A stretch of DNA of 64,000 bases from Desulfurobacteriaceae bacterium. GTDB lineage: Bacteria; Aquificota; Aquificia; Desulfurobacteriales; Desulfurobacteriaceae. The stretch is from positions 27,061-91,060 of the forward strand of contig JALSNF010000045.1 of the NCBI GenBank assembly GCA_026987115.1, read 5' to 3'. Below the pieces are notes generated by a model. The model worked only from the letters and a program-made list of their open reading frames with translations. It made no database searches and was not told the DNA's origin. Below, piece by piece: positions 1-64,000 of this stretch (position 1 is its first letter; every line of letters begins with the position of its first letter). The position numbers were made by a program, and so were the translations under genes.

Positions 1-578
1 TAAGGGGAAAGTCTCTATTTAAGGACAAGCTTGGAAGGGAAGTTGCAAGTAGGAGCTTAACCATATACGACGACCCTTTCCAGAAAGAAGGGTTAGGTAG
101 TTGTCCTTTTGACGACGAGGGAACTGCTACCAGGAAAAAACCCATTATAGAGAGGGGAGTTTTAAAGAACTTCTTACTTGACCTTTATACGGCAAGGAAG
201 TTGAAGATGGAACCGACAGGAAACGGCATAAGGGCTTCAGTAGGAAGTCCTCCAACCTGCGGAATAACCAACTTAGTAGTTGAAAGGGGAGCTCTAAGAC
301 TTGAAGAGATGATAAAGACCCCAAAAGAGGTTATTTTAATAACTGATGCAATGGGAATTCACACTATTAACCCCATATCTGGCGAGTTCTCAATAGGTAT
401 AAACGGAATATACTTTAACGACGGAGAAAAGGTCTCTCCCGTAAGCAAGATGACCGTTGCAGGGAACATTAAGGAGCTCCTTAAAGGAATAACAGAAGTT
501 GGAGCAGACGTTAAGTGGATGGGAAACGTCTGCAGTCCTTCGGTTTTAATAAAAGAACTCACGGTAAGCGGAGAGTAG
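1..578 (+). CDS. pmbA: PmbA/TldE family protein, C-terminal part (partial)
   Basis: The open frame runs in from the window edge (first complete codon at base 3) and ends at 578. The ORF track begins only at an internal ATG at 201; upstream codons read on as GSCPFDDEGTAT, the conserved PmbA/TldE segment, followed by IRASVGSPPTCGITNL and a C-terminal part rich in ITDAMGIHTINP-type motifs. TldE is the non-catalytic partner of TldD in a heteromeric protease that trims peptides and unfolded substrates; it lacks the HExxxH zinc motif. The probable partner tldD lies about 18 kb downstream. The stop abuts the rbfA start. The N-terminal half is outside the window. Confidence 0.88.
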   Translation, partial: RGKSLFKDKLGREVASRSLTIYDDPFQKEGLGSCPFDDEGTATRKKPIIERGVLKNFLLDLYTARKLKMEPTGNGIRASVGSPPTCGITNLVVERGALRLEEMIKTPKEVILITDAMGIHTINPISGEFSIGINGIYFNDGEKVSPVSKMTVAGNIKELLKGITEVGADVKWMGNVCSPSVLIKELTVSGE

Positions 579-878
579 ATGAAGGAAATTAGAAGGGAAA
601 GGTTAAAGTCAACTCTCCTTAGGGAGATTTCAGAGATAGTAATGAGAGAAGTTGACCTGCCAGAAGGCGTGTTTATAACGGTTAAGAAGGTAGAGCTCTC
701 TAAAGACGCAAGGAAGGCTACAGTATTTATCTCCTCTTTAAAAAGGGAAGACGCCGTAAAGGCGGTAAACAGGTTAAATAAGGCTAAGGGCTACATACAC
801 CACTTATTAGGAAAGAGGCTTAAATTGAGGACGGTTCCAAGGCCAGAATTTGTAATATCTCCTGAGGAGATAGTATGA
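579..878 (+). CDS. rbfA: Ribosome-binding factor A
   Basis: This 99-residue protein has the single KH-like fold of RbfA: an N-terminal RRERLKSTLLREISEIV helix, LSKDARKATVFIS in the middle and a KRLKLRTVPRPEF strand near the end. RbfA binds the free 30S subunit and is needed for late 16S rRNA maturation. It starts right after the pmbA stop, with GGAGAG just upstream, and overlaps the next gene by four bases. The rbfA to DHH-phosphoesterase order is common in bacteria and supports both calls. The length is slightly short for the family but complete. Confidence 0.93.
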   Translation: MKEIRRERLKSTLLREISEIVMREVDLPEGVFITVKKVELSKDARKATVFISSLKREDAVKAVNRLNKAKGYIHHLLGKRLKLRTVPRPEFVISPEEIV

Positions 879-1843
879 AACTTACGAGACAAGAAACGGC
901 AGAACTCGTAAAGGCCATAAAGGGAAAAGTCTTAATTACCACCCACAAAAACCCCGACGGAGACGCCGTAGGGAGCTCCTTAGGCTGGTTTCACTACTTA
1001 AAGAAACTTGGCAAAGAAGTAAAGCTAATTTACAAAGACCCTGTTCCTCACTTCCTTAACTTCCTTCCTGGAACCGAGAAGGTAGAGACGAGAGAGAAAA
1101 TAGAGGAAGAGTTTGACTGGGTCATAATCACCGACGTTTCAGACCCTAAAAGAACAGGCTTTGAAGGAATACCTGCAAAAAAGAGTTTAGTAATAGACCA
1201 CCACATAACGGCAGAACCCTTTACAGACTACTACATAGTTGAACCTGAAATTTCAAGCACTTGTGAGCTCTCTTACCACATAATGAAACTAATAGAACCT
1301 GAGCTTATAGACACATTCGTTGCCCTTCCCATTTACACTGGAATACTTACAGACACTGGTAGCTTCAACTACTCAAACACAAACTCCCAAACCCACAAAG
1401 TAGCAGCAGAACTCCTTGAAAAAGGGATAGACCCATACTTTGTTTATTCTAACCTCTTTGAAAGGAACAGGTTAAACAAATTTAAACTCTTAGAATTGGT
1501 CCTTAAGACCTTAGACTTTGCAGTGAAAAACAAAGTAGCCCACATTACCCTATTTAAGGAATTCCTTGAAGAAGCTCAAGCCCTTCCTGAAGAGGCCGAA
1601 GGCTTTATAAACTACCCCCGCTCAATAGAAGGAGTAGAAGTAGCCGTTTTCTTTAAAGAGTTTGAAGAGGGAACGTGGAAAGTCTCCCTACGCTCAAAGG
1701 GTAAAGTTAACGTGGCTAAAGTAGCAAAAGCCTTCGGAGGAGGAGGCCACAAAATGGCCGCAGGCTTTGAATGGAAAGGAGAACTTTTCCATCTTAAACA
1801 ACTCCTTTTTGAAAACTTAGAAACAGAACTAAAAGGGAATTAG
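875..1843 (+). CDS. nrnA: DHH/DHHA1 phosphoesterase, NrnA-like oligoribonuclease / pAp phosphatase
   Basis: This 322-residue protein has the DHH motifs in order: HKNPDGDAVGSS near residues 24-35, DVSDPKRTG near 90, the signature VIDHH near 107, and GILTDTGSF near 150. A C-terminal DHHA1 domain carries GGGGHKMAAGF. The family uses two Mn2+ ions to degrade nano-RNA and to dephosphorylate 3'-phosphoadenosine 5'-phosphate; cyclic-dinucleotide products can also be substrates, so the exact substrate is inferred. The ATG is preceded by GAGGAGATAGT and overlaps the rbfA end by four bases, indicating translational coupling. Confidence 0.9.
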   Translation: MKLTRQETAELVKAIKGKVLITTHKNPDGDAVGSSLGWFHYLKKLGKEVKLIYKDPVPHFLNFLPGTEKVETREKIEEEFDWVIITDVSDPKRTGFEGIPAKKSLVIDHHITAEPFTDYYIVEPEISSTCELSYHIMKLIEPELIDTFVALPIYTGILTDTGSFNYSNTNSQTHKVAAELLEKGIDPYFVYSNLFERNRLNKFKLLELVLKTLDFAVKNKVAHITLFKEFLEEAQALPEEAEGFINYPRSIEGVEVAVFFKEFEEGTWKVSLRSKGKVNVAKVAKAFGGGGHKMAAGFEWKGELFHLKQLLFENLETELKGN

Positions 1844-1846
1844 CAG

Positions 1847-2083
1847 ATGAAAATACAGCAGATTTTAAAAGATACTCCTTACAAGTTAAAACTGTTTCCT
1901 GAAGAGATAATCAAAGAATTAGAGGAACGCACTTTTGAAAAAGAGACGAAAAAAGGAAAGAAATTCTATACAAAGTGCATAATAAGAGATAAAGACATAC
2001 AACTAAAACCAGAGGAAGTTATAAGGCAGCTATATTTAAAGTATCCAAAAAACAGAATAAAATTAACTCTAAAAGATAATTAG
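1847..2083 (+). pseudogene. N-terminal remnant of a type I restriction-modification R/M subunit (HSDR_N_2-like)
   Basis: The 78-residue frame resembles, by eye, the start of type I restriction or N-6 methylase subunits that carry an HSDR_N_2-like domain: YTKCIIRDKDIQLKPEEVIR followed by RQLYL. In intact relatives the text runs through several more residues before YPKNRI; here LYLK joins YPKNRI directly, suggesting an internal deletion, and the protein stops 15 residues later. The AT-rich AAA/ATA codon use differs from neighbouring genes. The next frame is the tail of a specificity subunit, so this is read as the left end of a collapsed hsd locus. It may still be translated, being three bases after the phosphoesterase stop. 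Confidence 0.6.
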
Positions 2084-2359
2084 CTTTTTTTAAACTCAAA
2101 GAAAGAAATAAAAGAATTAATGAAACAAAGATGTTCAGGAACTATTCTAACAGCCATCAATAAAGAGGATTTTATAACTATCCCTATTCCCAAAATCAAT
2201 CTCCAAACCCAACAAATCATAAAACAAAAAATCCAACAATCTTTTAAACTTAGAGAGCAGTCAAAACAGCTTTTAGAGACTGCCAAGAAGGCAGTGGAAA
2301 TTGCAATTGAAGAGGATGAAGGAAAGGCTATTAAGTTTATAGAGTGCCAGCTTACTTAA
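2084..2359 (+). pseudogene. C-terminal remnant of a type I restriction specificity subunit (HsdS)
   Basis: The frame opens at the codon after the 2081-2083 TAG and reads LFLNSKKEIKELMKQRCSGT then ILTAINKEDFITIPIPKI and a coiled segment ending AIEEDEGKAIKFIECQLT. The GTILTAI and IPIP text plus the following helix is typical of the end of an HsdS target-recognition domain and its conserved coiled-coil spacer. The ATG at 2120 chosen by the ORF track lies inside the conserved block, so it is not a true start. About 90 residues remain of a protein usually near 400. The TAA overlaps the end of the opposite-strand Omp85 gene. Confidence 0.72.
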
Positions 2360-4959
2360 AAGGGAAAGCCAAAGGAGATGTGAACTCTGCCTCTTCCTTG
2401 GCCGGGAACTTTCTTGAGTTTGTAGCCGTAATCAATCCTTAAAGGGCCTACGGGAGTTAGGTATCTTATGCCAAACCCTACAGAGGAATACCAGTTAGAG
2501 AGAGAAAAGTCTTTAAGAAAGGGAAAGACTTTACCGGAATCGTAAAAGAGAGCTCCCTCTAAGTTGCCCCAAAGGAGCCTTCGGAATTCTAAACTAAACA
2601 GACCGTAAGCTCTACCTCCAACAAAGTTTCCCTTTTTATCGGTGGGAGAGATTGTCCCATACTTATAGCCCCTTACGCTTTCAGCTCCTCCTAAAAAGAA
2701 CCTATCTTCAAGAGGAACTTTCTTATTCCTCAAAGACTCTATAAAGCCAAAGCCAAGCCTAAAAGAGAGAACGCTTTTCCCGTTTAAAGGAAAAAGGTAT
2801 TTAAACTTCGTATTTACAAGGTAATAGGAGGTATCTCCTCCAAAGAGGAAACCGGAAAGTGAGAAGGTATTCTTTAAAAGGTAGCCTTTGTGGGGATTTG
2901 AGATGCTGTCCCTCTTATCGTAAAGTTGAGTGTAAGAGAAAAGCCTTTCAAGGGTTCTCTTTACAGCGTTAATAGAGGTGTCGGTTAATTTTGACCTTAT
3001 AACTCTAAAAGAAAACCTCTGGGTAAGCTGTTTTGATGCTTTTCTATTTAAAGAGAAGTCGTAGTAAATCTTGTTTACTTTAAAGCTCTCAAATATCTGT
3101 TTCTTCTTAACTATTGAGTAAGTGCTGTTATACCTCCTAAAGGGAAACTGAGGCTTTAAAGCTTTAAAAACCATATCGTAGCCTTCTTTCTGTCTGTAGT
3201 TCCCAAAGACAAAATACTTAGTTCCAAGACCTAAAGGAGAGGTTGAAGAAGCAAAGGCGTTTACTACATAGCCTGAATCTGTTCCATAACCTAGAAAGCC
3301 TTTAAACCTTAAAAGAGCTCCTTCTTTAAGGGTTATTACTTCGTTAAAGCACTTCTTCCCTTTAAAACTTTTAAGGGAAATAGATGAAAAAAGCCTGCTT
3401 TCTAAAAGCAGGGAATACTGCTTAAAGAGCTCCTTATTTGAGAAGGTATCTCCAGGCTTAATAATTAGTAAATTCTTTATTGAAGGAAGTTTAGTTCTCT
3501 TAAGACCTTTAACTAGAACAAAGCAAAACCTGTAGGGCTTTCCGGGGTTTACTTTCACTTTTAAAGTAAAGTCTTTCTCTTTCTTGCTCTTTTTAAGGAG
3601 CTCCCTTTCCACCTTCACCACAACTTCAGGATATCCTCTATTTAGATAGCAGGAAGAGAGGGAGTCTGTAATCTGGGATACGAGGAAAGGCGTTAAGGGA
3701 AGAGGTGGCGTTGGCGGTTTAAAGCACCTAAGTTTGTCGCCGATTACCTTAAAAGACACTACTTTAAAAAGAGCTCCTTTATTTACCTTCAAAACCAGTT
3801 TCCCTTGGGGAAAAACTTCATAACTAACGCTCGCTTGCAGATAACCTTCCTTCTTTAAAGAGAGGAGGACTTTAGATTTAACCTCCTCTATCTTCTTATA
3901 GTTAAAGGGCTTACCTACTAAAACCTCTATCTCCTTACGAGGCAATCTATAACCTAAAGAAGAGACTTCCTTAACAACAACGTAGGGCCCCTCATCAATA
4001 AAGAAGATAACCTTAACTAGCTTTTCCCCCTCTTTAACTGAGACTTTAACCTTTACGAAAGGGAAACCTTTACTACGGTAAAAATTGACTATATTTTCTC
4101 TACTGTTTTCAATTTCAAATTGGTCAAAGGAGCGGGCACTCTTAAAGGTCGTAAGTTTTAAGAGCTCTTTTGAAGGAAAGTGTCTGTTCCCTTTGAAAAT
4201 CACCTCATATCTTTTCCCCGGTTTAACTTTAACAAACAGAGAAGCTTTTAAAAACTGGAGTAAACTTGGCCTTTTTTTGTTTTCCTGAGGAACTACCGAC
4301 AACTGTACGCTACAGTTGTAAAAACCTTTATCTATTAACAACTCCTCCAGTCTGTTTCTAACTTTTCCTAAAGTCTCGTAGTTAACCGTAGTGCCTTTTA
4401 AAGGAGAAAGGAGCCTTAAAAGTTTTCCTTTAAAAGAAGGAGGAGCCACTAGAACAATCCTGTTTATGTAAAGCCTATAACCCTTTTTTACGTTAACATA
4501 CAGAAGATAACCACACTTAAGTTTCCTAAATGAAAAGGAAATTTTAGGTTCAGGATATCCTAAAGCCTTAAGTTTAACCTCTAAAATCTGCTTTGTTCCG
4601 CTTAAATCTACCCTATCTACTCTCTTTCCCACTACAAGGAGTCTTATACTCTCTTTTAGACCCTCAAGCTCTTTAGGAAGCCCGCTAAAGAGGACCTTTT
4701 TAACCACCAAATAGTCGCTAATGTAGAGGACTCCCTCCTTCTCCTTAACTTCATAGCCCAGAGCTCTGAGAAAGTCAACGAGCTCTCCCTTACAGTTGCG
4801 GTTTAAAGCACACACTTTTGGGAGCTCCCCTTTAAGCTGTCTAAGGAGAAAAGAAGGGAAACACCCTTTTGAAACAAGTCTAACTCCTTGGCTGTAGGCA
4901 ACTCCCGTAAAGAAGAGAAAAAGAGAGAAAACGGCTAAGAAGGCACTCCCTTTACGTAT
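2356..4959 (-). CDS. Omp85/BamA-like outer-membrane assembly protein with multiple POTRA domains
   Basis: This is an outer-membrane beta-barrel assembly protein: several POTRA repeats (clear copies around YEVIFKGNRHFPSKELLKL and VVKEVSSLGYRLPRKEIEVL) followed by a C-terminal barrel with the Omp85 signature RFFLGGAESVRGYKYG and a terminal phenylalanine. The ORF track starts at GTG 4815, but the frame is open upstream to a TAA at 4984-4986 and encodes a good signal peptide, RKGSAFLAVFSLFLFF, ending near AYSQ. No ATG, GTG or TTG lies in that stretch; an ATA at 4957-4959 follows GGAGGGG at suitable spacing. With that start the protein is about 867 residues. It overlaps the end of the upstream radical SAM gene. 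BamA is likelier than TamA from size, but only by inference. Confidence 0.82.
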   Translation of the reverse strand: MRKGSAFLAVFSLFLFFTGVAYSQGVRLVSKGCFPSFLLRQLKGELPKVCALNRNCKGELVDFLRALGYEVKEKEGVLYISDYLVVKKVLFSGLPKELEGLKESIRLLVVGKRVDRVDLSGTKQILEVKLKALGYPEPKISFSFRKLKCGYLLYVNVKKGYRLYINRIVLVAPPSFKGKLLRLLSPLKGTTVNYETLGKVRNRLEELLIDKGFYNCSVQLSVVPQENKKRPSLLQFLKASLFVKVKPGKRYEVIFKGNRHFPSKELLKLTTFKSARSFDQFEIENSRENIVNFYRSKGFPFVKVKVSVKEGEKLVKVIFFIDEGPYVVVKEVSSLGYRLPRKEIEVLVGKPFNYKKIEEVKSKVLLSLKKEGYLQASVSYEVFPQGKLVLKVNKGALFKVVSFKVIGDKLRCFKPPTPPLPLTPFLVSQITDSLSSCYLNRGYPEVVVKVERELLKKSKKEKDFTLKVKVNPGKPYRFCFVLVKGLKRTKLPSIKNLLIIKPGDTFSNKELFKQYSLLLESRLFSSISLKSFKGKKCFNEVITLKEGALLRFKGFLGYGTDSGYVVNAFASSTSPLGLGTKYFVFGNYRQKEGYDMVFKALKPQFPFRRYNSTYSIVKKKQIFESFKVNKIYYDFSLNRKASKQLTQRFSFRVIRSKLTDTSINAVKRTLERLFSYTQLYDKRDSISNPHKGYLLKNTFSLSGFLFGGDTSYYLVNTKFKYLFPLNGKSVLSFRLGFGFIESLRNKKVPLEDRFFLGGAESVRGYKYGTISPTDKKGNFVGGRAYGLFSLEFRRLLWGNLEGALFYDSGKVFPFLKDFSLSNWYSSVGFGIRYLTPVGPLRIDYGYKLKKVPGQGRGRVHISFGFPF

Positions 4960-5861
4960 GGCTCCCCTCCAAAATAGAGCTCTTTAACCCTCCCCTCTTT
5001 TAAAAGCTCACTTACGGCAGATTCTACCTCTTCCTTTTCAACTCCTAAAGCTTCCGATATCTCGTCAACGGGGCACGGCCTCCTAAGGACCAAGTTGTAA
5101 ATCTCCTCTTTAAGCTCCTTAAAAGAGGATGCAGTCCTTGAGGAGCTCCCCTTAACGACAACTTCACTCTGGGGATAGTTAACTTTTTCAACTATCTTTA
5201 GGAGCTCTTCGTAGCTTAATCCCTTAACTGCGTAAGCAGGAGGCCTTGCAACCGTGTTAACCTGCCACTTGTGGGGCTTTAAAAAGTGAATTAACTCTCC
5301 TATCCTGTCAATCTCCTCCTCGGAATCGTTAATCCCCTTAACAAACAGGGTTTCAACCCAAACCTGACAAGAAGTCTCAGATGTGAGGCTTTTTATGCCC
5401 TCTACAACCTTAGACAAGGTAAGCCCTTCTACTGGCTTATTCAGCTTTTGGAAAACCTCCTCTGAGCCTGCGTCAAGGGAGGGAAGAACCACATCTATTC
5501 CCTCAACCTCCTTTAAAACCTCATCCCTGTAGAGCAAAGAGGCGTTAGTTAAAAGGGCAATTTTATAGGGGTAGTTTTCCTTTAAAAAGGAGACCAGCTC
5601 TCCCAAACGGGAAAAGAGGGTAGGCTCTCCGTAGCCTGAGAAAGTTATGTAGTCTAAGTCTGGTTTACTAGAAAGGTACTCTTTAAGCTCTTCAACAACT
5701 GCACAGTAAGGAACGTATTCAGCCCTTTTTAAGGTTTTTTCAGTAGTAGCTCCAACCTCACAGTAGAGACAGTCCATACTACAGACTTTAAAGGGAACTA
5801 AGTCAACCCCCAACGAAATGCCTAAACGCCTTGAAAAGACAGGACCAAAAATGTACTTCAT
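4935..5861 (-). CDS. Radical SAM protein of unknown specific function
   Basis: The 308-residue protein carries the radical SAM cluster motif CSMDCLYC near residue 28, followed by a TIM-barrel-like core (YITFSGYGEPTLF, LLTNASLL, VVLPSLDAG). A C-terminal part has a short helix-turn-helix-like segment, PCPVDEISEALGVEKEEVES. It resembles the small archaeal and bacterial group of uncharacterised SAM enzymes beginning YIFGPVFSRRLG. The track start is TTG 5873; the ATG at 5861 is preferred because GGAGAG sits six bases upstream of it. The gene ends inside the Omp85 signal-peptide region, so the two genes are probably co-transcribed. The substrate is unknown. Confidence 0.8.
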   Translation of the reverse strand: MKYIFGPVFSRRLGISLGVDLVPFKVCSMDCLYCEVGATTEKTLKRAEYVPYCAVVEELKEYLSSKPDLDYITFSGYGEPTLFSRLGELVSFLKENYPYKIALLTNASLLYRDEVLKEVEGIDVVLPSLDAGSEEVFQKLNKPVEGLTLSKVVEGIKSLTSETSCQVWVETLFVKGINDSEEEIDRIGELIHFLKPHKWQVNTVARPPAYAVKGLSYEELLKIVEKVNYPQSEVVVKGSSSRTASSFKELKEEIYNLVLRRPCPVDEISEALGVEKEEVESAVSELLKEGRVKELYFGGEPYVKGVPS

Positions 5862-5873
5862 AACTCTCTCCAA

Positions 5874-5903
5874 AAGACATCAATTGAGATACCTTAATAT
5901 AAT
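5874..5903 (+). promoter_or_regulatory. Candidate sigma-70 promoter for the 13-gene operon
   Basis: A perfect TATAAT lies at 5898-5903, with AAGACA (four of six matches to TTGACA) 18 bases upstream at 5874-5879. It is in the only intergenic gap before the long forward gene chain and 28 bases before its first ATG, which has AGGAGG-like text (GGGAGGA) upstream. The -35 box is weak. Confidence 0.38.
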
Positions 5904-5931
5904 ATGCCATCTTTAAAACGGGAGGAAAAAA

Positions 5932-7434
5932 ATGGCCCAGAGGGAGCACTGGGGAAGCAGGATAGGACTAATACTTGCAATGGCAGGAAACGCCGTAGGA
6001 CTTGGAAACTTCCTAAGGTTTCCAACTCAAGCAGCGGAAAACGGCGGCGGGGCCTTTATGATTCCTTACATGATTGCCATGCTCCTTATAGCAATTCCCT
6101 TAATGTGGACAGAGTGGGCAATCGGAAGGTACGGAGGAGCTAAGGGACACGGAACGACGCCTGCAATATTTAAACTCCTTTGGAAAAACCCCCTTTCTAA
6201 ATACATAGGAGCTCTAGGACTATTCATACCCTTTGTAGTCCTGTGCTACTACATCTACATAGAATCTTGGACCCTCGGCTACTCCGTCTTTTCTCTCCTT
6301 GGCCTTCTTCCACACCCGGACCCTAACCTTCCCCAGAGCCAATACTTAAAGCCTTTTCAGGAGTTCCTAACCAACTACACAAAACCTTCTCCAACTGCTT
6401 ACCTTTTCTTCCTTTTAACAGTTGCGTTTAACGGTTATATACTTTACAAGGGAATAAAGGGAGGTATAGAGAAGTTTGCAAAAGTGGCAATGCCCACCCT
6501 CTTTATAATGGCCCTAATTCTTATGGTAAGGGTGATACTTATAGAAAGCCCTAACGGCACCGCCGTTCAAGGCCTTGACTTTCTGTGGCACCCTAACTTC
6601 CAACAGCTAACAAACCCTAAGGTCTGGTTGGCTGCTGCAGGACAGGTTTTCTTTACTCTCTCTTTAGGATTTGGAGCAATAATTACCTACGCCTCGTACA
6701 TAAGGAAGGACGAAGACATAGTCGCTTCAGGACTCGCTTCTGCTTCACTAAACGAGCTTGCAGAGGTAATACTCGGAGGCTCAATAGCCATACCGGCAGC
6801 AGTAGCCTTCTTTGGAGTTATGAACGCAACGGAGGTAGCCCAAAGCGGAGCCTTTAACTTGGCCTTCGTAAGTTTGCCTGCCATCTTCTCAAACCTAACT
6901 GGAGGAAATTTCTTAGGGTTTATATGGTTCTTCCTCCTGTTTTTCGCAGGAGCTACTTCTTCAGTTGCAATAAGCATGCCCATAATTGCCTTCCTTGAGG
7001 ACGAGTTTAACCTCTCAAGGAAGCTTGCAGTAACGATAACACTTATCTTTATGTTCTTGGTTGCACAAATTCCCATTTTCATGCCTAAGGCTTTAGACGA
7101 AATGGACTTTTGGGCAGGAACTTTCTTTGTGGTCCTCTTTGCTCTCCTGGAAGTGGTTATCTTCTTCTGGCTCTTTGGAGGCAAGAGGGCTTGGGAAGAG
7201 ATAAACAGGGGAGCTCTCTTTAAAGTTCCAAGGTTTTACTACTTTGTCTTAAAGTACATAACTCCCCTTAGCCTGTTTTTAATACTGGCAGCGTGGAGCA
7301 TCTCTGACCTACCTTCAAAACTAGCCCACGGAGACCTTCAGGAGTGGGTTGCAAGGTTTGTTATGGTGTTTATCCTTGCCCTTCAAATGTTCATGGTTTA
7401 CTTAGCAGATAGGAGAAGGAGGAAGGAAGGATGA
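5932..7434 (+). CDS. Sodium-dependent neurotransmitter:sodium symporter (SNF/NSS) family transporter
   Basis: This 500-residue inner-membrane protein has about 11-12 transmembrane segments and the NSS family opening: [20 protein letters not shown] (helix 1, with the unwound Na+/substrate site) then [11 protein letters not shown] and [11 protein letters not shown]. Bacterial members import amino acids with Na+. The next gene encodes a 51-residue single-span protein, the arrangement of the methionine/alanine transporter MetP-MetS, so a small neutral amino acid is a plausible substrate; that is inference. GGGAGGAAAAAA precedes the ATG. The stop overlaps the next start as ATGA. Confidence 0.92.
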
Positions 7435-7586
7435 GAGGGAGCTCCTTACTCTTTATGACCTTTGCCTGGATTTTGGTTTGCTCTTTTGTGGTCTTCTGCT
7501 TTACAGTAATCTTAAGGGAAGGGGAAAAGAGGCCAAAAAGGGAAGATTTAAAGGTGGAAGAGTTTGAAAGGGAGGAGATAACTTGA
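7431..7586 (+). CDS. MetS-like small subunit of NSS transporter (51 aa)
   Basis: This gene is too short for the ORF track. ATG at 7431 overlaps the transporter stop (ATGA) and the frame runs 51 codons to TGA at 7584-7586. The protein begins [16 protein letters not shown], one hydrophobic span of about 22 residues, followed by a charged cytoplasmic tail ([14 protein letters not shown]). This size, topology and position match the MetS family of small subunits required by NSS methionine/alanine importers. The next gene starts on a TTG that overlaps its stop, so expression should be translationally coupled on both sides. Confidence 0.78.
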
Positions 7587-10264
7587 TTAGATTTAGGAAA
7601 CTAAGTCTTGAAAACTTCCTGTCCCACAAGAGAACCCAAATTGAGTTCTCAGACGAAACTTTCGTTATAGTAGGGAAGAACGCTTCCGGAAAGAGCTCCA
7701 TTATTAGGGGCCTCTTCTTTGGGCTCTTTGGCAGGGACATTAAAGACGGGAAAAAGGAGAGTTTAATAAACAGGAGCTCCAACTTTTCAAGGGTGGAACT
7801 CTCCTTTAACCACAGAGAGAATAACTACAAGGTTGAAAGGGAATTCTCCCTTAAGAGGAACGAAGCGAGGCTTTTCAAGAACGGGAAACTGGTAGCCGCC
7901 AAAGTAAAGAGCGTAGAGAAGTACCTAACCGAAAACTTGGGACTTGAACCTCAAACTCTAAAGAACACTATTTTCGTTCCTCAAGGGGAGATAACCAGAC
8001 TCTTTCAGGGAAGCCCCGGAGAGAGGAGAGAGACCTTAAACAAACTACTTGGTCTTGAAGAGCTCAACAGGAAACACCAAGTAATAAATGAAGTATTAAA
8101 GGAGCTAAAGCACTCTCAGAGTGCCCTTGAAGGGAGCATTCAAAGGCTTGAAGAGGTTAAGAGGAAAAAGACAGAAAAAGAAAGGGAAGTTAGGGAAAAG
8201 GAAGAAACTATTAACTCCCTAACCAAGGAGCTCTCTAAGAGAAAGGAGAGGCTAAAGAGAATTGAAGATGAGATAAAAGAGAAAGAGGAAAAGAGAAGGG
8301 AAGCAGAAAAGTTAAGGGATAAGCTAGAAGAGAAAGCAAGGAGGCTTAAAGGAGTAGAAAGAGACCTTCAAGAGGTTAAAGAAAAGCTAATGGAGCTAGA
8401 AGAGGCAGAGAAGGAAAAGAGCAAGCTAGAAGGGGAAGTTAGTAAGCTAAGGGGGCTTGAAGAGAAGCTTGAAAAGGTAAAGAGGCTTGAAGAGGCAAGG
8501 GAAAGGATAAGGTTTTTAAGGGAAAGGGAAGGGAGCTTAAAGGAGAAAATTAAGGTTAAAAAAGAGCTCTTAGAAGAAGTGCCAAAGCTTGAAATGAGAA
8601 GTAAGGAGCTTGAAGGGGAAATAGAAAAGTTAAGAGGAGAAAAGGAGGAGGCCGAAAAGAGGTTAAAAAAGCTAAGGGAGCTCCTTTCAAGGAAGAGAGA
8701 AATTGAGAGCAAGCTTTTAACCCTTAAAAGGGTAAAAGAGGAAAAGGAGAAAAAGCTAAAGGAACTCTCGGGGAAATACTTAGAAGAGGCGAGGGAGCGC
8801 TTTGAGGAAACTGAGCTAAAGCTGAAGGAGAAAGAGAATTACCTTTCAAACCTGAAAGAGAGACTAAGCGAAGTGGTAAGGAAAGGGAAGCTACTTTCAG
8901 CCTCCGAGAAGGCAAAGTGCCCAGTTTGCGGGAAGCCTATGGAAAGGGAAGAGAAGGAAAAGCTACTTTCAGAGCTCCGAGAAGAGAAAAACTCCCTTTT
9001 AAAAGAGATAAAGGTTTTAGAAAAGGAAGTTGAAAATCTAAAGGTAAGGCTAAAGAGAGAAAGGGAAGAGTTTAACTACGCCCTAAAAAAGGCCTCTCAA
9101 GCCGAAAACCTAAAAAAAGAAATAGACTCACTAAAGGAAGAGATAAGAGCCGTAGAGAAGGAGCTCCCCCAGGTAGAGGAGGAGGCGGTAAAGAAGTTAG
9201 AAGAGAAGCTAAAGGAGCTCTCAAACAGGCTAACGGAAGCAGAAAAAGAAAGGTCAAAAGTCCAAGGGGAGCTCTCAATAAAGAGCAAACACCTTGAGGA
9301 AATTAAAGACATAAAGGAAGAAGAAATTGAAAGCTTAAGAAAAGAAAGACAAGAGCTAGAAAAAGAAGAAGAGAAATTAGCCGGCGAGGTAGGAAAAGTA
9401 GAAGGAGTTGAGCTTAAAGGAGAAATAGAGAAACTCAGGAAGAAAAAGGAAAAGCTAGACAGAATAGAGGGAGAACTTAAAAGTAAGGGCTACTTAGAGA
9501 AAAGACTTAAAGAGAAAGAAAGAGAGCTAAAAGAGCTTAAAGAAGAGTTAAAGTGGCTTGAAGAGCTTATTAAAAAGGTAGGCTTTAAAGAAGGAGAATA
9601 TGAGGAGCTCCTAAAAGAGAAAGAAGAAGAAGAAAGGAAAGAGAAGGAGATAATAGAGGAAATCTCAAGACTTAAAGGCGAAGTAGTAAAGGTTAGAGAG
9701 AGCCTAAAGGAACTGGAAAGAGAGGAGGAAAACCTTCTTAAAGAGAGGAAAGTCTTAGAGGAGGTAAGGAACTCAGAAATCCTCCTTAAGAAACTGGCCT
9801 CAGCCGTCCACCCAAAGACAGGCTTTTTAACTGCAGTTAGAAGAGAGCTCTTGCCTAAAGTTGAAAAGAGTGCAAAGGAGCTCTTTGAGCTTTTTGGCTT
9901 TAACTTCTCCTCCATAAAAGTAAACGAAGACCTCTCAGTAGAAATCATAACTCCCGAAGGGGGTAGCTTCAGGCTAAACGAGCTTTCGGGAGGACAGCAG
10001 GTAGCTTTCGCAATAGCTTTAAGGTTTGCAATGGCTCAACAGTTCTCTGCAGAAACAGGCTCTTTAGAGACCCTCATACTTGACGAGCCTACGGTTCACC
10101 TTGACAGTGAAAGGAAAACCGCTTTAACGGAGCTCCTAACAAAGCTAAAAGGGAAAATTCCCCAAATGGTGATAATAACCCACGACCCGGAACTTGAAAT
10201 AGTTGCAGACAGGTTAATAAAAGTTGAAAAGAGGGGAGCGTACTCGGAGGTAAGTATTGAGTAG
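7583..10264 (+). CDS. sbcC: Rad50/SbcC-type SMC ATPase
   Basis: This 893-residue protein has the two ATPase halves of Rad50/SbcC separated by long coiled coils. Walker A is GKNASGKSSIIRG near residue 33, the zinc hook is CPVCGKPM near residue 446 (almost exactly central), the signature is LNELSGGQQVAFA and Walker B is LILDEPTVHLD near the end. It would tether and process DNA ends with the nuclease Mre11/SbcD, which is not adjacent here. The start is TTG at 7583, with GGAGGAGATAAC upstream, overlapping the MetS-like stop. The coiled coils are extremely Glu/Lys rich, which creates many antisense shadow ORFs. Confidence 0.93.
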   Translation: MIRFRKLSLENFLSHKRTQIEFSDETFVIVGKNASGKSSIIRGLFFGLFGRDIKDGKKESLINRSSNFSRVELSFNHRENNYKVEREFSLKRNEARLFKNGKLVAAKVKSVEKYLTENLGLEPQTLKNTIFVPQGEITRLFQGSPGERRETLNKLLGLEELNRKHQVINEVLKELKHSQSALEGSIQRLEEVKRKKTEKEREVREKEETINSLTKELSKRKERLKRIEDEIKEKEEKRREAEKLRDKLEEKARRLKGVERDLQEVKEKLMELEEAEKEKSKLEGEVSKLRGLEEKLEKVKRLEEARERIRFLREREGSLKEKIKVKKELLEEVPKLEMRSKELEGEIEKLRGEKEEAEKRLKKLRELLSRKREIESKLLTLKRVKEEKEKKLKELSGKYLEEARERFEETELKLKEKENYLSNLKERLSEVVRKGKLLSASEKAKCPVCGKPMEREEKEKLLSELREEKNSLLKEIKVLEKEVENLKVRLKREREEFNYALKKASQAENLKKEIDSLKEEIRAVEKELPQVEEEAVKKLEEKLKELSNRLTEAEKERSKVQGELSIKSKHLEEIKDIKEEEIESLRKERQELEKEEEKLAGEVGKVEGVELKGEIEKLRKKKEKLDRIEGELKSKGYLEKRLKEKERELKELKEELKWLEELIKKVGFKEGEYEELLKEKEEEERKEKEIIEEISRLKGEVVKVRESLKELEREEENLLKERKVLEEVRNSEILLKKLASAVHPKTGFLTAVRRELLPKVEKSAKELFELFGFNFSSIKVNEDLSVEIITPEGGSFRLNELSGGQQVAFAIALRFAMAQQFSAETGSLETLILDEPTVHLDSERKTALTELLTKLKGKIPQMVIITHDPELEIVADRLIKVEKRGAYSEVSIE

Positions 10265-11942
10265 CCTTTATCTCCTCTTTATCTACCTAGGGGCAGTTAT
10301 ACTCTTAACCCTCGTAGAGTTCTTCCTTAAGAAATTCCTCTTTAAGAGGATAAAAGAGAAAGTAATAACAGACGGAGCAGTTTTAGTAATAATATCCCTG
10401 ATTCTCTTCTGGCTGGGATGGGAGCTCTCAAGCTATTTCCAGAAGTGGTCAGAAAGGGAAGCCTTCAGGAACTTAACCATCTTTGTGTCGGCAGTTTACT
10501 TAACCAGAGCGACCCACCTAATAACCACCCAGAAGAGGTGGTTAAAACTCCTCCCTTACTCCTTCTTCTTCATTGCCTTTATCCTCTCTATAGCCTTTAT
10601 CTATCTGCCAAACATAAACCCTAAACTCCTTACCGGCCTTATTGTCCTAAAAAAAACCTTTATATACTTGGGAGCTCTCTCTGTAATATACGAGCTTGGG
10701 AATTCCCTTAAAAACGAAACCCTGTCTAAAACCATTAAACTAACTGGCTTCATAGTCCTAACGGCACTAATGCTACTTTGGGAGTTGGAATACTTAGAAT
10801 TTAACTTTAAGTCCGTAATAGGCATAGCTTTCTTAGTCTTCCTGACCGTAATATACACGATAGCCTACTCTAAACTTCTACCTAAACTGGCTCAAGAGCT
10901 CTTGAAAGAGCTCCCCAAAAACGACCAAGAAGTAGTTTTAAGAAACAGCAGATACCTTTTAACCATACTCTACTTAGTAGCTTTAATAGAGATATTAAAG
11001 TACTTTTCAAACCTCTCAAAGGTCTTAAACACCGTAGATAACTTCTACCTACTAGATACTGAGCTCGTTAAGATATCAGTTGGAAACATAATTGACTTTA
11101 CGATAACAGCCTCTTTCCTTTTCTCTTTGCTAAACATAGTCAAAAAGCTGGTTAAGATGACTTTCCCAAAGGAGAGAAGGGAAGTTGAAGGAGGCTCTGC
11201 AGAAGCCCTCATATTTAACCTGGGAGTCCTCTTTAACTCGGTAATCCTACTTTCAACACTTGGCATCACTTGGAAGGTAATCTTACCAATAGCGGGAACT
11301 TTAGGCGTTGGCTTAGGATTTGGACTTCAGGCGATAATGAACAATTACGTAAGCGGGTTTATCCTCCTTTTCAGTAAGAAATTAAAAGTAGGAGACATAG
11401 TAGAGCTCCCTTCCATCTCCGTTTCAACCTTGGGGAGCTCCCAGCCAAGCGTTTTCGGAAAAGTTGAAGACATAGGGATACTGTCAACCATAATAAGGAC
11501 AAACGACGGAGTAGAGATATCAATTCCAAACTCAAACTTTATAAGCTCACCAATAGTTAACTTCTCACTCAAAGACCCCTACGTTAGGCTCAAAATTCCC
11601 GTAGGGGTAGCTTACTCTTCAGACCCACTAAAGGTTAAGGAGATAATAAGTAAAACGATTGAGGAGCTCCCCTACATAGTAAGGTTCTTACCTAAAACCG
11701 TAAGGTTTGAAGAGCTCGGAGATAGTGCCCTGATATTTAAAGCAATATTTTGGATAGACATAAGGAAGAACATATGGGTAAGAAACGTAATAAGCGACTT
11801 TTACTACAAAGTGTGGTATAAGCTTAAAGAGGCCAACGTAGAAATACCCTTTCCTCAAAACGACGTGTGGTTTAGAAACAGCCTAAAAGTAGAGATAGAG
11901 AAACCTGGAGGAGAAGGTGATAAAGGTAATTTTAGAACTTGA
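10257..11942 (+). CDS. MscS-family mechanosensitive channel
   Basis: This 561-residue membrane protein has many N-terminal hydrophobic spans and then the MscS core: a pore helix with GTLGVGLGFGLQAIMNNYVS followed by the beta-domain text FSKKLKVGDIVEL and GKVEDIGILSTIIRTNDG. The family releases solutes on hypo-osmotic shock. The extended N-terminus (roughly 300 residues before the pore) places it among the larger MscS homologues. The start is TTG at 10257, eight bases inside the end of the Rad50 gene. Its 3' end overlaps the phoH-like gene by 26 bases. Confidence 0.92.
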   Translation: MSSLYLLFIYLGAVILLTLVEFFLKKFLFKRIKEKVITDGAVLVIISLILFWLGWELSSYFQKWSEREAFRNLTIFVSAVYLTRATHLITTQKRWLKLLPYSFFFIAFILSIAFIYLPNINPKLLTGLIVLKKTFIYLGALSVIYELGNSLKNETLSKTIKLTGFIVLTALMLLWELEYLEFNFKSVIGIAFLVFLTVIYTIAYSKLLPKLAQELLKELPKNDQEVVLRNSRYLLTILYLVALIEILKYFSNLSKVLNTVDNFYLLDTELVKISVGNIIDFTITASFLFSLLNIVKKLVKMTFPKERREVEGGSAEALIFNLGVLFNSVILLSTLGITWKVILPIAGTLGVGLGFGLQAIMNNYVSGFILLFSKKLKVGDIVELPSISVSTLGSSQPSVFGKVEDIGILSTIIRTNDGVEISIPNSNFISSPIVNFSLKDPYVRLKIPVGVAYSSDPLKVKEIISKTIEELPYIVRFLPKTVRFEELGDSALIFKAIFWIDIRKNIWVRNVISDFYYKVWYKLKEANVEIPFPQNDVWFRNSLKVEIEKPGGEGDKGNFRT

Positions 11943-12876
11943 GCCAGAAGACTTTTACACGATAGTAGGACACCACGAAGAGAACCTAAAGAAACTGGCA
12001 GAAATACTCAATGTAAAGTTAGGCTCAAGGGGAAACGAGATAATGATAAACGGGAGCTCCGAAGGAGAGGAAAAGGCAAGGGAGTTCCTAAAAGGCCTTG
12101 AGGGTATGGTTAAAGCAGGTCATAAACTAACAAAAGCAGATGTGGACATGTACCTTACCCAACTATCAGCAGGAAGGGAAAGTAAAGCGCAAGAGCTGTC
12201 AAAAGACGTAATAACCACCACCTATAGAGGAAAGAAAATCGTAGCAAAGACGCAAACTCAAAAGAGATATGTAGAAGCCATAAGGGGAAACGACATTGTT
12301 TTTGGAGTAGGACCTGCGGGAACGGGGAAAACCTATCTAGCTGTTGCAATGGCAGTTTCCTACTTTAAGAAGGGAAAGGTAAACAGGCTAATTTTAACGA
12401 GGCCCGCAGTTGAGGCAGGAGAAAAACTTGGCTTCCTCCCTGGGACTTTACAGGAGAAGATAGACCCTTACCTGAAACCCCTCTACGACGCTCTGTTTGA
12501 GATGATTGAACCTGAAAAGGTAAACTCTTACTTAGAGAGGAACATATTTGAGATAGCACCCCTTGCATACATGAGGGGAAGGACCTTAAACGACGCCTTC
12601 ATAATACTTGACGAGGCCCAAAACACTACGAGAGAACAAATGAAGATGTTTCTAACTCGCCTCGGTTTTGGCTCAAAGGTTGTCATAACAGGGGACATTA
12701 CCCAAATTGACCTACCGTCAAAAGAGCGCTCAGGTCTCGTTGAGGCACTTAAAATCCTAAGGAGAATTAAAGGAATAGAAGTAATTGAGTTTTCAAGGGA
12801 AGACGTTGTAAGACACAGACTCGTTCAGGAGATAATAAAGGCTTATGAAGAGTATGAAAGAGGACAGGAGAAGTAA
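11917..12876 (+). CDS. PhoH-like ATPase/RNA-associated protein
   Basis: This 319-residue protein has a short N-terminal KH-like part and the PhoH ATPase domain: Walker A GPAGTGKTYLAVA near residue 134, RPAVEAGEKLGFLPG, Walker B FIILDEAQNTT and the sensor GDITQIDLP. It belongs to the bacterial YbeZ/PhoH group, linked to rRNA maturation and usually adjacent to ybeY. The start is GTG at 11917 after GGAGGAGAAG, inside the MscS gene. It is followed by a 7TM-HD gene and dgkA, the usual phoH neighbourhood. Confidence 0.93.
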   Translation: MIKVILELEPEDFYTIVGHHEENLKKLAEILNVKLGSRGNEIMINGSSEGEEKAREFLKGLEGMVKAGHKLTKADVDMYLTQLSAGRESKAQELSKDVITTTYRGKKIVAKTQTQKRYVEAIRGNDIVFGVGPAGTGKTYLAVAMAVSYFKKGKVNRLILTRPAVEAGEKLGFLPGTLQEKIDPYLKPLYDALFEMIEPEKVNSYLERNIFEIAPLAYMRGRTLNDAFIILDEAQNTTREQMKMFLTRLGFGSKVVITGDITQIDLPSKERSGLVEALKILRRIKGIEVIEFSREDVVRHRLVQEIIKAYEEYERGQEK

Positions 12877-14902
12877 GCTATTAATATTCGGTAGCTTATT
12901 AATTGCAAGCATCTTTACTACTATCTTTATACTGCCTATTAACCTAATAAACCTTCCCTCTTTAAAAGTAGGTCAGAAAAGCCCCGTAAACATAATCTCC
13001 CCGATAACAGCAAAGGTTGTAAACAAGGAGAAGACAAGAGAGCTTAAAGAGAGAGCAAAAAGGCAAGTTCCTCCAATTTACTACTACGACCAAGGGGCAG
13101 AGGAAGAAACTTTCAAAGAGATTAAAAACCTCAAGTTCCTAAATAAATCCCAGAAGAAACTGGTAAAAGAGCTAATAAACTCTTACTACAAAAGAGGAAT
13201 AGTATCTAAAGTGCCAGAAGGCTACACAGAGATAGAAGTTATTGAAGGGCAAACAAAAGAAAGGGTAAAGACAAGTAATTTTTTAAAGGAAGATAATGTA
13301 AAGGAACTCTTTAAGAAGGACTTAGAAAAGCTCTTAGGGGAAAAGGAGATTGCAGAGAAAGTTTCAAACCAGATTAAGTTAAAACCTAACCTTATATACA
13401 ACGAAGAAGAGAGCCAAAAACGCTGGAAGGAGGCAGAAAGTAAAGTAAAACCAGTAGTTATAACCTTAAAAAAGGGAGAGCTCATAGTAAGAAAGGGAGA
13501 GAAAATTACTCCAGAAGTAGAGGAGAAGCTAAAAGCAATAAAAGAAGTTAAGGAAAGGGGAAGGGGTATAAACAAGTACTTATCCCTATTTCTACTTTCT
13601 CTTCTCCTTTATTACTCAGTCTTAAGGATGTACAAGACTTTAAGCCCTTCAGCTTACGATGTAAAGAACCTTATATTCTCCCTCTCGGCAATAACTTTAG
13701 ACATCTTCTTAATAAAGTTTTTCACCTTTCTCTCAAAGCTCATAATTCAGAGCCTCAACTTGCCTGTTGAAAGCTCCCTTATTTACGTTCCACTCCTTTC
13801 GTCTGTAATATTTGCGTCAATGTTCATAAACAAAAAGGTTGCAGTTATTCACTCCTTGCCGGTAGCTTTTATTTCAGGGTTTAACCTGTCTAAGCCCTTC
13901 TTGTTGATAATCCCAATCGTAGTAGGCTCCTTCTTTGCAGCCTTTGACTCAAGGAAGTTTAAAAAGAGAGAGGTAATATACAGAGCAGCCTTAAAGGGAG
14001 CAGGAATTGCATTAATTGTAGAGCTCCTCCTTTACTACTACGCATTTGGAAGCAAACTCTGGTGGAACTTCTCTATTGAAGCCCTCTTAACGGGAGTAGG
14101 AGCTCTCTTAACTGCAATCATAGTTAACGGCCTTAGCCCCTTGATAACCAACCTCTTTAACTTTACAACAGACATAGTCTATATGGAACTTATAAACCTA
14201 AACCATCCCTTGCTTAGAAAGCTGGTCCTTAAAGCTCCTGGAACCTACAGCCACTCTGTTATGGTTGCAACTTTGGCAGAGGCAGCGGCAGAAGCAATAG
14301 GAGTAAACGCTTTACTTGCAAAGGCAGGAGGGCTATTTCACGACATAGGTAAGTTAAAAAACCCTCAAGCCTTTATAGAAAACCAGATGGGGGGAGTAAA
14401 CATCCACGATAAGCTCCCTCCCGAAAAGAGTGCTGCAATACTCCGCTCCCACGTTGAATACGGAGAGGAACTTGGCAAGAAGTACAAACTCCCTCAAAAG
14501 GTAATAGACATAATAAAACAGCACCACGGAACCAAGTTAATGAAGTATTTTTACCACAAGGCAAAGGAGCTCTATAAGGACAAAGTTGACGAGAAAATCT
14601 ACCGATATCCGGGCCCAAAGCCCCAGTTTAAAGAGTCTGGGATAATAATGCTTGCAGATACGGTAGAAGCAGCCGTTCGCTCTATGAAGGAAAGTGGAAA
14701 ACCTTTAGACTTAGAGAAAGTAATCCACAAACTGGTAATGGACACTGTAGAAGAGGGACAGCTAAACCAAAGCGGGCTCTCTTTAAAGGAATTGGGGATA
14801 ATAGAAAAAGTATTTAAAAAAGTCCTATCAGGAATATATCACAACCGAATAGAATACCCAGAAGATGTTAAAAACGATAAAGGGAATATTAAAGGGAATT
14901 AA
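12845..14902 (+). CDS. 7TM-HD (PgpH/YqfF-like) cyclic-di-AMP phosphodiesterase family protein
   Basis: This 685-residue protein has an N-terminal signal anchor, an extracytoplasmic domain (about residues 40-240), a block of hydrophobic spans (about 245-430) and a C-terminal HD domain with FHDIGKLKNPQAF and later KQHHGTKL. That order is the 7TMR-HDED/HD architecture of PgpH, which hydrolyses c-di-AMP; whether this organism makes c-di-AMP cannot be judged here. Its ATG lies 32 bases inside the phoH-like gene. Many relatives have ybeY between this gene and dgkA; here dgkA overlaps its end directly. Confidence 0.88.
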   Translation: MKSMKEDRRSKLLIFGSLLIASIFTTIFILPINLINLPSLKVGQKSPVNIISPITAKVVNKEKTRELKERAKRQVPPIYYYDQGAEEETFKEIKNLKFLNKSQKKLVKELINSYYKRGIVSKVPEGYTEIEVIEGQTKERVKTSNFLKEDNVKELFKKDLEKLLGEKEIAEKVSNQIKLKPNLIYNEEESQKRWKEAESKVKPVVITLKKGELIVRKGEKITPEVEEKLKAIKEVKERGRGINKYLSLFLLSLLLYYSVLRMYKTLSPSAYDVKNLIFSLSAITLDIFLIKFFTFLSKLIIQSLNLPVESSLIYVPLLSSVIFASMFINKKVAVIHSLPVAFISGFNLSKPFLLIIPIVVGSFFAAFDSRKFKKREVIYRAALKGAGIALIVELLLYYYAFGSKLWWNFSIEALLTGVGALLTAIIVNGLSPLITNLFNFTTDIVYMELINLNHPLLRKLVLKAPGTYSHSVMVATLAEAAAEAIGVNALLAKAGGLFHDIGKLKNPQAFIENQMGGVNIHDKLPPEKSAAILRSHVEYGEELGKKYKLPQKVIDIIKQHHGTKLMKYFYHKAKELYKDKVDEKIYRYPGPKPQFKESGIIMLADTVEAAVRSMKESGKPLDLEKVIHKLVMDTVEEGQLNQSGLSLKELGIIEKVFKKVLSGIYHNRIEYPEDVKNDKGNIKGN

Positions 14903-15233
14903 GTACGCCTTAGAAGGCTACCGAGGGGCTTTCAAAGAGGACAAACACTTTAGGATAAACCTCTCCTTAAGCCTTTTGGGTCTTTCTCTTTCGTTAACCT
15001 TTCTCAGCGGCCTAGAAAGGCTCTTTGTAGCCTACGCCAATCTAATGGTTCTGGCATTTGAACTGCTAAATACTGCCGTTGAAAGGGCAGTAGATACGGC
15101 TACCAAAGAGTTTAAGGAAAGTGCAAAACTGGCCAAAGACGCTTCTGCAGCTGCAGTATTAACCGTAGGCTCTTTTGCACTAATTTTAGACTTAATTTAC
15201 ATTTTACCGAAATTAATAGAGGTGATAAGGTGA
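14865..15233 (+). CDS. dgkA: Diacylglycerol/undecaprenol kinase (DgkA family)
   Basis: This 122-residue integral membrane protein has the trimeric DgkA-family signatures: an N-terminal amphipathic start (KGIKYALEGYRGAFKEDKHFRIN), FELLNTAVERAVD (catalytic Glu and metal-site Asn/Glu) and AKDASAAAV. In bacteria with YqfF-phoH context this family often phosphorylates undecaprenol rather than diacylglycerol; the sequence alone does not decide. It begins 38 bases inside the HD-protein gene and its TGA overlaps the next GTG/ATG start. Confidence 0.92.
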   Translation: MLKTIKGILKGIKYALEGYRGAFKEDKHFRINLSLSLLGLSLSLTFLSGLERLFVAYANLMVLAFELLNTAVERAVDTATKEFKESAKLAKDASAAAVLTVGSFALILDLIYILPKLIEVIR

Positions 15234-15463
15234 TGGAAGAGATAGGGAAAACGCTAATAATACTCGGTGTCTTTTTACTCTTTTTAGGCTTACTCCTAAT
15301 TGTTGTCGGTAAAACTTCTCTTCCCATAGGTAAACTCCCCGGAGACATACTGATAAAGAGGGATAACTTCGTCTTCTACTTCCCCTTAGGAACCAGCATA
15401 CTTTTAAGTTTGCTACTTTCCCTCCTTTCCTTCCTCTTTTTCCTGATTATGAGGAAACAATGA
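15230..15463 (+). CDS. DUF2905 family small membrane protein
   Basis: This 77-residue protein has two hydrophobic spans separated by a short loop with SLPIGKLPGDILIKRDNFVF, the hallmark of DUF2905. The function is unknown. GAGGTGATAAG precedes tandem GTG and ATG codons (15230, 15233), and either could be the start. The stop overlaps the following gene as ATGA. Confidence 0.9.
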   Translation: MMEEIGKTLIILGVFLLFLGLLLIVVGKTSLPIGKLPGDILIKRDNFVFYFPLGTSILLSLLLSLLSFLFFLIMRKQ

Positions 15464-16650
15464 AAAGGCTTTGTTTAAGCCTACTGTTGGTTTATCTCTT
15501 TATCCTTCCTGCAAGGGGAGAGGTTATAGAGAAAATAGAAATTACAGGCTTAAAGTGGACGAAGAAGGAGCTTGTTTTAAAAGAGCTCCTTTTAAAGCCG
15601 GGAGAGGAGTTTAACCGAGAGCTCCTTAAACTCTCAATTAGAAACCTCTTAAATACTCACCTTTTCTACGAAGTTAAAAGCAAAGTAATAAAGGAAAAAG
15701 GCAAAGTGGTAATCAAACTAAAGCTAAAAGATAAGTTCCCTTTAGTTCCCCTTCCAAGATTTCAGGTTAAGAGCTCAGGGGCTTACAAAGCAGGAATGGA
15801 AGTGAGGGATTACAATCTCTTTGGACTAGGCCACAAGGTATTTATAGGATATGTAAGGTGGTTCAACGAAGACCAACCCTCTAAACACATTTACACCTAC
15901 ACGGAACTTTACAGGATAATAAGAAACAGGGGAAACTTAAGCTTCGGAGTCTTTTACGACGAGTCTTACGAGACAACGACTAAGGGAAAGGAGTTTAAAG
16001 AAAAATTAATAAGAGCTCCCGTAGAAACAACTTTTTACCTAGATAGAGAAAAGGTGAACCAACTCTCAGTAGGAATTGAGAGCTTCTCTTCCTTAAACTC
16101 AGGCTCCGTAAAAGATACAAGATTACAATACTTAACCTTTTCCTTCCTAAAGGACCGTTCAACAGATATGGTCTATTACACAATAGGGAAAAGAGCGAAA
16201 ATCTCCTTTAAACTATCAACTCCGAAAGTTTCCGACTTCTTTACCGGAGAGGTCTTAGGCTCCTTTACTTTCTCAAAAAGGAGGGGAAAGTTAAATACCT
16301 CCACGGTTTCCGCTTACGGAGGAACAAAAGTTGGCTACAGTAGAGAAGGTCTGTACCTAAAAGCCCCTGTTCCCGGCTACTCCCCGGAGAAGGTCTATAA
16401 CAAAAAGTTTTTAGCAGTTAACTACTCTTACCGATTCCCCTTAATAGATAAGTCGGTATTTTTAAAGCCGACCCTTTGGGTGGGGAGCTCCTTTAAAAAC
16501 AGGCCAAGGAAATTACTCTCCTCAGCAGGCATAGAGCTTACCGCTTTCTCGGCAAGGATAGCTGATGGTATCATTAGGTTCAAAATATTTAAAGGAATAG
16601 GAAGGAGCGGAAAAACAGAGAGCTCCTTCCGCCTCTCTTTTAGGTGGTGA
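15460..16650 (+). CDS. Small Omp85-like outer-membrane protein with one POTRA domain
   Basis: This 396-residue protein has a signal peptide (MKRLCLSLLLVYLFILPARG), one POTRA-like domain (IEKIEITGLKWTKKELVLKE then FNRELLKLSIRNLLNTHLF) and about 300 residues of alternating beta-rich sequence ending in an aromatic residue (FRLSFRW), as expected for an outer-membrane barrel. No clear VRGY/VRGF loop motif is visible, unlike the large Omp85 protein at 2.4-5 kb. It is much shorter than BamA (about 800) and TamA (about 580). Its partner and cargo are unknown. The start and stop overlaps or tight gaps place it in the long operon. Confidence 0.75.
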   Translation: MKRLCLSLLLVYLFILPARGEVIEKIEITGLKWTKKELVLKELLLKPGEEFNRELLKLSIRNLLNTHLFYEVKSKVIKEKGKVVIKLKLKDKFPLVPLPRFQVKSSGAYKAGMEVRDYNLFGLGHKVFIGYVRWFNEDQPSKHIYTYTELYRIIRNRGNLSFGVFYDESYETTTKGKEFKEKLIRAPVETTFYLDREKVNQLSVGIESFSSLNSGSVKDTRLQYLTFSFLKDRSTDMVYYTIGKRAKISFKLSTPKVSDFFTGEVLGSFTFSKRRGKLNTSTVSAYGGTKVGYSREGLYLKAPVPGYSPEKVYNKKFLAVNYSYRFPLIDKSVFLKPTLWVGSSFKNRPRKLLSSAGIELTAFSARIADGIIRFKIFKGIGRSGKTESSFRLSFRW

Positions 16651-16652
16651 AG

Positions 16653-17492
16653 ATGAAAGTAGCGGTAGCCCAGATAAACACTAAACTGGGAAGAGTTAAG
16701 GAAAACGTTGAAAAGTGCCTTGAATTTGCCCTTAAGGCAAAGGAAGAGGGCGCCAAAGTCTGCCTCTTCCCTGAACTTTCACTAACAGGCTACAACATCC
16801 AAGACCTAACCTTTGAAGTAGCTTTAACGGCAGAAAGCCCGGAGCTCATTCCCCTTATTGAGCTAAGTAGGGAAATAGACATAGTCGTAGGTTTAATTGA
16901 AGAAACCCCCGAGCACATTTTCTACAACTCGGCCTTTTACTTATCTGAAGGCAAAGTAAAACACGTCCACAGAAAACTATACCTTCCAACTTACGGTATG
17001 TTTGACGAAGGAAGGTTCACGGGAAGGGGAAAGGAGGTAAAGGTATTTAAAGGGAGACTGGGAGAGAGCTCTATATTTATATGCGAAGACCTCTGGCACT
17101 TTTCAAGCATATACCTTGCATTTATCCAAAAAGCAAAGTACATCTTTGCCCTCTCTGCAAGCCCGGGAAGGGGCTACAGGGAAAAGGGAATGTTTGGAAA
17201 CGCAGAAGTATGGCTAAACATGGGAGAGTTCTATTCAAGGCTGACTGGGAGCTACTTCCTCTACTCAAACAGAGTGGGAGTAGAAGACGGCTTCGTCTTT
17301 TCTGGCAACTCCTTCATTTGCGACCCATACGGAAACGTAATTGCAAAAGCTGGCTCATTTAAAGAGGAGCTTTTAACGGTTGAGTTAAACCCTTCCCTTA
17401 TACGCTCTGCGAGGATAAACCTTCCCCTCTTAAGGGACGAAAGGCCCTTAATGGTGCTTAAGAACCTAAGGAGAATCTTAGATGAGAGATAG
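16653..17492 (+). CDS. Carbon-nitrogen hydrolase, probable glutaminase subunit of a split NAD+ synthetase
   Basis: This 279-residue nitrilase-superfamily protein shows the Glu-Lys-Cys triad: FPELSLTGYN (Glu near 44), RKLYLPTYGMFDEGR (Lys) and IFICEDLWH (Cys near 147). The YLPTYGMFDE and ICEDLW texts match the N-terminal glutaminase domain of glutamine-dependent NadE rather than a generic amidase. It lies directly upstream of, and overlaps by 11 bases, a stand-alone NadE, so together they probably form the two-polypeptide enzyme. The track start is GTG 16644; ATG 16653 is preferred since AGGTGG lies at good spacing. Confidence 0.85.
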   Translation: MKVAVAQINTKLGRVKENVEKCLEFALKAKEEGAKVCLFPELSLTGYNIQDLTFEVALTAESPELIPLIELSREIDIVVGLIEETPEHIFYNSAFYLSEGKVKHVHRKLYLPTYGMFDEGRFTGRGKEVKVFKGRLGESSIFICEDLWHFSSIYLAFIQKAKYIFALSASPGRGYREKGMFGNAEVWLNMGEFYSRLTGSYFLYSNRVGVEDGFVFSGNSFICDPYGNVIAKAGSFKEELLTVELNPSLIRSARINLPLLRDERPLMVLKNLRRILDER

Positions 17493-18321
17493 GCTGGAAA
17501 AGGAACTCCAGATAGAAGACAAAGCATTCGTTGAAGAAGTTTTAACGGAATTCATAAAAGAAGAGCTCTTAAAAGCCGGCTTTAAAAAAGCCGTAATAGG
17601 CCTGTCAGGAGGCGTTGACTCCTCCTTAACTGCCTTTTTAACTGTAAAAGCTCTGGGGAAGGAAAACGTTATAGGCATATCAATGCCCTACAAAACCTCC
17701 TCCCCCTCCTCAAGGGAAGACGCAAAGCTGGTAGCCAAAACACTGGGAATAGAGTTTCACGAAATAGACATTACACCTCAAATAGACGCCTACTATAAGC
17801 TCTTTCCCAAAGCCGACCCTGTAAGGAAAGGGAACAAAATGGCAAGGGAAAGAATGAGCATACTGTACGACTTCGCCCACTGGAAGAAAGCCCTAGTTAT
17901 AGGAACCAGCAACAAAAGCGAACTCCTCATAGGATATTCAACCAGGTGGGGAGACTCTGCCCACGACGTTAACCCGATAGGAGACCTATACAAAACCCAA
18001 GTATGGGAAATGGCTAAGTTCGTTGGAGTCCCTGAAAAGATAGTTAAGAAGAAACCTTCAGCAGACCTCTGGCCGGGACAAACTGACGAAGGAGAGATAG
18101 GACTTTCCTACAGAGAACTTGACAAGATATTAGTTGGATATGTTGACCTTAGGTTAAGGAAAGAAGAACTAGTGGAAGCAGGTTTTAGAAAGGAACTAGT
18201 GGAAAAAGTCTTAAGTATGGTCCAAAAGAGCCAGTATAAGAGGAAAATGCCGATTATATGCAAGATATCTCAAAGAACTGTTGATAAAGACTTTCTCTAC
18301 CTTAGAGACTGGGGGCTTTAA
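17482..18321 (+). CDS. nadE: NAD+ synthetase (synthetase domain)
   Basis: This 279-residue protein belongs to the N-type ATP pyrophosphatase family: the P-loop GLSGGVDSSLTAFL near residue 40, GTSNKSELLIGYSTRWGDSA and KKPSADLWPGQTDE are NadE hallmarks. It makes NAD+ from nicotinic acid adenine dinucleotide, ATP and ammonia (or glutamine through the neighbouring subunit). The ATG overlaps the glutaminase-like gene, which suggests equal expression of the two parts. It has the ordinary length for the ammonia-dependent form. Confidence 0.95.
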   Translation: MRDRLEKELQIEDKAFVEEVLTEFIKEELLKAGFKKAVIGLSGGVDSSLTAFLTVKALGKENVIGISMPYKTSSPSSREDAKLVAKTLGIEFHEIDITPQIDAYYKLFPKADPVRKGNKMARERMSILYDFAHWKKALVIGTSNKSELLIGYSTRWGDSAHDVNPIGDLYKTQVWEMAKFVGVPEKIVKKKPSADLWPGQTDEGEIGLSYRELDKILVGYVDLRLRKEELVEAGFRKELVEKVLSMVQKSQYKRKMPIICKISQRTVDKDFLYLRDWGL

Positions 18322-18322
18322 G

Positions 18323-19705
18323 ATGAAGGCAGACTTTAAAGAGCTTGGAACTTTAGGGGTAAAACTCCTTAAAGGAAAAGGAGCAGACTACGGGGAGCTC
18401 TTTTTTGAAAGGAGACACTCGTTCTTTGCCAAGTGCGAGGACAACAAGATAGAAGAGGTCTCTTACGGAATAGAAGAGGGAGTGGGAATCAGGTTCGTTA
18501 AAGACTTTAAAACCTACTACGGTTTCACCAACAAGATAAACGAAAAGAGCATAAGAGAACTCATAGACGCAATAACCTCAGCTGTAAGGTCTGAGAAAGA
18601 ATGTACCATAGACTTTACAGAGAAAGAGCAAAGATACCAACAGGTAATAGAAGGAATGGAAATAGACATTCCAGTTGAAAGGAAAGTTGAATACCTAAAG
18701 AGAGCAAACGAGGCAGCAAGAATCTCAGACAGGATAAAACAGGTAAGCGTAGTGCTAAAAGACACGCTTCAAGAAGTTGTAATAGTGAATACAGACGGAA
18801 AGATAGTTGAAGACCTAAGGCCGAGAGTAGTCTTTTACACCTTAGCGGTAGCTTCAGACGGAGTGGAGCTCCAAACAGGCTACGAACCTGTAGGCCACTT
18901 GGGAGACTACTCTTTACTTGAGAAGGTAAAACCTGAAGAGATAGGTAAGAAAGCTGCCGAAAGGGCCCTTAAAATGCTTAAGGCAAAGCCTGCCCCTGCA
19001 GGTAAGTTCACAGTAGTAATATCCTCTGAAGCAGGAGGAACTATGATACACGAAGCGGTGGGGCACGGTCTTGAAGCAGACCTTGTAAATCAAGGACTCT
19101 CCGTTTACTCGGGAAAACTAGGTGAAAAGGTTGCTTCAGAACTGATAACAGTAATAGACGACGGGAGAATGAAAGGGAAATACGGAAGCAGTGGATATGA
19201 CGACGAAGGAAATCCCACTGCCAAAAACATCTTAATAGAAAACGGGATTTTAAAGGGATATATGTACGACAACATTGAAGCTATGAAAAGCGAAGGCCTC
19301 CCAACTGGAAACGGTAGAAGACAGTCATATAAACACGCTCCCATCCCAAGAATGACAAATACCTACATAGCCTCAGGAGACACTGACCCCCAAGACATAA
19401 TCTCGGACACGAAAAGCGGAATTCTCGTAGTAAAAATGGGAGGAGGACAAGTAGATACTGTAAGCGGAGACTTTGTATTTGAAGTATCTGAAGCCTACCT
19501 TATAGAAAAGGGTAAGATAACAGAGCCTATAAGGGGAGCCATCCTAATAGGAAACGGCCCTCAAGTCTTAAAAGAGATAGACGCCGTAGGAAACGACTTA
19601 GGCTTCTCAATAGGGACCTGCGGTAAGGACGGTCAAGGAGTTCCCGTCTCAGACGGACTGCCTACAATAAGGATACCCAAAATTACCGTGGGAGGAACAA
19701 CTTGA
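18323..19705 (+). CDS. tldD: TldD metalloprotease subunit
   Basis: This 460-residue protein carries the TldD zinc motif HEAVGHGLEADLV near residue 247 and the C-terminal block FSIGTCGKDGQGVPVSDGLP. TldD is the catalytic subunit that works with TldE/PmbA, whose gene end lies at the window start. The ORF track uses a TTG at 18281 that would overlap nadE by 41 bases; the ATG at 18323, one base after the nadE stop, gives the family-typical N-terminus MKADFKELG and is preferred. Confidence 0.93.
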   Translation: MKADFKELGTLGVKLLKGKGADYGELFFERRHSFFAKCEDNKIEEVSYGIEEGVGIRFVKDFKTYYGFTNKINEKSIRELIDAITSAVRSEKECTIDFTEKEQRYQQVIEGMEIDIPVERKVEYLKRANEAARISDRIKQVSVVLKDTLQEVVIVNTDGKIVEDLRPRVVFYTLAVASDGVELQTGYEPVGHLGDYSLLEKVKPEEIGKKAAERALKMLKAKPAPAGKFTVVISSEAGGTMIHEAVGHGLEADLVNQGLSVYSGKLGEKVASELITVIDDGRMKGKYGSSGYDDEGNPTAKNILIENGILKGYMYDNIEAMKSEGLPTGNGRRQSYKHAPIPRMTNTYIASGDTDPQDIISDTKSGILVVKMGGGQVDTVSGDFVFEVSEAYLIEKGKITEPIRGAILIGNGPQVLKEIDAVGNDLGFSIGTCGKDGQGVPVSDGLPTIRIPKITVGGTT

Positions 19706-20373
19706 AAGTAGCAGCTTTAAAGAACATAGAGTTTGAAGACTTAGGGAACTTTAAAACTGCCTTTGAAAAAAGGGGCGTGAAAACAGAAGAATTTAGAGCA
19801 TTTGAAGGGGAATTTCCAAAACCTACAGACTTTGACATACTGGTAGTGCTAGGCGGACCTATGGGAGCTTACCAAGAGGATAAGTTTCCCTTCCTCAAAG
19901 AAGAGGAAAGGCTGATTAAGGACTTCTTTCACGAAGGGAAGAAGGTGTTAGGAGTTTGTTTAGGAGCGCAACTAATAGCAAAAGCTTTTGGAGGGAGAGT
20001 TTTTAAGGGAGAGTGGGGAAAAGAGATAGGCTGGAAAGAAGTATTTCCACAGGGAGACTTTGAGATACTTTATAAGGACGAAATAGAGGTGTTCCACTGG
20101 CACGGGGATACTTTTGAAATACCTAAAGGAGCTGTAAAGCTTGCCTCTTCTGCAATGTACAAAAACCAGGCCTTTAGGATAGGAAAACAGGTAGTAGCCC
20201 TCCAGTTCCACCTTGAAGTTGAAGAGGAAGGGATTAAAAGATGGATTGAGGCTTATAGGGAAGAGCTTAAAGAGGAAGGAATAGAGGAAAGAGAGATTTT
20301 GGCCTCTCCGGATAAGTGGAGGAAATTAAGGCTCTACTCAGACGTCTTTATAGAGTACTTCCTAAGGCTTTAA
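19702..20373 (+). CDS. Class I glutamine amidotransferase-like protein
   Basis: This 223-residue protein has the class I GATase fold: VVLGGPMGAYQEDKFPFL, the nucleophile elbow GVCLGAQLIAKAFGG (Cys near 90) and the His-x-Glu motif as LQFHLEVEEE. It resembles the stand-alone GMP-synthase-like amidotransferases often annotated as GMP synthase glutamine-hydrolysing. No synthetase partner is adjacent, so the acceptor is unknown. The start is TTG at 19702 with GGAGGAACAAC upstream, overlapping the tldD stop by four bases. It is the last gene of the long chain. Confidence 0.88.
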   Translation: MKVAALKNIEFEDLGNFKTAFEKRGVKTEEFRAFEGEFPKPTDFDILVVLGGPMGAYQEDKFPFLKEEERLIKDFFHEGKKVLGVCLGAQLIAKAFGGRVFKGEWGKEIGWKEVFPQGDFEILYKDEIEVFHWHGDTFEIPKGAVKLASSAMYKNQAFRIGKQVVALQFHLEVEEEGIKRWIEAYREELKEEGIEEREILASPDKWRKLRLYSDVFIEYFLRL

Positions 20374-20378
20374 AAACC

Positions 20379-20406
20379 TTGACATGATAATAAATTCTAA
20401 TAAGAT
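20379..20406 (+). promoter_or_regulatory. Candidate sigma-70 promoter for the RND efflux operon
   Basis: A perfect TTGACA at 20379-20384 is followed after 16 bases by TAAGAT (20401-20406); GATAAT three bases further on is an alternative -10. It lies in the 67-base gap before the adaptor gene, whose ATG at 20441 has GAGAGGTAAGAA upstream. This is the best-looking promoter of the window besides that of rpsU. Confidence 0.55.
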
Positions 20407-20440
20407 AATGAATTTGACAAACTCGGTAGAGAGGTAAGAA

Positions 20441-21616
20441 ATGGTAAAGCGTTCGGCAGCTATGTTTCTTCTTTTAACCCTTTTAACCTCATGTGGAGAG
20501 AAAGGAGAAAAAGCCGAAAGTATAAAGGTTAAAGAAGTAAAAGGAGTCAAAGTTCAACCTGTTGAAGTTATGACCTTTTACAGAAAGAGCTCCTTTTCCG
20601 GAACGGTAATTCCAAAAGAAGAGATAATGCTTTCCCCTAAAGTGGTAGGTTATCTAATAAAGGAAAAGGTAAAGGTAGGAGATAAAGTTAAAAAAGGTCA
20701 AGTTGTAGCAGTGATAGACAGCTCAGACATAAAACCTGACGTAGAAAAGGCAAGGGCTGCCCTCAAAGAGATAGCTGCCGCACAAAAAGAGTTAAACAAA
20801 GTATTAAAGGAAGTTGAGGCAAACGAAAGAGCAGTTAAAGCGAACTATGAGTTTGCCCTTAAAACCTATCAGAGGTTTAAAGAGCTCTTTAAAGAAGAGG
20901 CCGTATCAAAGCAGAAGTTTGACGAAGTAAAAGCAAAATATGAAGCTGCAAAAGCTCAGCTTGAGGCAGTTAAAGCTAAAAAGGCTCAAGTTTTAGAAAA
21001 GAAAAGGGAGCTCCTTGCAAAAGAGCAGCAGGTAAAGGCAGGCCTTAAAAAGGCTCAGGCCTACCTCTCTTACACCTATCTAAAATCCCCCGTAAACGGA
21101 ATAGTCCTGCAAAAGTTAATTGACGAGGGTAATCTAGTTTCACCTCAAACTCCCGTATTTAAAGTAGGTTCTCTTCCTTTAAGAGTAAGAGCCTTCATAG
21201 ATAACGCCTTTGCAGATAAAGTAAAGGTAGGAACAAAAGTGAAAGTGAAAGTGGGGAACACCCTTTATTCAGGGAAAGTAGTTGAGGTTGACAAAAGTGC
21301 AGACCCAATATCCCATAAGTTTGGAGTTAAAGTAGAAACTGAAGAACCCTTAAAAGCAATTCCGGGAACTTACGCAGTAGTTGAAATACCTTATTTAAAG
21401 GCGGAAACCATAGTCGTTCCCAAAAGTGCAATTTACAGGGTGGGAGCTCTTGAGTTCGTCTTTGTAGTTAAAAACGGCATAGCTCACTTAAGAACAGTTA
21501 AGACCGGAGAAACCATAGGAAATAAAGTCGTAATACTCTCTGGACTCCACAAAGGAGAGAAGATAGCCACTACAAACGTTAACAAACTTGTAGATGGAGC
21601 AAGAGTAGAGGGGTAA
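20441..21616 (+). CDS. RND efflux periplasmic adaptor (membrane-fusion) lipoprotein
   Basis: This 391-residue protein has a lipoprotein signal (MVKRSAAMFLLLTLL then TSC), so it should be acylated at Cys and anchored in the periplasm. It follows the HlyD/AcrA order: a lipoyl half (VVGYLIKEKVKVGDKVKKGQ), a long coiled-coil hairpin rich in Ala/Lys (about residues 100-205), the second lipoyl half (YTYLKSPVNGIVLQ) and beta-barrel and membrane-proximal domains. It links the RND permease encoded two bases downstream to an outer-membrane channel, which is not encoded nearby. Confidence 0.92.
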   Translation: MVKRSAAMFLLLTLLTSCGEKGEKAESIKVKEVKGVKVQPVEVMTFYRKSSFSGTVIPKEEIMLSPKVVGYLIKEKVKVGDKVKKGQVVAVIDSSDIKPDVEKARAALKEIAAAQKELNKVLKEVEANERAVKANYEFALKTYQRFKELFKEEAVSKQKFDEVKAKYEAAKAQLEAVKAKKAQVLEKKRELLAKEQQVKAGLKKAQAYLSYTYLKSPVNGIVLQKLIDEGNLVSPQTPVFKVGSLPLRVRAFIDNAFADKVKVGTKVKVKVGNTLYSGKVVEVDKSADPISHKFGVKVETEEPLKAIPGTYAVVEIPYLKAETIVVPKSAIYRVGALEFVFVVKNGIAHLRTVKTGETIGNKVVILSGLHKGEKIATTNVNKLVDGARVEG

Positions 21617-21618
21617 AG

Positions 21619-24600
21619 ATGAAGAACATAAACCTTGGTATAGCAGGAAGAATCGCTAAATCTTTTATAACCTCAAAGCTAACTCCCCTATTCCTTATAG
21701 CTTCTATACTCATCGGTTTAGCAGCAATAATCTTTACTCCTAAAGAGGAAGAGCCTCAAATAGTTGTTCCTATGGTTGACATATTTATTCCCTACCCGGG
21801 AGCTTCAGCAAAGGAGGTGGAAAGGAAAGTCTCCACAAGGTTTGAAAAGCTCATTTGGGAAATTAAGGGAATGGACTACGTTTATTCCATCTCCAAGCCC
21901 GGTATGTCCTTAATAATAGCAAGGTTCAAAGTCGGCGAGAACATGGAAGATGCCTTAGTAAGGCTTTACAATAAACTAATGTCAAACCTTGACAAGCTCC
22001 CAAAGGGAGCCCTCCAGCCAATAGTCAAACCTAAAGACATTAATGACGTTCCCATAGTAACCTTAACCCTATGGAGCCCTGACAGAACGCCTTACGAACT
22101 TAGGAAATTTGCCAAAGAACTGTGCCTTCAACTTAAGCAAGTTAAAAACGTATCAAAATCCTGGATAATAGGCGGGGACTCAAGAAGGTTCAAAGTAATA
22201 GTAGATGAAAACAAGCTTAAAAACTACCACCTTTCACTTCTCCAAGTAGCACAAGCAATAAAGTCCGCAAACGCAAAATTCCCCGCTGGGAAAGTAGTAG
22301 AAAACGATACAGAATTCCCCGTTGAAGCAGGAGAGTTTATAAAGACGATAAACGACCTTAAAAACATCGTTGTAGCAGTTTACAAAGGCAAGCCAGTTTA
22401 CCTAAAAGACGTAGCAACGGTAGTTGACGCTCCGAAAGACCCAGACAACTATGTATTTATAGGCTTTGGGCCCCACTCTGAAGAAAAGGGAGTCAGCAAA
22501 GAGTTTATAAAAGAACACGGCAACCAATTCCCGGCAGTCACCATAGCAATAGCAAAGAAAAAAGGAACAAACGCTGTTAATGTAGCAAGAGACATACTAG
22601 AAAAGGTTAAACTAGTAAAAGACCACATGCTACCTAAAGACATTCACATAACAGTTACCAGGAACTACGGAAAGACGGCAGAGGACAAGTTCAAAGAGCT
22701 AATGTTCCACCTAGGAGTTGCAATCGCAGCGGTAGTAGTCTTTATAGGCTTGACATTGGGTATAAAGGAAGCTTTAGTAGTATCAATAGCAATTCCCACC
22801 ACTTTAGCCTTAACTCTCTTTGTTGACCTTATAACAGGATATACCTTAAACAGGGTAACCCTCTTTGCCCTAATCTTCACCCTTGGTCTTTTAGTTGACG
22901 ACGCAATAGTAGTAGTAGAAAACATCCACAGACACCTTAAACTAAAGGAAATGCCTCCTCTTCAAGCGGCCATTTACGCCGTTGCAGAAGTAGGAAACCC
23001 AACCATACTGGCAACCTTTACGGTAATAGCTGCCCTTTTACCTATGGCCTTCGTAAGAGGGCTTATGGGACCCTACATGAGGCCAATCCCGGTAAACGCC
23101 TCAGTTGCAATGTTCTTCTCCCTAATCGTAGCCTTTGTAATCTCCCCCTGGGCCGCCTACCACCTCCTCAGGAAAGACGTTGAAAAAGAAGAAAAGAAAC
23201 TGGTCCTAGAAGAGACAAGAACTTACAAGATTTACAACAAATTAGTTAGACCCCTTCTAGACTCTGCCCTTAAAAGGTGGGTGTTCCTCTTCGTAGTTCT
23301 CCTCTTAATGGTAGGTTCAGTCTCCATGTTCTTTACAAAGTCAGTAATAGTAAAGCTACTTCCATTTGACAACAAGAGCGAGTTCCAAGTAGTAATAGAC
23401 ATGCCAAAAGGAACTTCCTTAGAGGAGACGGCCAGAGTCACTAAAGCCATAGCAGACTACATCCAAACAATTCCGGAGGTTACCGACTTTGAAAGCTACA
23501 TAGGAACTGCCTCACCCTTTGACTTTAACGGGCTCGTTAGACACTACTACTTAAGAAAAGGGGGCAATGTAGCAGACATAAGAATTAACCTTATAGACAA
23601 ACACGAAAGGAAGAGGCAGTCTCACGACATAGCAAAAGAGGAAAGGCCAAAAATAGAAGCTGTTGCTAAGGCTGTTAACCCAAAAGCTAAGGTAAAAATC
23701 GTAGAAGTTCCACCGGGCCCTCCTGTCCTGTCAACTTTGGTTGCTGAGATATACGGTAAAGATGACAAGGTAAGAAGGAAAATAGCAAAAGAGATAGAAG
23801 AGATATTCAAGAGAACTCCCGGAGTAGTTGATGTAGATACTCTCGTTGACGATGACTACTACAAGTATGAGGTTAAAGTAAAGAGGAGGAAAGCAAGGGA
23901 GTCTGGAGTTAGTGAAGCTCAAATTGCACAAGTTGTAAGTATGGCAATAAAAGGAGCTACAGTATCGGTAGCTCACACTAAGTACGACTCAGACCCTGTT
24001 CCCATTTTCGTAAGACTTCCGAGAAACCAAAGGGACGACATAAGGAAAATCTTAGACTTAACAGTAATGAATAAACATGGGAAACTTATACCTTTAAGGG
24101 AACTTGTTGAAATTAAGAAAGTGTTAGGAGATAAAACCATATACCACAAAAACTTACATCCAGTCTCCTATGTAATTGGAAACGTCGCCGGTAAGTATGA
24201 AGCTCCTATCTACCCGATACTTGCTATAAACAAGTATTTATCGGAACACCCTCTCCCTGACGGCTACAAGCTTAAATACAACTTCATACCACCTTCAATA
24301 CCAAAGAGTGACTTTAAACCTGTTATGAAGTGGGACGGCGAGTGGCAAATTACTTATGAAACCTTTAGGGATATGGGAGCAGCGTTTATAGTTGCGCTAA
24401 TTTTGATTTACCTCTTGATAGTCGGCCAGTTCCAGTCTTTCATTATCCCTATGATTATAATGGTTCCCATTCCCTTAACTATGATAGGTATAATCCCTGG
24501 CCACTGGCTAATGAGTAAGCTATTAGGGAAGATAACCTACTTTACTGCTACATCCATGATAGGCTTTATAGCCCTTGCAGGTATAGTTGTAAGGAACTCT

Positions 24601-24873
24601 ATAATCCTCGTTGACTTTATCCTCATGAGAAAGAGGGAAGGAGCTCCCCTAAAAGATTCAATAATAGAGGCCGGAGCTGTAAGGTTTAGACCCATAGTCT
24701 TAACGGCTGCAGCAGCAATAGTTGGTGCTGCAGTTATACTGCTAGACCCGATATTCCAAGGTTTAGCCATTTCACTACTTTTTGGCGTTTTTGCATCAAC
24801 TATGTTAACGTTAGTGGTAATTCCAGTTATATATTACATGGTAGAAAAAAAGAACTGGAAAAGTGAAAGTTAA
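21619..24873 (+). CDS. RND family efflux transporter permease
   Basis: This 1084-residue permease has 12 expected spans in the RND 1+5+1+5 pattern, with large periplasmic loops after spans 1 and 7. Recognisable blocks are YPGASAKEVERKVSTRFE, GLLVDDAIVVVENIHRHL (helix 4 with paired Asp for proton relay), MAFVRGLMGPYMRPIPV and the C-terminal IGFIALAGIVVRNSIILVDF. It resembles the AcrB/MdtC-like group; the substrate cannot be read from sequence. Unlike neighbours it holds only one GAGCTC site in 3.25 kb, where the window average predicts about seven. Confidence 0.93.
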   Translation: MKNINLGIAGRIAKSFITSKLTPLFLIASILIGLAAIIFTPKEEEPQIVVPMVDIFIPYPGASAKEVERKVSTRFEKLIWEIKGMDYVYSISKPGMSLIIARFKVGENMEDALVRLYNKLMSNLDKLPKGALQPIVKPKDINDVPIVTLTLWSPDRTPYELRKFAKELCLQLKQVKNVSKSWIIGGDSRRFKVIVDENKLKNYHLSLLQVAQAIKSANAKFPAGKVVENDTEFPVEAGEFIKTINDLKNIVVAVYKGKPVYLKDVATVVDAPKDPDNYVFIGFGPHSEEKGVSKEFIKEHGNQFPAVTIAIAKKKGTNAVNVARDILEKVKLVKDHMLPKDIHITVTRNYGKTAEDKFKELMFHLGVAIAAVVVFIGLTLGIKEALVVSIAIPTTLALTLFVDLITGYTLNRVTLFALIFTLGLLVDDAIVVVENIHRHLKLKEMPPLQAAIYAVAEVGNPTILATFTVIAALLPMAFVRGLMGPYMRPIPVNASVAMFFSLIVAFVISPWAAYHLLRKDVEKEEKKLVLEETRTYKIYNKLVRPLLDSALKRWVFLFVVLLLMVGSVSMFFTKSVIVKLLPFDNKSEFQVVIDMPKGTSLEETARVTKAIADYIQTIPEVTDFESYIGTASPFDFNGLVRHYYLRKGGNVADIRINLIDKHERKRQSHDIAKEERPKIEAVAKAVNPKAKVKIVEVPPGPPVLSTLVAEIYGKDDKVRRKIAKEIEEIFKRTPGVVDVDTLVDDDYYKYEVKVKRRKARESGVSEAQIAQVVSMAIKGATVSVAHTKYDSDPVPIFVRLPRNQRDDIRKILDLTVMNKHGKLIPLRELVEIKKVLGDKTIYHKNLHPVSYVIGNVAGKYEAPIYPILAINKYLSEHPLPDGYKLKYNFIPPSIPKSDFKPVMKWDGEWQITYETFRDMGAAFIVALILIYLLIVGQFQSFIIPMIIMVPIPLTMIGIIPGHWLMSKLLGKITYFTATSMIGFIALAGIVVRNSIILVDFILMRKREGAPLKDSIIEAGAVRFRPIVLTAAAAIVGAAVILLDPIFQGLAISLLFGVFASTMLTLVVIPVIYYMVEKKNWKSES

Positions 24874-24917
24874 AAGAAGTGGTAAAATGAAAAAGATACC
24901 TAAATTAGGGAGGAAAC

Positions 24918-25262
24918 ATGAAGAGGAAGCTCACAGTTTTAACCTTAAGCGTTACCTTCTTACTGCCCATAAACTCTCTTGCAGGTTCCCTTTGTTCTGT
25001 AAAACCTGAAGCAGAGTCAAAGAAAGAGCCTCTTCCTGTGAAGTATCAGAACTTAAAAAAGGAGAACGAAGAACTGAAAGCCAAACTTGAAAGCTGTTGT
25101 AAGGAGAAAAAAGAAGTCAAAATGGCAATATCTCAGCTTCAAACTCAAATACACCAGCTTGAGGGGGAAAAAGCGAAGCTTCAGGCTAAACTCTCTTCAT
25201 TACCTCCAAAGTGGCAACTTGAAGAGCAAATAAAAAAACTTGAAAACAGGTTGGGGAGGTAG
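24918..25262 (+). CDS. Periplasmic coiled-coil protein of unknown function
   Basis: This 114-residue protein has a signal peptide (MKRKLTVLTLSVTFLLPINS, cleavage near LAG) and then a continuous heptad-rich coiled coil, with a Cys pair at KLESCCKEKKE and another Cys soon after the signal peptide. The family is not recognised. The coiled coil resembles the N-terminal part of the next protein, so the pair may stem from duplication. It lies 44 bases after the RND permease and three bases before the LysM gene, suggesting a joint envelope function. GGGAGGAAAC precedes the ATG. Confidence 0.75.
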   Translation: MKRKLTVLTLSVTFLLPINSLAGSLCSVKPEAESKKEPLPVKYQNLKKENEELKAKLESCCKEKKEVKMAISQLQTQIHQLEGEKAKLQAKLSSLPPKWQLEEQIKKLENRLGR

Positions 25263-25265
25263 AAA

Positions 25266-25979
25266 ATGAAGAAGATAATAGGAGCTCTTTCTATAGCAGT
25301 TATTGCCGGTTTAGGAGTTGCCCAAGGATGCCCTAATCCAACAGATAAATTTGTCCTTTATTCGCCTGACTTTGCCTTCTATCCAGAATCATTAATAAAT
25401 GCCTACAAAGCAGCACTTCAAGAAAACAAGGAGCTTACCGAAAAGCTGAAGAAGTGCCAGGAAGAACTTTCCCTTCTTAAAGCTAAAGAGGCTGAGCTGA
25501 AAGAAAGGTTTGGAACTCTCTCTTCAGAAGTTCAAAGATTAAGGCAACAGATAGCCGAGCTTGAGGCATTACAGAAGAAGCTTGAACAGCTTAAAGCTCA
25601 AGCTCAAGGGAAACTGTCAAAGTGCGAAGAGATGCTGAGAAGGTGGAAGACACTACCTAAGAGGTACACAGTTAAAAGAGGAGACAGCCTCTGGAAGATA
25701 TCTTCAAAGGACTACATTTACGGGGACCCGTGGCAGTGGCCTTTAATTTACAAGGCAAACAGGGACAAGATAAAGAACCCCCACCTTATCTATCCTAAAC
25801 AAGAGCTTAAGATACCTAGGGATATTACTTGTAAAGACATAATAGAAGCAAGAAAGGAAGCTTTAAGAACACCGCCTCCTCCTGGAGTTAAACCTAGAAA
25901 AGTAGGACCGGTTAAAGCTGAGGACGTTCCTAAAACTGCTACAGACTACTTCCTCTGTAAGTGCAAGTGTAAGAAGTAG
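25266..25979 (+). CDS. Periplasmic coiled-coil protein with LysM domain and Cys-rich tail
   Basis: This 237-residue protein has a signal peptide ([17 protein letters not shown]), a coiled coil at about residues 45-130 and a LysM domain at about 135-183 ([20 protein letters not shown], then [20 protein letters not shown]). LysM binds N-acetylglucosamine-containing glycans, so it probably docks on peptidoglycan. The C-terminus is a Pro-rich linker ending FLCKCKCKK, an unusual CxCxC tail that could bind metal or form disulfides. It sits downstream of the RND pair, where a TolC-type gene would often be. Confidence 0.82.
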
Positions 25980-25999
25980 TCTTTGCTAAAGGGGGAGAG

Positions 26000-26329
26000 G
26001 TGAAGGTAAAGGAAAGCCACGAATTAAGGATACAAAAGGTCGTTACGAAGTTAGGAGTAGAACTTTGGAGGATAGTTGTAAGTCCCAACCACTTCTTCTT
26101 GGAGCAGAATCCGGAAAAGCCAAGTAAGTACGGGATTGCATACAAGCAGATAAAGGAAATTTACCCGGACTTTTATATGTTCTGGGAAATTAAGAACGAT
26201 GACTATACAGGAAGATTACTAACTGGTACTTTCCTTAATAAAGACGAGATAGATAAGTTTATTGACTCTATTCTTAAAAACGAGAACTACAAAAATTATG
26301 AAGACGTTAAGGATGAGATTGTAAAGTAG
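26000..26329 (+). CDS. Hypothetical protein (109 aa)
   Basis: The family is not recognised. The protein is soluble, charged and has no signal peptide. Aromatic-rich segments (LWRIVVSPNHFFLEQ, IYPDFYMFWEIKNDD) and a closing acidic helix (EIDKFIDSILKNENYKNYED) suggest a small globular alpha/beta fold. The start is GTG at 26000, preceded by GGGGGAGAG at close range, which supports a real gene. It is followed at once by an intrinsic terminator and seems to be the last gene of the RND transcription unit. No GAGCTC site lies in it. Confidence 0.65.
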   Translation: MKVKESHELRIQKVVTKLGVELWRIVVSPNHFFLEQNPEKPSKYGIAYKQIKEIYPDFYMFWEIKNDDYTGRLLTGTFLNKDEIDKFIDSILKNENYKNYEDVKDEIVK

Positions 26330-26352
26330 GGGGTTCTCCCTACTTTCCTTTT
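26323..26352 (+). terminator. Rho-independent terminator after the RND operon
   Basis: AAAGTAGGG pairs perfectly with CCCTACTTT (nine base pairs, six-base loop GGTTCT) and is followed by CCTTTTTT. The left arm overlaps the stop of the 109-aa gene. On the opposite strand the hairpin is preceded, not followed, by the T-run equivalent, so it would act poorly for selA. Confidence 0.85.
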
Positions 26353-26368
26353 TTCTAGAATAAATCCT

Positions 26369-27745
26369 TTAAATCCTTAATAAACCTTCAACAATAAAGG
26401 GTATTTCATCCTCAAATACTGTAAGCATGTCAAGAAGGTATCTATCTTCCTTTATCCTGCCAATTACGGGAACTTTCAGTGAACGCATCCTCTCATCTAT
26501 CTCTTCTGAACTTAAACCTTTAACCTCAACAGAAACACAGTAGGTAGGGAGTTTTTGGAGAGGAAGGGCTCCTCCTCCAACCTCTGCTTCATCTTCAACC
26601 AGAAAAGCCTTTCCTTCAAATTTTTTTAGTTCTAACTCTTTCAAGAGTTCTTTAGCTTTTCTTAAGATTTCATCCTTACTTTGAGACAAAAGGTTCCATA
26701 CTGGAATTTCTTTAAATACAAGCTCCTTATCCAAGTAGCAGGTTAAAGTGGCCTCTAGAGCAGCTAAGGTAAGCTTGTCAACTCTGAGAGCCCTGTTTAA
26801 GGGATGTCTTTTTATCTTCTCTAAAAACTCTTTCTTACCTAAGATTATCCCGGCCTGTGAAGCTCCAAGAAGCTTGTCTCCACTAAAAGAGACAACGTCA
26901 ACTCCGGCTTTTAAAACCTCTTGAACCGTAGGTTCGTAAGAAAAGCCTAAATTCCTAACGTCTATGAAGCTTCCACTTCCCAAGTCTTCGTAAACGGGGA
27001 TGCCGTGCTTTCTCCCAAGCTCCACGAGTTCTGAAGTTGAAACTGAAGAGGTGAAACCTAAAACCTTGTAGTTGCTGGTATGGACTTTAAGGAGAAGTCC
27101 CGTGTTCTCGCTTATAGCTCTTTCGTAGTCCCAAAGGTGAGTTTTATTGGTAGTTCCAACTTCTTTAAGGAGTGCCCCACTTTGGGCCATAACGTCAGGA
27201 ATCCTAAAAGACCCTCCTATTTCTATTAATTCTCCCCTTGAAACTATAACTTCTTTACCTTTTGCAAGGGCAGAGAGAACCAAAAGGACAGCTCCCGCAT
27301 TATTATTTACAATGCAAACATCCTCAGCTCCGGTAAGTTCCCTTAATATCCACTCTACATTCCTGTACCTTAAACCTCTTTTGCCTTCTTGAAGGTCGTA
27401 TTCAAGGTTTGAGTAGCCAGATGCAACTTCCTTAATACGTTCAATTGCTCTTGCTGAAAGGGGAGCTCTCCCTAAGTTGGTATGAAGAACAACTCCAGTT
27501 GCGTTTATTACTTTATGGAGTTTGGGTCTAAGGAGCTCTTCAAGGACTTCTTTAACTTTTTCTTTTAGCACCTCATAGCTTATTTCCTTAACCTCTCCTT
27601 GGGATATCCCCTCTCTTATTTCTTTTAAGACCCTGTTTACGGCCTCTTTTAAGAAGAAAACGGGATAACCGTCAAGGAGCTTTAAAAGGTCTTGGTCCTT
27701 TAAGAACTTATCTACCTTAGGAATTTTCCGGTAAAGCTCCTTCAC
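26369..27745 (-). CDS. selA: L-seryl-tRNA(Sec) selenium transferase
   Basis: This 458-residue PLP enzyme of the SelA family starts MKELYRKIPKVDKFL and has NATGVVLHTNLGRAPLS, a PLP-lysine block SFSGDKLLGASQAG (Lys near 294) and LRVDKLTLAALEATL. It converts seryl-tRNA(Sec) to selenocysteyl-tRNA(Sec) with selenophosphate, so this organism should insert selenocysteine. The GTG start is directly adjacent to the nuoN stop with AAGGGG upstream, so selA is probably read through from the nuo operon. No selB or selenoprotein gene was seen in the window. Confidence 0.95.
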   Translation of the reverse strand: MKELYRKIPKVDKFLKDQDLLKLLDGYPVFFLKEAVNRVLKEIREGISQGEVKEISYEVLKEKVKEVLEELLRPKLHKVINATGVVLHTNLGRAPLSARAIERIKEVASGYSNLEYDLQEGKRGLRYRNVEWILRELTGAEDVCIVNNNAGAVLLVLSALAKGKEVIVSRGELIEIGGSFRIPDVMAQSGALLKEVGTTNKTHLWDYERAISENTGLLLKVHTSNYKVLGFTSSVSTSELVELGRKHGIPVYEDLGSGSFIDVRNLGFSYEPTVQEVLKAGVDVVSFSGDKLLGASQAGIILGKKEFLEKIKRHPLNRALRVDKLTLAALEATLTCYLDKELVFKEIPVWNLLSQSKDEILRKAKELLKELELKKFEGKAFLVEDEAEVGGGALPLQKLPTYCVSVEVKGLSSEEIDERMRSLKVPVIGRIKEDRYLLDMLTVFEDEIPFIVEGLLRI

Positions 27746-29191
27746 CTACATTACCCCTTTAAGGAAAGAAGCTAAACCTAAAAGTGAAAGCTGAGAGATA
27801 AATTCAGGGAAAAGCCCCAGTATAACTAAGAGGAGGGAGGAAATTACAACTGCAATGTAGCTTGAAAGGCCCAACTCAAGCCTTTCAGCTTTCCCCTCCT
27901 TCATAAACGCGTAAACAAGAGGCTTTAGGTAAAAGCCCAAAGAAATTAGACTGGAAACCATAACTATTAATGCAGGAAGGACTTTTCCAGAATTTACTAA
28001 AGAGACTATAACGTAGAATTTAGCCCAAAAACCAAGAAGAGGAGGAATTCCCGCTAGGGACATAAAAATTACTACAGCAAGCAGGGCAAGAAGAGGTGAT
28101 GAAGAGTAAAGGTTCATCCAGTCAGAAAGCCTTTCACCTTTAAAACCTTCTAAGGTAAGAAGGGAGATAAGGCCAAACGCTGCAATCGTCATTAAGGTAT
28201 ATGCAAAAAGGTAAAACAGAAGCGAATATAGGGCAACTGAGGGAAGGGAAGAAAGGGCTACCAACATAACTCCTGCGTGAGAAATTGAGGAGTAAGCTAA
28301 CATCCTTTTTAAGTTTTCTTGATTGAGAGCTAAGAGAGCTCCCCAAAGAGAGCTTACTATACCTATAACCAGAACCACTTCTTGCCACTTGCCAATAAGG
28401 GTCAAGAAGACGGGGAAGAAGAGCTTTACCAAGGCTATAAAAGCAGATATCTTAGTCACGGCTCCCATGTAAAGGGTTATAGGGGTAGGAGCTCCGTGGT
28501 AAGCATCTGGAAGCCACCCGTGAAACGGAAAAGCACCTGTTTTAAATAGAAAGCCAGCCATGACCAAGGAGACGGAAAGGAGTAAAAGTGGAAGGGGAGC
28601 CCCTTTAAGAGCCCTTAGAACTTCAGAGTAGAGGGTTCCCCCTGAAATGCCGTATAAAAGGGCAAATCCGTAAACCAAAACCCCTGCTCCAACAGAACCA
28701 ACTATAAAGTACTTTAAAGCCGCCTCTTTACCTCTATAGTCGTCCTTGAAGAGGGCCATTAGAACGTAAGTAGAAATAGACAAAACTTCAAGGGAAACAA
28801 AAAGGGTAGTTAGTTCGTTTGCTTCAACCATTAAGAAAGCACCTAAAGTGGCAAAGAGAAGCGTATAGTAAAACTCCCCAACATAACGGATTTCAAACTT
28901 CTTTATGTAGTCATAACTAATGAGGGAGGTTAAAAGGAGAGTAAAGAGAATCAAGAGCTGAGAAATGGAAGAAAGTAAGTCTTTTTTTACAAAGCCAAAA
29001 AAGGCCTCCTTGGGGACAAAAGGGTTAGTCAAAACTACCAAGAAAGCTCCCACACAAGCAACCAAAAAGGTAAGAACGGAAAAGAGAGGGTTTTTCTTTC
29101 TATCTGGAATAACAAGGTCAATCAGGATAAAGAGCAGAGCACTCAAAGCTAAGAAAAGCTCCGGAATAAATAGCTTTAAGTTAATTCCCAT
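27746..29191 (-). CDS. nuoN: NADH-quinone oxidoreductase subunit N
   Basis: This 481-residue antiporter-like membrane subunit of complex I has about 14 spans. Markers are the Glu of SLEVLSISTYVLMALF in helix 5, KTGAFPFHGWLPDAYHGAPT (proton-channel Lys in helix 7) and YSSISHAGVML. It sits in the distal proton-pumping arm and abuts nuoM by one base. It is the last nuo gene, and its stop touches the selA start. Confidence 0.95.
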   Translation of the reverse strand: MGINLKLFIPELFLALSALLFILIDLVIPDRKKNPLFSVLTFLVACVGAFLVVLTNPFVPKEAFFGFVKKDLLSSISQLLILFTLLLTSLISYDYIKKFEIRYVGEFYYTLLFATLGAFLMVEANELTTLFVSLEVLSISTYVLMALFKDDYRGKEAALKYFIVGSVGAGVLVYGFALLYGISGGTLYSEVLRALKGAPLPLLLLSVSLVMAGFLFKTGAFPFHGWLPDAYHGAPTPITLYMGAVTKISAFIALVKLFFPVFLTLIGKWQEVVLVIGIVSSLWGALLALNQENLKRMLAYSSISHAGVMLVALSSLPSVALYSLLFYLFAYTLMTIAAFGLISLLTLEGFKGERLSDWMNLYSSSPLLALLAVVIFMSLAGIPPLLGFWAKFYVIVSLVNSGKVLPALIVMVSSLISLGFYLKPLVYAFMKEGKAERLELGLSSYIAVVISSLLLVILGLFPEFISQLSLLGLASFLKGVM

Positions 29192-29192
29192 T

Positions 29193-30641
29193 TTAAACTC
29201 CCCCTAAAAGGCCGTGAACATAGGCGTGGATAAACTTCATTATAAATTCTGGATTAAATCCCCACCATATAACAAGGAATGCTAAGAGAGACAAGCTTAA
29301 AAGCTCTCTAAGGTCTAAGTCCTTAAAGAGAAGAACTTTGGGTTCTAGGAAGAAAACGTTTCTATACATGTAGAGCATGTAGGCAGCTCCGAATATAACG
29401 CCTAAAGCCATAAGTGAAGCTACAACCCAAGAGGCCTTAAAAGCACCTAAAATGGTAAGGAACTCTCCTATAAAGGAGGAAGTTCCAGGAAGACCCACGT
29501 TAGCCATTGTAAAGAGCATAGCTAAGGTGGCAAGTTTAGGGGCAAGAGAGGCCAGCCCTCCCATACGGGAAACCTCCCGTGAATGGAGCCTTTCGTAGAT
29601 TATCCCTACTACAAAGAAGAGAGCTCCGCTAACGAGCCCGTGGCTTAGCATCTGAAATATGGCTCCCTCAATTCCTTGAACCGTTAAAGAGAAGAGACCA
29701 ATCATAACAAAGCCCATGTGGGAAACGGAACTGTAGGCAACTATTTTCTTAACGTCCTCCTGAACCAAAGCAACAAGAGCCGTATAAACTATAGCTACAA
29801 CTCCTAAGGCAAAGATTATAGGAGCGTACATCTTATAGGCCTGAGGAAAGAGAGGAAGGGAAAACCTTAAAAAGCCGTAAGTTCCCATTTTAAGGAGAAC
29901 ACCTGCAAGTATAACGCTTCCAGGGGTAGGAGCTTCAACGTGGGCATCGGGAAGCCAAGTGTGGAATGGGAAAACTGGAACTTTAACTGCAAAGGCTATA
30001 AAGAAAGCCCAGAAAAGCCACTTCTGAAGTTCAAGGGGCAGCTTTAAACTTGAAAGCTGAGTAAAGTCAAAAGTAAAGGTTCCCGTTAAGTTTGAGTAAT
30101 AGATAACCAAAACCACAAGACCTACAAGGAGGAAAATGCTTCCAGCAAAAGTATAGATAAAGAACTTTAAAGCAGAGTAAATTCTCCTCTCCCCGCCCCA
30201 AATACCTATTATTAGGCTCATAGGAATTAACATAGCTTCCCAGAAGATATAGAAGAGGAGAAGGTCTAAGGAGACAAAAACCCCTATCATTGCAGTTTCT
30301 AAAAGGAGAAGTAAGGAGTAAAAGAGCCTTCTCCTCTTACTTATGTAGTTCCAAGCTGAGGGAACGGCTACGAAAGTTAACAAGGTAGTCATTATAACCA
30401 TTACGAGGCTTAAGCCGTCAATTCCTACCTTATACTTTATTGAGAAGCTTGGAAGCCAGCTGCCGTAGTCAACAAATTGAAAGCCGACCTTTGAAGGGTC
30501 AAATTTTAAAAGGAGAAAGAGAGAGAGGATTAGGGTTAATCCTGTTGTAAAGAGGGCTATCCACTTTACCCTTTCCTCGCTTTTGCAAAGGGCAACAACT
30601 AGAGCACCCAAAAGGGGCAGAAGAAGTAAAACGCTAACCAC
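29193..30641 (-). CDS. nuoM: NADH-quinone oxidoreductase subunit M
   Basis: This 482-residue antiporter-like subunit has KYKVGIDGLSLVMVIMTTLL, the helix-5 region FYIFWEAMLIPMSLIIG (catalytic Glu), VPVFPFHTWLPDAHVEAPTP and YSSVSHMGFVMIGLF. These features separate NuoM from NuoN and NuoL. It pumps protons in the membrane arm of complex I. The gene follows nuoL after 11 bases. Confidence 0.96.
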   Translation of the reverse strand: MVSVLLLLPLLGALVVALCKSEERVKWIALFTTGLTLILSLFLLLKFDPSKVGFQFVDYGSWLPSFSIKYKVGIDGLSLVMVIMTTLLTFVAVPSAWNYISKRRRLFYSLLLLLETAMIGVFVSLDLLLFYIFWEAMLIPMSLIIGIWGGERRIYSALKFFIYTFAGSIFLLVGLVVLVIYYSNLTGTFTFDFTQLSSLKLPLELQKWLFWAFFIAFAVKVPVFPFHTWLPDAHVEAPTPGSVILAGVLLKMGTYGFLRFSLPLFPQAYKMYAPIIFALGVVAIVYTALVALVQEDVKKIVAYSSVSHMGFVMIGLFSLTVQGIEGAIFQMLSHGLVSGALFFVVGIIYERLHSREVSRMGGLASLAPKLATLAMLFTMANVGLPGTSSFIGEFLTILGAFKASWVVASLMALGVIFGAAYMLYMYRNVFFLEPKVLLFKDLDLRELLSLSLLAFLVIWWGFNPEFIMKFIHAYVHGLLGGV

Positions 30642-30652
30642 CTTATCCCCCT

Positions 30653-32518
30653 TTAAACTAGCCAGATAATAGCTACGATAATTAAAACTCCAAAGAGGAA
30701 GTATAGAACGTAAGCGTTAACCAGACCTGTTTGGGAAAACCTTAAGAACTCTCCGGTAAACTTGGTTATGTAGGCCAAAGCGTTAACAATGCCGTCTATT
30801 ACATACTTGTCAATAAAGGAAAGGAGCCTTCCAAAAGTAAAGCCTACTCCTTTAACAAAGAGGAAATAGTAAATCTCGTCAAAGTAGTACTTGTTGTAAA
30901 CAACAAGGTAAAGGGGACGAATAAGAGGGTTCTCTGTAATGATTTGTGGAGAAATCTTTTTCCACAAGTAGAAAAGGGAAGAAATAACAAGACCCAAAAG
31001 GGCTAAAGATACCGTTATTAAGGCCAAAGTTAGCTCTAGTCCGTGGGGGAGCTCTAAAAGGTGATTGGGAACGCTCCTTTTAAGGAAGTCGGTAAACCAG
31101 CCCTCTAGGAAACCTGCAAGAACAGAAGGAACCGCAAGAACTATAAGGGGAATCGTCATAACAGGTGGAGACTCGTGAAGGTGTCGTCTTTCCCTCTCGC
31201 CAAATCTCTCCTCTCCGAAGAAAACCATAAATATTAGCCTTCCCATGTAAAGGGCAGTTAAGAGAGCTCCCAAAGTTAAAAAGAGCCACCAGAGCTTGTG
31301 GCCGTTAGAGAAGGAGGCCATGATAATCTTATCCTTACTGAAAAAGCCTGCAAGGGGAGGAATTCCTACAAGAGCTAAAGCCCCTATTACGAAAGTTATC
31401 GTGGTTATCTTCATATACTTGTAGAGTCCTCCCATCTTTCTAATGTCTTGCTCACCTTCTAAGGCGTGAATGACGCTACCTGAACCTAGGAAAAGGAGAG
31501 CCTTAAAGAAGGCGTGGGTAAACAGGTGAAACATTGCAAAGACGTAAGCACCCGAGCCTAAAGCCGCAAACATGTAGCCAAGCTGGGAAAGGGTAGAGTA
31601 GGCAAGGATTCTCTTTATGTCAAACTGAGTAAGGCCTATAGTGGCAGCTCCAAAAGCGGTTATCACTCCTATAACGCCGACAACAGGTAAAACGGAGCTC
31701 CCGTCGTAAATAGGCCAACACCTTGCAATCATAAAAACTCCTGCGGCAACCATAGTAGCTGCGTGGATAAGGGCAGAAATAGGAGTGGGACCTTCCATAG
31801 CGTCTGCAAGCCAGGTGTGAAGGGGAAACTGGGCAGACTTACCTACCGCTCCTCCCAAAAGGAGAAGGGCGATTATGGAAAGGTCTTTCCCTGGAACTTT
31901 TGAAACCTGAGAGAAAACTCCGTCAAAGTCTAAGGAGCCAAAGAGCCAGAACACGGCAACTATCCCTAGAATGAAAAGGAAATCTCCTACCCTGTTCATT
32001 AAAAAGGCCTTTATTGCAGCATCGGCAGCCCTTTTCCTCTTATACCAAAAGCCGATAAGAAGGTAGGACGAAAGGCCTACTGCTTCCCAGCCGAAAAAGA
32101 GTTGTAAGAAGTTGGGAGATAGAACCAAGGTTAACATTGAAAAGGTAAAGAGGCCCAAGTAGGCAAAGAACCTGTCATAACCTGGGTCTCCTTCCATGTA
32201 GCCAATTGAGTAAAGGTGAACTAAGAAAGAGATGAAGTTAACTACAACCAACATTACGGCCGTAAGGGAATCTACAAAACCCCCAAAGTTGGCACTGAGA
32301 GCTCCAGAAACCACCCAGTTAAACCAAGTCTCCCTTAAAACCTCTCCTCCTAAAACGCTTAAGAGAACTTTAAAGGAAAGAATGAGGGAAATTCCAACTG
32401 CAATTAAGCCAAAGTAGTGGGACCTTTTCTTAAAAGAGGGAACGTTAAAGAGAGAGCCAAAACCTGCAAGCAGGAAAGAGAAAAGGGGCAAAGAGGCTAT
32501 CCAGAAAGTAATCCCCAT
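30653..32518 (-). CDS. nuoL: NADH-quinone oxidoreductase subunit L
   Basis: This 621-residue protein is the largest antiporter-like subunit. Markers are GWEAVGLSSYLLIGFWYKR, AQFPLHTWLADAMEGPTPIS, YSTLSQLGYMF and FSKDKIIM, followed by the C-terminal extension that forms the lateral helix spanning the membrane arm. The ATG is two bases downstream of the nuoK stop. Length and motif order are normal. Confidence 0.97.
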   Translation of the reverse strand: MGITFWIASLPLFSFLLAGFGSLFNVPSFKKRSHYFGLIAVGISLILSFKVLLSVLGGEVLRETWFNWVVSGALSANFGGFVDSLTAVMLVVVNFISFLVHLYSIGYMEGDPGYDRFFAYLGLFTFSMLTLVLSPNFLQLFFGWEAVGLSSYLLIGFWYKRKRAADAAIKAFLMNRVGDFLFILGIVAVFWLFGSLDFDGVFSQVSKVPGKDLSIIALLLLGGAVGKSAQFPLHTWLADAMEGPTPISALIHAATMVAAGVFMIARCWPIYDGSSVLPVVGVIGVITAFGAATIGLTQFDIKRILAYSTLSQLGYMFAALGSGAYVFAMFHLFTHAFFKALLFLGSGSVIHALEGEQDIRKMGGLYKYMKITTITFVIGALALVGIPPLAGFFSKDKIIMASFSNGHKLWWLFLTLGALLTALYMGRLIFMVFFGEERFGERERRHLHESPPVMTIPLIVLAVPSVLAGFLEGWFTDFLKRSVPNHLLELPHGLELTLALITVSLALLGLVISSLFYLWKKISPQIITENPLIRPLYLVVYNKYYFDEIYYFLFVKGVGFTFGRLLSFIDKYVIDGIVNALAYITKFTGEFLRFSQTGLVNAYVLYFLFGVLIIVAIIWLV

Positions 32519-32519
32519 A

Positions 32520-32819
32520 CTACCACCTCAAGAAAGTGTAGTCTTCAGAGTTAACGCTCTTTTTAAACCTGTAAAGGGAAACAACAATGGCAAGCCCAAC
32601 GGCAGCTTCAGCTGCTGCAACTGCAAGGACGAAAAAGACAAAGAGCTCCCCAAAAGGGTTTCCGTGTAGCTTTGAAAAACCAACAAGGAGGACATTTGCA
32701 CTGTTTAAGATAAGCTCAAGGGAGAAAAAGAGGGAGATTAAGTTCCTCCTTAGGATAACGCCGAAAAAGCCCAAAGAGAACAGAAAGGCACTTAAGATAA
32801 AAAGAGGATAGACGCTCAT
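32520..32819 (-). CDS. nuoK: NADH-quinone oxidoreductase subunit K
   Basis: This 99-residue three-span subunit has the conserved membrane glutamates in FFSLELILNSANVLLVGF and VLAVAAAEAAVGLAIVVSLYR. It lies between NuoJ and NuoN in the membrane arm and links quinone chemistry to proton movement. The start overlaps the nuoJ stop by four bases. Confidence 0.96.
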   Translation of the reverse strand: MSVYPLFILSAFLFSLGFFGVILRRNLISLFFSLELILNSANVLLVGFSKLHGNPFGELFVFFVLAVAAAEAAVGLAIVVSLYRFKKSVNSEDYTFLRW

Positions 32820-33295
32820 TCCTCCCTCCTTGCAACGGCTACGGCACCTATAGTAGCAACTAAAAGCAGAACAGAGACCACCTCAAAAGGAAGCAAGAAC
32901 CTATAAAAGAGGGGACGGGCAAGGTCGCTGGCACCGCTTACGTTGCTACTTAAACTCCCTTCCAAAAAGAAGCCAGCGTAGAGGATAATTAGGAAGAGGG
33001 CTCCACTTAGAACCCCTCCAGCAAAGAGAAAAGAAAGCCTTAAAGGCTCAGCCTTCATACTCTTTAGGTCCACAGTTAAAAGGGCAAAAAGGTAAAGAAC
33101 TATTATAGCTCCACCGTAAACGATAACTTGAACTATCCCTATAAACTCTGCTCCAACGGTAAAGTAAACCCCCGCTAAAGAGACAAACGAAGCAAGAAGG
33201 GAAACTCCGCCCTTTACAAGGTTCCTGTTTAAAACTGCCATCAAGGCAAAGACAGCCGAGAGTAAACCAAAGAAGAAAAAGAAAACCTCCTTCAT
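32816..33295 (-). CDS. nuoJ: NADH-quinone oxidoreductase subunit J
   Basis: This 159-residue membrane subunit begins MKEVFFFFFGLLSAVFALMA and contains the key helix-3 motif EFIGIVQVIVYGGAIIVLYLF, whose pi-bulge is central to coupling. The ORF track uses a GTG at 33316; the ATG at 33295 is preferred because it overlaps the nuoI stop as ATGA and has GGGAGAGGGAGAG directly upstream. Confidence 0.95.
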   Translation of the reverse strand: MKEVFFFFFGLLSAVFALMAVLNRNLVKGGVSLLASFVSLAGVYFTVGAEFIGIVQVIVYGGAIIVLYLFALLTVDLKSMKAEPLRLSFLFAGGVLSGALFLIILYAGFFLEGSLSSNVSGASDLARPLFYRFLLPFEVVSVLLLVATIGAVAVARREE

Positions 33296-33750
33296 CTCTC
33301 CCTCTCCCTTTCCCACTTCTGGTAATACCTTCCAAGCTCAAGAAGGTCCTCCTTGTGGAGAACGAGCTTTTTAATATCATACTGGGAAAACTCGTATATA
33401 TCAGTCATAACTATTGCGTCTCTGGGACAGGCTTCAACGCAGAGTCCACAGAAAAGGCACCTGGTTAAGTCCACAGTAAAGTCAACAAGCTCTTTCTCCC
33501 CGTTTTCCCCTTCGGTCATCTCCATGTCTATAACGTTGCTGGGGCACATCTCGGCACAGAGATAGCAAGCTTCGCACCTATAAGAACCGTCAGGATTAAG
33601 CTTTAAAGCGTGAATTCCCCTAAACCTCTTCCTCGGAGGGACCTTTTCAAAGGGATAGTGAACGGTAACGGTAGGCTTAAACATAGTTTTAAGGGTTATC
33701 TTCATTCCCTTTAAAAGGTCAGTAAAGGCCGCTTTCTTTAAAAGGTTCAT
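33292..33750 (-). CDS. nuoI: NADH-quinone oxidoreductase subunit I (2x[4Fe-4S])
   Basis: This 152-residue ferredoxin-like subunit has two cluster motifs, CYLCAEMCPSNVI and CLFCGLCVEACPRDAI, which bind clusters N6a and N6b that pass electrons from NuoG to NuoB. It begins MNLLKKAAFTDLLKGM, an amphipathic helix that lies on the membrane. The gene follows nuoH by nine bases and ends overlapping nuoJ. Confidence 0.96.
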   Translation of the reverse strand: MNLLKKAAFTDLLKGMKITLKTMFKPTVTVHYPFEKVPPRKRFRGIHALKLNPDGSYRCEACYLCAEMCPSNVIDMEMTEGENGEKELVDFTVDLTRCLFCGLCVEACPRDAIVMTDIYEFSQYDIKKLVLHKEDLLELGRYYQKWERERER

Positions 33751-33759
33751 TCCTTTCTC

Positions 33760-34719
33760 CTAACCTACAACATAAGCTTCTAAAGCAGCGATAAATAGGT
33801 TAAGTATTGAAAGTGGAAGGAAAACCTTCCACATTATCTTGAGCATTTGGTCAAACCTATATCTGGGGAAAGTTGCCCTAAGCCAGAAGGTAAGGAAGAC
33901 GAAAAAGCCTGCTTTTAGAAGCTGATAGATAACCCCTAGAACGGGGAACTTATCCACGAAAGGACCGCTCCAGCCTCCAAAGAAGAGAAGAGAAACTACT
34001 AGAGAAAGAACTATAATGTTTATGTACTCACCGAAGAAGAAGGCAGCAAACCTCATTCCCGAATACTCGGTGTGAAAGCCTCCTACAAGCTCACTTTCAC
34101 CTTCTGGGAGGTCAAAGGGAGGCCTTCCTACCTCTGCAACCATCATAATAAGGAATATGAGGAAAGCCAGCGGTTGATAGAGTATTCCCCAGCCGTGGAG
34201 CTCCTGCCACCTTACAATTTCCCTAAAGTCAAAGGAACCAAAGAGTATAACTACTCCCATAAGGGCAAAGCCCATAGGGAGTTCATATCCCAGAACTTGA
34301 GCCGCCGCCCTCATCCCAGCCAGGAACGAGTACTTATCGTTTGAGGAATAACCAGCAAGGAAGAGAGCGTAAATGGAAATTGCGCTCATTGCCATAACAA
34401 ACAAAAGTGCAGACTTCATGGGAACTGCGTTTATAAAACCTATTGGAACTACGCTTGCAGCAAGGAGAGCCGCAAAGACGCTAAAGGAAGGAGCAATCAT
34501 AAAAAGGAGCCTATCTGCTCCCTTGGGAATTATGTCTTCCTTGAATATCAGCTTTATAGCGTCTGCAAGTGGTTGGAGTATTCCGTGGGGACCAACGACC
34601 ATAGGCCCAGGCCTTTGCTGCATATGGCCTAAAACCTTCCTTTCTAAGTAGGTAATGGGAGGAACGGCAACGAGCATAAGTCCTACTATAAAGAGAAGGC
34701 TTAAAAAGTTGTGGCTCAC
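33760..34719 (-). CDS. nuoH: NADH-quinone oxidoreductase subunit H
   Basis: This 319-residue membrane subunit has PPITYLERKVLGHMQQRPGP and GPHGILQPLADAIKLIFKED near the N-terminus, then VGRPPFDLPEGESELVGGFH and FRATFPRYRFDQM-type text near the end. It forms the quinone-access chamber with NuoB and NuoD. Its start overlaps the stop of the inserted cyclic-nucleotide-binding-fold gene as ATGA, instead of following nuoG directly. Confidence 0.97.
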   Translation of the reverse strand: MSHNFLSLLFIVGLMLVAVPPITYLERKVLGHMQQRPGPMVVGPHGILQPLADAIKLIFKEDIIPKGADRLLFMIAPSFSVFAALLAASVVPIGFINAVPMKSALLFVMAMSAISIYALFLAGYSSNDKYSFLAGMRAAAQVLGYELPMGFALMGVVILFGSFDFREIVRWQELHGWGILYQPLAFLIFLIMMVAEVGRPPFDLPEGESELVGGFHTEYSGMRFAAFFFGEYINIIVLSLVVSLLFFGGWSGPFVDKFPVLGVIYQLLKAGFFVFLTFWLRATFPRYRFDQMLKIMWKVFLPLSILNLFIAALEAYVVG

Positions 34720-35189
34720 TTTTTAGGTCCTCCCCATATAAAACAAGTTGTATCAACGAACTTCTTGTTCATCTCTTTGAGCCTCTCTGCTATTACTTTG
34801 GCTATCTCCTCTAACAGCTTTATTGCCAGCTGAGGGTCTTCGCTTTTTAACTTCTCGTAGCCATCTTTAGTTAAGATTAAAGCGTGTGTCTCCTTTAGGG
34901 CAACTCCTTGGGAAGAGTGAAACCTGTTGCTGAAGAAAGAGAGCTCCCCAAGGGGAGTACCTTCTTCACTTACGGCCACCTTAACGAGGTTTCCAAAAGG
35001 GTCAGGTCTGTAAAGTCCTACTCTACCTTTTACTATAAAGAAGACCTTATCTCCCGGGTCTCCCTCTTCAAAAAGGACGCTACCTTTGGGGAAAACTCTA
35101 TAGTCCAAGTAGTTTGATATCTCCTTAAGCTCCTTTTCGGTAAACCTTGAAAAGAGAGGAAACTCCTTTGCAAGCTCAACTTTAACCAT
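34716..35189 (-). CDS. Stand-alone cyclic-nucleotide-binding-fold (cNMP) protein inside the nuo operon
   Basis: This 157-residue protein is one CRP-type effector domain: FPLFSRFTEKELKEISNYL, FPKGSVLFEEGDPGDKVFFI, VKGRVGLYR and a phosphate-cassette-like GELSFFSNRFHSSQG. By eye the arginine that holds the cyclic phosphate in CRP aligns with His, so cAMP binding is doubtful. After the C-helix (LLEEIAKVIAERLKEMNKKF) it ends; there is no helix-turn-helix, so it is not a classical CRP/FNR regulator. It abuts nuoG and overlaps nuoH, so it is co-translated with complex I. A role in controlling or assembling complex I is inference. Confidence 0.88.
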   Translation of the reverse strand: MVKVELAKEFPLFSRFTEKELKEISNYLDYRVFPKGSVLFEEGDPGDKVFFIVKGRVGLYRPDPFGNLVKVAVSEEGTPLGELSFFSNRFHSSQGVALKETHALILTKDGYEKLKSEDPQLAIKLLEEIAKVIAERLKEMNKKFVDTTCFIWGGPKK

Positions 35190-37370
35190 TTAGGCCTCCA
35201 AGATTTCACATTTTATACCACTTAGGAAGGGAAAATTGCCCCTTAAAAGGGAAGATATGTCCCTCGTAAACCTCTCAACCCTTAAAAGGGCGTGTCCTTT
35301 GGGAACAGAGGCGTCTGGAACGGCTTGAACTTGGAGCTCCTTGTTTTCTACCCTCAAAGAGACAAGCTTAGGCTCTCTTAACTCTTGAGAGTTTAAAAGG
35401 AGCTCCCTTTTCCCAGAAACTTTCACAACATTCTCAGAGTAGTAGCTTACCGAGTTCCAACCTGTTCTATTGGGAAGAACCGTAAGGAGGAGCTCTCTTT
35501 TCCTGTGGAGAACTTTTTTACCTGGCTCTTTAATTAAAGGAACCTGTTTTTCCTTGGAAGAAATCCCTTTTGAAGGCAGGTATTTTAAAACTTCCAAAAG
35601 AGAGAACGGAGTTTCTAAAACGCTGTCAAGTGAGAGCTCCCCTTCAATGCCTTTAAAAGTTCCCCTTTTCTCTAACCCTAACTCAATCGGGATAACAAGG
35701 TCAGCCTGGGAGACTTCGGGAGTGTAAAAGGGAGTAAAGATAACCGTAAAGTCGGCACTTGGGAGCTCCACTCCCGGAAAGTCCCTTTCAAGCTCACAGT
35801 TGATTAAAACGTTTACTTCTCCTTTTAAGTTTGAAGGTTCTACAAGGTCAAAAAGCTCTACAACTTTAAGGGAGTTTGCCTTAGGAGGAATAGCTACAAG
35901 GGGAGCTCCTGCTCTGTCTGCTAAGAAGGCAACGGTCTTCCCTATCTCTTCCGACTCAACCGAGAACGGGACATTTCCTCCTACAACAAAGGAGAGCTTC
36001 TTACCCCTTAAGCTCTTAGCAACAGAATCTATCTCCTTGTTTCCACTCTGATAGGAAGAGTCAAAGGTTCCAACTATTAAGTGCTTTAAGGTATCTATTA
36101 TCTCCTCTTGAGGAACAAGTAAAGTAGAGAAGCTAACAGAGTCAAGCTTAGAAGGGAAGGTACCAAGCCTTATTAGTCTTTTACCCTTTTGAATTACTGC
36201 AAGCCTCAGCAAAGTAGCAATTACAGGGGTAAACTCCTCAATAAAGTCTCCAAGGACGAACACAACATCTGAAGAGTAAATAGAGCTAAAAAGGGAAGTG
36301 TTAAGAGCTCCCGTTATTGAAGCAATGCCCCTTAAGAGTTTATAGTAGCCGTAGGAATCTGAAACCGCTTTACCACCAAATACATCCCTTATTTTTGTAA
36401 GCTCCTCGCTGGTGAGGGAGCTCTCAAGGAAAAGGTTAACCTCCCTACCTTCAAGTTTCTCTTTTAAAACTTCTACTGCCTTCTCAAAGTCAACCTTAAC
36501 GAGGCTATCTCCCTGCCTTAAGAGGGGCTCCTTTAACCTCTTCTCAGAGTAAATTATGTCCCAGCCCCACTTCCCCCTAACGCACAAGTATCCCTTATTG
36601 TGGCCTCTGTTTACTCCTATCCTTCCAACTACCCTTTTAACTTTTCCGTGGTAGCTGTCAACTTCTATTGTGCACCCTGAACCGCAAAGGGAACAGGTAG
36701 TCCAGGTTTTATCCATTCTCCAAGGCCTATCCTTATACTTAAAGGCCCTATCTAAAAGGGAACCTACCGGACAGACATCAACACAACTTCCACAGTGTTC
36801 ACATCCCCCCTCAAGGAAGTCCCCGTTAAAGGGAGATATGTAAGCCTTATAACCTCTGTTTAGAATCCCTAAAACCCTGTTTCCCATGTTCTCGCCACAC
36901 ATCCTTATGCAACGGCGGCAGAGAATACACCTGTCGTTGTCTATTTCAATTAAAGGGCCTTTAATTACTATGTCCTTTTCCCTTCTCTTTTCTCTGTACC
37001 TGCTCTTTTTCGGGCCGTTTCTAAAGCCCGTCATCTGAAGCTCACACTCTCCAGACTTATCGCAGATGGGACACTCTAAAGTGTGGTTGTTTAAGATTAG
37101 CTCAATAACTCCGGCCCTTGCCCTCTTTACCCTCTCAGTGTTGGTCTTAACTACCATGTCTGGCATGGCCTTTAAAGTGCACGCCGTAACTAGGCGGGGA
37201 GCTCCCTCAACCTCAACTAAGCACACCCTACAGGCTCCCTCTGGCCTTAACTCTTTGTGGTAGCAGAAAACGGGGATAACTATCCCGTTCCTCTCTGCAA
37301 CTTCTAAAACAGTATCTCCCGCAAAAGCTTCACACTCTTTACCGTCAATAACTATCTTGAAACTCTCCAT
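35190..37370 (-). CDS. nuoG: NADH-quinone oxidoreductase subunit G
   Basis: This 726-residue subunit has a [2Fe-2S] domain (CYHKELRPEGACRVCLVEV), the His-Cys motif region HTLECPICDKSGECELQ, a 4Fe-4S pair (CILCRRCIRMC and CEHCGSCVDVCPVGSL), then a molybdopterin-oxidoreductase-like domain starting CSLCGSGCTIEVD, which in this family usually holds cluster N7 but no molybdenum. The C-terminal half is divergent, as is usual. It overlaps nuoF by one base at its start. Confidence 0.95.
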   Translation of the reverse strand: MESFKIVIDGKECEAFAGDTVLEVAERNGIVIPVFCYHKELRPEGACRVCLVEVEGAPRLVTACTLKAMPDMVVKTNTERVKRARAGVIELILNNHTLECPICDKSGECELQMTGFRNGPKKSRYREKRREKDIVIKGPLIEIDNDRCILCRRCIRMCGENMGNRVLGILNRGYKAYISPFNGDFLEGGCEHCGSCVDVCPVGSLLDRAFKYKDRPWRMDKTWTTCSLCGSGCTIEVDSYHGKVKRVVGRIGVNRGHNKGYLCVRGKWGWDIIYSEKRLKEPLLRQGDSLVKVDFEKAVEVLKEKLEGREVNLFLESSLTSEELTKIRDVFGGKAVSDSYGYYKLLRGIASITGALNTSLFSSIYSSDVVFVLGDFIEEFTPVIATLLRLAVIQKGKRLIRLGTFPSKLDSVSFSTLLVPQEEIIDTLKHLIVGTFDSSYQSGNKEIDSVAKSLRGKKLSFVVGGNVPFSVESEEIGKTVAFLADRAGAPLVAIPPKANSLKVVELFDLVEPSNLKGEVNVLINCELERDFPGVELPSADFTVIFTPFYTPEVSQADLVIPIELGLEKRGTFKGIEGELSLDSVLETPFSLLEVLKYLPSKGISSKEKQVPLIKEPGKKVLHRKRELLLTVLPNRTGWNSVSYYSENVVKVSGKRELLLNSQELREPKLVSLRVENKELQVQAVPDASVPKGHALLRVERFTRDISSLLRGNFPFLSGIKCEILEA

Positions 37371-38635
37371 TAGCTACTCCTGAAGGGGCATTTTCCACCT
37401 TTAATGTGAGCTAAGTACTCTTCTTTAAACTTCCTAACGGTTGAACCAACCGGGTTGTGAGCGGCCATTCCAAGGCCACAAAAAGAGTTCTCCATAGTCT
37501 CACACACAGAGAGGACAACCTCAAGGTCCTCTTCAACGCCCCTTCCCCCTTCAATCCTCTCAAGTATCCTAACGAGCCAGTCGGTTCCTTCCCTGCAGGG
37601 GGTACACTTACCGCAGGACTCGTGTCTAAAGAACTTTATAAGCCTTAAAGCAGCGTTAACTATACAGTCTGTCTCGTCAAGAACCATAATAGCCCCTGAA
37701 CCGAGCATTGTTCCAGCCTTAGCAAGGGAGGGAAAGTCCATAGGAACGCTTATCTCCTCTGAAGTTAAAACGGAGCTTGAAGCACCTCCGGGGAAAACTG
37801 CCTTAAGTTTCCTGTCTTTAACTATTCCTCCGGCGTGTTCAAAAATTATCTCCTCTAGCTTTGTTCCCATTGGGAGCTCGTAAACTCCCGGCCTTTTAAC
37901 CTTCCCGCTAACGGGAAAGAGCTTTGGACCGGGACAGTCCGGAGAGCCTATCTGGGAGTACCACTTACCTCCCCTCTCTATTATTAGAGGAATGTTTGCC
38001 AAGGTTTCAACGTTGTTTACAACCGTTGGCTTCCACAAGTAGCCTGCGTTAACCGGAAAGGGAGGCTTTATCCTAGGCTCTCCCCTCTTTCCCTCCATAG
38101 ACTCAATTAAGGCAGTCTCTTCACCGCAGATGTAAGCACCTGCTCCACTGTGAACGTAAAGGTCAAAGGAGAAATCACTTCCCAGTATGTTTTCTCCCAG
38201 GAAGCCCTTTTGGTAAGCTTCACTTATAGCCCTTTCAAGGATTTTCCTACCTATTGGGTACTCTCCCCTTAAGTAAATGTACCCATACCTGCAACCTGTA
38301 GCGTAAGCACCTATGAGCATACCCTCTATTAAAGCGTGGGGGTCTTTCTCTATAATTACCCTGTCTTTAAAGGTGCAGGGCTCTCCTTCGTCAGCGTTGC
38401 AGACAAAGAACTTGGGCTCTTTTATGTCTGCTGCTGCAAATTCCCACTTTAAACCCGTCGGAAATCCCGCTCCTCCTCTTCCCCTTAAACCGCTGAGTTT
38501 TACCTCTTCAACAACATCTTCAGGGGACATCTCCTTTAAGGCCTTCTGAAAGGCCCTGTAGCCACCCCCTTTAAGGTAAACCTCTATGGTGTGGGAGTTC
38601 TCTTTTTCTACGTTCCTAAGGAGAAGCTTTTCCAT
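37370..38635 (-). CDS. nuoF: NADH-quinone oxidoreductase subunit F (FMN, NADH-binding)
   Basis: This 421-residue subunit has the NADH/FMN glycine-rich motifs LRGRGGAGFPTGLKW and CNADEGEPCTFKDR, GAGAYICGEETALIES, and the N3 cluster motif ESCGKCTPCREG. It accepts hydride from NADH and starts the electron chain, so this complex I has the full NADH-dehydrogenase module rather than the reduced 11-subunit form. It is directly adjacent to nuoE. Confidence 0.97.
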   Translation of the reverse strand: MEKLLLRNVEKENSHTIEVYLKGGGYRAFQKALKEMSPEDVVEEVKLSGLRGRGGAGFPTGLKWEFAAADIKEPKFFVCNADEGEPCTFKDRVIIEKDPHALIEGMLIGAYATGCRYGYIYLRGEYPIGRKILERAISEAYQKGFLGENILGSDFSFDLYVHSGAGAYICGEETALIESMEGKRGEPRIKPPFPVNAGYLWKPTVVNNVETLANIPLIIERGGKWYSQIGSPDCPGPKLFPVSGKVKRPGVYELPMGTKLEEIIFEHAGGIVKDRKLKAVFPGGASSSVLTSEEISVPMDFPSLAKAGTMLGSGAIMVLDETDCIVNAALRLIKFFRHESCGKCTPCREGTDWLVRILERIEGGRGVEEDLEVVLSVCETMENSFCGLGMAAHNPVGSTVRKFKEEYLAHIKGGKCPFRSS

Positions 38636-39118
38636 TTAATCTCCCTTCCAGCCGAACTTCTTTAAGATTGTCGGGAGCTCCTCTTTTTTTACCTTCAAAA
38701 ACCTCTCCTCGTTTACGGTAATTGCGGGAGCTCCGTCGCAAAGTCCCATACACTCGTACTCCTCTAAAGTAAAGAGACCGTCTTTAGTTGTCTCGCCTAC
38801 CTTCACTCCAAGGAGCCTTTCAAGCTCTTCTAAAAGGGAGTAAGAGCCGTTTAACATACAAGACAAGTTGGTGCACACCCTTATTACGTATTTTCCTTTC
38901 CTTTCAGTGTGAAACATAGCGTAAAACCTTGCCGCTTCTTCAACTTCAACCAGAGGAACTCCAAGCTCAGAAGAGATTATCCTCATAACTTCGTGGTCTA
39001 TACAGGGAAAGTTCTTCTCTGCAATCCAAAGGGCAGGAAGCGTATAGGACTTTAAACTAGGATATTTACCCTCTTCCTTTAGCTTCCTAACTTCCTCTCT
39101 AAACTCATCGTAAGTCAT
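38636..39118 (-). CDS. nuoE: NADH-quinone oxidoreductase subunit E (24 kDa, [2Fe-2S])
   Basis: This 160-residue thioredoxin-fold subunit has the N1a cluster ligands in the pattern CTNLSC and CMGLCDGAPA, with FYAMFHTERKGKYVIRVC before them. It partners NuoF. The ATG overlaps the nuoD stop as ATGA. Confidence 0.96.
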   Translation of the reverse strand: MTYDEFREEVRKLKEEGKYPSLKSYTLPALWIAEKNFPCIDHEVMRIISSELGVPLVEVEEAARFYAMFHTERKGKYVIRVCTNLSCMLNGSYSLLEELERLLGVKVGETTKDGLFTLEEYECMGLCDGAPAITVNEERFLKVKKEELPTILKKFGWKGD

Positions 39119-40296
39119 CTGTCAACCTCTCCCATTAACGGGTCAAGACTGCCTATTATTGAAATCACGTCTGCAACGTAGTGCCCTTTCAAGAGCTCAG
39201 GGAGTATAGAAATGTTTATGAGAGAAGGGGGTCTAATCCTTAACCTGTAAGGCTTATTTGTCCCATCGCTAACTATGTAATAGCCGAGCTCTCCCCTTGG
39301 CCCTTCAACTGCGGCGTAAACTTCTCCCTTTGGAGGAGTTAAACCGTGAATAACGAGCTCAAAGTGCTGAATAAGGCCTACCATAGTGTTATAAACCTCT
39401 TCTTTTGGAGGAAGGATAACGGTAGTGTCTTCTATCTGAACGGGCCCTTGAGGCATTTTACTTAAACACTCCTTTATTATCTTTACAGACTCCCTCATCT
39501 CGTCCATTCTTACCTTATACCTGTCGTAAACATCACCGTTATGGTAAACGGGGACTTTAAAGTCAATCTCCCCGTAAACGCAGTAAGGGTAGTACTTCCT
39601 AACGTCGTAATCACAGCCGGCGGCCCTTAAGGTAGGACCGGTTATTCCCCAGTTTATTGCAGTTTCTTTATCAATAATCCCTACTCCTTTAGTCCTTGAA
39701 AGCCATATCCTGTTTTCACTTAAAAGGTCCTCATACTCATCTAGCTTTAAAGGAAAGAGTTCCAAAAACTCGTTAAGCTCTTCAAGGAACTTCTCTGTAG
39801 CGTCTGCCGCAACCCCTCCTATTCTCATATAGCCAGTGTGGAGCCTTCCCCCTGCTATCTCTTCAAAGAGGTCCAAAACCTTCTCCCTCTCTCTAAAAGC
39901 GTAGAGGAAAACGCTCATTGCTCCAAGCTCTAAGGCGTGGGTTCCAAGCCAGATTAAGTGGGAGGAGATTCTTGTAAGCTCAGCCATTATTACCCTTAAA
40001 AACTGGGCTCTGCGGGGAACCTTATCCTCTATCCCAAGGAGCTTTTCCACTGCAAGGACGAAACCAAGCTCGTTTGTGTTGGCGGAAACGTAGTCCACCC
40101 TATCAAAAACAGGTAATATCTGCATGTACTTACGGTTCTCTGCAAGCTTCTCAACTCCCCTGTGGACATAGCCTATTATTGAATCGGCGCCTACTATCTT
40201 TTCACCTTTAAGCTCAAGAACCAGCCTTAAAACCCCGTGAGTTGACGGGTGCTGAGGACCCATATTTAAAATCAAGTCTGCCCTTTCCTTCTCCAT
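39115..40296 (-). CDS. nuoD: NADH-quinone oxidoreductase subunit D
   Basis: This 393-residue 49-kDa subunit has NMGPQHPSTHGVLRLVLEL (with the quinone-ligand His), IGYVHRGVEKLAE, DRVDYVSANTNELGF and the C-terminal LIGSLDPLMGEVDR-like end. It forms the quinone site with NuoB. It is a separate gene from nuoC, not a nuoCD fusion. Confidence 0.97.
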   Translation of the reverse strand: MEKERADLILNMGPQHPSTHGVLRLVLELKGEKIVGADSIIGYVHRGVEKLAENRKYMQILPVFDRVDYVSANTNELGFVLAVEKLLGIEDKVPRRAQFLRVIMAELTRISSHLIWLGTHALELGAMSVFLYAFREREKVLDLFEEIAGGRLHTGYMRIGGVAADATEKFLEELNEFLELFPLKLDEYEDLLSENRIWLSRTKGVGIIDKETAINWGITGPTLRAAGCDYDVRKYYPYCVYGEIDFKVPVYHNGDVYDRYKVRMDEMRESVKIIKECLSKMPQGPVQIEDTTVILPPKEEVYNTMVGLIQHFELVIHGLTPPKGEVYAAVEGPRGELGYYIVSDGTNKPYRLRIRPPSLINISILPELLKGHYVADVISIIGSLDPLMGEVDR

Positions 40297-40299
40297 ACT

Positions 40300-40785
40300 T
40301 TACTCCCAGTCCCAAACTTCGCAGGGCTCCTCTTTGCCTTCAAGGGGAAAGTCCTTCCTTAAGGGGAAGTAGGGGTACTTCTGAGGTAATAGGAGTTTTT
40401 TAAGCTCCCTGCCTGTAAACTTAATTCCAAACATCTCGTAAACTTCCCTCTCTGTCCAGTCAGCGCTCTTCCAAAGGTTTATAACAGAAGGTAGCTCGTC
40501 ATTTTCAGCCCAACACTTAACCCTCAAGTTGTGTTTGAAAGTAAGGGAGCGCAAGTGATAGACAACAACAAAACGGGGTTCCCTATCCGGGAAGTCAACG
40601 GCGGTAAGGTCAACCAGCATGTCCATAAGGAAGTTCTCGTTGTGCTTTAAGAAAGCCATAAAGTCTAAAAGGGAACTCTTAGAAACGGTAATGGAAACTT
40701 CACCTCTAAAGAGCTTTGTCTCCTTTAATTCATCTTTAAACTCCTCTTTTAAGAGCTCCAAAAGCTCTTCCCTTATGTAGAGCAT
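40300..40785 (-). CDS. nuoC: NADH-quinone oxidoreductase subunit C
   Basis: This 161-residue 30-kDa subunit has VVYHLRSLTFKHNLRVK and the family signature WKSADWTEREVYEMFGIKF, ending KDFPLEGKEEPCEVWDWE. It is a peripheral-arm structural subunit. The start overlaps the nuoB end by 13 bases, and nuoD follows after three. Confidence 0.96.
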   Translation of the reverse strand: MLYIREELLELLKEEFKDELKETKLFRGEVSITVSKSSLLDFMAFLKHNENFLMDMLVDLTAVDFPDREPRFVVVYHLRSLTFKHNLRVKCWAENDELPSVINLWKSADWTEREVYEMFGIKFTGRELKKLLLPQKYPYFPLRKDFPLEGKEEPCEVWDWE

Positions 40786-41258
40786 TCTCTTTCCTCACCT
40801 ACAACTATTGGTCTGTCTCTCTTTATCTTCTTCTGAAGGAGGATTAAGGCTTCGTAGAAAGCTTCAGGTTTTGGAGCACATCCCGGAACATAGACATCAA
40901 CAGGAACTATACAGTCTAAACCCCTTAAAGTTGAGTAGGTTTGAAAGATGTTTCCGCTAATTGCACAGCTGCCTATAGCAATGGCCCACTTAGGGTCAGG
41001 CATCTGTTCCCAAAGTCTCTTTATTATAGGCGCCATCTTCCTACTTATAGTCCCACACATAATAAGCAGGTCGCACTGTCTGGGAGTGTTCCTAAAGATA
41101 ACTCCAAACCTGTCAAAGTCGTACCTTGATGCTGCAGCTGCCATCATCTCAATTCCGCAGCAAGCAGTTGCAAAAGCTAAAGGCCAAAGGGCCCCTTTTC
41201 TTCCCCAGTTTATAAGTTCTTCAAGCTTCGTTAAGAAAATTCCTTCCCTTATTCCCAT
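40773..41258 (-). CDS. nuoB: NADH-quinone oxidoreductase subunit B ([4Fe-4S] N2)
   Basis: This 161-residue subunit has the tandem cysteines of cluster N2 (FATACCGIEMM), IGSCAISGNIFQTYSTLRG and YVPGCAPKPEAFYEAL. It hands electrons to quinone. The start overlaps the end of nuoA by ten bases. Confidence 0.97.
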   Translation of the reverse strand: MGIREGIFLTKLEELINWGRKGALWPLAFATACCGIEMMAAAASRYDFDRFGVIFRNTPRQCDLLIMCGTISRKMAPIIKRLWEQMPDPKWAIAIGSCAISGNIFQTYSTLRGLDCIVPVDVYVPGCAPKPEAFYEALILLQKKIKRDRPIVVGEERECST

Positions 41259-41614
41259 TTCAGAGCTCCCTTAAACAAGGCATAAAGGAAACCTATAAGG
41301 AGTATCCCCACAAAGAGGAAAGCCTCAACTACCCCTAAAACTCCGAGCTTTCTAAAGGCGACTGCCCAAGGAAAGAGGAAAACAGTCTCAAGGTCAAAGA
41401 GGAGGAAAACCAAGGCCAAGACGTAGAAAAAAGCAAAGTACCTCCTGTTTAAAGGTGCAATTCTTGGAATGCCACACTCGTAGGGTTCATACTTCCCTTC
41501 TTCTTTCTTATCAATTTTAAGGAACCTGTTCGTTATAAGGTTTATGTTGGGTACCAAAAGTGCAACAGCAATGGCTACAAGAGAGAAGACAAAGAGAACC
41601 AAGTAGCTTTCCAA
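41249..41614 (-). CDS. nuoA: NADH-quinone oxidoreductase subunit A
   Basis: This 121-residue three-span subunit has YEPYECGIPRIAPLNRR (conserved loop Cys) and VFLLFDLETVFLFPWAVAFR. It is the first gene of the operon. The start is read as TTG at 41614, with GAGAGGTTGAAGGC upstream; no ATG fits the family N-terminus. Confidence 0.95.
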   Translation of the reverse strand: MESYLVLFVFSLVAIAVALLVPNINLITNRFLKIDKKEEGKYEPYECGIPRIAPLNRRYFAFFYVLALVFLLFDLETVFLFPWAVAFRKLGVLGVVEAFLFVGILLIGFLYALFKGALKWE

Positions 41615-41650
41615 GCCTTCAACCTCTCTTTAGGGGATAAACTTTCCCAA

Positions 41651-41679
41651 ATTTTAACAATTTTTTTACAAAAAGTTAA
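41651..41679 (-). promoter_or_regulatory. Candidate sigma-70 promoter for nuoA-N-selA
   Basis: On the minus strand TTAACT (41674-41679) is followed after 17 bases by TAAAAT (41651-41656). The region is AT-rich and the -35 box overlaps the stop of the fumarase-beta gene, 37 bases upstream of the nuoA start. Read-through from that gene is also possible, as no terminator lies between them. Confidence 0.45.
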
Positions 41680-42260
41680 CGGCACTTGGAAAGCTCTTCG
41701 TCCTCAACTTCTTCAAACTTACACCTTCCCATCTGGTAAAGGTCGTTCCCGTATATGTCGTTAACTACAAAGGCAGGGAAGTCTTCAACAACAAGCCTTC
41801 TAATTGCCTCAGGTCCTAAATCTTCGTAAGCTACAACTTCTGCGCTTTTAACGCACCTTGCAAGGTAGGCCGCCGCACCTCCAACTGCTCCAAAGTAAAC
41901 CCCTTTATACTCCTTTATAGCCTCTATTACCTCCTTACTCCTGGTTCCTTTACCAATCATTCCCTTTAAACCTTCTCTTAAAAGCCTCGGAGCGTAAGGG
42001 TCCATTCTGTAGCTGGTAGTGGGACCTACAGAGCCAATAGGCCTTCCCGGTTTGGCAGGGGCTGGACCTGCGTAGTATATTACTTGTCCTTTAAGCTCTA
42101 TTGGGAGCTCCTCGCCTCTATCCAAAGCTTCAACCAGCCTCTTATGGGCAGCGTCCCTTGCAGTATATATAACTCCGCTTATTAAGACCAAGTCTCCTGC
42201 CCTTAAGTTTTCTAAAACTCCTTCACTTGTTATAGGAGCCTTTATCTTCTTTGCGGACAT
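41676..42260 (-). CDS. Class I fumarate hydratase (or tartrate dehydratase) beta subunit
   Basis: This 194-residue protein is the C-terminal, iron-sulfur-free half of class I fumarases: GDLVLISGVIYTARDAAHKR, YYAGPAPAKPGRPIGSVGPT (swivelling-domain signature) and GVYFGAVGGAAAYLARCV. Class I enzymes interconvert fumarate and malate, here probably in the reductive TCA cycle. The alpha subunit with the 4Fe-4S cluster is not in the window. The track's start at 42323 adds 21 unconserved residues; ATG 42260, with GTGGAGG seven bases upstream, is preferred. Confidence 0.9.
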   Translation of the reverse strand: MSAKKIKAPITSEGVLENLRAGDLVLISGVIYTARDAAHKRLVEALDRGEELPIELKGQVIYYAGPAPAKPGRPIGSVGPTTSYRMDPYAPRLLREGLKGMIGKGTRSKEVIEAIKEYKGVYFGAVGGAAAYLARCVKSAEVVAYEDLGPEAIRRLVVEDFPAFVVNDIYGNDLYQMGRCKFEEVEDEELSKCR

Positions 42261-42288
42261 GCAAAACCTCCACTTCCCTTTTCTTCCA

Positions 42289-42297
42289 AGTATAGCA
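42289..42297 (-). promoter_or_regulatory. Extended -10 promoter element for the fumarase-beta gene
   Basis: On the minus strand TGCTATACT is an extended -10 box (TGn plus TATACT) 29 bases upstream of the ATG at 42260. No good -35 box is seen, as expected for extended -10 promoters. Confidence 0.4.
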
Positions 42298-42345
42298 AAA
42301 AAGGCTAAATTTCCCACGGACAAAACTTAGTTAGAGGGAACTAAC

Positions 42346-43062
42346 TTGAGGTTAAAGGTCATCTTACCAATAGTTTTAATTTTTCTAAGCCTTTTAGGGA
42401 AGGCTAAGTCGCAAGACATAAGTTTTAAGGTTTACTCGCACATTAACCTTTCAAAGCTTCCTATAAGTGAGAGGAAAAGAAAGTTCATTGAAATTATGTT
42501 ACCCCTTATAGAAAGGGCAAACAGAGAGGTTTTAAAGGAAAGGGCTTTCATACTTGAAGTTTCTAACAAGAAAGCGATAACCTTAAAGGAAGAGAGGAAA
42601 CTAGGGGAGCTCTACGCAAAGTATAGAGCTAAGAGCTTAAAAGACCTTTTACTCAAGGTTAACTCTGTTCCCGTAGGTTTAGTGCTGGCGCAGGCTGCAG
42701 TTGAGAGCGGTTGGGGAACTTCAAGGTTTTTCGTTTTAGCCAACAACGCCTTTGGAACATATACCTTTATGAAGAAGAAGTGTCTAAAAGCAAGATTTTC
42801 AGAAGCCTGCCTTAAGTACTACCCCAACCTTTACGATTCTGTGAGAGACTACATATACAACCTTAACGTTGGGTGGGCTTACGAGAAGTTTAGAAAGTTA
42901 AGGGAAAAAGGAGCAGACATATATAAACTTGCAGAGAGTTTGTATTCTTATTCAACTTTAGGAGGAAGGTATGTTCTGCTGGTTAAAAAGGTTATCCGTC
43001 ATAACGGTCTTGACTCTATTAGCTCTACTGAGCTTGCCTCAAACTTCCCAGGGAGAAGATAA
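42346..43062 (+). CDS. Secreted glucosaminidase (Bax-like peptidoglycan hydrolase)
   Basis: This 238-residue protein has a signal peptide (MRLKVILPIVLIFLSLLG) and a glucosaminidase domain with the catalytic region GLVLAQAAVESGWGTSRFF then NNAFGTYTF, as in Bax and other GH73-like proteins that cleave peptidoglycan glycan strands. The start is TTG at 42346, after GAGGGAACTAAC. The last 92 bases are read in another frame as the start of the deacetylase gene, so the two envelope genes are tightly coupled. Confidence 0.85.
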   Translation: MRLKVILPIVLIFLSLLGKAKSQDISFKVYSHINLSKLPISERKRKFIEIMLPLIERANREVLKERAFILEVSNKKAITLKEERKLGELYAKYRAKSLKDLLLKVNSVPVGLVLAQAAVESGWGTSRFFVLANNAFGTYTFMKKKCLKARFSEACLKYYPNLYDSVRDYIYNLNVGWAYEKFRKLREKGADIYKLAESLYSYSTLGGRYVLLVKKVIRHNGLDSISSTELASNFPGRR

Positions 43063-44053
43063 CTACGCCACCGTTTTCATATACCACAGGTTTGGGGATA
43101 AGAGGTACCCTTCAACTTCCGTCTCGCTGGAAGAGTTTAAAAAACAGTTAACCTACTTAAAGAAACACGGCTACAGGGCTATAACTGTAAGGGAGCTCTA
43201 CCGGATAGTAAAAGAAGGCAAGGAAATACCCCCAAAAACAGTGCTTATAACCATTGACGACGGATATAAAACGACTTTCAAAGCCTTTAAACTGCTAAAG
43301 GAGTTTAACTTCCCCTTTACAGTATTCCTCTACATGGAAGCGGTGGGAAGGTATCCAGACTTCCTTACATTGAAACAGATTAGAGAAATGGAAAAGAGCG
43401 GACTAGTTGAGTTTGAAAACCACCTTTACAGCCATCCAAGACTGGCCAAATATAGAGTTAAACTCAGTAAAAAAGAATATTTAAAGTTCCTTGAAAGAGA
43501 GGCTGAGCTTTCAGAAAAAAAGTTTAAGGAGATATTTAAAAGGAAACCTCAGTTTCTGGCCTTTCCTTACGGAGAATACGACAGGTTGTCTGTTAAGTTC
43601 TTTAAAAACAGGGGCTACAAACTGCTATTTACTCAAGACAGGGGAAGCTATTCCGGAAGTGGCATTCTCGTTCCCAGAATGGCCGTAGTAGGAAGTTGGG
43701 CCTCCTTTAAGAAGTTTGTAAGGGACTTAAAGGTTAGACCCCTCCCAGTAGTTGAGCATAAACCTCCTTACGGAGTTATAAGGGAAAACTCAGTGCTCCC
43801 AGAATTTAAAGTGGAAGGGATAGAGAAGTACGATAACTGTTCAGTTTACGCTACAAAGAACGGGTGGGTAAAGGCAGAGGAAAACAAAGAAGGAGAGGTA
43901 AAAGCTGTAAGGCCAATTTCAATTAAAACCCTTTCAACCAGAATAGGTATTAGGTGTTATGAAAAGAAAGGGAGGGGAAAAGCTGAGTTTTTCTACTTAG
44001 TAATTAAGGGGGCAAAGCCCCCAGTAAAGACTAAGAAAGGATTTCGTCAATAG
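42971..44053 (+). CDS. Secreted polysaccharide deacetylase (NodB-type, CE4)
   Basis: This 360-residue protein has a signal peptide (MFCWLKRLSVITVLTLLALL) and a NodB domain at about residues 32-240: TVFIYHRF, the metal Asp pair TIDDGYKTTFKAF, the metal His motif ENHLYSHPRL and FPYGEYDRL. It removes acetyl groups from N-acetylglucosamine polymers in the envelope. About 110 residues after the domain (from VVEHKPPYGVI) form an extra, beta-rich-looking module of unknown role. The signal peptide is encoded inside the 3' end of the glucosaminidase gene. The tail overlaps the peroxiredoxin gene by 23 bases. Confidence 0.86.
   Translation: MFCWLKRLSVITVLTLLALLSLPQTSQGEDNYATVFIYHRFGDKRYPSTSVSLEEFKKQLTYLKKHGYRAITVRELYRIVKEGKEIPPKTVLITIDDGYKTTFKAFKLLKEFNFPFTVFLYMEAVGRYPDFLTLKQIREMEKSGLVEFENHLYSHPRLAKYRVKLSKKEYLKFLEREAELSEKKFKEIFKRKPQFLAFPYGEYDRLSVKFFKNRGYKLLFTQDRGSYSGSGILVPRMAVVGSWASFKKFVRDLKVRPLPVVEHKPPYGVIRENSVLPEFKVEGIEKYDNCSVYATKNGWVKAEENKEGEVKAVRPISIKTLSTRIGIRCYEKKGRGKAEFFYLVIKGAKPPVKTKKGFRQ
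44008..44022 (-). terminator. Possible intrinsic terminator of the peroxiredoxin gene, inside the deacetylase coding region
   Basis: GGGGGC pairs with GCCCCC around a three-base loop, eight bases past the peroxiredoxin stop on the minus strand, followed there by TTAATTACT. The T-tract is imperfect. The same bases code for the last residues of the deacetylase on the plus strand (GAKPPVK). Confidence 0.4.
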
Positions 44054-44633
44054 TGATAACCGTTCCAACCTTTCCTGCAATGTCAGGCCCAGGCTTAAGG
44101 GTCTTCTTACCTGGCCTCCAGTTTGCAGGACATACTTCATCTGGATGCTCGTAAACGTACTTCCAAGCGTCAAGCTGTCTTAAGAGCTCGTTTACGTTCC
44201 TTCCTACAGGTGGGTTTAAAACCTCTTCGGCTACTATAACTCCGTCAGGGTTAATTATGAACCTTCCCCTTCTTGCAAGTCCTGCCTCTTCAATGTAAAC
44301 GCCGTACTTCTTCGCAGTTTCCCCTGTAGGGTCTGCAGCAAGGGGGAACTTTAGGTCTTTTAAGAGGGGCTCAACTTCGCAGAAGAGCTGGTGGCTAAAG
44401 TGGGTATCTGTTGAAACTGCAAGGACCTCAGCACCCTTTGCCCTGATTTCGTCAATTTTAGCGTTTACTGCGGCAATCTCTGTTGGACATACGAAGGTAA
44501 AGTCTGCAGGGTAGAAACAGAGAACTAAAAACTTTCCCTGATAGTCGCTAAGCTTTACCTGTGTGTAGGTCTTCTGAACCGGGTCGTAGGCTTGGAGTTC
44601 AAACTCTGGAGCTTTCTGGCCTACTAATGCCAT
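44031..44633 (-). CDS. 2-Cys peroxiredoxin (AhpC/Prx1 type)
   Basis: This 200-residue protein has the peroxidatic motif FYPADFTFVCPTE (Cys near 50) and the resolving motif HPDEVCPANWRPG (Cys near 170), the AhpC/Prx1 arrangement. It reduces H2O2 and organic peroxides with thiol donors, a useful function for an anaerobe exposed to oxygen. It has its own promoter (TTGGTA-17-TATAAT) and AGGAGGTAAGAG before the ATG. The 3' end overlaps the convergent deacetylase gene. Confidence 0.95.
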   Translation of the reverse strand: MALVGQKAPEFELQAYDPVQKTYTQVKLSDYQGKFLVLCFYPADFTFVCPTEIAAVNAKIDEIRAKGAEVLAVSTDTHFSHQLFCEVEPLLKDLKFPLAADPTGETAKKYGVYIEEAGLARRGRFIINPDGVIVAEEVLNPPVGRNVNELLRQLDAWKYVYEHPDEVCPANWRPGKKTLKPGPDIAGKVGTVITIDEILS

Positions 44634-44664
44634 CTCTTACCTCCTGATATTTATTTTCATTTTC

Positions 44665-44693
44665 ATTATACTAATTTAGGAGAGACTTACCAA
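44665..44693 (-). promoter_or_regulatory. Promoter of the peroxiredoxin gene with hexamer-repeat leader
   Basis: Minus strand: TTGGTA (44688-44693), 17-base spacer, perfect TATAAT (44665-44670), 32 bases before the ATG. The -10 box begins a run of NAWWAT-like hexamers (TATAAT, GAAAAT, GAAAAT, AAATAT), a pattern reminiscent of Fur/PerR-type operators; the regulator assignment is only a suggestion. Confidence 0.6.
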
Positions 44694-44717
44694 AAAACAA
44701 GCCCGGAGTAAGCAGTT

Positions 44718-45524
44718 GTGGAGAGAGTAAAGCTCAAAACGGAAAGGAGAGAGAGACTCTCAAAAGTAGTAGCAGGTAAGGTAGGCTCTTTAAGGAAGGC
44801 AAAAAGGCTAATTGACGAAGGTCTCGTTTCCGTTAACTATAAAAAGGAGCTCTTTTATAGGAGAGAGCTAAGAGAGGGGGCCATCGTTATATTCCCCGTC
44901 CCAGAACTCCTTTTTAAAAGCGTCGCTCCACAGGTCCTTTATAAGGACAGGGGAGTGTGGGTTTTCAGTAAACCGCCGTTTATAACTTCCAACGAGGGTA
45001 GCAAGAGTTTAGAAGCTCTAATTAAAAAGAAGTTCAACAGGAACTTAAAAGTAGTTCACAGGCTTGACAAGCAAACTTCAGGACCTGTAATTGCAGTTGA
45101 AAGTAGCGAGCTGTTTGAGAAGCTAAAAGAGACTTTTAAAAGAAGGGAGGTTGAAAAGGAGTACTTAGTCCTTTTAAAAGGAAGACTTAAAAGGGGAGTC
45201 CTTTTAAACTCTCCGATAGACGGTAAAGAAGCTATAAGTAAGGTAATTCCCGTTAGGGAGTTTAAGCTGTGCACCTTGTGCAGGGTAAAAATTGAAACGG
45301 GCAGGAAACATCAGATAAGGAGACACTTAGCAGAGTTAGGCCATCCGGTAGTTGGGGAGTTTAAATACTATAGTGGAAGTTGGAAGGAGGAGCTCCTATA
45401 CGCTCCAAGAATCCTCCTTCACAGCTCAAGGCTCTCCTTCCCCCATCCAAAAGGAGGGAAGGTGGAAGTGGAAGAGGAGCTCCCAGAGGACTTTAGAGAG
45501 TTCCTCACCTTTCAAGGAATATAG
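44718..45524 (+). CDS. RluA-family RNA pseudouridine synthase
   Basis: This 268-residue protein has a short S4-like N-terminal part ([20 protein letters not shown]) and the RluA catalytic domain with [18 protein letters not shown] (catalytic Asp), a KEYLVLLKG strand and [19 protein letters not shown]. It isomerises uridine to pseudouridine in rRNA or tRNA; the target site cannot be told. The start is GTG at 44718. The 3' end overlaps the convergent rpoD by 20 bases. Confidence 0.92.
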
Positions 45525-47196
45525 ATAGGTCTATCTCCATACCCGCGTTCCTAAGCTTTCTAAGCGCTTTAGACTCTATCTGCCTAATTCTCTCTCTCGT
45601 CACCTTCAACTCTTTACCTACCTGCTCTAAAGTGTGCTCAGGGTAGCCGTCTAGACCGAACCTTAACTTTAAGACCAAGGCCTCCCTTTCATTTAGGCAC
45701 GAAAGGAGCTCTTTAACTTTCTCCCTCAAGTCCTTTTTAATTACTTCGTTTTCAGGTATCGGGCTCTTCGTATCCTCTATAAAGTTCCCTAAAGTGCTGT
45801 CTTCGTCGTCCCCTATGGGAGTTTCAAGGGAAACTGGCTCTTGGGCGAGCTGGAGGATTGAGCGAACCTTGCTTGAAGACATCTTGAGCCTCTCTGCTAT
45901 CTCTTCAGGTTTAGGCTCCCTCCCCATCTCAAGGAACATCTGGCGGGAAACCTTTATAACTTTGTTTATAGTCTCTATCATGTGAACGGGAATCCTGATA
46001 GTCCTTGCCTGGTCTGCAATTGCTCTGGTTATCGCCTGTCTTATCCACCAAGTAGCGTAGGTGCTAAACTTGTAGCCCCTTCTGTACTCAAACTTATCAA
46101 CTGCCTTCATAAGACCTATGTTGCCCTCTTGAATAAGGTCTAAAAAGTGGAGTCCCCGGTTTATGTACTTTTTGGCAATGCTCACAACGAGCCTAAGGTT
46201 TGACCTAACCAAAATCTGCTTTGCTTCCTGAGAGTCTCTCTTAAAGAAGTAAATCTTCTCAACGAGGGCGTAAAACTGATTTCTAGGCATCTCTAAAGAG
46301 TCTATAAGTTGTCTGTAGGTCTCCCTCGTATCAAGGTACTTTTTAACCATCTTCTTTACTTCCCTTAAGGTGTAGGGAGAGGCGTCTATCTTTTCCCTAA
46401 CCTCTTCGTCGTCAAGCCTTTGACATATCTCTTCTATAGGAATGCCTAAAAAGGAAAGCTTACCGCTTAACTTCTGAAGGCTCCTTTCGCTCTTTTTTAA
46501 GAGCTTGTACTTTGAGTAGAGCTCCTCAGCAAGCCTTTCATAGATTGAGAAAGAGAGGGGAAGTTGTCTTAAAAGGGAATTTACTCTAGCCCAAGTTTTA
46601 AGGTATTCTCTCTTAACTTTCTGATTTCTCTTGTTCCTACGGTACTGTTTCTGAAGCCTTTCAAGTATGGGAAGAAGGGTCTTTATCTCCTCTACTATTG
46701 CAAAGAACTTCTTTCTCCTTTGGCTCTCTCCTCCCTCTGCAAAGTCGTCAGGGGAGCGGAGAATGTCTCTAACTTTTACCTTGCCTTCTTTTATCTTCTC
46801 TTCTATGTTTAAGACATAGTCTAAAACTGCCCTGGTCTTTAAAAGGTACCTAACTAAAGCTTTCCTTCCAAGCTCAACCCTTTTGGCAAGGGCAACCTCT
46901 TCGTGCCTCTTTAAAAGGGAAATACCACTCATCTCCCTTAAGTAAAGCCTTATCGGGTCGTCAGAACGGGGAAGGGTATCTGGAGCTATGGTAAGCTGGA
47001 GCTTAGAGAGGTCAACGTTCTCTTCTCCCTCTTTTGGTATAATTTGGATATCGTACTCGTCAAGTTGGGTAATAAGCTCTTCTATGAGTTCTGGTGTGAG
47101 CACCTCTTCGTCAAGGTGCTCCATCAGCTCGTCAAAGGTTATGTATCCTTTGTCTTTACCGAGGGCTATAATCTCTTCAAAGTTTATCCGTTCCAA
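45505..47196 (-). CDS. rpoD: Primary RNA polymerase sigma factor RpoD
   Basis: This 563-residue sigma-70 has region 1.1 ([20 protein letters not shown]), region 1.2 ([19 protein letters not shown]), a basic non-conserved insert, region 2 ([20 protein letters not shown] and [18 protein letters not shown]), region 3 ([13 protein letters not shown]) and region 4.2 ([18 protein letters not shown]). The presence of region 1.1 and the full-length insert marks the housekeeping factor. It lies ten bases downstream of dnaG. Confidence 0.97.
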
Positions 47197-47206
47197 GGCT
47201 ACCTCC

Positions 47207-48832
47207 TCAGTTTATTTGAATTTGGCTTACTGCTCCCAAGTCCCCTCTTTTTAAGCTGAATATGAGTTTCTTTAACTTCATCTTTTCGTTAAAACCTTTA
47301 ACTTTCTTAAGTCTCCTCTCAAGCTCCTTTGCCAAGACCCTACAAATTGCTCCTAAAACCTCTTCCTCTGAAACCTCCATAAGCAGGAGCTCCGAAATTA
47401 AAGGGGCCTCTTCTGGGTATTCAATCTGTAGTGAAGTAGGCTCAAGAACCGCTCCTTTTGTTATTACTGTGTAGAGTTTCCCTATCCTCTCAGAGACAAA
47501 GACCGTAGGGGAAATTTCCACAGGGAGTTTTAAATTACCCTCAAGGAGGGCCTTTAAGAAAACTTTCTCGTGGTAGGGTATGGGGAGCTCCTCTTTAACC
47601 TCTTCCCTCCTCCTATAGACGGGAGAGTGCAACTTTATCCACTTTTCGTCTATACCAAACTCTGCAGAAAGAAGGGAGACATACTCTTTAAAGAGTATCG
47701 GGTTAACAGTTTCAACCTGTGAAACAGCCTGGGCTAAAAGCTTAAGGAACTCCAGCTTTTTTGACCCCTCACAGTGGGAAATAAACCTTAAAGCCCACTC
47801 AATAAAGGGCAAAGGGGATTTTAAGAGCTTAGTTAAAAGCTGTGGAGAGCTCCTAGACAGAGAGTCTGGGTCTTCCTCTGGAGGGAGTTGAACGACTAAA
47901 GGCTCGCAGCCCAACTTAAAGAAAATACCGGCAGAGCGGATGGTAGCCTTTATACCTGCAGAATCTCCGTCAAACATAAGTATGGGCTTTTGGGAATACC
48001 TCTTTAAGAACCTCGCGTGGCTTTCAGTTAAGGAAGTCCCCATAGGAGCTACGGCCCTTTTTATCCCTATCTGGTAAAGGGAGATAACGTCAAAGTAGCC
48101 TTCTACTACTATTACTTCCCTCTTCTTTAAAACCTCCTCTTTACTCTGATAAAAGCCGTAAAGGACCGACGACTTCTTGAAGGTCTCCGATTCTGGACTG
48201 TTTATGTATTTAGGAGCTCCCTCCCCTAAAAGCCTACCTGCAAAGGCTACAACGCTTCCAGAGTGGTTAAATATGGGAATAATGAGCCTTTGGGAGAAGA
48301 ACTCCTTTCCAGAAGGGCTTATAAGACCTAAAGCTTTTAAGGACTCTTTAGAAATAGAGAGTTTTGATAGATAGCCTCTAGGTGCGTACCCCAACAGAAA
48401 TCTGTTAGCGGTTTCCTCTGTTATCCCTCGGGAGTTTAGGTAGTCTAGAACTTCTCTAAGGTAAGAGTTAAAGAACTTGGCAGCCTTAAGACCGTCCTCT
48501 CCTACTTTGGCTTCCCTATCCCCTTTAAACTCGGTAGGGAGCTCAACTCCTGCAATTTCTGCAACTCTTTTAACGGCTTCGTAAAAGGAAAGGCCTTCAT
48601 ACTTTTCAACAAAGGTTATCGCGTTCCCTCCAACTCCACAGCCGAAACACTTGAAAATCTGCTTTTCAGGGCTAACTACAAAGGAAGGAGTCTTTTCAGG
48701 ATGGAAAGGACAAAGGGCAGTAAAGTTCCTACCTACCTGTTTAAGGTTTAAGTAGTGGGAGACAACGTCAACTATGTCAACCTTAGAGAGCAAGTCTTCC
48801 ACAAAGGAGAGGGGGACTTTAGAGCTCCCCAA
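47207..48832 (-). CDS. dnaG: DNA primase
   Basis: This 541-residue primase has the CHC2 zinc finger [18 protein letters not shown] then CFGCGVGGN, the core [20 protein letters not shown] and the TOPRIM motifs [13 protein letters not shown] and [13 protein letters not shown]. The C-terminal helicase-binding part is short. The start is TTG at 48832 after GAGGTGATATAGA. The dnaG-rpoD pairing is the core of the macromolecular-synthesis operon, but rpsU is found 10 kb away. Confidence 0.96.
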
Positions 48833-48870
48833 TCTATATCACCTCTTCCTCTTTTATAAATTCCATGTTA

Positions 48871-48898
48871 AAATTATTCACCGTAAGGATAAAGTCAA
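48871..48898 (-). promoter_or_regulatory. Candidate promoter for dnaG-rpoD
   Basis: Minus strand: TTGACT (48893-48898, overlapping the lspA stop), 16-base spacer, TAATTT (48871-48876), 38 bases upstream of the dnaG TTG start. Confidence 0.42.
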
Positions 48899-49353
48899 CT
48901 TTTCCTCCACTCCTTAAGCAGCAAAATTAGGATACCCGTTGAGACAAAAAGGTCAGCAAAGTTAAAAGTAGGGTAGTGGAAATTCTTAAAGTGGAGGTCT
49001 ATAAAGTCAACGACCCTTCCTGAAAATACCCTGTCGTAGAGGTTTCCTAAAGCTCCCCCCACTATTAAGCCAAAGGAAAGGGTTGTTAAGGAACTCTTTG
49101 ACCTAAAAAGGGCGTAGTAGGTCAAAAAGACAACTACGAGAAAGGGGAAAAAGACTAAAAGGAGCTCCCTTAAAAAGCCTTGGGTAGAGGAAAAGAGGCT
49201 AAAGGCAGCTCCTTTGTTCTGTGCAAGCCTTAAGGAAAGGAGACCCTTAACAAGAGTTATCTCCTTTGAAGCTAAAGCTTTAGCAGCCCAAGCCTTAGAA
49301 AGTCTATCAAGAGAAAAAGCAAGTAGTAAAGAAATTAAAAAAGTAAGCCTCAT
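48895..49353 (-). CDS. lspA: Lipoprotein signal peptidase II
   Basis: This 152-residue four-span aspartic protease has LRLAQNKGAAFSLF, GGALGNLYDRVFSGRVVDFI (first catalytic Asp) and FNFADLFVSTG (second). It cleaves prolipoproteins before the lipid-modified Cys, such as the RND adaptor in this window. The track starts at GTG 49359, but ATG 49353 overlaps the CPBP stop as ATGA and has GTGAGGTG upstream. Confidence 0.95.
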   Translation of the reverse strand: MRLTFLISLLLAFSLDRLSKAWAAKALASKEITLVKGLLSLRLAQNKGAAFSLFSSTQGFLRELLLVFFPFLVVVFLTYYALFRSKSSLTTLSFGLIVGGALGNLYDRVFSGRVVDFIDLHFKNFHYPTFNFADLFVSTGILILLLKEWRKS

Positions 49354-49937
49354 AAGCACCTCACAAACTGGTAAGTAAGGTCTGAAAAGAAGTGGAAAAC
49401 TATAGGAGCCAGCAAAGAACCGCTCCTTTCGTAAAGCCAGCCCATAACTAAAGAGGGAAAGAATACCTTAAACATCAAAGGGTTATAAAATATAAGAGCG
49501 TGGGCAACTCCAAAGAGGAAACTTGAAATCAAGTTATTTTTAGTGAGCCATCCCTTCAAGAGCTCCTCATTTTCGTAAACAGAGTAGAAAAAACCCCTAA
49601 AGAAAACCTCCTCTGAAAGGGCAACTAAGAGAAGGTAAGAAAGCAAAGACAGGTTAAGCCTACCTGAAACTTTAAAACCAAAGTGGGAACAGAGCAAAAG
49701 GTAAAGGGGAAGTATTAAAAGAGAAGCCAAAAGGCCGTAAAGAGCTCCCTTAAAGAAATTCTTAAACCCAAGCTCAGAGGGAGTTTTCTTAAACAGGAAA
49801 ACCGGAATCCCTATTAAAAGGAGAGAAGCAAAGGGAGATGAGAAATTCGGGAAAAAGCGAACAGCAAAAGCCGTTAAAACGACAACCCAAAAGTAGCTCC
49901 TTATAAACTGGCAACCTTTACACTTTTTAAGGGTCAA
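49350..49937 (-). CDS. CPBP family intramembrane metalloprotease
   Basis: This 195-residue membrane protein has the CPBP/Abi motifs: SEEVFFRGFFYSVYE (paired Glu and Arg), FGVAHALIFYN and LLAPIVFHFFSDL, with a TTG start at 49937 after GGGAGCAGAGC. Members are Rce1-like or bacteriocin-immunity-type membrane proteases; the substrate is unknown. The gene overlaps lspA, and the CxxC at the N-terminus (KKCKGCQF) is unusual. Confidence 0.85.
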   Translation of the reverse strand: MTLKKCKGCQFIRSYFWVVVLTAFAVRFFPNFSSPFASLLLIGIPVFLFKKTPSELGFKNFFKGALYGLLASLLILPLYLLLCSHFGFKVSGRLNLSLLSYLLLVALSEEVFFRGFFYSVYENEELLKGWLTKNNLISSFLFGVAHALIFYNPLMFKVFFPSLVMGWLYERSGSLLAPIVFHFFSDLTYQFVRCL

Positions 49938-49952
49938 GCTCTGCTCCCAATG

Positions 49953-49958
49953 TATAAT
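49953..49958 (+). promoter_or_regulatory. -10 box upstream of the purS operon
   Basis: A perfect TATAAT preceded by TG lies 34 bases before the purS ATG in the short divergent gap. No convincing -35 box was found. Confidence 0.35.
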
Positions 49959-49992
49959 TTGCTTTGAGAAAAAGTATGCTCAGGAGAGGAAA

Positions 49993-50250
49993 ATGGGGAG
50001 ATATTCTGTAAAAGTCTTCATAACCTACAAGAAGGGCGTTTTAGACCCTCAAGGAGTAGCAGTTGAGAAGGCCGCCCATCAACTTGGGTTTAAGAAGGTA
50101 AAGAACGTTAGAGTGGGCAAGCTTATCACTATGGAAGTTGAAGCAAAGAGCAAAGAAGAGGTTGAAAGGGAAATTAAGGAAATGGCAGAGAAGTTCTTAG
50201 TTAACCCTGTAATTGAAGACTACTCCTACGAGATTTCTAAGGAGGGATAA
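49993..50250 (+). CDS. purS: Phosphoribosylformylglycinamidine synthase subunit PurS
   Basis: This 85-residue protein has [33 protein letters not shown] and a C-terminal [11 protein letters not shown], which are PurS markers. PurS joins PurQ to small PurL in the fourth step of purine synthesis. GGAGAGGAAA precedes the ATG, and the stop overlaps the purQ start (TAATG). A separate PurS implies a small PurL elsewhere. Confidence 0.96.
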
Positions 50251-50945
50251 TGCGCTTTGGAATACCAGTATATCCCGGGAGCAACTGTGATAGGGACGTT
50301 GGATGGGTCATTGAGAAAGTTTTAGGGCATCAAGCAGTTTACCTTTGGCACAAAGAGGGGAACTTAAAAGGCATAGACGCAGTTATAATTCCGGGAGGTT
50401 TCTCTTACGGCGACTACCTTAGAGCGGGAGCGATGGCAAAGATATCTCCCATTACAGAGGCTATCTGTGAGTTTGCCCAAAGGGGCGGTCTGGTTATGGG
50501 AATATGCAACGGCTTTCAAATCCTCCTTGAAGCGGGACTGCTCCCTGGAGCTATGCTCCCCAACAAGAGTTTGTCCTTCATATGTAAGTTCGTTCACTTA
50601 AAAGTAGAAAACACAGACACTCCCTTTACGAGCCTCTACACCAAAGGCGAAGTCCTAAAAATACCTATAGCCCACGCAGAGGGAAACTACACCTGCCCGG
50701 AGGAAACTTTAAAGGAAATTGAGGAAGGGGGACAGGTTGTTTTAAGATACTCTTCCCCTGAAGGGGAGGTTTCTCCTGAGTTTAACCCTAACGGTTCACT
50801 TAACAACATAGCCGGAATATGCAACAGGGAAGGGAACGTTTTTGGACTTATGCCCCACCCAGAGAGGGCATCAGAGGCAATATTGGGCAGCACAGACGGC
50901 CTTAAAATGTTTAAGTCAATGGTTGAAGGAGTTGTAAAGGCCTAA
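50250..50945 (+). CDS. purQ: Phosphoribosylformylglycinamidine synthase subunit PurQ
   Basis: This 231-residue class I glutaminase has [28 protein letters not shown], the nucleophile motif [14 protein letters not shown] and [11 protein letters not shown] (His/Glu of the triad). It supplies ammonia to PurL. The TAATG overlaps at both ends tie it to purS and kdsB. Confidence 0.97.
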
Positions 50946-51685
50946 TGGAAGATTTACTGGTAGTTATACCTGCAAGGATAGGCTCAAAAAGGCTTCCACG
51001 GAAACCCTTAATAGAGATAGCAGGGGAACCTTTAATTTCACTAACGGTAAAAGCAGTAAAGAGGTTTGCTCCTAAAGTGCTGGTTGCAACAGACAGCAAA
51101 GAGGTAGAAAAAGTAGCGAAAGAGGCAGGGGCAGAAGTTAAGTTAACGCCTTCAGAGCTCCCAAGTGGAACCGACAGGGTTTACTACGCAGTTAAGGAGC
51201 TCCCTTGCAAGTTCATAATTAACGTTCAAGGGGACGAACCCTTCGTAGAGGAAGAGCACTTAGAGAAAATATACTTGTCCCTTAAAAAGGGAGCTCCATT
51301 TGCCACTTTAGCAACTCCCTTTAAGGAAATCAACGAAGTAAAGAACCCGGCAAGGGTAAAGGTGGTCATTGATAAGGACGGATACGCCCTTTACTTTTCA
51401 AGGAGTCCCATTCCCTACTTTAGAGACCGAGAGCCAAAACCTGAAGAATACCTAAAGCATCTGGGAGTTTACGGGTACGCAAAAGAAGCTCTTGAAAAGT
51501 TCGTAAACTGGCCTGTTGGGAAGCTTGAGAGGATAGAGAAGTTAGAGCAACTGAGAATTCTTGAGAACGGCCACAAGATAAAAGTATCTGTAGTTGAAAA
51601 GGAAGTCTTTGGAATAGACACAGAGGAAGACTTAAAAAGGGCAGAGAAAATCTTAAGAGAGGTAAAGAGATGGCCTCAAAGTTAA
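50945..51685 (+). CDS. kdsB: 3-deoxy-manno-octulosonate cytidylyltransferase
   Basis: This 246-residue enzyme has [15 protein letters not shown] at the start, [28 protein letters not shown] and [13 protein letters not shown]. It makes CMP-Kdo from CTP and Kdo for lipopolysaccharide, so the cell has an LPS outer membrane. It lies before pyrG, which makes the CTP it uses; the overlap is 16 bases. Confidence 0.96.
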
Positions 51686-53304
51686 TATTCGTAACGGGAG
51701 GAGTCCTTTCCTCAATAGGAAAGGGAATTACCGCTTCTTCAGTAGGAACTCTCCTTGAAAGTAGGGGGTTAAAGGTAACCATACAGAAGCTTGACCCTTA
51801 CCTTAACGTTGACGCAGGAACTATGAACCCTTACCAGCACGGAGAGGTTTACGTAACGGAGGACGGAGCAGAAACAGACCTTGACTTGGGGCACTACGAA
51901 AGGTTTACAAGTGCAGTAATGAAGAGGATAAACAACATAACTTCAGGTCAGATATACCAAGAGATAATCCAGAAAGAGAGAAGGGGAGAGTACTTAGGTG
52001 GAACCGTTCAGGTAATACCCCACGTTACAAACTTAATAAAGGAAAAGATAAGACAACTAATGTCAACTGATGTGGACGTTGTAATAGTTGAAGTAGGAGG
52101 AACAGTCGGAGACATAGAAGGCCTCCCCTTCTTAGAAGCAATAAGACAGCTTGGAACGGAGGTAGGGAAGAGCAACGCCATTTACATTCACGTAACCTAC
52201 GTTCCCTACGTTAAAAGTGCAGGAGAGCTAAAGACAAAGCCTACTCAACACTCGGTAAAGGAGCTAAGGGCAATAGGAATTCAGCCAGACATTATAGTCT
52301 GCCGTTCCGAAAGGAGCCTTCCCCAACAGGTAAAGAGGAAGATAGCCCTGTTTGCAAACCTAAAAGAGAGGGAAGTGATAACCGCAAAAGACCTATCAAC
52401 CATATACGAAGTCCCCTTAGTACTGCAGAAAGAAAAGCTTGACGAGCTGATAATTGAAAAACTCCAGCTTCCCGTTGTAAGGGAATCTGACCTTTCAGAG
52501 TGGAAAAGAGTAGTAGAGAAGATTAAAAAGCCCCAAGAGGGAAGCGTTAAGATAGCAGTAGTGGGAAAGTACGTGGAGCTCCCAGACGCCTACAAAAGCA
52601 TAATAGAGTCCTTCGTCCACGCAGGGGCTGCAAACGATGTAAAGGTTGAAATAAAGTGGGTAAACGCTGACGAGCTTGAAAGGGAAGAGGTAAAAGCTGA
52701 AGAGTTCCTTTCAGAAGTTCAAGGAATCCTCGTTCCGGGAGGTTTTGGAGAAAGGGGAATAGAGGGAAAGATAAAGGCAGTTAAGTTTGCAAGGGAAAGG
52801 GGAATACCCTTCTTTGGCATATGTTTAGGGATGCAGTGTGCCGTAATAGAGTTTGCAAGGAACGTTGCAGGCCTTGAAGGAGCTCACAGCGCAGAGTTTA
52901 GCTCTACAACTCCTTACCCTGTAATTGACCTTATGGAAGAACAGAGAAAAGTAAAGGAAAAAGGCGGGACGATGAGGCTCGGAGCGTATCCTTGCGTCCT
53001 TAAGGAAGGAACGACAACTTACAAGGCTTACGGGAAAAAGGAGATTTCAGAGAGGCACAGGCACAGGTACGAGTTTAACAACGCCTTTAGGGAAACCCTT
53101 GAAAAGGCAGGTTTAGTAATAGCGGGAACCTCTCCTGACGGAAAGCTCGTAGAAGTTGTTGAAGTTAAAGGACACCCTTGGTTTGTTGCCGTTCAGTACC
53201 ACCCTGAGTTTAAATCTAGGCCGAGAGCTCCCCACCCCCTCTTTGTTGACTTTGTAAAGGCGGCAAAGGAAGTAAGGGACAGAGTTGAAAGTAAAAGTAC
53301 TTAA
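51670..53304 (+). CDS. pyrG: CTP synthase
   Basis: This 544-residue enzyme has an amidoligase domain ([39 protein letters not shown]) and a C-terminal class I glutaminase with [18 protein letters not shown] and a terminal YHPEFKSRP. It converts UTP to CTP. GAGAGGTAAAGAG precedes the ATG, and the 3' end overlaps murB by 20 bases. Confidence 0.98.
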
Positions 53305-54103
53305 GGGAGAAGAGTTAACGAGCATAGGAATAGGAGGCAAGAGAGAAGTCTTCTTCCCAAAAGGGGTTGAAGAGCTCCTAAAACTGAACTTAAAAGAGTT
53401 TAACTTTATAGGGGGAGGCTCAAACAGCGTATTAAGGGAAACGGGACTTCCCTTAATTTCATTAAGGGAGTTTAACTACATCAAATATCAAGGGGAGCTC
53501 CTAACCTTAGGAGGAGGCGTTCTCCTGCCTACAATCTTAAAAGAGCAGATAAAAAAGGAGTTTTCCCTTTTTGAGTTCTTGGCAGGAGTTCCAAGGGCAA
53601 CTGTAGGAGGCTTAATTGCCCAAAACGCAGGGGCTTTCGGCTTTGAAGTAAAGGACTTCTTAAAGAGAGTCGTATTCATAAACGGTAAAGGCCAATTAAA
53701 GGAGATAAAAGAGTTCTCCTCCTTTAAGTACCGAAAGTCCCCCTTCCCCGAAGAAGGGATAGTGGTTGAAGCTACTTTCAGGATAAAGAGAGAGCCAAAA
53801 ATCAAGGAAAAGATAAGGAAATTTTTAAGGAAAAGGGTAGAGAAACAGCCTCCCTTTTACTTAAGAACGGCAGGCTCAACCTTTAAAAACCCGAAAGGCG
53901 AAAGTGCAGGAAGGCTGCTGGACATTTGCGGCTTTAAAGGCTTTAAACTTAAGAGTCTTAAGTTCTCAGAAAAACACGCAAACTTCCTAATAAACACTGG
54001 AAAGGCCTCTTTTAGCGAGTTTACAGACATAGTAGAAATTGCAAGGGAAAAGGTTAAAAGAGAGCTCGGAGTAGAGCTCTCCCTTGAGGTAAAAATCCTT
54101 TAA
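53285..54103 (+). CDS. murB: UDP-N-acetylenolpyruvoylglucosamine reductase
   Basis: This 272-residue flavoenzyme has the FAD-binding text [44 protein letters not shown] and [20 protein letters not shown] (catalytic Ser). It makes UDP-MurNAc. The start is TTG at 53285 inside pyrG. The gene ends one base before the convergent hemB. Confidence 0.95.
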
Positions 54104-55102
54104 CTACCCCTCTTTTAACCACCTTGCAGCGTCTAAAGCGTGATAGGTCAATATCAGGTCTGCACCTGCTCTCTTAATAGCAGTTAAGGTCTCAAGAACT
54201 ACCTTTCTCTCGTCTATCCAACCTTTTAAGGCTGCTGCCTTAACCATTGCGTACTCTCCACTTACGTTGTAGGCAGCAGTGGGATATTTAAATTCCTCTT
54301 TTACTGCCCTTATAACGTCAAGGTAGGCAAGAGCAGGTTTTACCATAACAATGTCTGCTCCCTCTTTAATATCTAAGGCAACTTCCCTTAAAGCTTCTAG
54401 CAAGTTTGAAGGGTCCATCTGGTAAGAACGCCTGTCTCCAAAAGCAGGAGCAGATTCTGCAGCATCTCTAAAAGGGCCGTAGTAGGCAGAGGCATACTTT
54501 GCAGCGTAAGACATTATGGGAATGTCTGTAAAACCTGCTCCGTCAAGGGCTTCCCTTATGGCCTTAATCATGCCGTCCATCATGCCTGAGGGAGCTACCA
54601 TATCTGCACCTGCTTGAGCGTGGGAGACAACCTGTTTTTTCAAAAGCTCCAGCGTCTTATCGTTGTCAACGTCGCAAATTTCCCCGAAGCAGCTTAAATA
54701 ACCACAATGGCCGTGGTTGGTGTACTCACAAAAGCACACGTCAGTTATTACGTAAATTCCTTTAGTCTCCTCCTTTATCTTCCTAACGGCCCTTTGAATT
54801 ATCCCTTCTTCAGAGTAAGAGTCTGAACCCAACTCGTCTTTGTGGGAAGGAATGCCAAAGAGTATAACCGCTGGAATTTTTAAGTCTTCAACCTGAGAGA
54901 GGACTTCAGGGAGCCTGTCAACGGAATACCTAAACTGGCCCGGCATTGAAGTTATCTCTTCCTTTATGTTTTCTCCGTCAACAACGAAAATAGGGTAGAT
55001 AAAGTCGTTAACGGTTAAAATTGTCTCTCTAACCATCCTCCTTATGTTCTCGTTTTTCCTAAGACGCCTTAGCCTTAAGCTTGGGAAATTTCCGGTTAAC
55101 AT
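54104..55102 (-). CDS. hemB: Delta-aminolevulinic acid dehydratase (porphobilinogen synthase)
   Basis: This 332-residue enzyme has the zinc-type Cys cluster ([18 protein letters not shown]), the first Schiff-base Lys in [18 protein letters not shown] and the second in [15 protein letters not shown]. It condenses two 5-aminolevulinates for haem, siroheme and corrinoid synthesis. It is the last gene of a five-gene minus-strand run. Confidence 0.97.
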
Positions 55103-55124
55103 TAACTCCTCCTCTTCTTTGGTT

Positions 55125-55472
55125 TTACCACCACTCTTCTTCTTTAGACTCTAAGACCGTCTCAATTATAAGAATCACAACGGAAAAGACATTTGCTACC
55201 AGTGCACCCCAAGCAAGAGCTTCAATTAAGGTTTCACGTAAGCCCATCTCGTAAAAGACAAGGGCAGGTATAAGGTGAAGGTCTGCTGCCAAACTGGTTG
55301 CTAGGAGCTCGGCGCTTAGAGTCTTCTTACTGCCTAGCTTTAAAAGAGTAGCAATAAGGTTGAAGCTAACAGAAGCTATGAGCTCGTAAGGGTCTCCGTC
55401 GTAAACGAAACCAACGGTAGTGGTTAAAGACATCATAACGAAAAAGGCCGTTCCAACTTTACCCCAGTCCAT
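55125..55472 (-). CDS. Small membrane protein, DUF6394-like
   Basis: This 115-residue protein begins [19 protein letters not shown] and has four hydrophobic segments, with a central [20 protein letters not shown] then [14 protein letters not shown]. It resembles DUF6394 proteins as remembered from other deep-branching and epsilon-type bacteria; this match is from memory. The gene starts on the base after the stop of the K+ channel gene, so the two products are probably made together. The function is unknown; a channel partner is a reasonable guess. Confidence 0.7.
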
Positions 55473-56618
55473 TTAGGTTAACCTCTCCTTAAGTTTCCTC
55501 TTTAGCATAGCACTTCTTGAAACTATTTTCCCTTTAAACAGAGCTCTCACTGCCTCCTCCAACTTCTTCTTAGGACCTACTATAACTAAAAGGTCCAGAG
55601 AGTCAATAATAAGGTCTCCTCCGGGAGTATAGACTACTTCACCGTTTCTTTTCTTAACAGCTATAACCGTTATCCCAAACTTACGCCTTAAGTCAAGGTC
55701 TTTTAACGTCTTTCCAACAACCGGCGAGTCAGGCTGAACAACGAGCTCCTCAATGTCTATAAAGGTGTGTTCCCCAAAGAGTATCTCTTCAAGGAGGGAC
55801 TTCTCCCCGAAAATCGGAGGTTTCTTCGCAATTACAGCTACCCTCTTTGAGATTATAGAGGGTATGGTCTCTACATAATCTGCTCCTACGAGCCTTAACT
55901 TTTCTTTAAACTCCTCCTTATTTACTAGAGCAATTATGAAAAAGGGGTATATCTTGTACTTACTTACCGCGTTCTTAACGGTTAAAGTTATTGCAAGGTT
56001 CTTGTAGTCGTCTTCAGTAGCAACCACGGCACCAACTGCAGATTCTATGTTTGCAAGGGAAAGGGTGTTCTCATCGGTAGGGTTAAGGGTAAGGTAATAC
56101 TTAATTTCGTGTTCTTTGGCAAACTCTTCAAGGCCTTGAGAGGGCGAAACCAGCACGACTGGTATTTTATGGTAGCGGAGCTCTTTAACTAAGTGAACGA
56201 CGTAATCGTTAAAGCCAAAGATGATATAGTGGCCTTTTAGAGTAGAAATGTCAGAAACCATCTTTCTAAACCTCAGAATTTTTTTTACTTCTCCGGAAGT
56301 TACTATGTTTATTAAAACGGCCAAGGAATAGCCCATTACGGCACCAACGCCTACGGTCATAACTAAAAGGTTAAAGAGCCTGTCCTTTGGGGTCATGTTC
56401 CACATTTCGCCGTAGCCTATGGTGGTAACCGTTAAAATTGTCATGTAAAAGGCTTTTAAAAGGTTAACCTTTGAAATTACCATATACCCTATTGTTGAAA
56501 CCATAATAGTTATAAGGGCAATAATGAGGGGAGCCCTAAACTTCATTACTATTTCAAGGACCTTTTCCTGACTGTACTGTCGGGGTATTACTTTCTCTAT
56601 TTTTCTCCTTCGGCTCAC
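55473..56618 (-). CDS. Potassium channel with RCK (TrkA-N/TrkA-C) domains
   Basis: This 381-residue protein has two transmembrane helices around the selectivity filter TVTTIGYGEMW, then an RCK_N domain (GHYIIFGFNDYVVHLVKEL, with a degenerate glycine motif), acidic AVVATEDDYKNLAITL, and a TrkA-C domain (VQPDSPVVGKTLKDLDLR). This is the MthK-like ligand-gated K+ channel plan. The track start at 56681 is too early; GTG 56618, two bases after the aminotransferase stop and preceded by GAGGTAGCT, is preferred. The gene directly precedes the DUF6394-like gene. Confidence 0.9.
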   Translation of the reverse strand: MSRRRKIEKVIPRQYSQEKVLEIVMKFRAPLIIALITIMVSTIGYMVISKVNLLKAFYMTILTVTTIGYGEMWNMTPKDRLFNLLVMTVGVGAVMGYSLAVLINIVTSGEVKKILRFRKMVSDISTLKGHYIIFGFNDYVVHLVKELRYHKIPVVLVSPSQGLEEFAKEHEIKYYLTLNPTDENTLSLANIESAVGAVVATEDDYKNLAITLTVKNAVSKYKIYPFFIIALVNKEEFKEKLRLVGADYVETIPSIISKRVAVIAKKPPIFGEKSLLEEILFGEHTFIDIEELVVQPDSPVVGKTLKDLDLRRKFGITVIAVKKRNGEVVYTPGGDLIIDSLDLLVIVGPKKKLEEAVRALFKGKIVSRSAMLKRKLKERLT

Positions 56619-56620
56619 AG

Positions 56621-57730
56621 CTACCTCAAATAAGAGTAAAGCCTCTCTAAGGCCTCCTCTATGTTCCTTTTGCTCGTGCAAAAAGAAAACCTTACAAACT
56701 TCTCTGTCCCGTTGCTTCCAAAGTCCTTCCCGGGAGTTATAGCAACTTTAGCCTTTTCAAGAACCTCAAAGGCAAAGGAGAAAGAGTCATCTGTGAACTT
56801 TGAAGCGTCGGCAAAAACGTAAAAAGCTCCTTGAGGCTCAACGGGAACTTTAAATCCAATTTCCTTAAGACCTTTTAAAAGTAAGTCTCTCCTCTCTTTA
56901 AAAACCTTAATGTTCTCCTTAAGCTCCCTTAAAGTCTCTTCCTCAAAGCAGGCAAGGGCCGCAAACTGGGAAAGGGTAGGGGGAGAGATAACTATGTTCT
57001 GGAGAACTGCGGTAATTTGAGGGACAAACTCTTTAGGAACTATTAGGAAGCCAAGACGCCAACCTGTCATTAAGAAGAACTTTGAAAAGCCGTTTACTAC
57101 TGCACAGTTTTCTGAGACCTCAAGGACAGAGGTAGCCCTTTGACCGTAGGTTATACCGTGGTATATCTCGTCGCTTATTAAAAAGGCTTTCTCAGCAAGT
57201 TTTGAAAGCTCTTTTTTAGAGTAGAGAGAGCCCGTGGGGTTTGAGGGAGAGTTTACTATAAGAACAGGGGTTTTTAAGTCTTTTGCTTCTACTTTAAATT
57301 GGTTTTCTGGAAAAACCTTAAGGGCCCTACCTTTAATGTTTAAAAACTTTACCATGTTCTTGTAGCAAGGATATCCCGGGTCAGAGTAGGAGACCTCACC
57401 CAAAAACTCAAAGGCAACCTTTAAAAGAGCCAAAAGGCCGGGGGAGCTCCCTGGAGTAATGATAACCCTTTCTGGCTCAACTTTAACGCCATACTCCCTT
57501 TCATAGTAAGAGGAAATTGCCTCCCTTAAAGGGTAAATCCCTACGCTCTCTGTGTACTTAAGTTCCAGACTTTTTAAAAGCTCAAGGGCCCTCTCTTTCA
57601 CCTTATTAGGAACGGGAAGGTCAGGCTCCCCTATCTCTAAGTGAATTACCTTCTCACCCCTTTTCTCAAGCTCCTTTGCCCTTTCAAGGACCTTCATAAC
57701 GTAAAAAGGCTCAACCAACAACCTTTCCAT
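56621..57730 (-). CDS. Class I/II PLP-dependent aminotransferase
   Basis: This 369-residue enzyme has HLEIGEPDLPVPNKVKE, ITPGSSPGLLALLK, VNSPSNPTGSLYSKKEL, LISDEIYHGITYG and the PLP-lysine motif NGFSKFFLMTGWRLGFL. This is the aspartate/aromatic aminotransferase subgroup I; the exact amino acid is not decided by sequence. The start overlaps mtaB by 20 bases. Confidence 0.9.
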   Translation of the reverse strand: MERLLVEPFYVMKVLERAKELEKRGEKVIHLEIGEPDLPVPNKVKERALELLKSLELKYTESVGIYPLREAISSYYEREYGVKVEPERVIITPGSSPGLLALLKVAFEFLGEVSYSDPGYPCYKNMVKFLNIKGRALKVFPENQFKVEAKDLKTPVLIVNSPSNPTGSLYSKKELSKLAEKAFLISDEIYHGITYGQRATSVLEVSENCAVVNGFSKFFLMTGWRLGFLIVPKEFVPQITAVLQNIVISPPTLSQFAALACFEEETLRELKENIKVFKERRDLLLKGLKEIGFKVPVEPQGAFYVFADASKFTDDSFSFAFEVLEKAKVAITPGKDFGSNGTEKFVRFSFCTSKRNIEEALERLYSYLR

Positions 57731-59012
57731 AGTTCTCTTCCCTTTTTTCCTTTACCTCTTCAAGCTTGACCTTTACAACTGAACCTGAAGGTAGGTTCTT
57801 ATCAAGGATAAGGTTTATGTAGTTTCCACTTATAGCAACGCTCTTTTCCCCTTTAAGCTCAGAGAGAACCAGACAGTCAAGCTCCTTTCCTATAAACCTT
57901 TTTCTATATTCTAAACTTTTAGCTTTTCCTATTTCCCTTAAAGCCTTAGCCCTCATCTTTTTCTCATTAGGGGAAACAGAGTCCTTAAAGGTGTAAGCAA
58001 CAGTTCCAGGCCTTGGAGAGTAAGGGAAAACGTGGAGGTAGCTAAAGGGGAGCTCCTTAACAAAAGCCTCCGTTTCTTTAAATTCCTCTCTCCCCTCTCC
58101 GGGAAAGCCTACCATAACGTCCGTTCCTATTGCAGCATCCGGACGCCTCTTTAAAATCTCCCTTACTACCCTCTCATAGTCAGCAGGAGAATACCTCCTC
58201 CTCATCCTTTCTAAAACCTTCCTACTGGCACTTTGAAGGGGTATGTGAAAGTGAGGAGCTACTTTCTCTGAAGAGGTAATCGCGTCAATAAGCTCAGGTG
58301 TAAACTCCAAGGGTTCAATTGAAGAGAGTCTAAGCCTGTAGAGGTTAGGGACTTTTACAATTTCCTTTACAAGCTTTGCAAGGTTCCATTCACCGTTTAA
58401 GTCTAAACCGTAACCTCCAAGATGAGTTCCGGTTAACACAATCTCTTTATACCCTAAATCCACAAGCTCCTTGACTTGCGAGAGAACCTCTTTAGGGGAA
58501 AGACTTAACATCCTCCCCCTTGCCTTGGGAATTACACAGTAAGAACAGAAAAGCTCGCACCCTTGCTGAACCTTTAAAAAAGCTCTGCTCCTTCCCTCAT
58601 AGTGGCGCAAAGTTAAAGGGTAAAAGCGCCTCTCTTTCCAAACTCCCCTAATAAAAGTCCTTGGGAGCTCCCCCCTTAATCTCCTCTCAACAAGGTCAAC
58701 AATCCTAAACTTCTCAGCATTTCCAGTTATAAAGTCGGCCTCCCTTACCTTCTCTACCTCTTCCGGGTAAACCTCGCTGTAGCAACCGCTAACAACAACT
58801 AAAGAGTTTGGATTCAAAGACTTTGCTTTCCTTACAGCTTTCCTTGACTTTGCGTCTGCAACGGAAGTAACGGTGCAGGTGTTTATAACGTAAACGTCCG
58901 CCTTCTCTCCAAAGGGAACAACCTCATAGCCTCTTTCCTTAAAGGCCTCCTCCATATAGGCGGTTTCGTGGTAGTTCATCTTACAGCCTAAAGTATAAAA
59001 AGCAACTTTCAT
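57711..59012 (-). CDS. mtaB: tRNA threonylcarbamoyladenosine methylthiotransferase MtaB
   Basis: This 433-residue radical SAM methylthiotransferase has the N-terminal cluster domain (FYTLGCKMNYHETAYMEE, VINTCTVTS, VVSGCYSE), the SAM motif CELFCSYCVIPKARG and a C-terminal TRAM-like part. The opening TLGCKMNYHET favours MtaB (YqeV) over MiaB or RimO. It makes ms2t6A at tRNA position 37. It is the first gene of the run to hemB; AGGTAAAG precedes the ATG. Confidence 0.93.
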   Translation of the reverse strand: MKVAFYTLGCKMNYHETAYMEEAFKERGYEVVPFGEKADVYVINTCTVTSVADAKSRKAVRKAKSLNPNSLVVVSGCYSEVYPEEVEKVREADFITGNAEKFRIVDLVERRLRGELPRTFIRGVWKERRFYPLTLRHYEGRSRAFLKVQQGCELFCSYCVIPKARGRMLSLSPKEVLSQVKELVDLGYKEIVLTGTHLGGYGLDLNGEWNLAKLVKEIVKVPNLYRLRLSSIEPLEFTPELIDAITSSEKVAPHFHIPLQSASRKVLERMRRRYSPADYERVVREILKRRPDAAIGTDVMVGFPGEGREEFKETEAFVKELPFSYLHVFPYSPRPGTVAYTFKDSVSPNEKKMRAKALREIGKAKSLEYRKRFIGKELDCLVLSELKGEKSVAISGNYINLILDKNLPSGSVVKVKLEEVKEKREENYGKVVG

Positions 59013-59081
59013 CTTTACCTAATTAAAAACGGTTCTCACTTAATTTAGTTAAGAGGAAGGGAGATTTAAAGGGGAAAGTCC

Positions 59082-59110
59082 TTGCTCCTGTCCTTTTTAA
59101 GGAATATAAT
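59082..59110 (+). promoter_or_regulatory. Sigma-70 promoter of rpsU
   Basis: TTGCTC (59082-59087), 17-base spacer, perfect TATAAT (59105-59110), 37 bases before the rpsU ATG, which has AAAGGAGG upstream. Confidence 0.65.
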
Positions 59111-59147
59111 TTGCCTCCAAAATCTACTTTAAAGGAGGCGATGCTTT

Positions 59148-59375
59148 ATGGCAACAGTTTACGTTCGCGACGGCGAGCCCTTTGAGAAGGCCTTAAAGAG
59201 GTTTAAAAAGCTCTGCGAAAAGGAAGGAATACTTACAGAGATTAAAAGGAGAGAGTACTACGAGAAGCCTTCAGAGAAGAGGAAAAGAAAGGCAATGGCC
59301 GCAAGGAAGAGGTTAATTAAGGCCTTAAAGAAGCGCGGGCTTTTACCGCCAAAAGGTAAAAAGAAGAAAAAGTAA
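59148..59375 (+). CDS. rpsU: 30S ribosomal protein S21
   Basis: This 75-residue protein has [20 protein letters not shown] and [20 protein letters not shown], which mark S21. The very basic tail (KGKKKKK) is somewhat long for the family. It is followed after nine bases by the yqeY-like gene; the rpsU-yqeY pairing is common, while dnaG-rpoD lies elsewhere in this window. Confidence 0.96.
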
Positions 59376-59384
59376 GGGTGAGTT

Positions 59385-59831
59385 ATGGGGATAAAGGAAA
59401 GACTTAAAGAGGACATGAAGGAAGCCTTAAAGTCAAAGGATAAGGTTCGCTTGTCAACAATTAGGATGCTTCAGTCTCTAATAAAGAACGCCGAGATTGA
59501 AAAGAGGGGAGAGCTTACAGAGGAAGAGGTAATCTCCCTCCTTATGAAGTACGCAAAGCAGAGGAGAGAGTCAATAGAGCTTTATGAAAAGGGAGGAAGG
59601 CAGGACTTAGTTGAAAAGGAGAAAAGGGAGCTGGAGATTGTAGAGTCTTACCTTCCCAAGCAGATGGACGAGGAGGAGATAAGGGAGCTTGTTAAAGAGG
59701 CCATTGAGAAAACCGGCGCTTCTTCTCCAAAGGACATAGGTAAAGTAATGCAGTACCTTATGCCGAAAGTAAAGGGAAGGGCCGACGGTTCCACAGTAAG
59801 CAAAATCGTTAAGGAGAGCCTTGCAGGCTAA
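59385..59831 (+). CDS. yqeY: GatB/YqeY domain protein
   Basis: This 148-residue helical protein has LKEDMKEALKSKDKVRLST, LLMKYAKQRRESIELYEKGG and YLPKQMDEEEIRELV, ending with KVKGRADGSTVSKIVKE; these are YqeY markers. It resembles the tRNA-binding tail of GatB, and stand-alone members have uncertain function. The start ATG lies nine bases past rpsU. Confidence 0.93.
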   Translation: MGIKERLKEDMKEALKSKDKVRLSTIRMLQSLIKNAEIEKRGELTEEEVISLLMKYAKQRRESIELYEKGGRQDLVEKEKRELEIVESYLPKQMDEEEIRELVKEAIEKTGASSPKDIGKVMQYLMPKVKGRADGSTVSKIVKESLAG

Positions 59832-59912
59832 GTTCTCTTTTTATAGAATTGAGGTAGGAGCTCTATCTGGCGCCTGTGCTCCTTTGGTAATTGGAGGGGG
59901 GTCTTTATACTG

Positions 59913-62156
59913 ATGTTCAAAGGAGCAGGGCGCCAACTGGAGTTCCACAAGCTCTTACTAGAGACGGCAAAGCTAGCAAGGAGCGAGTCCGGAAAAGAGG
60001 CTGTTCTCTCTATAAGGCCGTCAGTTAACCTTCAAGAGGTTAAGAGAAACCTATCCTTAAACGAAAACTTCTTTAAACTCCTTTTAGAAAGGAGCGTTCC
60101 CCTTGAAGCTTTCCCAAAGGCTGAGCCTCTATTAAAAAAGCTTAAAGTAGAGGGCTCTTTACTTTCGGTAGAGGAACTTTTGCTCCTTTTAAAGCTCTTA
60201 ACTCAATCTAAAGTCTTAAAGAAGTTCTTTAAGAACCTACCAGAAAGGTTTGAAAAGATAGCTTTCTTCTCAGAGAGGTTAACAGACGGAGGGGAGCTCT
60301 TAAAGGACTTAACAAGGAGCATTGACGAGACGGGAGAGGTTTTAGATTCTGCCTCCCCCAAGCTGAGAGAGATTAGAAAGAGGAAAAGCACAGTTTCAGA
60401 GAGGATAAGGGAAAGGCTTAACTCAATAGTTAACAAAAATCCAGAGCTCTGCCCCGACAGGATAATAACAGAGAGGGAAGGGAGGTTCGTAATACTGGTA
60501 AAACCTCAGTTTCTAAAGAGGTTTAGAGGGATAGTCCACGACCGCTCCTCTTCAGGACAAACCCTTTACGTTGAACCTTTAAGCGTAGTAGAGCTAAACA
60601 ACCAGTTAAGGAGTTTAAAAAGGGAAGAAGAAGAGGAGATTTACAAAATCCTAAGGGAGCTCTCCCTTAAGGCCAGAGAGATGGTAGAAGAGATTGACTC
60701 CTCCTTTAAAGCCCTTAAGGAAATAGACCTACGCTGTGCGGTTGCTCAGATGTCAATTAAGCTTAAAGGGACCTATCCAGAGTTTAAAGAGGCCTTTAAC
60801 CTAAAGGGAGCCAGACACCCTTTAATTGAGCTTAAAGGGGAAAGAGTAGTTCCAGTAGACATAAAACTTAAAAAAGGACTTTTAATAACTGGGCCAAATA
60901 CGGGAGGGAAAACGGTCTCCCTTAAAACTTTAGGCCTCCTTTCAATGATGGCTCAAAGTGGATTTTTGATTCCTGCTAAAGAGGGGAGCTCCTTAATGTT
61001 CGTAAAGAAGTGGTTTTCAGACATAGGAGACGAGCAGAGCATAGAGCAGTCCCTCTCAACCTTTAGCTCACACATAAAGAGGATTTCCCAGATATTAAAG
61101 GAAGCAGACGAGGACTCTTTGGTCCTCCTTGACGAGCTGGGAGCAGGAACGGACCCTGTAGAGGGCTCAAGCCTTGCAGTTGCGATATTAAAGTACTTAA
61201 AAGAAAAGGGAGCAAAGGTTGCGGCAACCACCCACTTTTCACCGGTGAAGCTCTTTGCCTACAAGGACGACTACTACCAAGTGGCTTCTGTCCTCTTTGA
61301 CGAAAAGAGCCTAAAACCCCTCTACAAGCTTGCATACGGAATAGTAGGGAAGAGCTACGCCTTAGCAGTAGCCGAGAGGTTCGGAATACCTCAGGAGGTA
61401 ATAAAAACCGCCCTCTCTTTAATGACCGAAGAGGAAAGAATAGCCGAAGAGATAATAGAGGCTTTACAGAGGGAGTATAAAGAAGTTGAAAAGCTAAAAG
61501 AGGAGCTTAAAAGGAAAGAAGAAGAGTTAAAGGAGAAAGAGAAAAAGCTAAAGGAAGAGAGCTCTGAAAAGATAAAGAAGTTCATAGAGGAGCTAGAGAA
61601 AAGAGCCCAAGAGGCACTAAAGGAAAGGGAGCTAGAAAGGGCAAAGGAGAAAGTAAGGAGCATAGTAATCTCTGCTAAGAACAGAGCTGAAATTCTAAAG
61701 GAAGCTCAAGGAAGAGAGGAAATTAAGGAGGGAGATTGGGTCAAAGTAGTCTCTTCAGGGAGGAAAGGGAAAGTAGTTAAGTTAAACAGGGAAAAGAAAA
61801 CAGCAGAAGTGCTAATAGGCAGTTTAAAAGTGAAAGTTAAAATTTCAGACCTTACGAAAGTAGAGGTTAAGGAAAGGGAAGAAAAGGGAATTGAGATTCC
61901 GCAGCCCAAGAGCTTTTTCCCTGAAGTAAAGTTAATTGGAATGAGGGGAGAAGAGGCCTTAAAGGTGCTTGAGGAGTTCCTAGACAAGGCATTAATAGTA
62001 GGAGTCAAAGAGGTTAAGGTAATTCACGGCTACGGGGAAGGGATATTAAAGAGGCTAGTCAGGGAATACCTAAAGGAATCCCCTTACGTTAAGTCATTTA
62101 GGGGAGGGAAGCCTGAAGAGGGAGGAGAAGGAATAACGATAGTTGAACTTAAGTAG
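59913..62156 (+). CDS. mutS2: Endonuclease MutS2
   Basis: This 747-residue protein has a MutS core without the mismatch-recognition domain: clamp and lever helices, Walker A GPNTGGKTVSLKTLG near residue 327, Walker B-like LLDELGAGTDPVEGSS, a coiled coil at about 505-590, a KOW-like stretch, and a C-terminal Smr nuclease domain with LIGMRGEEALKVLEEFL and VIHGYGEGILKRLV. MutS2 acts on branched DNA and on collided ribosomes in other bacteria. The ATG at 59913 has GGAGGGG about 13 bases upstream, a rather long spacing. Confidence 0.95.
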   Translation: MFKGAGRQLEFHKLLLETAKLARSESGKEAVLSIRPSVNLQEVKRNLSLNENFFKLLLERSVPLEAFPKAEPLLKKLKVEGSLLSVEELLLLLKLLTQSKVLKKFFKNLPERFEKIAFFSERLTDGGELLKDLTRSIDETGEVLDSASPKLREIRKRKSTVSERIRERLNSIVNKNPELCPDRIITEREGRFVILVKPQFLKRFRGIVHDRSSSGQTLYVEPLSVVELNNQLRSLKREEEEEIYKILRELSLKAREMVEEIDSSFKALKEIDLRCAVAQMSIKLKGTYPEFKEAFNLKGARHPLIELKGERVVPVDIKLKKGLLITGPNTGGKTVSLKTLGLLSMMAQSGFLIPAKEGSSLMFVKKWFSDIGDEQSIEQSLSTFSSHIKRISQILKEADEDSLVLLDELGAGTDPVEGSSLAVAILKYLKEKGAKVAATTHFSPVKLFAYKDDYYQVASVLFDEKSLKPLYKLAYGIVGKSYALAVAERFGIPQEVIKTALSLMTEEERIAEEIIEALQREYKEVEKLKEELKRKEEELKEKEKKLKEESSEKIKKFIEELEKRAQEALKERELERAKEKVRSIVISAKNRAEILKEAQGREEIKEGDWVKVVSSGRKGKVVKLNREKKTAEVLIGSLKVKVKISDLTKVEVKEREEKGIEIPQPKSFFPEVKLIGMRGEEALKVLEEFLDKALIVGVKEVKVIHGYGEGILKRLVREYLKESPYVKSFRGGKPEEGGEGITIVELK

Positions 62157-62222
62157 GTTATTGAAAATCTTTCCTATTAAGCTCAAATTATATTCGGTAA
62201 AAACAGAGTTTAGGAGACGAGG

Positions 62223-63440
62223 TTGAAACCTGAAGTCCTCTCCCCTGCAGGGAACTTGGAAAAGTTAAAGTTTGCAGTTGACTTTGGAGCCGATGCTGTT
62301 TACTTAGGGGGAAAGCTATTTAACCTAAGAGCAAAGGCGGGCAACTTTACTCTTGAGGAGATGGAAGAAGGCATAAACTACGCCCACGAAAAGGGAGCAA
62401 AGGTTTACATAACTCTAAACGCCTTTGCCAGAAACGACGACTTTAAGGGAATTGAAAGGTTTATAGACGAGGTTAAACCGCTTAAACCTGACGCTTTCAT
62501 AGTCTCCGACCTTGGAGTTTTAAAAACGGTAAGGGAAAGAGCTCCCGAGATTGAAGTGCACATTAGCACACAAGCAAACACGACAAACTATAGAGCAGTT
62601 GAAGTTTACAGGGAGCTTGGAGCAAAGAGGGTGGTCCTTGCAAGGGAGCTCTCTATAGAAGAGATTAGAGAGATAAAGGAAAAAGTCCCTGAGGTTGAAC
62701 TTGAAGTATTCGTTCACGGTGCAATGTGCATGGCCTACTCAGGTAGATGTCTCCTTTCAAACTACCTCTCTTACAGAGAAAGCAACAAGGGAGCCTGCTC
62801 TCAGAGTTGCCGCTGGAAGTACTACTTGGTAGAAGAGACAAGGCCGGGGGAGTTTTTCCCAATAGAAGAAGACGAAACAGGAACATACATATTTAACTCA
62901 AAAGACCTTTGTGCCTTACCCCTTTTACCGCAACTAATAGAGGCCGGAGTTGACTCTTTAAAAATAGAAGGGAGGGTAAAGAGCTCTTATTACGTAGCTA
63001 TAACCACAAGCGTTTACAAAAGGGCAGTAAAACTTATAAAGGAGAAGGGCATCAGCGCATTTAAGGAAGAGCTCCCCACTTTACTTGAAGAGCTAAAGAA
63101 GGTAAGCCACAGACCGTACACCTTAGGTTTTTTAAAGAGAGAAGAAGAGATACTCCAACACTACGAAACCAGTTCCTACATAAGGGAGTTTAAGTTCTTG
63201 GGAGTTTTTAAAGGTGGGAAGTGGCAGGTTAGGAACAAGGTAAGGTTAGAAGAGGAAGTGGAGCTCTTTTTGCCTAACGTAAAAACATTTAAAGCAAAGG
63301 TTAAAGGGATAAAAGTTGAAAGGAAAGGAAGGGAAGAAAGGGTAAGGGAGGCTAACCCAAACCAAGTAGCTCTTATTGAGTTTGATAGGGAGCTCCCACT
63401 ACAGGAAAACGCAATACTCAGGAGGAAGGAGAAGGCATAA
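62223..63440 (+). CDS. U32 family peptidase-like protein (RNA hydroxylation type)
   Basis: This 405-residue protein starts LSPAGNLEKLKFAVDFGADA and has VYITLNAFARNDD, the U32 signature EVFVHGAMCMAYSGRCLLS and the Cys pattern NKGACSQSCRWKYY that binds a cluster in relatives. Family members such as YegQ/TrhP and RlhA hydroxylate tRNA or rRNA bases with prephenate; others are named collagenase-like peptidases. The start is TTG at 62223 after AGGAGACGAGG. Confidence 0.9.
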   Translation: MKPEVLSPAGNLEKLKFAVDFGADAVYLGGKLFNLRAKAGNFTLEEMEEGINYAHEKGAKVYITLNAFARNDDFKGIERFIDEVKPLKPDAFIVSDLGVLKTVRERAPEIEVHISTQANTTNYRAVEVYRELGAKRVVLARELSIEEIREIKEKVPEVELEVFVHGAMCMAYSGRCLLSNYLSYRESNKGACSQSCRWKYYLVEETRPGEFFPIEEDETGTYIFNSKDLCALPLLPQLIEAGVDSLKIEGRVKSSYYVAITTSVYKRAVKLIKEKGISAFKEELPTLLEELKKVSHRPYTLGFLKREEEILQHYETSSYIREFKFLGVFKGGKWQVRNKVRLEEEVELFLPNVKTFKAKVKGIKVERKGREERVREANPNQVALIEFDRELPLQENAILRRKEKA

Positions 63441-63441
63441 G

Positions 63442-63657
63442 CTACCACCTACACTTTCCACGCCATCCCCAACCTCTACCTTGCCCTTCTCTCCATCTCC
63501 TACCTCTACCACACCAACCTGAAGGTGCGTTAACCCTTACAATGTTCCCACTTGCACACTTTGGACATTTAACCATCCAACGTGGCTTTCCAAAAGGCTC
63601 CTCAAATTCATAGCCACAGTCAAGGCACCTAAATTTCCTCTTAGGGATTGCTTCCAT
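63442..63657 (-). CDS. Zinc-ribbon microprotein with Gly/Arg/Trp-rich tail
   Basis: This 71-residue protein has one zinc ribbon, CLDCGYEFEEPFGKPRWMVK then CPKC, followed by GNIVRVNAPSG and a tail of about 22 residues made mostly of Gly, Arg and Trp (GRGRRWREGQGRGWGWRGK). It recalls small rubrerythrin/FmdB-like zinc ribbons with GRG tails, but no named family is certain. AGGAG precedes the ATG, within an inverted repeat. It is convergent with the U32 gene, one base apart. The tail could bind RNA or another polyanion. Confidence 0.72.
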   Translation of the reverse strand: MEAIPKRKFRCLDCGYEFEEPFGKPRWMVKCPKCASGNIVRVNAPSGWCGRGRRWREGQGRGWGWRGKCRW

Positions 63658-63675
63658 AGTTAGAATCTCCTAACT
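63658..63675. repeat. Inverted repeat enclosing the ribosome-binding site of the zinc-ribbon gene
   Basis: AGTTAG and CTAACT are perfect complements around a six-base loop and end on the base before the ATG. On the minus strand the AGGAG Shine-Dalgarno lies at the stem-loop junction, so folding could lower translation or serve as an operator. Confidence 0.5.
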
Positions 63676-63689
63676 AAAGTTCAACCTTA

Positions 63690-63718
63690 AACATAAGAAT
63701 CTAACTGTGAAAAATCAA
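63690..63718 (-). promoter_or_regulatory. Candidate promoter of the zinc-ribbon gene
   Basis: Minus strand: TTGATT (63713-63718), 17-base spacer, TATGTT (63690-63695), 33 bases before the ATG. Both boxes are imperfect. Confidence 0.35.
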
Positions 63719-63778
63719 GTTCAATGAGGATATAACCTTACAACAATTTAAAGACGATTAAATTTCTTGAAGAAGCAC

Positions 63779-64000
63779 TTACCTTAAAAGTTGTTTAAGG
63801 TCTTCAAAAAATCCCGGATATGAAGTTTTTACACACTCAACATCATCTATCTCTATAGCCTCCCGAGATATGAGCGAAGCAACGGTAAAAGTCATAGCTA
63901 TTCGGTGGTCGCCGTAGGATTTAATTCTCCCACCTTTTAGTGGAGTTTTCCCCTTTATTACCATACCGTCAGGGAGTTCTTCAACCTCTGCTCCAATTGC
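63779..64000 (-). CDS. aroA: 3-phosphoshikimate 1-carboxyvinyltransferase, C-terminal part (partial)
   Basis: The frame continues past the ATG chosen by the track to the window edge (AIGAEVEELPDG). The C-terminal EPSP synthase signature GRIKSYGDHRIAMTFTVASL is present, followed by the usual end CVKTSYPGFFEDLKQLL. AroA joins phosphoenolpyruvate to shikimate 3-phosphate in aromatic amino acid synthesis. Only the last 73 residues are visible. Confidence 0.93.
   Translation of the reverse strand, partial: AIGAEVEELPDGMVIKGKTPLKGGRIKSYGDHRIAMTFTVASLISREAIEIDDVECVKTSYPGFFEDLKQLLR

What the first reader, a model, noticed from the sequence alone, without database searches (positions are those of the whole stretch)
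1847..2359. Collapsed type I restriction-modification locus
Seen: an N-terminal HSDR_N_2-like fragment, with an apparent internal loss between LYLK and YPKN, is followed at once by an HsdS C-terminal fragment whose frame opens at the codon after the stop. The block is more AT-rich than its surroundings. Inference: one large deletion fused the two ends of an hsd operon that once sat between the DHH gene and the Omp85 gene.
Basis: partly seen in the sequence, partly recalled or inferred. Interest (0 to 1): 0.52.

Follow-up and report, generated by a model that had tools for sequence, protein, structure and literature searches.

The report
Dead remnant of a restriction-modification gene
This is what is left of a foreign DNA-cutting and DNA-tagging defence gene that landed between two housekeeping genes and then lost about 85% of its middle, an ordinary example of gene decay rather than a working system.

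Summary
Window 1847-2083 encodes 78 aa matching the extreme N-terminus of an RM protein (HSDR_N_2 nuclease domain fused to an N6 methyltransferase), not of HsdR. Window 2084-2359, in the same frame after one TAG, encodes the last ~90 aa of the specificity (S) part. Intact relatives in about ten genomes carry both ends in one gene or one two-gene operon of 3.4-3.8 kb, with no translocase (HsdR) detected beside it. This is the architecture of Type IIB/IIG systems (BcgI/BsaXI, two chains; AloI/CjeI, one chain), not of a three-gene type I hsd operon. The window keeps ~14% of that length. A second, ~21-bp in-frame loss removes a segment with two columns invariant in 22 of 22 relatives. All ten family members in which both genes could be read lack any insert: the DHH and Omp85 genes end on overlapping stops. 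The block is in the AT-richest 0.2% of the window, as expected for an acquired RM gene. No intact copy or other Methylase_S gene was found in the genome, and no relative conserves the small frames. Best reading: an acquired, probably single-chain RM-S gene destroyed by one large in-frame deletion plus minor damage. Ordinary.

The parts
1847..2083 (+). Fragment 1: N-terminal 78 aa of an RM protein (leading region plus the first ~25 residues of the HSDR_N_2 nuclease domain), ending in TAG 2081-2083
   Evidence: PADLOC MTase_I 4.5e-15; G100 E=9e-25; domains of the intact relative; alignment of 22 relatives
2039..2044 (+). Point of the ~21-bp in-frame loss, between K65 (codon 2039-2041) and Y66 (codon 2042-2044)
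   Evidence: 22 of 22 relatives have the residues, with invariant L and Y columns; one search gives G100 DNA
2066..2083 (+). Junction of the large deletion: 18 nt (TLKDN*) between the last M-homologous codon (L73, 2063-2065) and the clearly S-homologous part
   Evidence: origin uncertain (S sequence or filler resembling the DHH 3' end)
2084..2359 (+). Fragment 2: C-terminal 91 aa of a specificity (S) subunit or domain, stop TAA 2357-2359; first ATG at 2120
   Evidence: Specificity_I 1.2e-8; G033 E=1.4e-17
1830..1839 (+). Left copy of the 10-bp direct repeat TAAAAGGGAA at the 3' end of the DHH gene (possible target duplication, weak)
2357..2366 (+). Right copy of the 10-bp direct repeat TAAAAGGGAA at the 3' end of the Omp85 gene; contains the 4-bp overlap of the S and Omp85 stops
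875..1843 (+). DHH/DHHA1 phosphoesterase gene, left flank of the insertion
   Evidence: synteny
2356..4815 (-). Omp85/POTRA (BamA-like) gene, right flank of the insertion (mechanical ORF from a GTG; the true start may differ)
   Evidence: synteny

Best explanation
A Type IIB/IIG-like restriction-modification gene (nuclease + N6-adenine methyltransferase + specificity domains, most likely one fused chain of about 1150-1200 codons) was acquired horizontally and inserted between the DHH gene and the Omp85 gene. It was then inactivated: one in-frame deletion of about 2.9-3.0 kb removed the nuclease active site, the whole methyltransferase and most of the specificity part, joining the first ~73 codons to the last ~91. 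A small in-frame loss of ~21 bp and a TAG at the junction complete the ruin. Shown: identity of both ends, their order and frame, the missing middle, the empty site in relatives, absence of an intact copy in the draft genome. Inferred: insertion then deletion, a single large event, a fused-chain ancestor. The remnant makes no working enzyme; at most two short inert peptides are translated.
For: Fragment 1 matches the start of RM proteins and fragment 2 the end of S proteins. Several intact systems hold matches to both at their two ends, 3.37-3.81 kb apart, while the window has 0.51 kb, 13-15%. Relatives carry HSDR_N_2 + N6_Mtase (+ Methylase_S), and the best solved match is RM.BsaXI, a Type IIB enzyme. 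The nearest relatives in the phylum, G100 and G002, are fused chains, and both window fragments are in one frame. Ten family members, including all three of the same genus, have DHH and Omp85 stops overlapping with nothing between. AT-richness of 30% matches acquired RM genes: G002's copy is 34% G+C in flanks near 50%. The loss at 2041/2042 covers invariant columns. The genome has no Methylase_S and no other match to the RM fragment.
Against: No intact orthologue of this very gene was found, so breakpoints are approximate and one event cannot be told from several. The genome is a 91%-complete draft in 63 contigs; an assembly collapse of a strain mixture is not excluded. The retained residues are well conserved (pN 0.14 against pS 0.80 with G100), which in principle also fits retained function, though it mostly reflects the functional past.
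Confidence: 0.87

Rival explanations
1. Remnant of a classical three-gene type I hsd operon (hsdR, hsdM, hsdS) collapsed by one deletion.
For: S domains and N6 methyltransferases are shared with type I systems; PADLOC labels both pieces type I; HSDR_N_2 is named after HsdR.
Against: Fragment 1 aligns with RM fusions (HSDR_N_2 + N6_Mtase in one frame), not with HsdR. No helicase-like HsdR frame or domain was seen beside the relatives.
Confidence: 0.05
2. Assembly artefact: the organism has an intact RM-S gene here and the assembler skipped its middle.
For: Draft genome in 63 contigs; no reads are available.
Against: The block lies inside a 91-kb contig with flanks syntenic to relatives. An assembly skip would not itself explain the separate ~21-bp loss.
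Confidence: 0.05
3. Two functional small genes, for example a co-opted DNA-binding or decoy peptide derived from an RM system.
For: All highly conserved positions but one in the retained part of fragment 1 are intact; a purine-rich stretch (AAAAGGGAA) lies about 8 nt upstream of ATG 1847.
Against: No relative holds such short frames together; G002's 81-aa frame is only the front of a frameshifted full-length gene. A loss covering invariant columns and a stop break the parts.
Confidence: 0.03

Closest known systems
Single-chain Type IIG/IIB RM-S enzymes (AloI, CjeI type; [quoted passage not shown] PMC3874165)
   Same: Nuclease, N6 methyltransferase and S parts in one chain, as in the nearest relatives G002, L053 and L057; the window's two ends fit the two ends of such a chain
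   Different: The window copy is only ~14% of the length and lacks every catalytic part
Two-chain Type IIB enzymes (BcgI, BsaXI: RM + S, (RM)2S complex; PMC11997821)
   Same: RM and S genes adjacent, no translocase; as in relatives L052, L056, L058, L068, G028, G033. Best solved match of the RM relative is RM.BsaXI
   Different: In the window both ends share one frame, and the gene is dead. Match to BsaXI is mainly through the methyltransferase part
Type I restriction-modification systems (HsdR, HsdM, HsdS)
   Same: Related S domain (Methylase_S) and gamma-class N6 methyltransferase
   Different: No separate HsdR with a translocase motor detected beside the relatives; the HSDR_N_2 domain is fused to the methyltransferase

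Membership tests
Type IIB/IIG (BcgI/AloI-like) RM-S system, as a degenerate remnant | Nuclease domain and N6 methyltransferase in one chain | tested here: met
   Met for intact relatives (HSDR_N_2 + N6_Mtase); in the window only the front of the nuclease domain remains
Type IIB/IIG (BcgI/AloI-like) RM-S system, as a degenerate remnant | Specificity part fused to the RM chain or encoded next to it | tested here: met
   Relatives; the window's fragment 2 follows fragment 1 in frame
Type IIB/IIG (BcgI/AloI-like) RM-S system, as a degenerate remnant | No HsdR translocase in the system | tested here: met
   Neighbours of relatives scanned by Pfam and a helicase motif search: none; not every neighbour was scanned
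Type IIB/IIG (BcgI/AloI-like) RM-S system, as a degenerate remnant | Working catalytic residues (nuclease ExK, methyltransferase NPPF) in this copy | tested here: not met
   Absent from both fragments: the copy is dead
[quoted passage not shown]
   Needs purified enzyme from an intact relative
Type I RM system (hsd operon) | Separate HsdR with nuclease plus translocase | tested here: not met
   Fragment 1 belongs to an RM fusion; no HsdR beside relatives
Type I RM system (hsd operon) | HsdS-like specificity subunit (Methylase_S) | tested here: met
   Fragment 2 hits Specificity_I profiles; relatives hit PF01420. Shared with Type IIB, so it does not discriminate

The most novel reading that the evidence does not exclude
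The two in-frame pieces are a co-opted mini-protein pair that still binds RM or S subunits of incoming systems and blocks their assembly, and so are kept by selection.
Probability: 0.02. Interest if true: 0.5.

Novelty: new member of a known kind. Interest (0 to 1): 0.12.

Why it matters
It matters little beyond annotation. It corrects two small ORFs that could be called genes or a type I system, and gives a clean case of an RM gene gained between two convergent core genes and then gutted. A sister genome (G002) carries a related RM-S gene at another place, frameshifted by a 14-bp tandem duplication, so this RM family appears to be gained and broken repeatedly in the genus.

Tried and rejected
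Pfam and NCBIfam on the fragments alone: no usable Pfam hit (noise such as Rpc31, SYCE1, DUF507); NCBIfam gave only MAD5 (S-like) for fragment 2. A second weak match in the genome (C58:14518, E=0.06) is a frame with stops in unrelated sequence. A distant DNA search of plasmids with the block found nothing. Viral contig scans with both fragments: no relatives. Protein searches of plasmids and phages with the G100 relative gave only matches below 60% identity, so no carrier was identified. The 10-bp flanking repeat TAAAAGGGAA as a target-site duplication: the word is over-represented in this window (8 against 1.3 expected) and a match this good arises in 2.6% of 40-mers, so it is only suggestive. 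The junction repeat 2069-2084 against 1829-1844 (14/16) as templated filler: P<0.001 for that word in shuffles but 0.1 for any word of the DHH tail, so unproven.

Full report
Observation. 1847-2083 gives MKIQQILKDTPYKLKLFPEEIIKELEERTFEKETKKGKKFYTKCIIRDKDIQLKPEEVIRQLYLKYPKNRIKLTLKDN and a TAG; the frame reopens directly at 2084 and runs to TAA 2357-2359, in the same phase. G+C of the block is 30.2% against 42.6% for the window, in the lowest 0.16% of windows of that size.

Identity of fragment 1. PADLOC places it on a methyltransferase profile, positions 7-73 of 672, E=4.5e-15. Among 101 genomes the best match outside the own genome is G100 contig 148, 74% identity, inside a continuous 804-aa frame, E=9e-25. 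That frame carries HSDR_N_2 (PF13588, from residue 59), N6_Mtase (PF02384) and Eco57I, and runs to the contig end in a region aligning with the N-terminal part of S proteins. The window therefore keeps the leading region and about 25 residues of HSDR_N_2, and stops before the ADIV...VEVKKP stretch that looks like the nuclease motif. A scan of one genome per species found 23 loci encoding relatives in many phyla, including the same-genus record that matches G002, titled Desulfurobacteriaceae bacterium 4571-419. That places the window in Desulfurobacteriaceae by inference.

Identity of fragment 2. It matches the extreme C-terminus of a Specificity_I profile (397-449 of 454) and the C-terminus of S in the same RM systems: G033 49%, L052 53%, L068 54%, L056 56%. 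The motif CSGTILTAIN is shared.

Architecture of intact relatives. In L051, L052, L056, L058, L068, G028 and G033 an RM gene (about 670-840 aa) overlaps an S gene (465-520 aa); in L053, L057 and G002 the two are one chain. From the RM start to the S end they span 3.37-3.81 kb, of which the window keeps 13-15%. No helicase-like long frame was seen in these loci by motif scan, and the neighbours scanned are mostly unrelated genes. The closest solved protein is RM.BsaXI. The layout fits the descriptions of BcgI-like (RM + S) and AloI/CjeI-like (fused, ~1250 aa) enzymes (PMC3874165; PMC11997821). It does not fit a type I operon with HsdR. The common frame of the two pieces fits a fused ancestor cut by an in-frame deletion; in the two-gene relatives measured S is in another frame. 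A common frame would also arise by chance one time in three.

Damage. All 22 relatives have residues between the equivalents of K65 and Y66, including invariant L and Y columns; the window lacks 7 residues there. The 18 nt after L73 (TLKDN*) could be S-derived or filler; they resemble the DHH gene's 3' end (14/16), which is suggestive only. Against G100, fragment 1 shows differences 12/7/37 by codon position, pN 0.14 and pS 0.80. Fragment 2 shows the same third-position bias against five relatives. This is the mark of a long functional past. Decay is recent on that scale, or too little sequence is left to show it.

Site. In nine family members, including the three of the same genus, the DHH and Omp85 stop codons overlap by exactly 4 bp with nothing between; in a tenth the overlap is larger. 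In the other family members Omp85 was not found beside DHH in the stretch held. In the window the S stop now overlaps the Omp85 stop by 4 bp, and a 10-bp repeat TAAAAGGGAA brackets the block. RM units are reported to insert with short or long target duplications (review PMC3874152), but this word is common here, so the case is weak. The genome has no other convincing match to the RM fragment, no Methylase_S match, and its only N6_Mtase matches are small frames of 250 and 283 aa that look like ordinary non-RM methyltransferases. It is a 91%-complete draft, so absence is not proof.

Conservation test. G002's 81-aa frame is the front of a full-length RM-S gene at another locus, broken by a 14-bp tandem duplication.

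Verdict. A deletion remnant of an acquired Type IIB/IIG-like RM-S gene. The collapse is right; the type I hsd operon and the HsdR N-terminus are not. Ordinary.

Noticed in passing
L044:2219-5760 (G002 contig 17; also L065): A same-genus genome carries a related single-chain RM-S gene at another locus (between a macro-domain-like gene and an RluD-like gene), split by a 14-bp tandem duplication (aaatgctttattag twice). It is either broken or able to revert by slippage.
   Followed up: partly
1829-1844 and 2069-2084: Near-identical 16-mers CTAAAAGGGAATTAGC and CTAAAAGATAATTAGC: the DHH gene's end and the exact deletion junction. Possibly templated filler DNA.
   Followed up: partly
window, 8 places (e.g. 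1830, 2357, 10146, 35244): The word TAAAAGGGAA occurs 8 times on the + strand and never on the - strand, against 1.3 expected on both strands together.
   Followed up: no
L069:7052-7917 and L071:6304-7647: In two Campylobacter relatives about 0.9-1.3 kb separates the RM and S genes, unlike the overlapping genes elsewhere.
   Followed up: no

What the first reader, a model, noticed from the sequence alone, without database searches (positions are those of the whole stretch)
4816..4990. Omp85 gene with an in-frame signal peptide but no ATG/GTG/TTG start: possible ATA initiation
Seen: upstream of the track's GTG (4815) the frame stays open to a TAA at 4984-4986 and encodes a textbook signal peptide. 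The only sensible first codon is ATA at 4957-4959, with GGAGGGG four bases upstream. Starting at the GTG would leave an outer-membrane protein without an export signal. AUA/AUU starts are known but rare and usually regulatory. The site also lies inside the end of the radical SAM gene, so coupling may aid initiation.
Basis: partly seen in the sequence, partly recalled or inferred. Interest (0 to 1): 0.6.

Follow-up and report, generated by a model that had tools for sequence, protein, structure and literature searches.

The report
Conserved ATA start codon, outer-membrane gene
In a family of heat-loving vent bacteria, a gene for an outer-membrane assembly protein almost certainly begins at ATA instead of the usual ATG, and this weak start has been kept in 14 species of five genera, so it is a real, selected feature that standard gene annotation would miss.

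Summary
The Omp85 frame (minus strand) is open from a TAA at 4986-4984, has no ATG/GTG/TTG before the GTG at 4815, and encodes a signal peptide. ATA (4959-4957) follows GGAGGGG at 4 bases. It is not a sequencing error: the same SD-ATA site starts the orthologue in 14 of 22 family genomes (five of seven genera). None of the 14 has a canonical codon upstream in the open frame; ten have none before codon 26. Sister genera that start at ATG have matching N-termini. The site lies in the end of an overlapping radical SAM gene, whose conserved Tyr codon alone forces NTA, but not the A. In that gene, of 62 conserved four-fold-degenerate columns only two never vary in the third base: CCA and GTA here, flanking an invariant TAC. 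These bases make ATA, Arg2 and Lys3 and avoid a stop. So ATA is selected as a start. Overlap plausibly traps it: ATG would cost the Tyr. A near relative has no UAU-anticodon tRNA, so the initiator must read AUA by mismatch. Low, IF3-sensitive, termination-coupled expression is inferred, not shown. AUA starts are known elsewhere (infC, ccpN): a new member of a known kind.

The parts
4957..4959 (-). ATA start codon of the Omp85 gene
   Evidence: Only one-mismatch codon after the SD between the in-frame stop and the signal-peptide core; ATA in 14 of 14 orthologues of five genera; its first base is the invariant wobble base of an overlapping Pro codon
4964..4970 (-). Shine-Dalgarno sequence GGAGGGG, four bases from ATA
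   Evidence: GGAGG in 13 of 14 orthologues, GGGGG in one; predicted anti-SD pairing -9.4 to -10.6 kcal/mol
4951..4956 (-). Codons 2-3, CGT AAA (Arg-Lys, n-region of the signal peptide)
   Evidence: Overlapping TAC and GTA codons of the radical SAM gene never vary in the third base; GTT would give TAA here
4888..4959 (-). Signal peptide MRKGSAFLAVFSLFLFFTGVAYSQ (cleavage site judged by eye, not predicted by a tool)
   Evidence: aligns with the ATG-initiated signal peptides of sister genera
2356..4959 (-). Full Omp85-family gene (867 codons plus stop), a second paralogue beside a separate BamA-like gene at G000:C28
   Evidence: Pfam Omp85 and POTRA; NCBIfam BamA and TamA models match below their cut-offs; paralogue
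4813..4815 (-). GTG, first canonical codon in the frame; rejected as the start
   Evidence: Not conserved as a canonical codon in most relatives; conserved residues lie upstream of it
4935..5861 (-). Upstream radical SAM gene; its last 8 codons (stop included) overlap the start of the Omp85 gene
   Evidence: Pfam Radical_SAM; Tyr of the GGEPYVKG tail kept in all 20 family members with this tail read, including the six without the ATA site
4984..4986 (-). In-frame TAA that bounds the possible start region

Best explanation
The gene is translated from the ATA codon at 4959-4957. The strong, close GGAGGGG places the 30S subunit, and initiator tRNA-fMet (CAU) pairs with AUA at two positions with a third-base mismatch, giving a protein that begins fMet-Arg-Lys and carries a Sec signal peptide. 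The ribosome that finishes the radical SAM gene about 20 nt downstream probably helps by termination-reinitiation. The start is weak and, like that of infC, should be restrained by IF3, which keeps this second Omp85 protein scarce. The codon is held by overlap: the radical SAM frame needs Pro-Tyr (CCN TAY), so the start must be NTA, and ATA is the only NTA codon that differs from AUG at a single base. Shown: conservation, selection on the bases, absence of a canonical start that gives the whole signal peptide, absence of a UAU-anticodon tRNA in a near relative. Inferred: initiation itself, coupling, IF3 sensitivity, low yield.
For: (1) Fourteen of 22 family genomes (five of seven genera) have the SD-ATA site at this locus; the radical SAM tree made without the overlap fits one old gain and a later loss in genus g3. 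(2) No ATG/GTG/TTG upstream in the open frame in any of the 14; in ten the first canonical codon is at codon 26 or later; in three (G001, G002, G006) a TTG lies inside the hydrophobic core at codons 11-12, and in G004 one lies at codon 6. (3) Every predicted product has a basic n-region and a hydrophobic core (best 10-residue mean Kyte-Doolittle 2.3-3.9) and aligns with ATG-initiated products of genera g3 and g7. (4) In the overlapping radical SAM gene only P301 (CCA 14/14; 13% of Pro codons) and V303 (GTA 13/13; 17% of Val codons) of 62 conserved four-fold columns show no third-base change; the mean is 4.6 changes. The TAC between them is also invariant, whereas TAT is used in all six family genomes read that lack the site. 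(5) infC in all 19 genomes with a hit starts at ATT, ATC or ATA after a strong SD, so the machinery accepts ATH starts. (6) All 44 tRNAs on the main contig of G003 were typed: three CAU, no UAU.
Against: No expression data, proteomics or ribosome profiling. The Tyr codon of the overlapping gene forces NTA whatever the start. Four of the 14 orthologues have a TTG between codons 6 and 12 that could in principle be used instead. The 14 genomes are related, so the count is not 14 independent events.
Confidence: 0.92

Rival explanations
1. Programmed -1 frameshifting in the overlap, stimulated by the internal SD, makes a radical SAM-Omp85 fusion whose internal signal sequence is later cleaved.
For: The Omp85 frame is the -1 frame of the radical SAM gene in the overlap, an SD-like element lies upstream, and GTA AAR contains an A-AAR motif.
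Against: No X_XXY_YYZ heptamer: a tRNA on GTA cannot re-pair on CGT, and genome G006 has TTA instead. Frameshifting does not explain the invariant CCA and TAC. Sister genera make the two proteins separately, with ATG at or after the radical SAM stop.
Confidence: 0.03
2. The ATA is only a by-product of the overlapping Pro-Tyr codons, and translation starts at a downstream canonical codon (GTG 4815 in the window).
For: The Tyr codon forces NTA. A canonical codon exists somewhere downstream in every genome.
Against: The A of CCA, the C of TAC and the A of GTA are not forced, yet never vary. The downstream canonical codons are at different places in different genomes; in the window and most relatives they lie after the signal peptide, and in the window after conserved residues too.
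Confidence: 0.03
3. Sequencing or assembly error in this contig (true ATG or a frameshift).
For: The window lies in a fragmented assembly of 63 contigs, 91% complete.
Against: The same site is in 13 other genomes, including one in two contigs.
Confidence: 0.01

Closest known systems
infC (IF3) with AUU/AUC/AUA start, autoregulated by IF3
   Same: Conserved non-canonical ATH start with a strong SD; present in the same genomes, in genus g7 as ATA in a nearly identical context; S. aureus infC uses AUA (PMC13009471)
   Different: infC regulates itself; here the product is an outer-membrane protein with no known role in initiation, and the codon lies inside another gene
ccpN AUA start of Staphylococcus and Bacillus (PMC13009471)
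   Same: AUA start and strong SD conserved between genera; reporters gave about 10-30% of the AUG level
   Different: ccpN is a repressor gene in Firmicutes; overlap with another gene is not named as a constraint in the passages read
sigR GTC start in Streptomyces (PMC5472188)
   Same: Conserved non-canonical start with a strong RBS; IF3 limits expression
   Different: GTC codon in a sigma-factor gene; selection there is on the sigma to anti-sigma ratio
pcnB AUU start of E. coli (cited in PMC13009471)
   Same: Gene kept at a low level by an inefficient start
   Different: AUU codon, different gene and lineage

Membership tests
Genes with a conserved non-canonical (ATH) start codon | No canonical start codon that could give the full N-terminus | tested here: met
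   none upstream in 14 of 14; in 10 of 14 none before codon 26
Genes with a conserved non-canonical (ATH) start codon | The codon is kept in orthologues and selected beyond other constraints | tested here: met
Genes with a conserved non-canonical (ATH) start codon | Strong SD at proper spacing | tested here: met
Genes with a conserved non-canonical (ATH) start codon | Measured initiation at the codon and IF3 sensitivity | not testable with these tools
   Needs ribosome profiling, N-terminal proteomics or reporters
Omp85 superfamily | C-terminal Omp85 barrel domain and POTRA repeats | tested here: met
   Pfam PF01103 1.2e-42 and PF07244 3.7e-31, both above cut-off
BamA (TIGR03303) equivalog | Score above the curated cut-off of 297 bits | tested here: not met
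   221.6 bits; a separate BamA-like gene is in the same genome
TamA (NF047950) equivalog | Score above the curated cut-off of 625 bits | tested here: not met
   161 bits

The most novel reading that the evidence does not exclude
An AUA start in an outer-membrane biogenesis gene has been held since the ancestor of most of a bacterial family because the overlapping upstream gene forbids AUG (conserved Tyr codon) and permits only NTA; it serves as an IF3-dependent throttle that ties this outer-membrane protein to the IF3 level, in a lineage that also tolerates ATA elsewhere (murE in one species).
Probability: 0.35. Interest if true: 0.65.

Novelty: new member of a known kind. Interest (0 to 1): 0.52.

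Why it matters
Natural AUA starts with good evolutionary evidence are few, and gene finders that allow only ATG/GTG/TTG would truncate this protein and remove its export signal in most of these 14 genomes. The overlap gives a test that needs no experiment: third-base conservation in the upstream gene marks the true start. It is also a clean case of an inefficient start that may be trapped by an overlapping reading frame, with escape to ATG seen in one genus.

Tried and rejected
Error or frameshift in the assembly: rejected by 13 relatives. Start at GTG 4815: rejected by conservation upstream. Frameshift fusion: no slippery heptamer, and it does not explain CCA. Special initiator tRNA with a UAU anticodon: none among the 44 tRNAs of G003's main contig; anticodons were not read in the window's own genome. 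Conserved RNA structure at the start: single-sequence folds differ between relatives, no common structure evident. General use of ATA starts in the lineage: in about 864 kb (about half of G003's main contig, plus the window), 818 predicted genes gave only the Omp85 gene (in both genomes) and murE with ATA, and infC with ATC; the other flagged frames look like antisense frames, remnants or late starts, judged by eye. The motif is absent elsewhere in the window's genome at up to 2 mismatches. The E. coli paper on initiation from all 64 codons was not held.

Full report
Observation. On the minus strand the Omp85 frame opens after TAA 4986-4984 and reads AGA GCT CTA TTT TGG AGG GGA GCC ATA CGT AAA GGG AGT GCC TTC TTA GCC ... 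The first ATG/GTG/TTG is GTG 4815-4813. From the ATA the protein begins MRKGSAFLAVFSLFLFFTGVAYSQ. GGAGGGG ends four bases before the ATA. The radical SAM gene (5861-4935) has its stop 22 nt after the first base of the ATA. The protein is a true Omp85 family member and falls below the curated cut-offs for BamA and TamA. A separate BamA-like gene, with an ATG before its own signal peptide, is in the same genome.

Relatives. The window lies in a fragmented genome of 1.38 Mb. The nearest named records are Desulfurobacteriaceae. G003, of the same genus, has a main contig of 1,682,965 bases, which from memory is the chromosome of Thermovibrio ammonificans; G005 likewise looks like Desulfurobacterium thermolithotrophum. 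Both names are leads, not tests. Orthologues with a readable start region were found in 18 family genomes. Fourteen have the SD-ATA site, once per genome. None of the 14 has a canonical codon upstream in the open frame. Counting ATA as codon 1, the first canonical codon after it is at codon 49 in the window and at 6, 11, 12, 12, 26, 27, 27, 37, 48, 54, 65, 70 and 101 in the others. All 14 products have a basic n-region and a hydrophobic core. The other genera with a readable start, g3 and g7, have ATG at or after the radical SAM stop, and their products align with the ATA-initiated ones from the signal peptide on. Conserved residues between the signal peptide and codon 49 also argue against GTG 4815 as the start.

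Is it more than overlap constraint? The radical SAM frame reads GGA GGG GAG CCA TAC GTA AAG GG (Gly-Gly-Glu-Pro-Tyr-Val-Lys-Gly). Its Tyr is kept in all 20 family members read, so the Omp85 frame must have NTA at this place. The choice of A, however, is free in that gene. Of 62 conserved strictly four-fold-degenerate columns among the 14 genomes, only Pro301 (CCA 14/14) and Val303 (GTA 13/13) have no third-base change on the tree; the mean is 4.6. Both are minority codons (13% and 17%). The intervening TAC never varies, while TAT is used in all six family genomes read that lack the site. In the Omp85 frame these bases give ATA, Arg2 (instead of Cys) and Lys3; GTT, the commonest Val codon, would make a stop. 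If the two invariant four-fold columns lay anywhere by chance, the odds of this exact pair would be about 1 in 1,900 (62 choose 2), before counting TAC and the SD. The bases are therefore selected for a start at ATA followed by Arg-Lys.

History. A tree of the radical SAM protein made without the overlap places g7 outside and fits one gain of the ATA site in the ancestor of g1 to g6, then loss in g3. Some branches are weak, and more than one gain is not excluded.

Mechanism. There is no UAU-anticodon tRNA among the 44 tRNAs on the main contig of G003, so the normal initiator must read AUA with a third-base mismatch. infC in all 19 genomes with a hit starts at ATT, ATC or ATA after a strong SD, so the machinery accepts ATH and is probably IF3-autoregulated as in other bacteria (established knowledge; PMC5472188, PMC13009471). 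Published reporters of natural non-canonical starts with strong SDs, among them two AUA starts, gave about 10-30% of the AUG level (PMC13009471). I infer a weak, IF3-sensitive start helped by ribosomes that terminate 19-25 nt downstream. Why ATG is not used: ATG here would turn the conserved Tyr into Cys or Trp. Genus g3 shows another way out, an ATG at the radical SAM stop.

Wider use. In about 864 kb, with 818 predicted genes, only this gene and murE of G003 had ATA starts, and infC had ATC. murE of G003 reads AAGGAGGGCGAACA ATA AAA with no canonical codon until 164 codons later. Relatives with a readable murE start have TTG, ATG or GTG near there, so this is one species only and needs confirmation.

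Verdict. As a kind it is known: conserved non-canonical starts are described for infC, ccpN, sigR and pcnB. New here are the gene, the lineage and the constraint by overlap.

Noticed in passing
L109:11957-13411 (minus), G003:C2:811957-813411: murE of G003 has no ATG/GTG/TTG until 164 codons after an ATA with AAGGAGG upstream; the ATA overlaps the upstream stop as ATAA. Relatives use TTG, ATG or GTG.
   Followed up: partly
L080-L098: infC starts at ATT, ATC or ATA in all 19 family genomes with a hit; in genus g7 the context GGAGG(G/A)AG(C/T)CATAAGT closely resembles the Omp85 site.
   Followed up: partly
L153:4771-5166 (plus), G003: Ferredoxin-like frame interrupted by an in-frame TGA; Fer4 matches lie on both sides and the genome has a tRNA-Sec. 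Could be a selenoprotein, two genes or a broken gene.
   Followed up: no
window 1847-2359 (plus): Two small frames between the DHH-family gene and the Omp85 gene; the second looks by eye like the C-terminal end of a type I restriction specificity subunit, perhaps a remnant. Pfam gave no match above its cut-off.
   Followed up: partly
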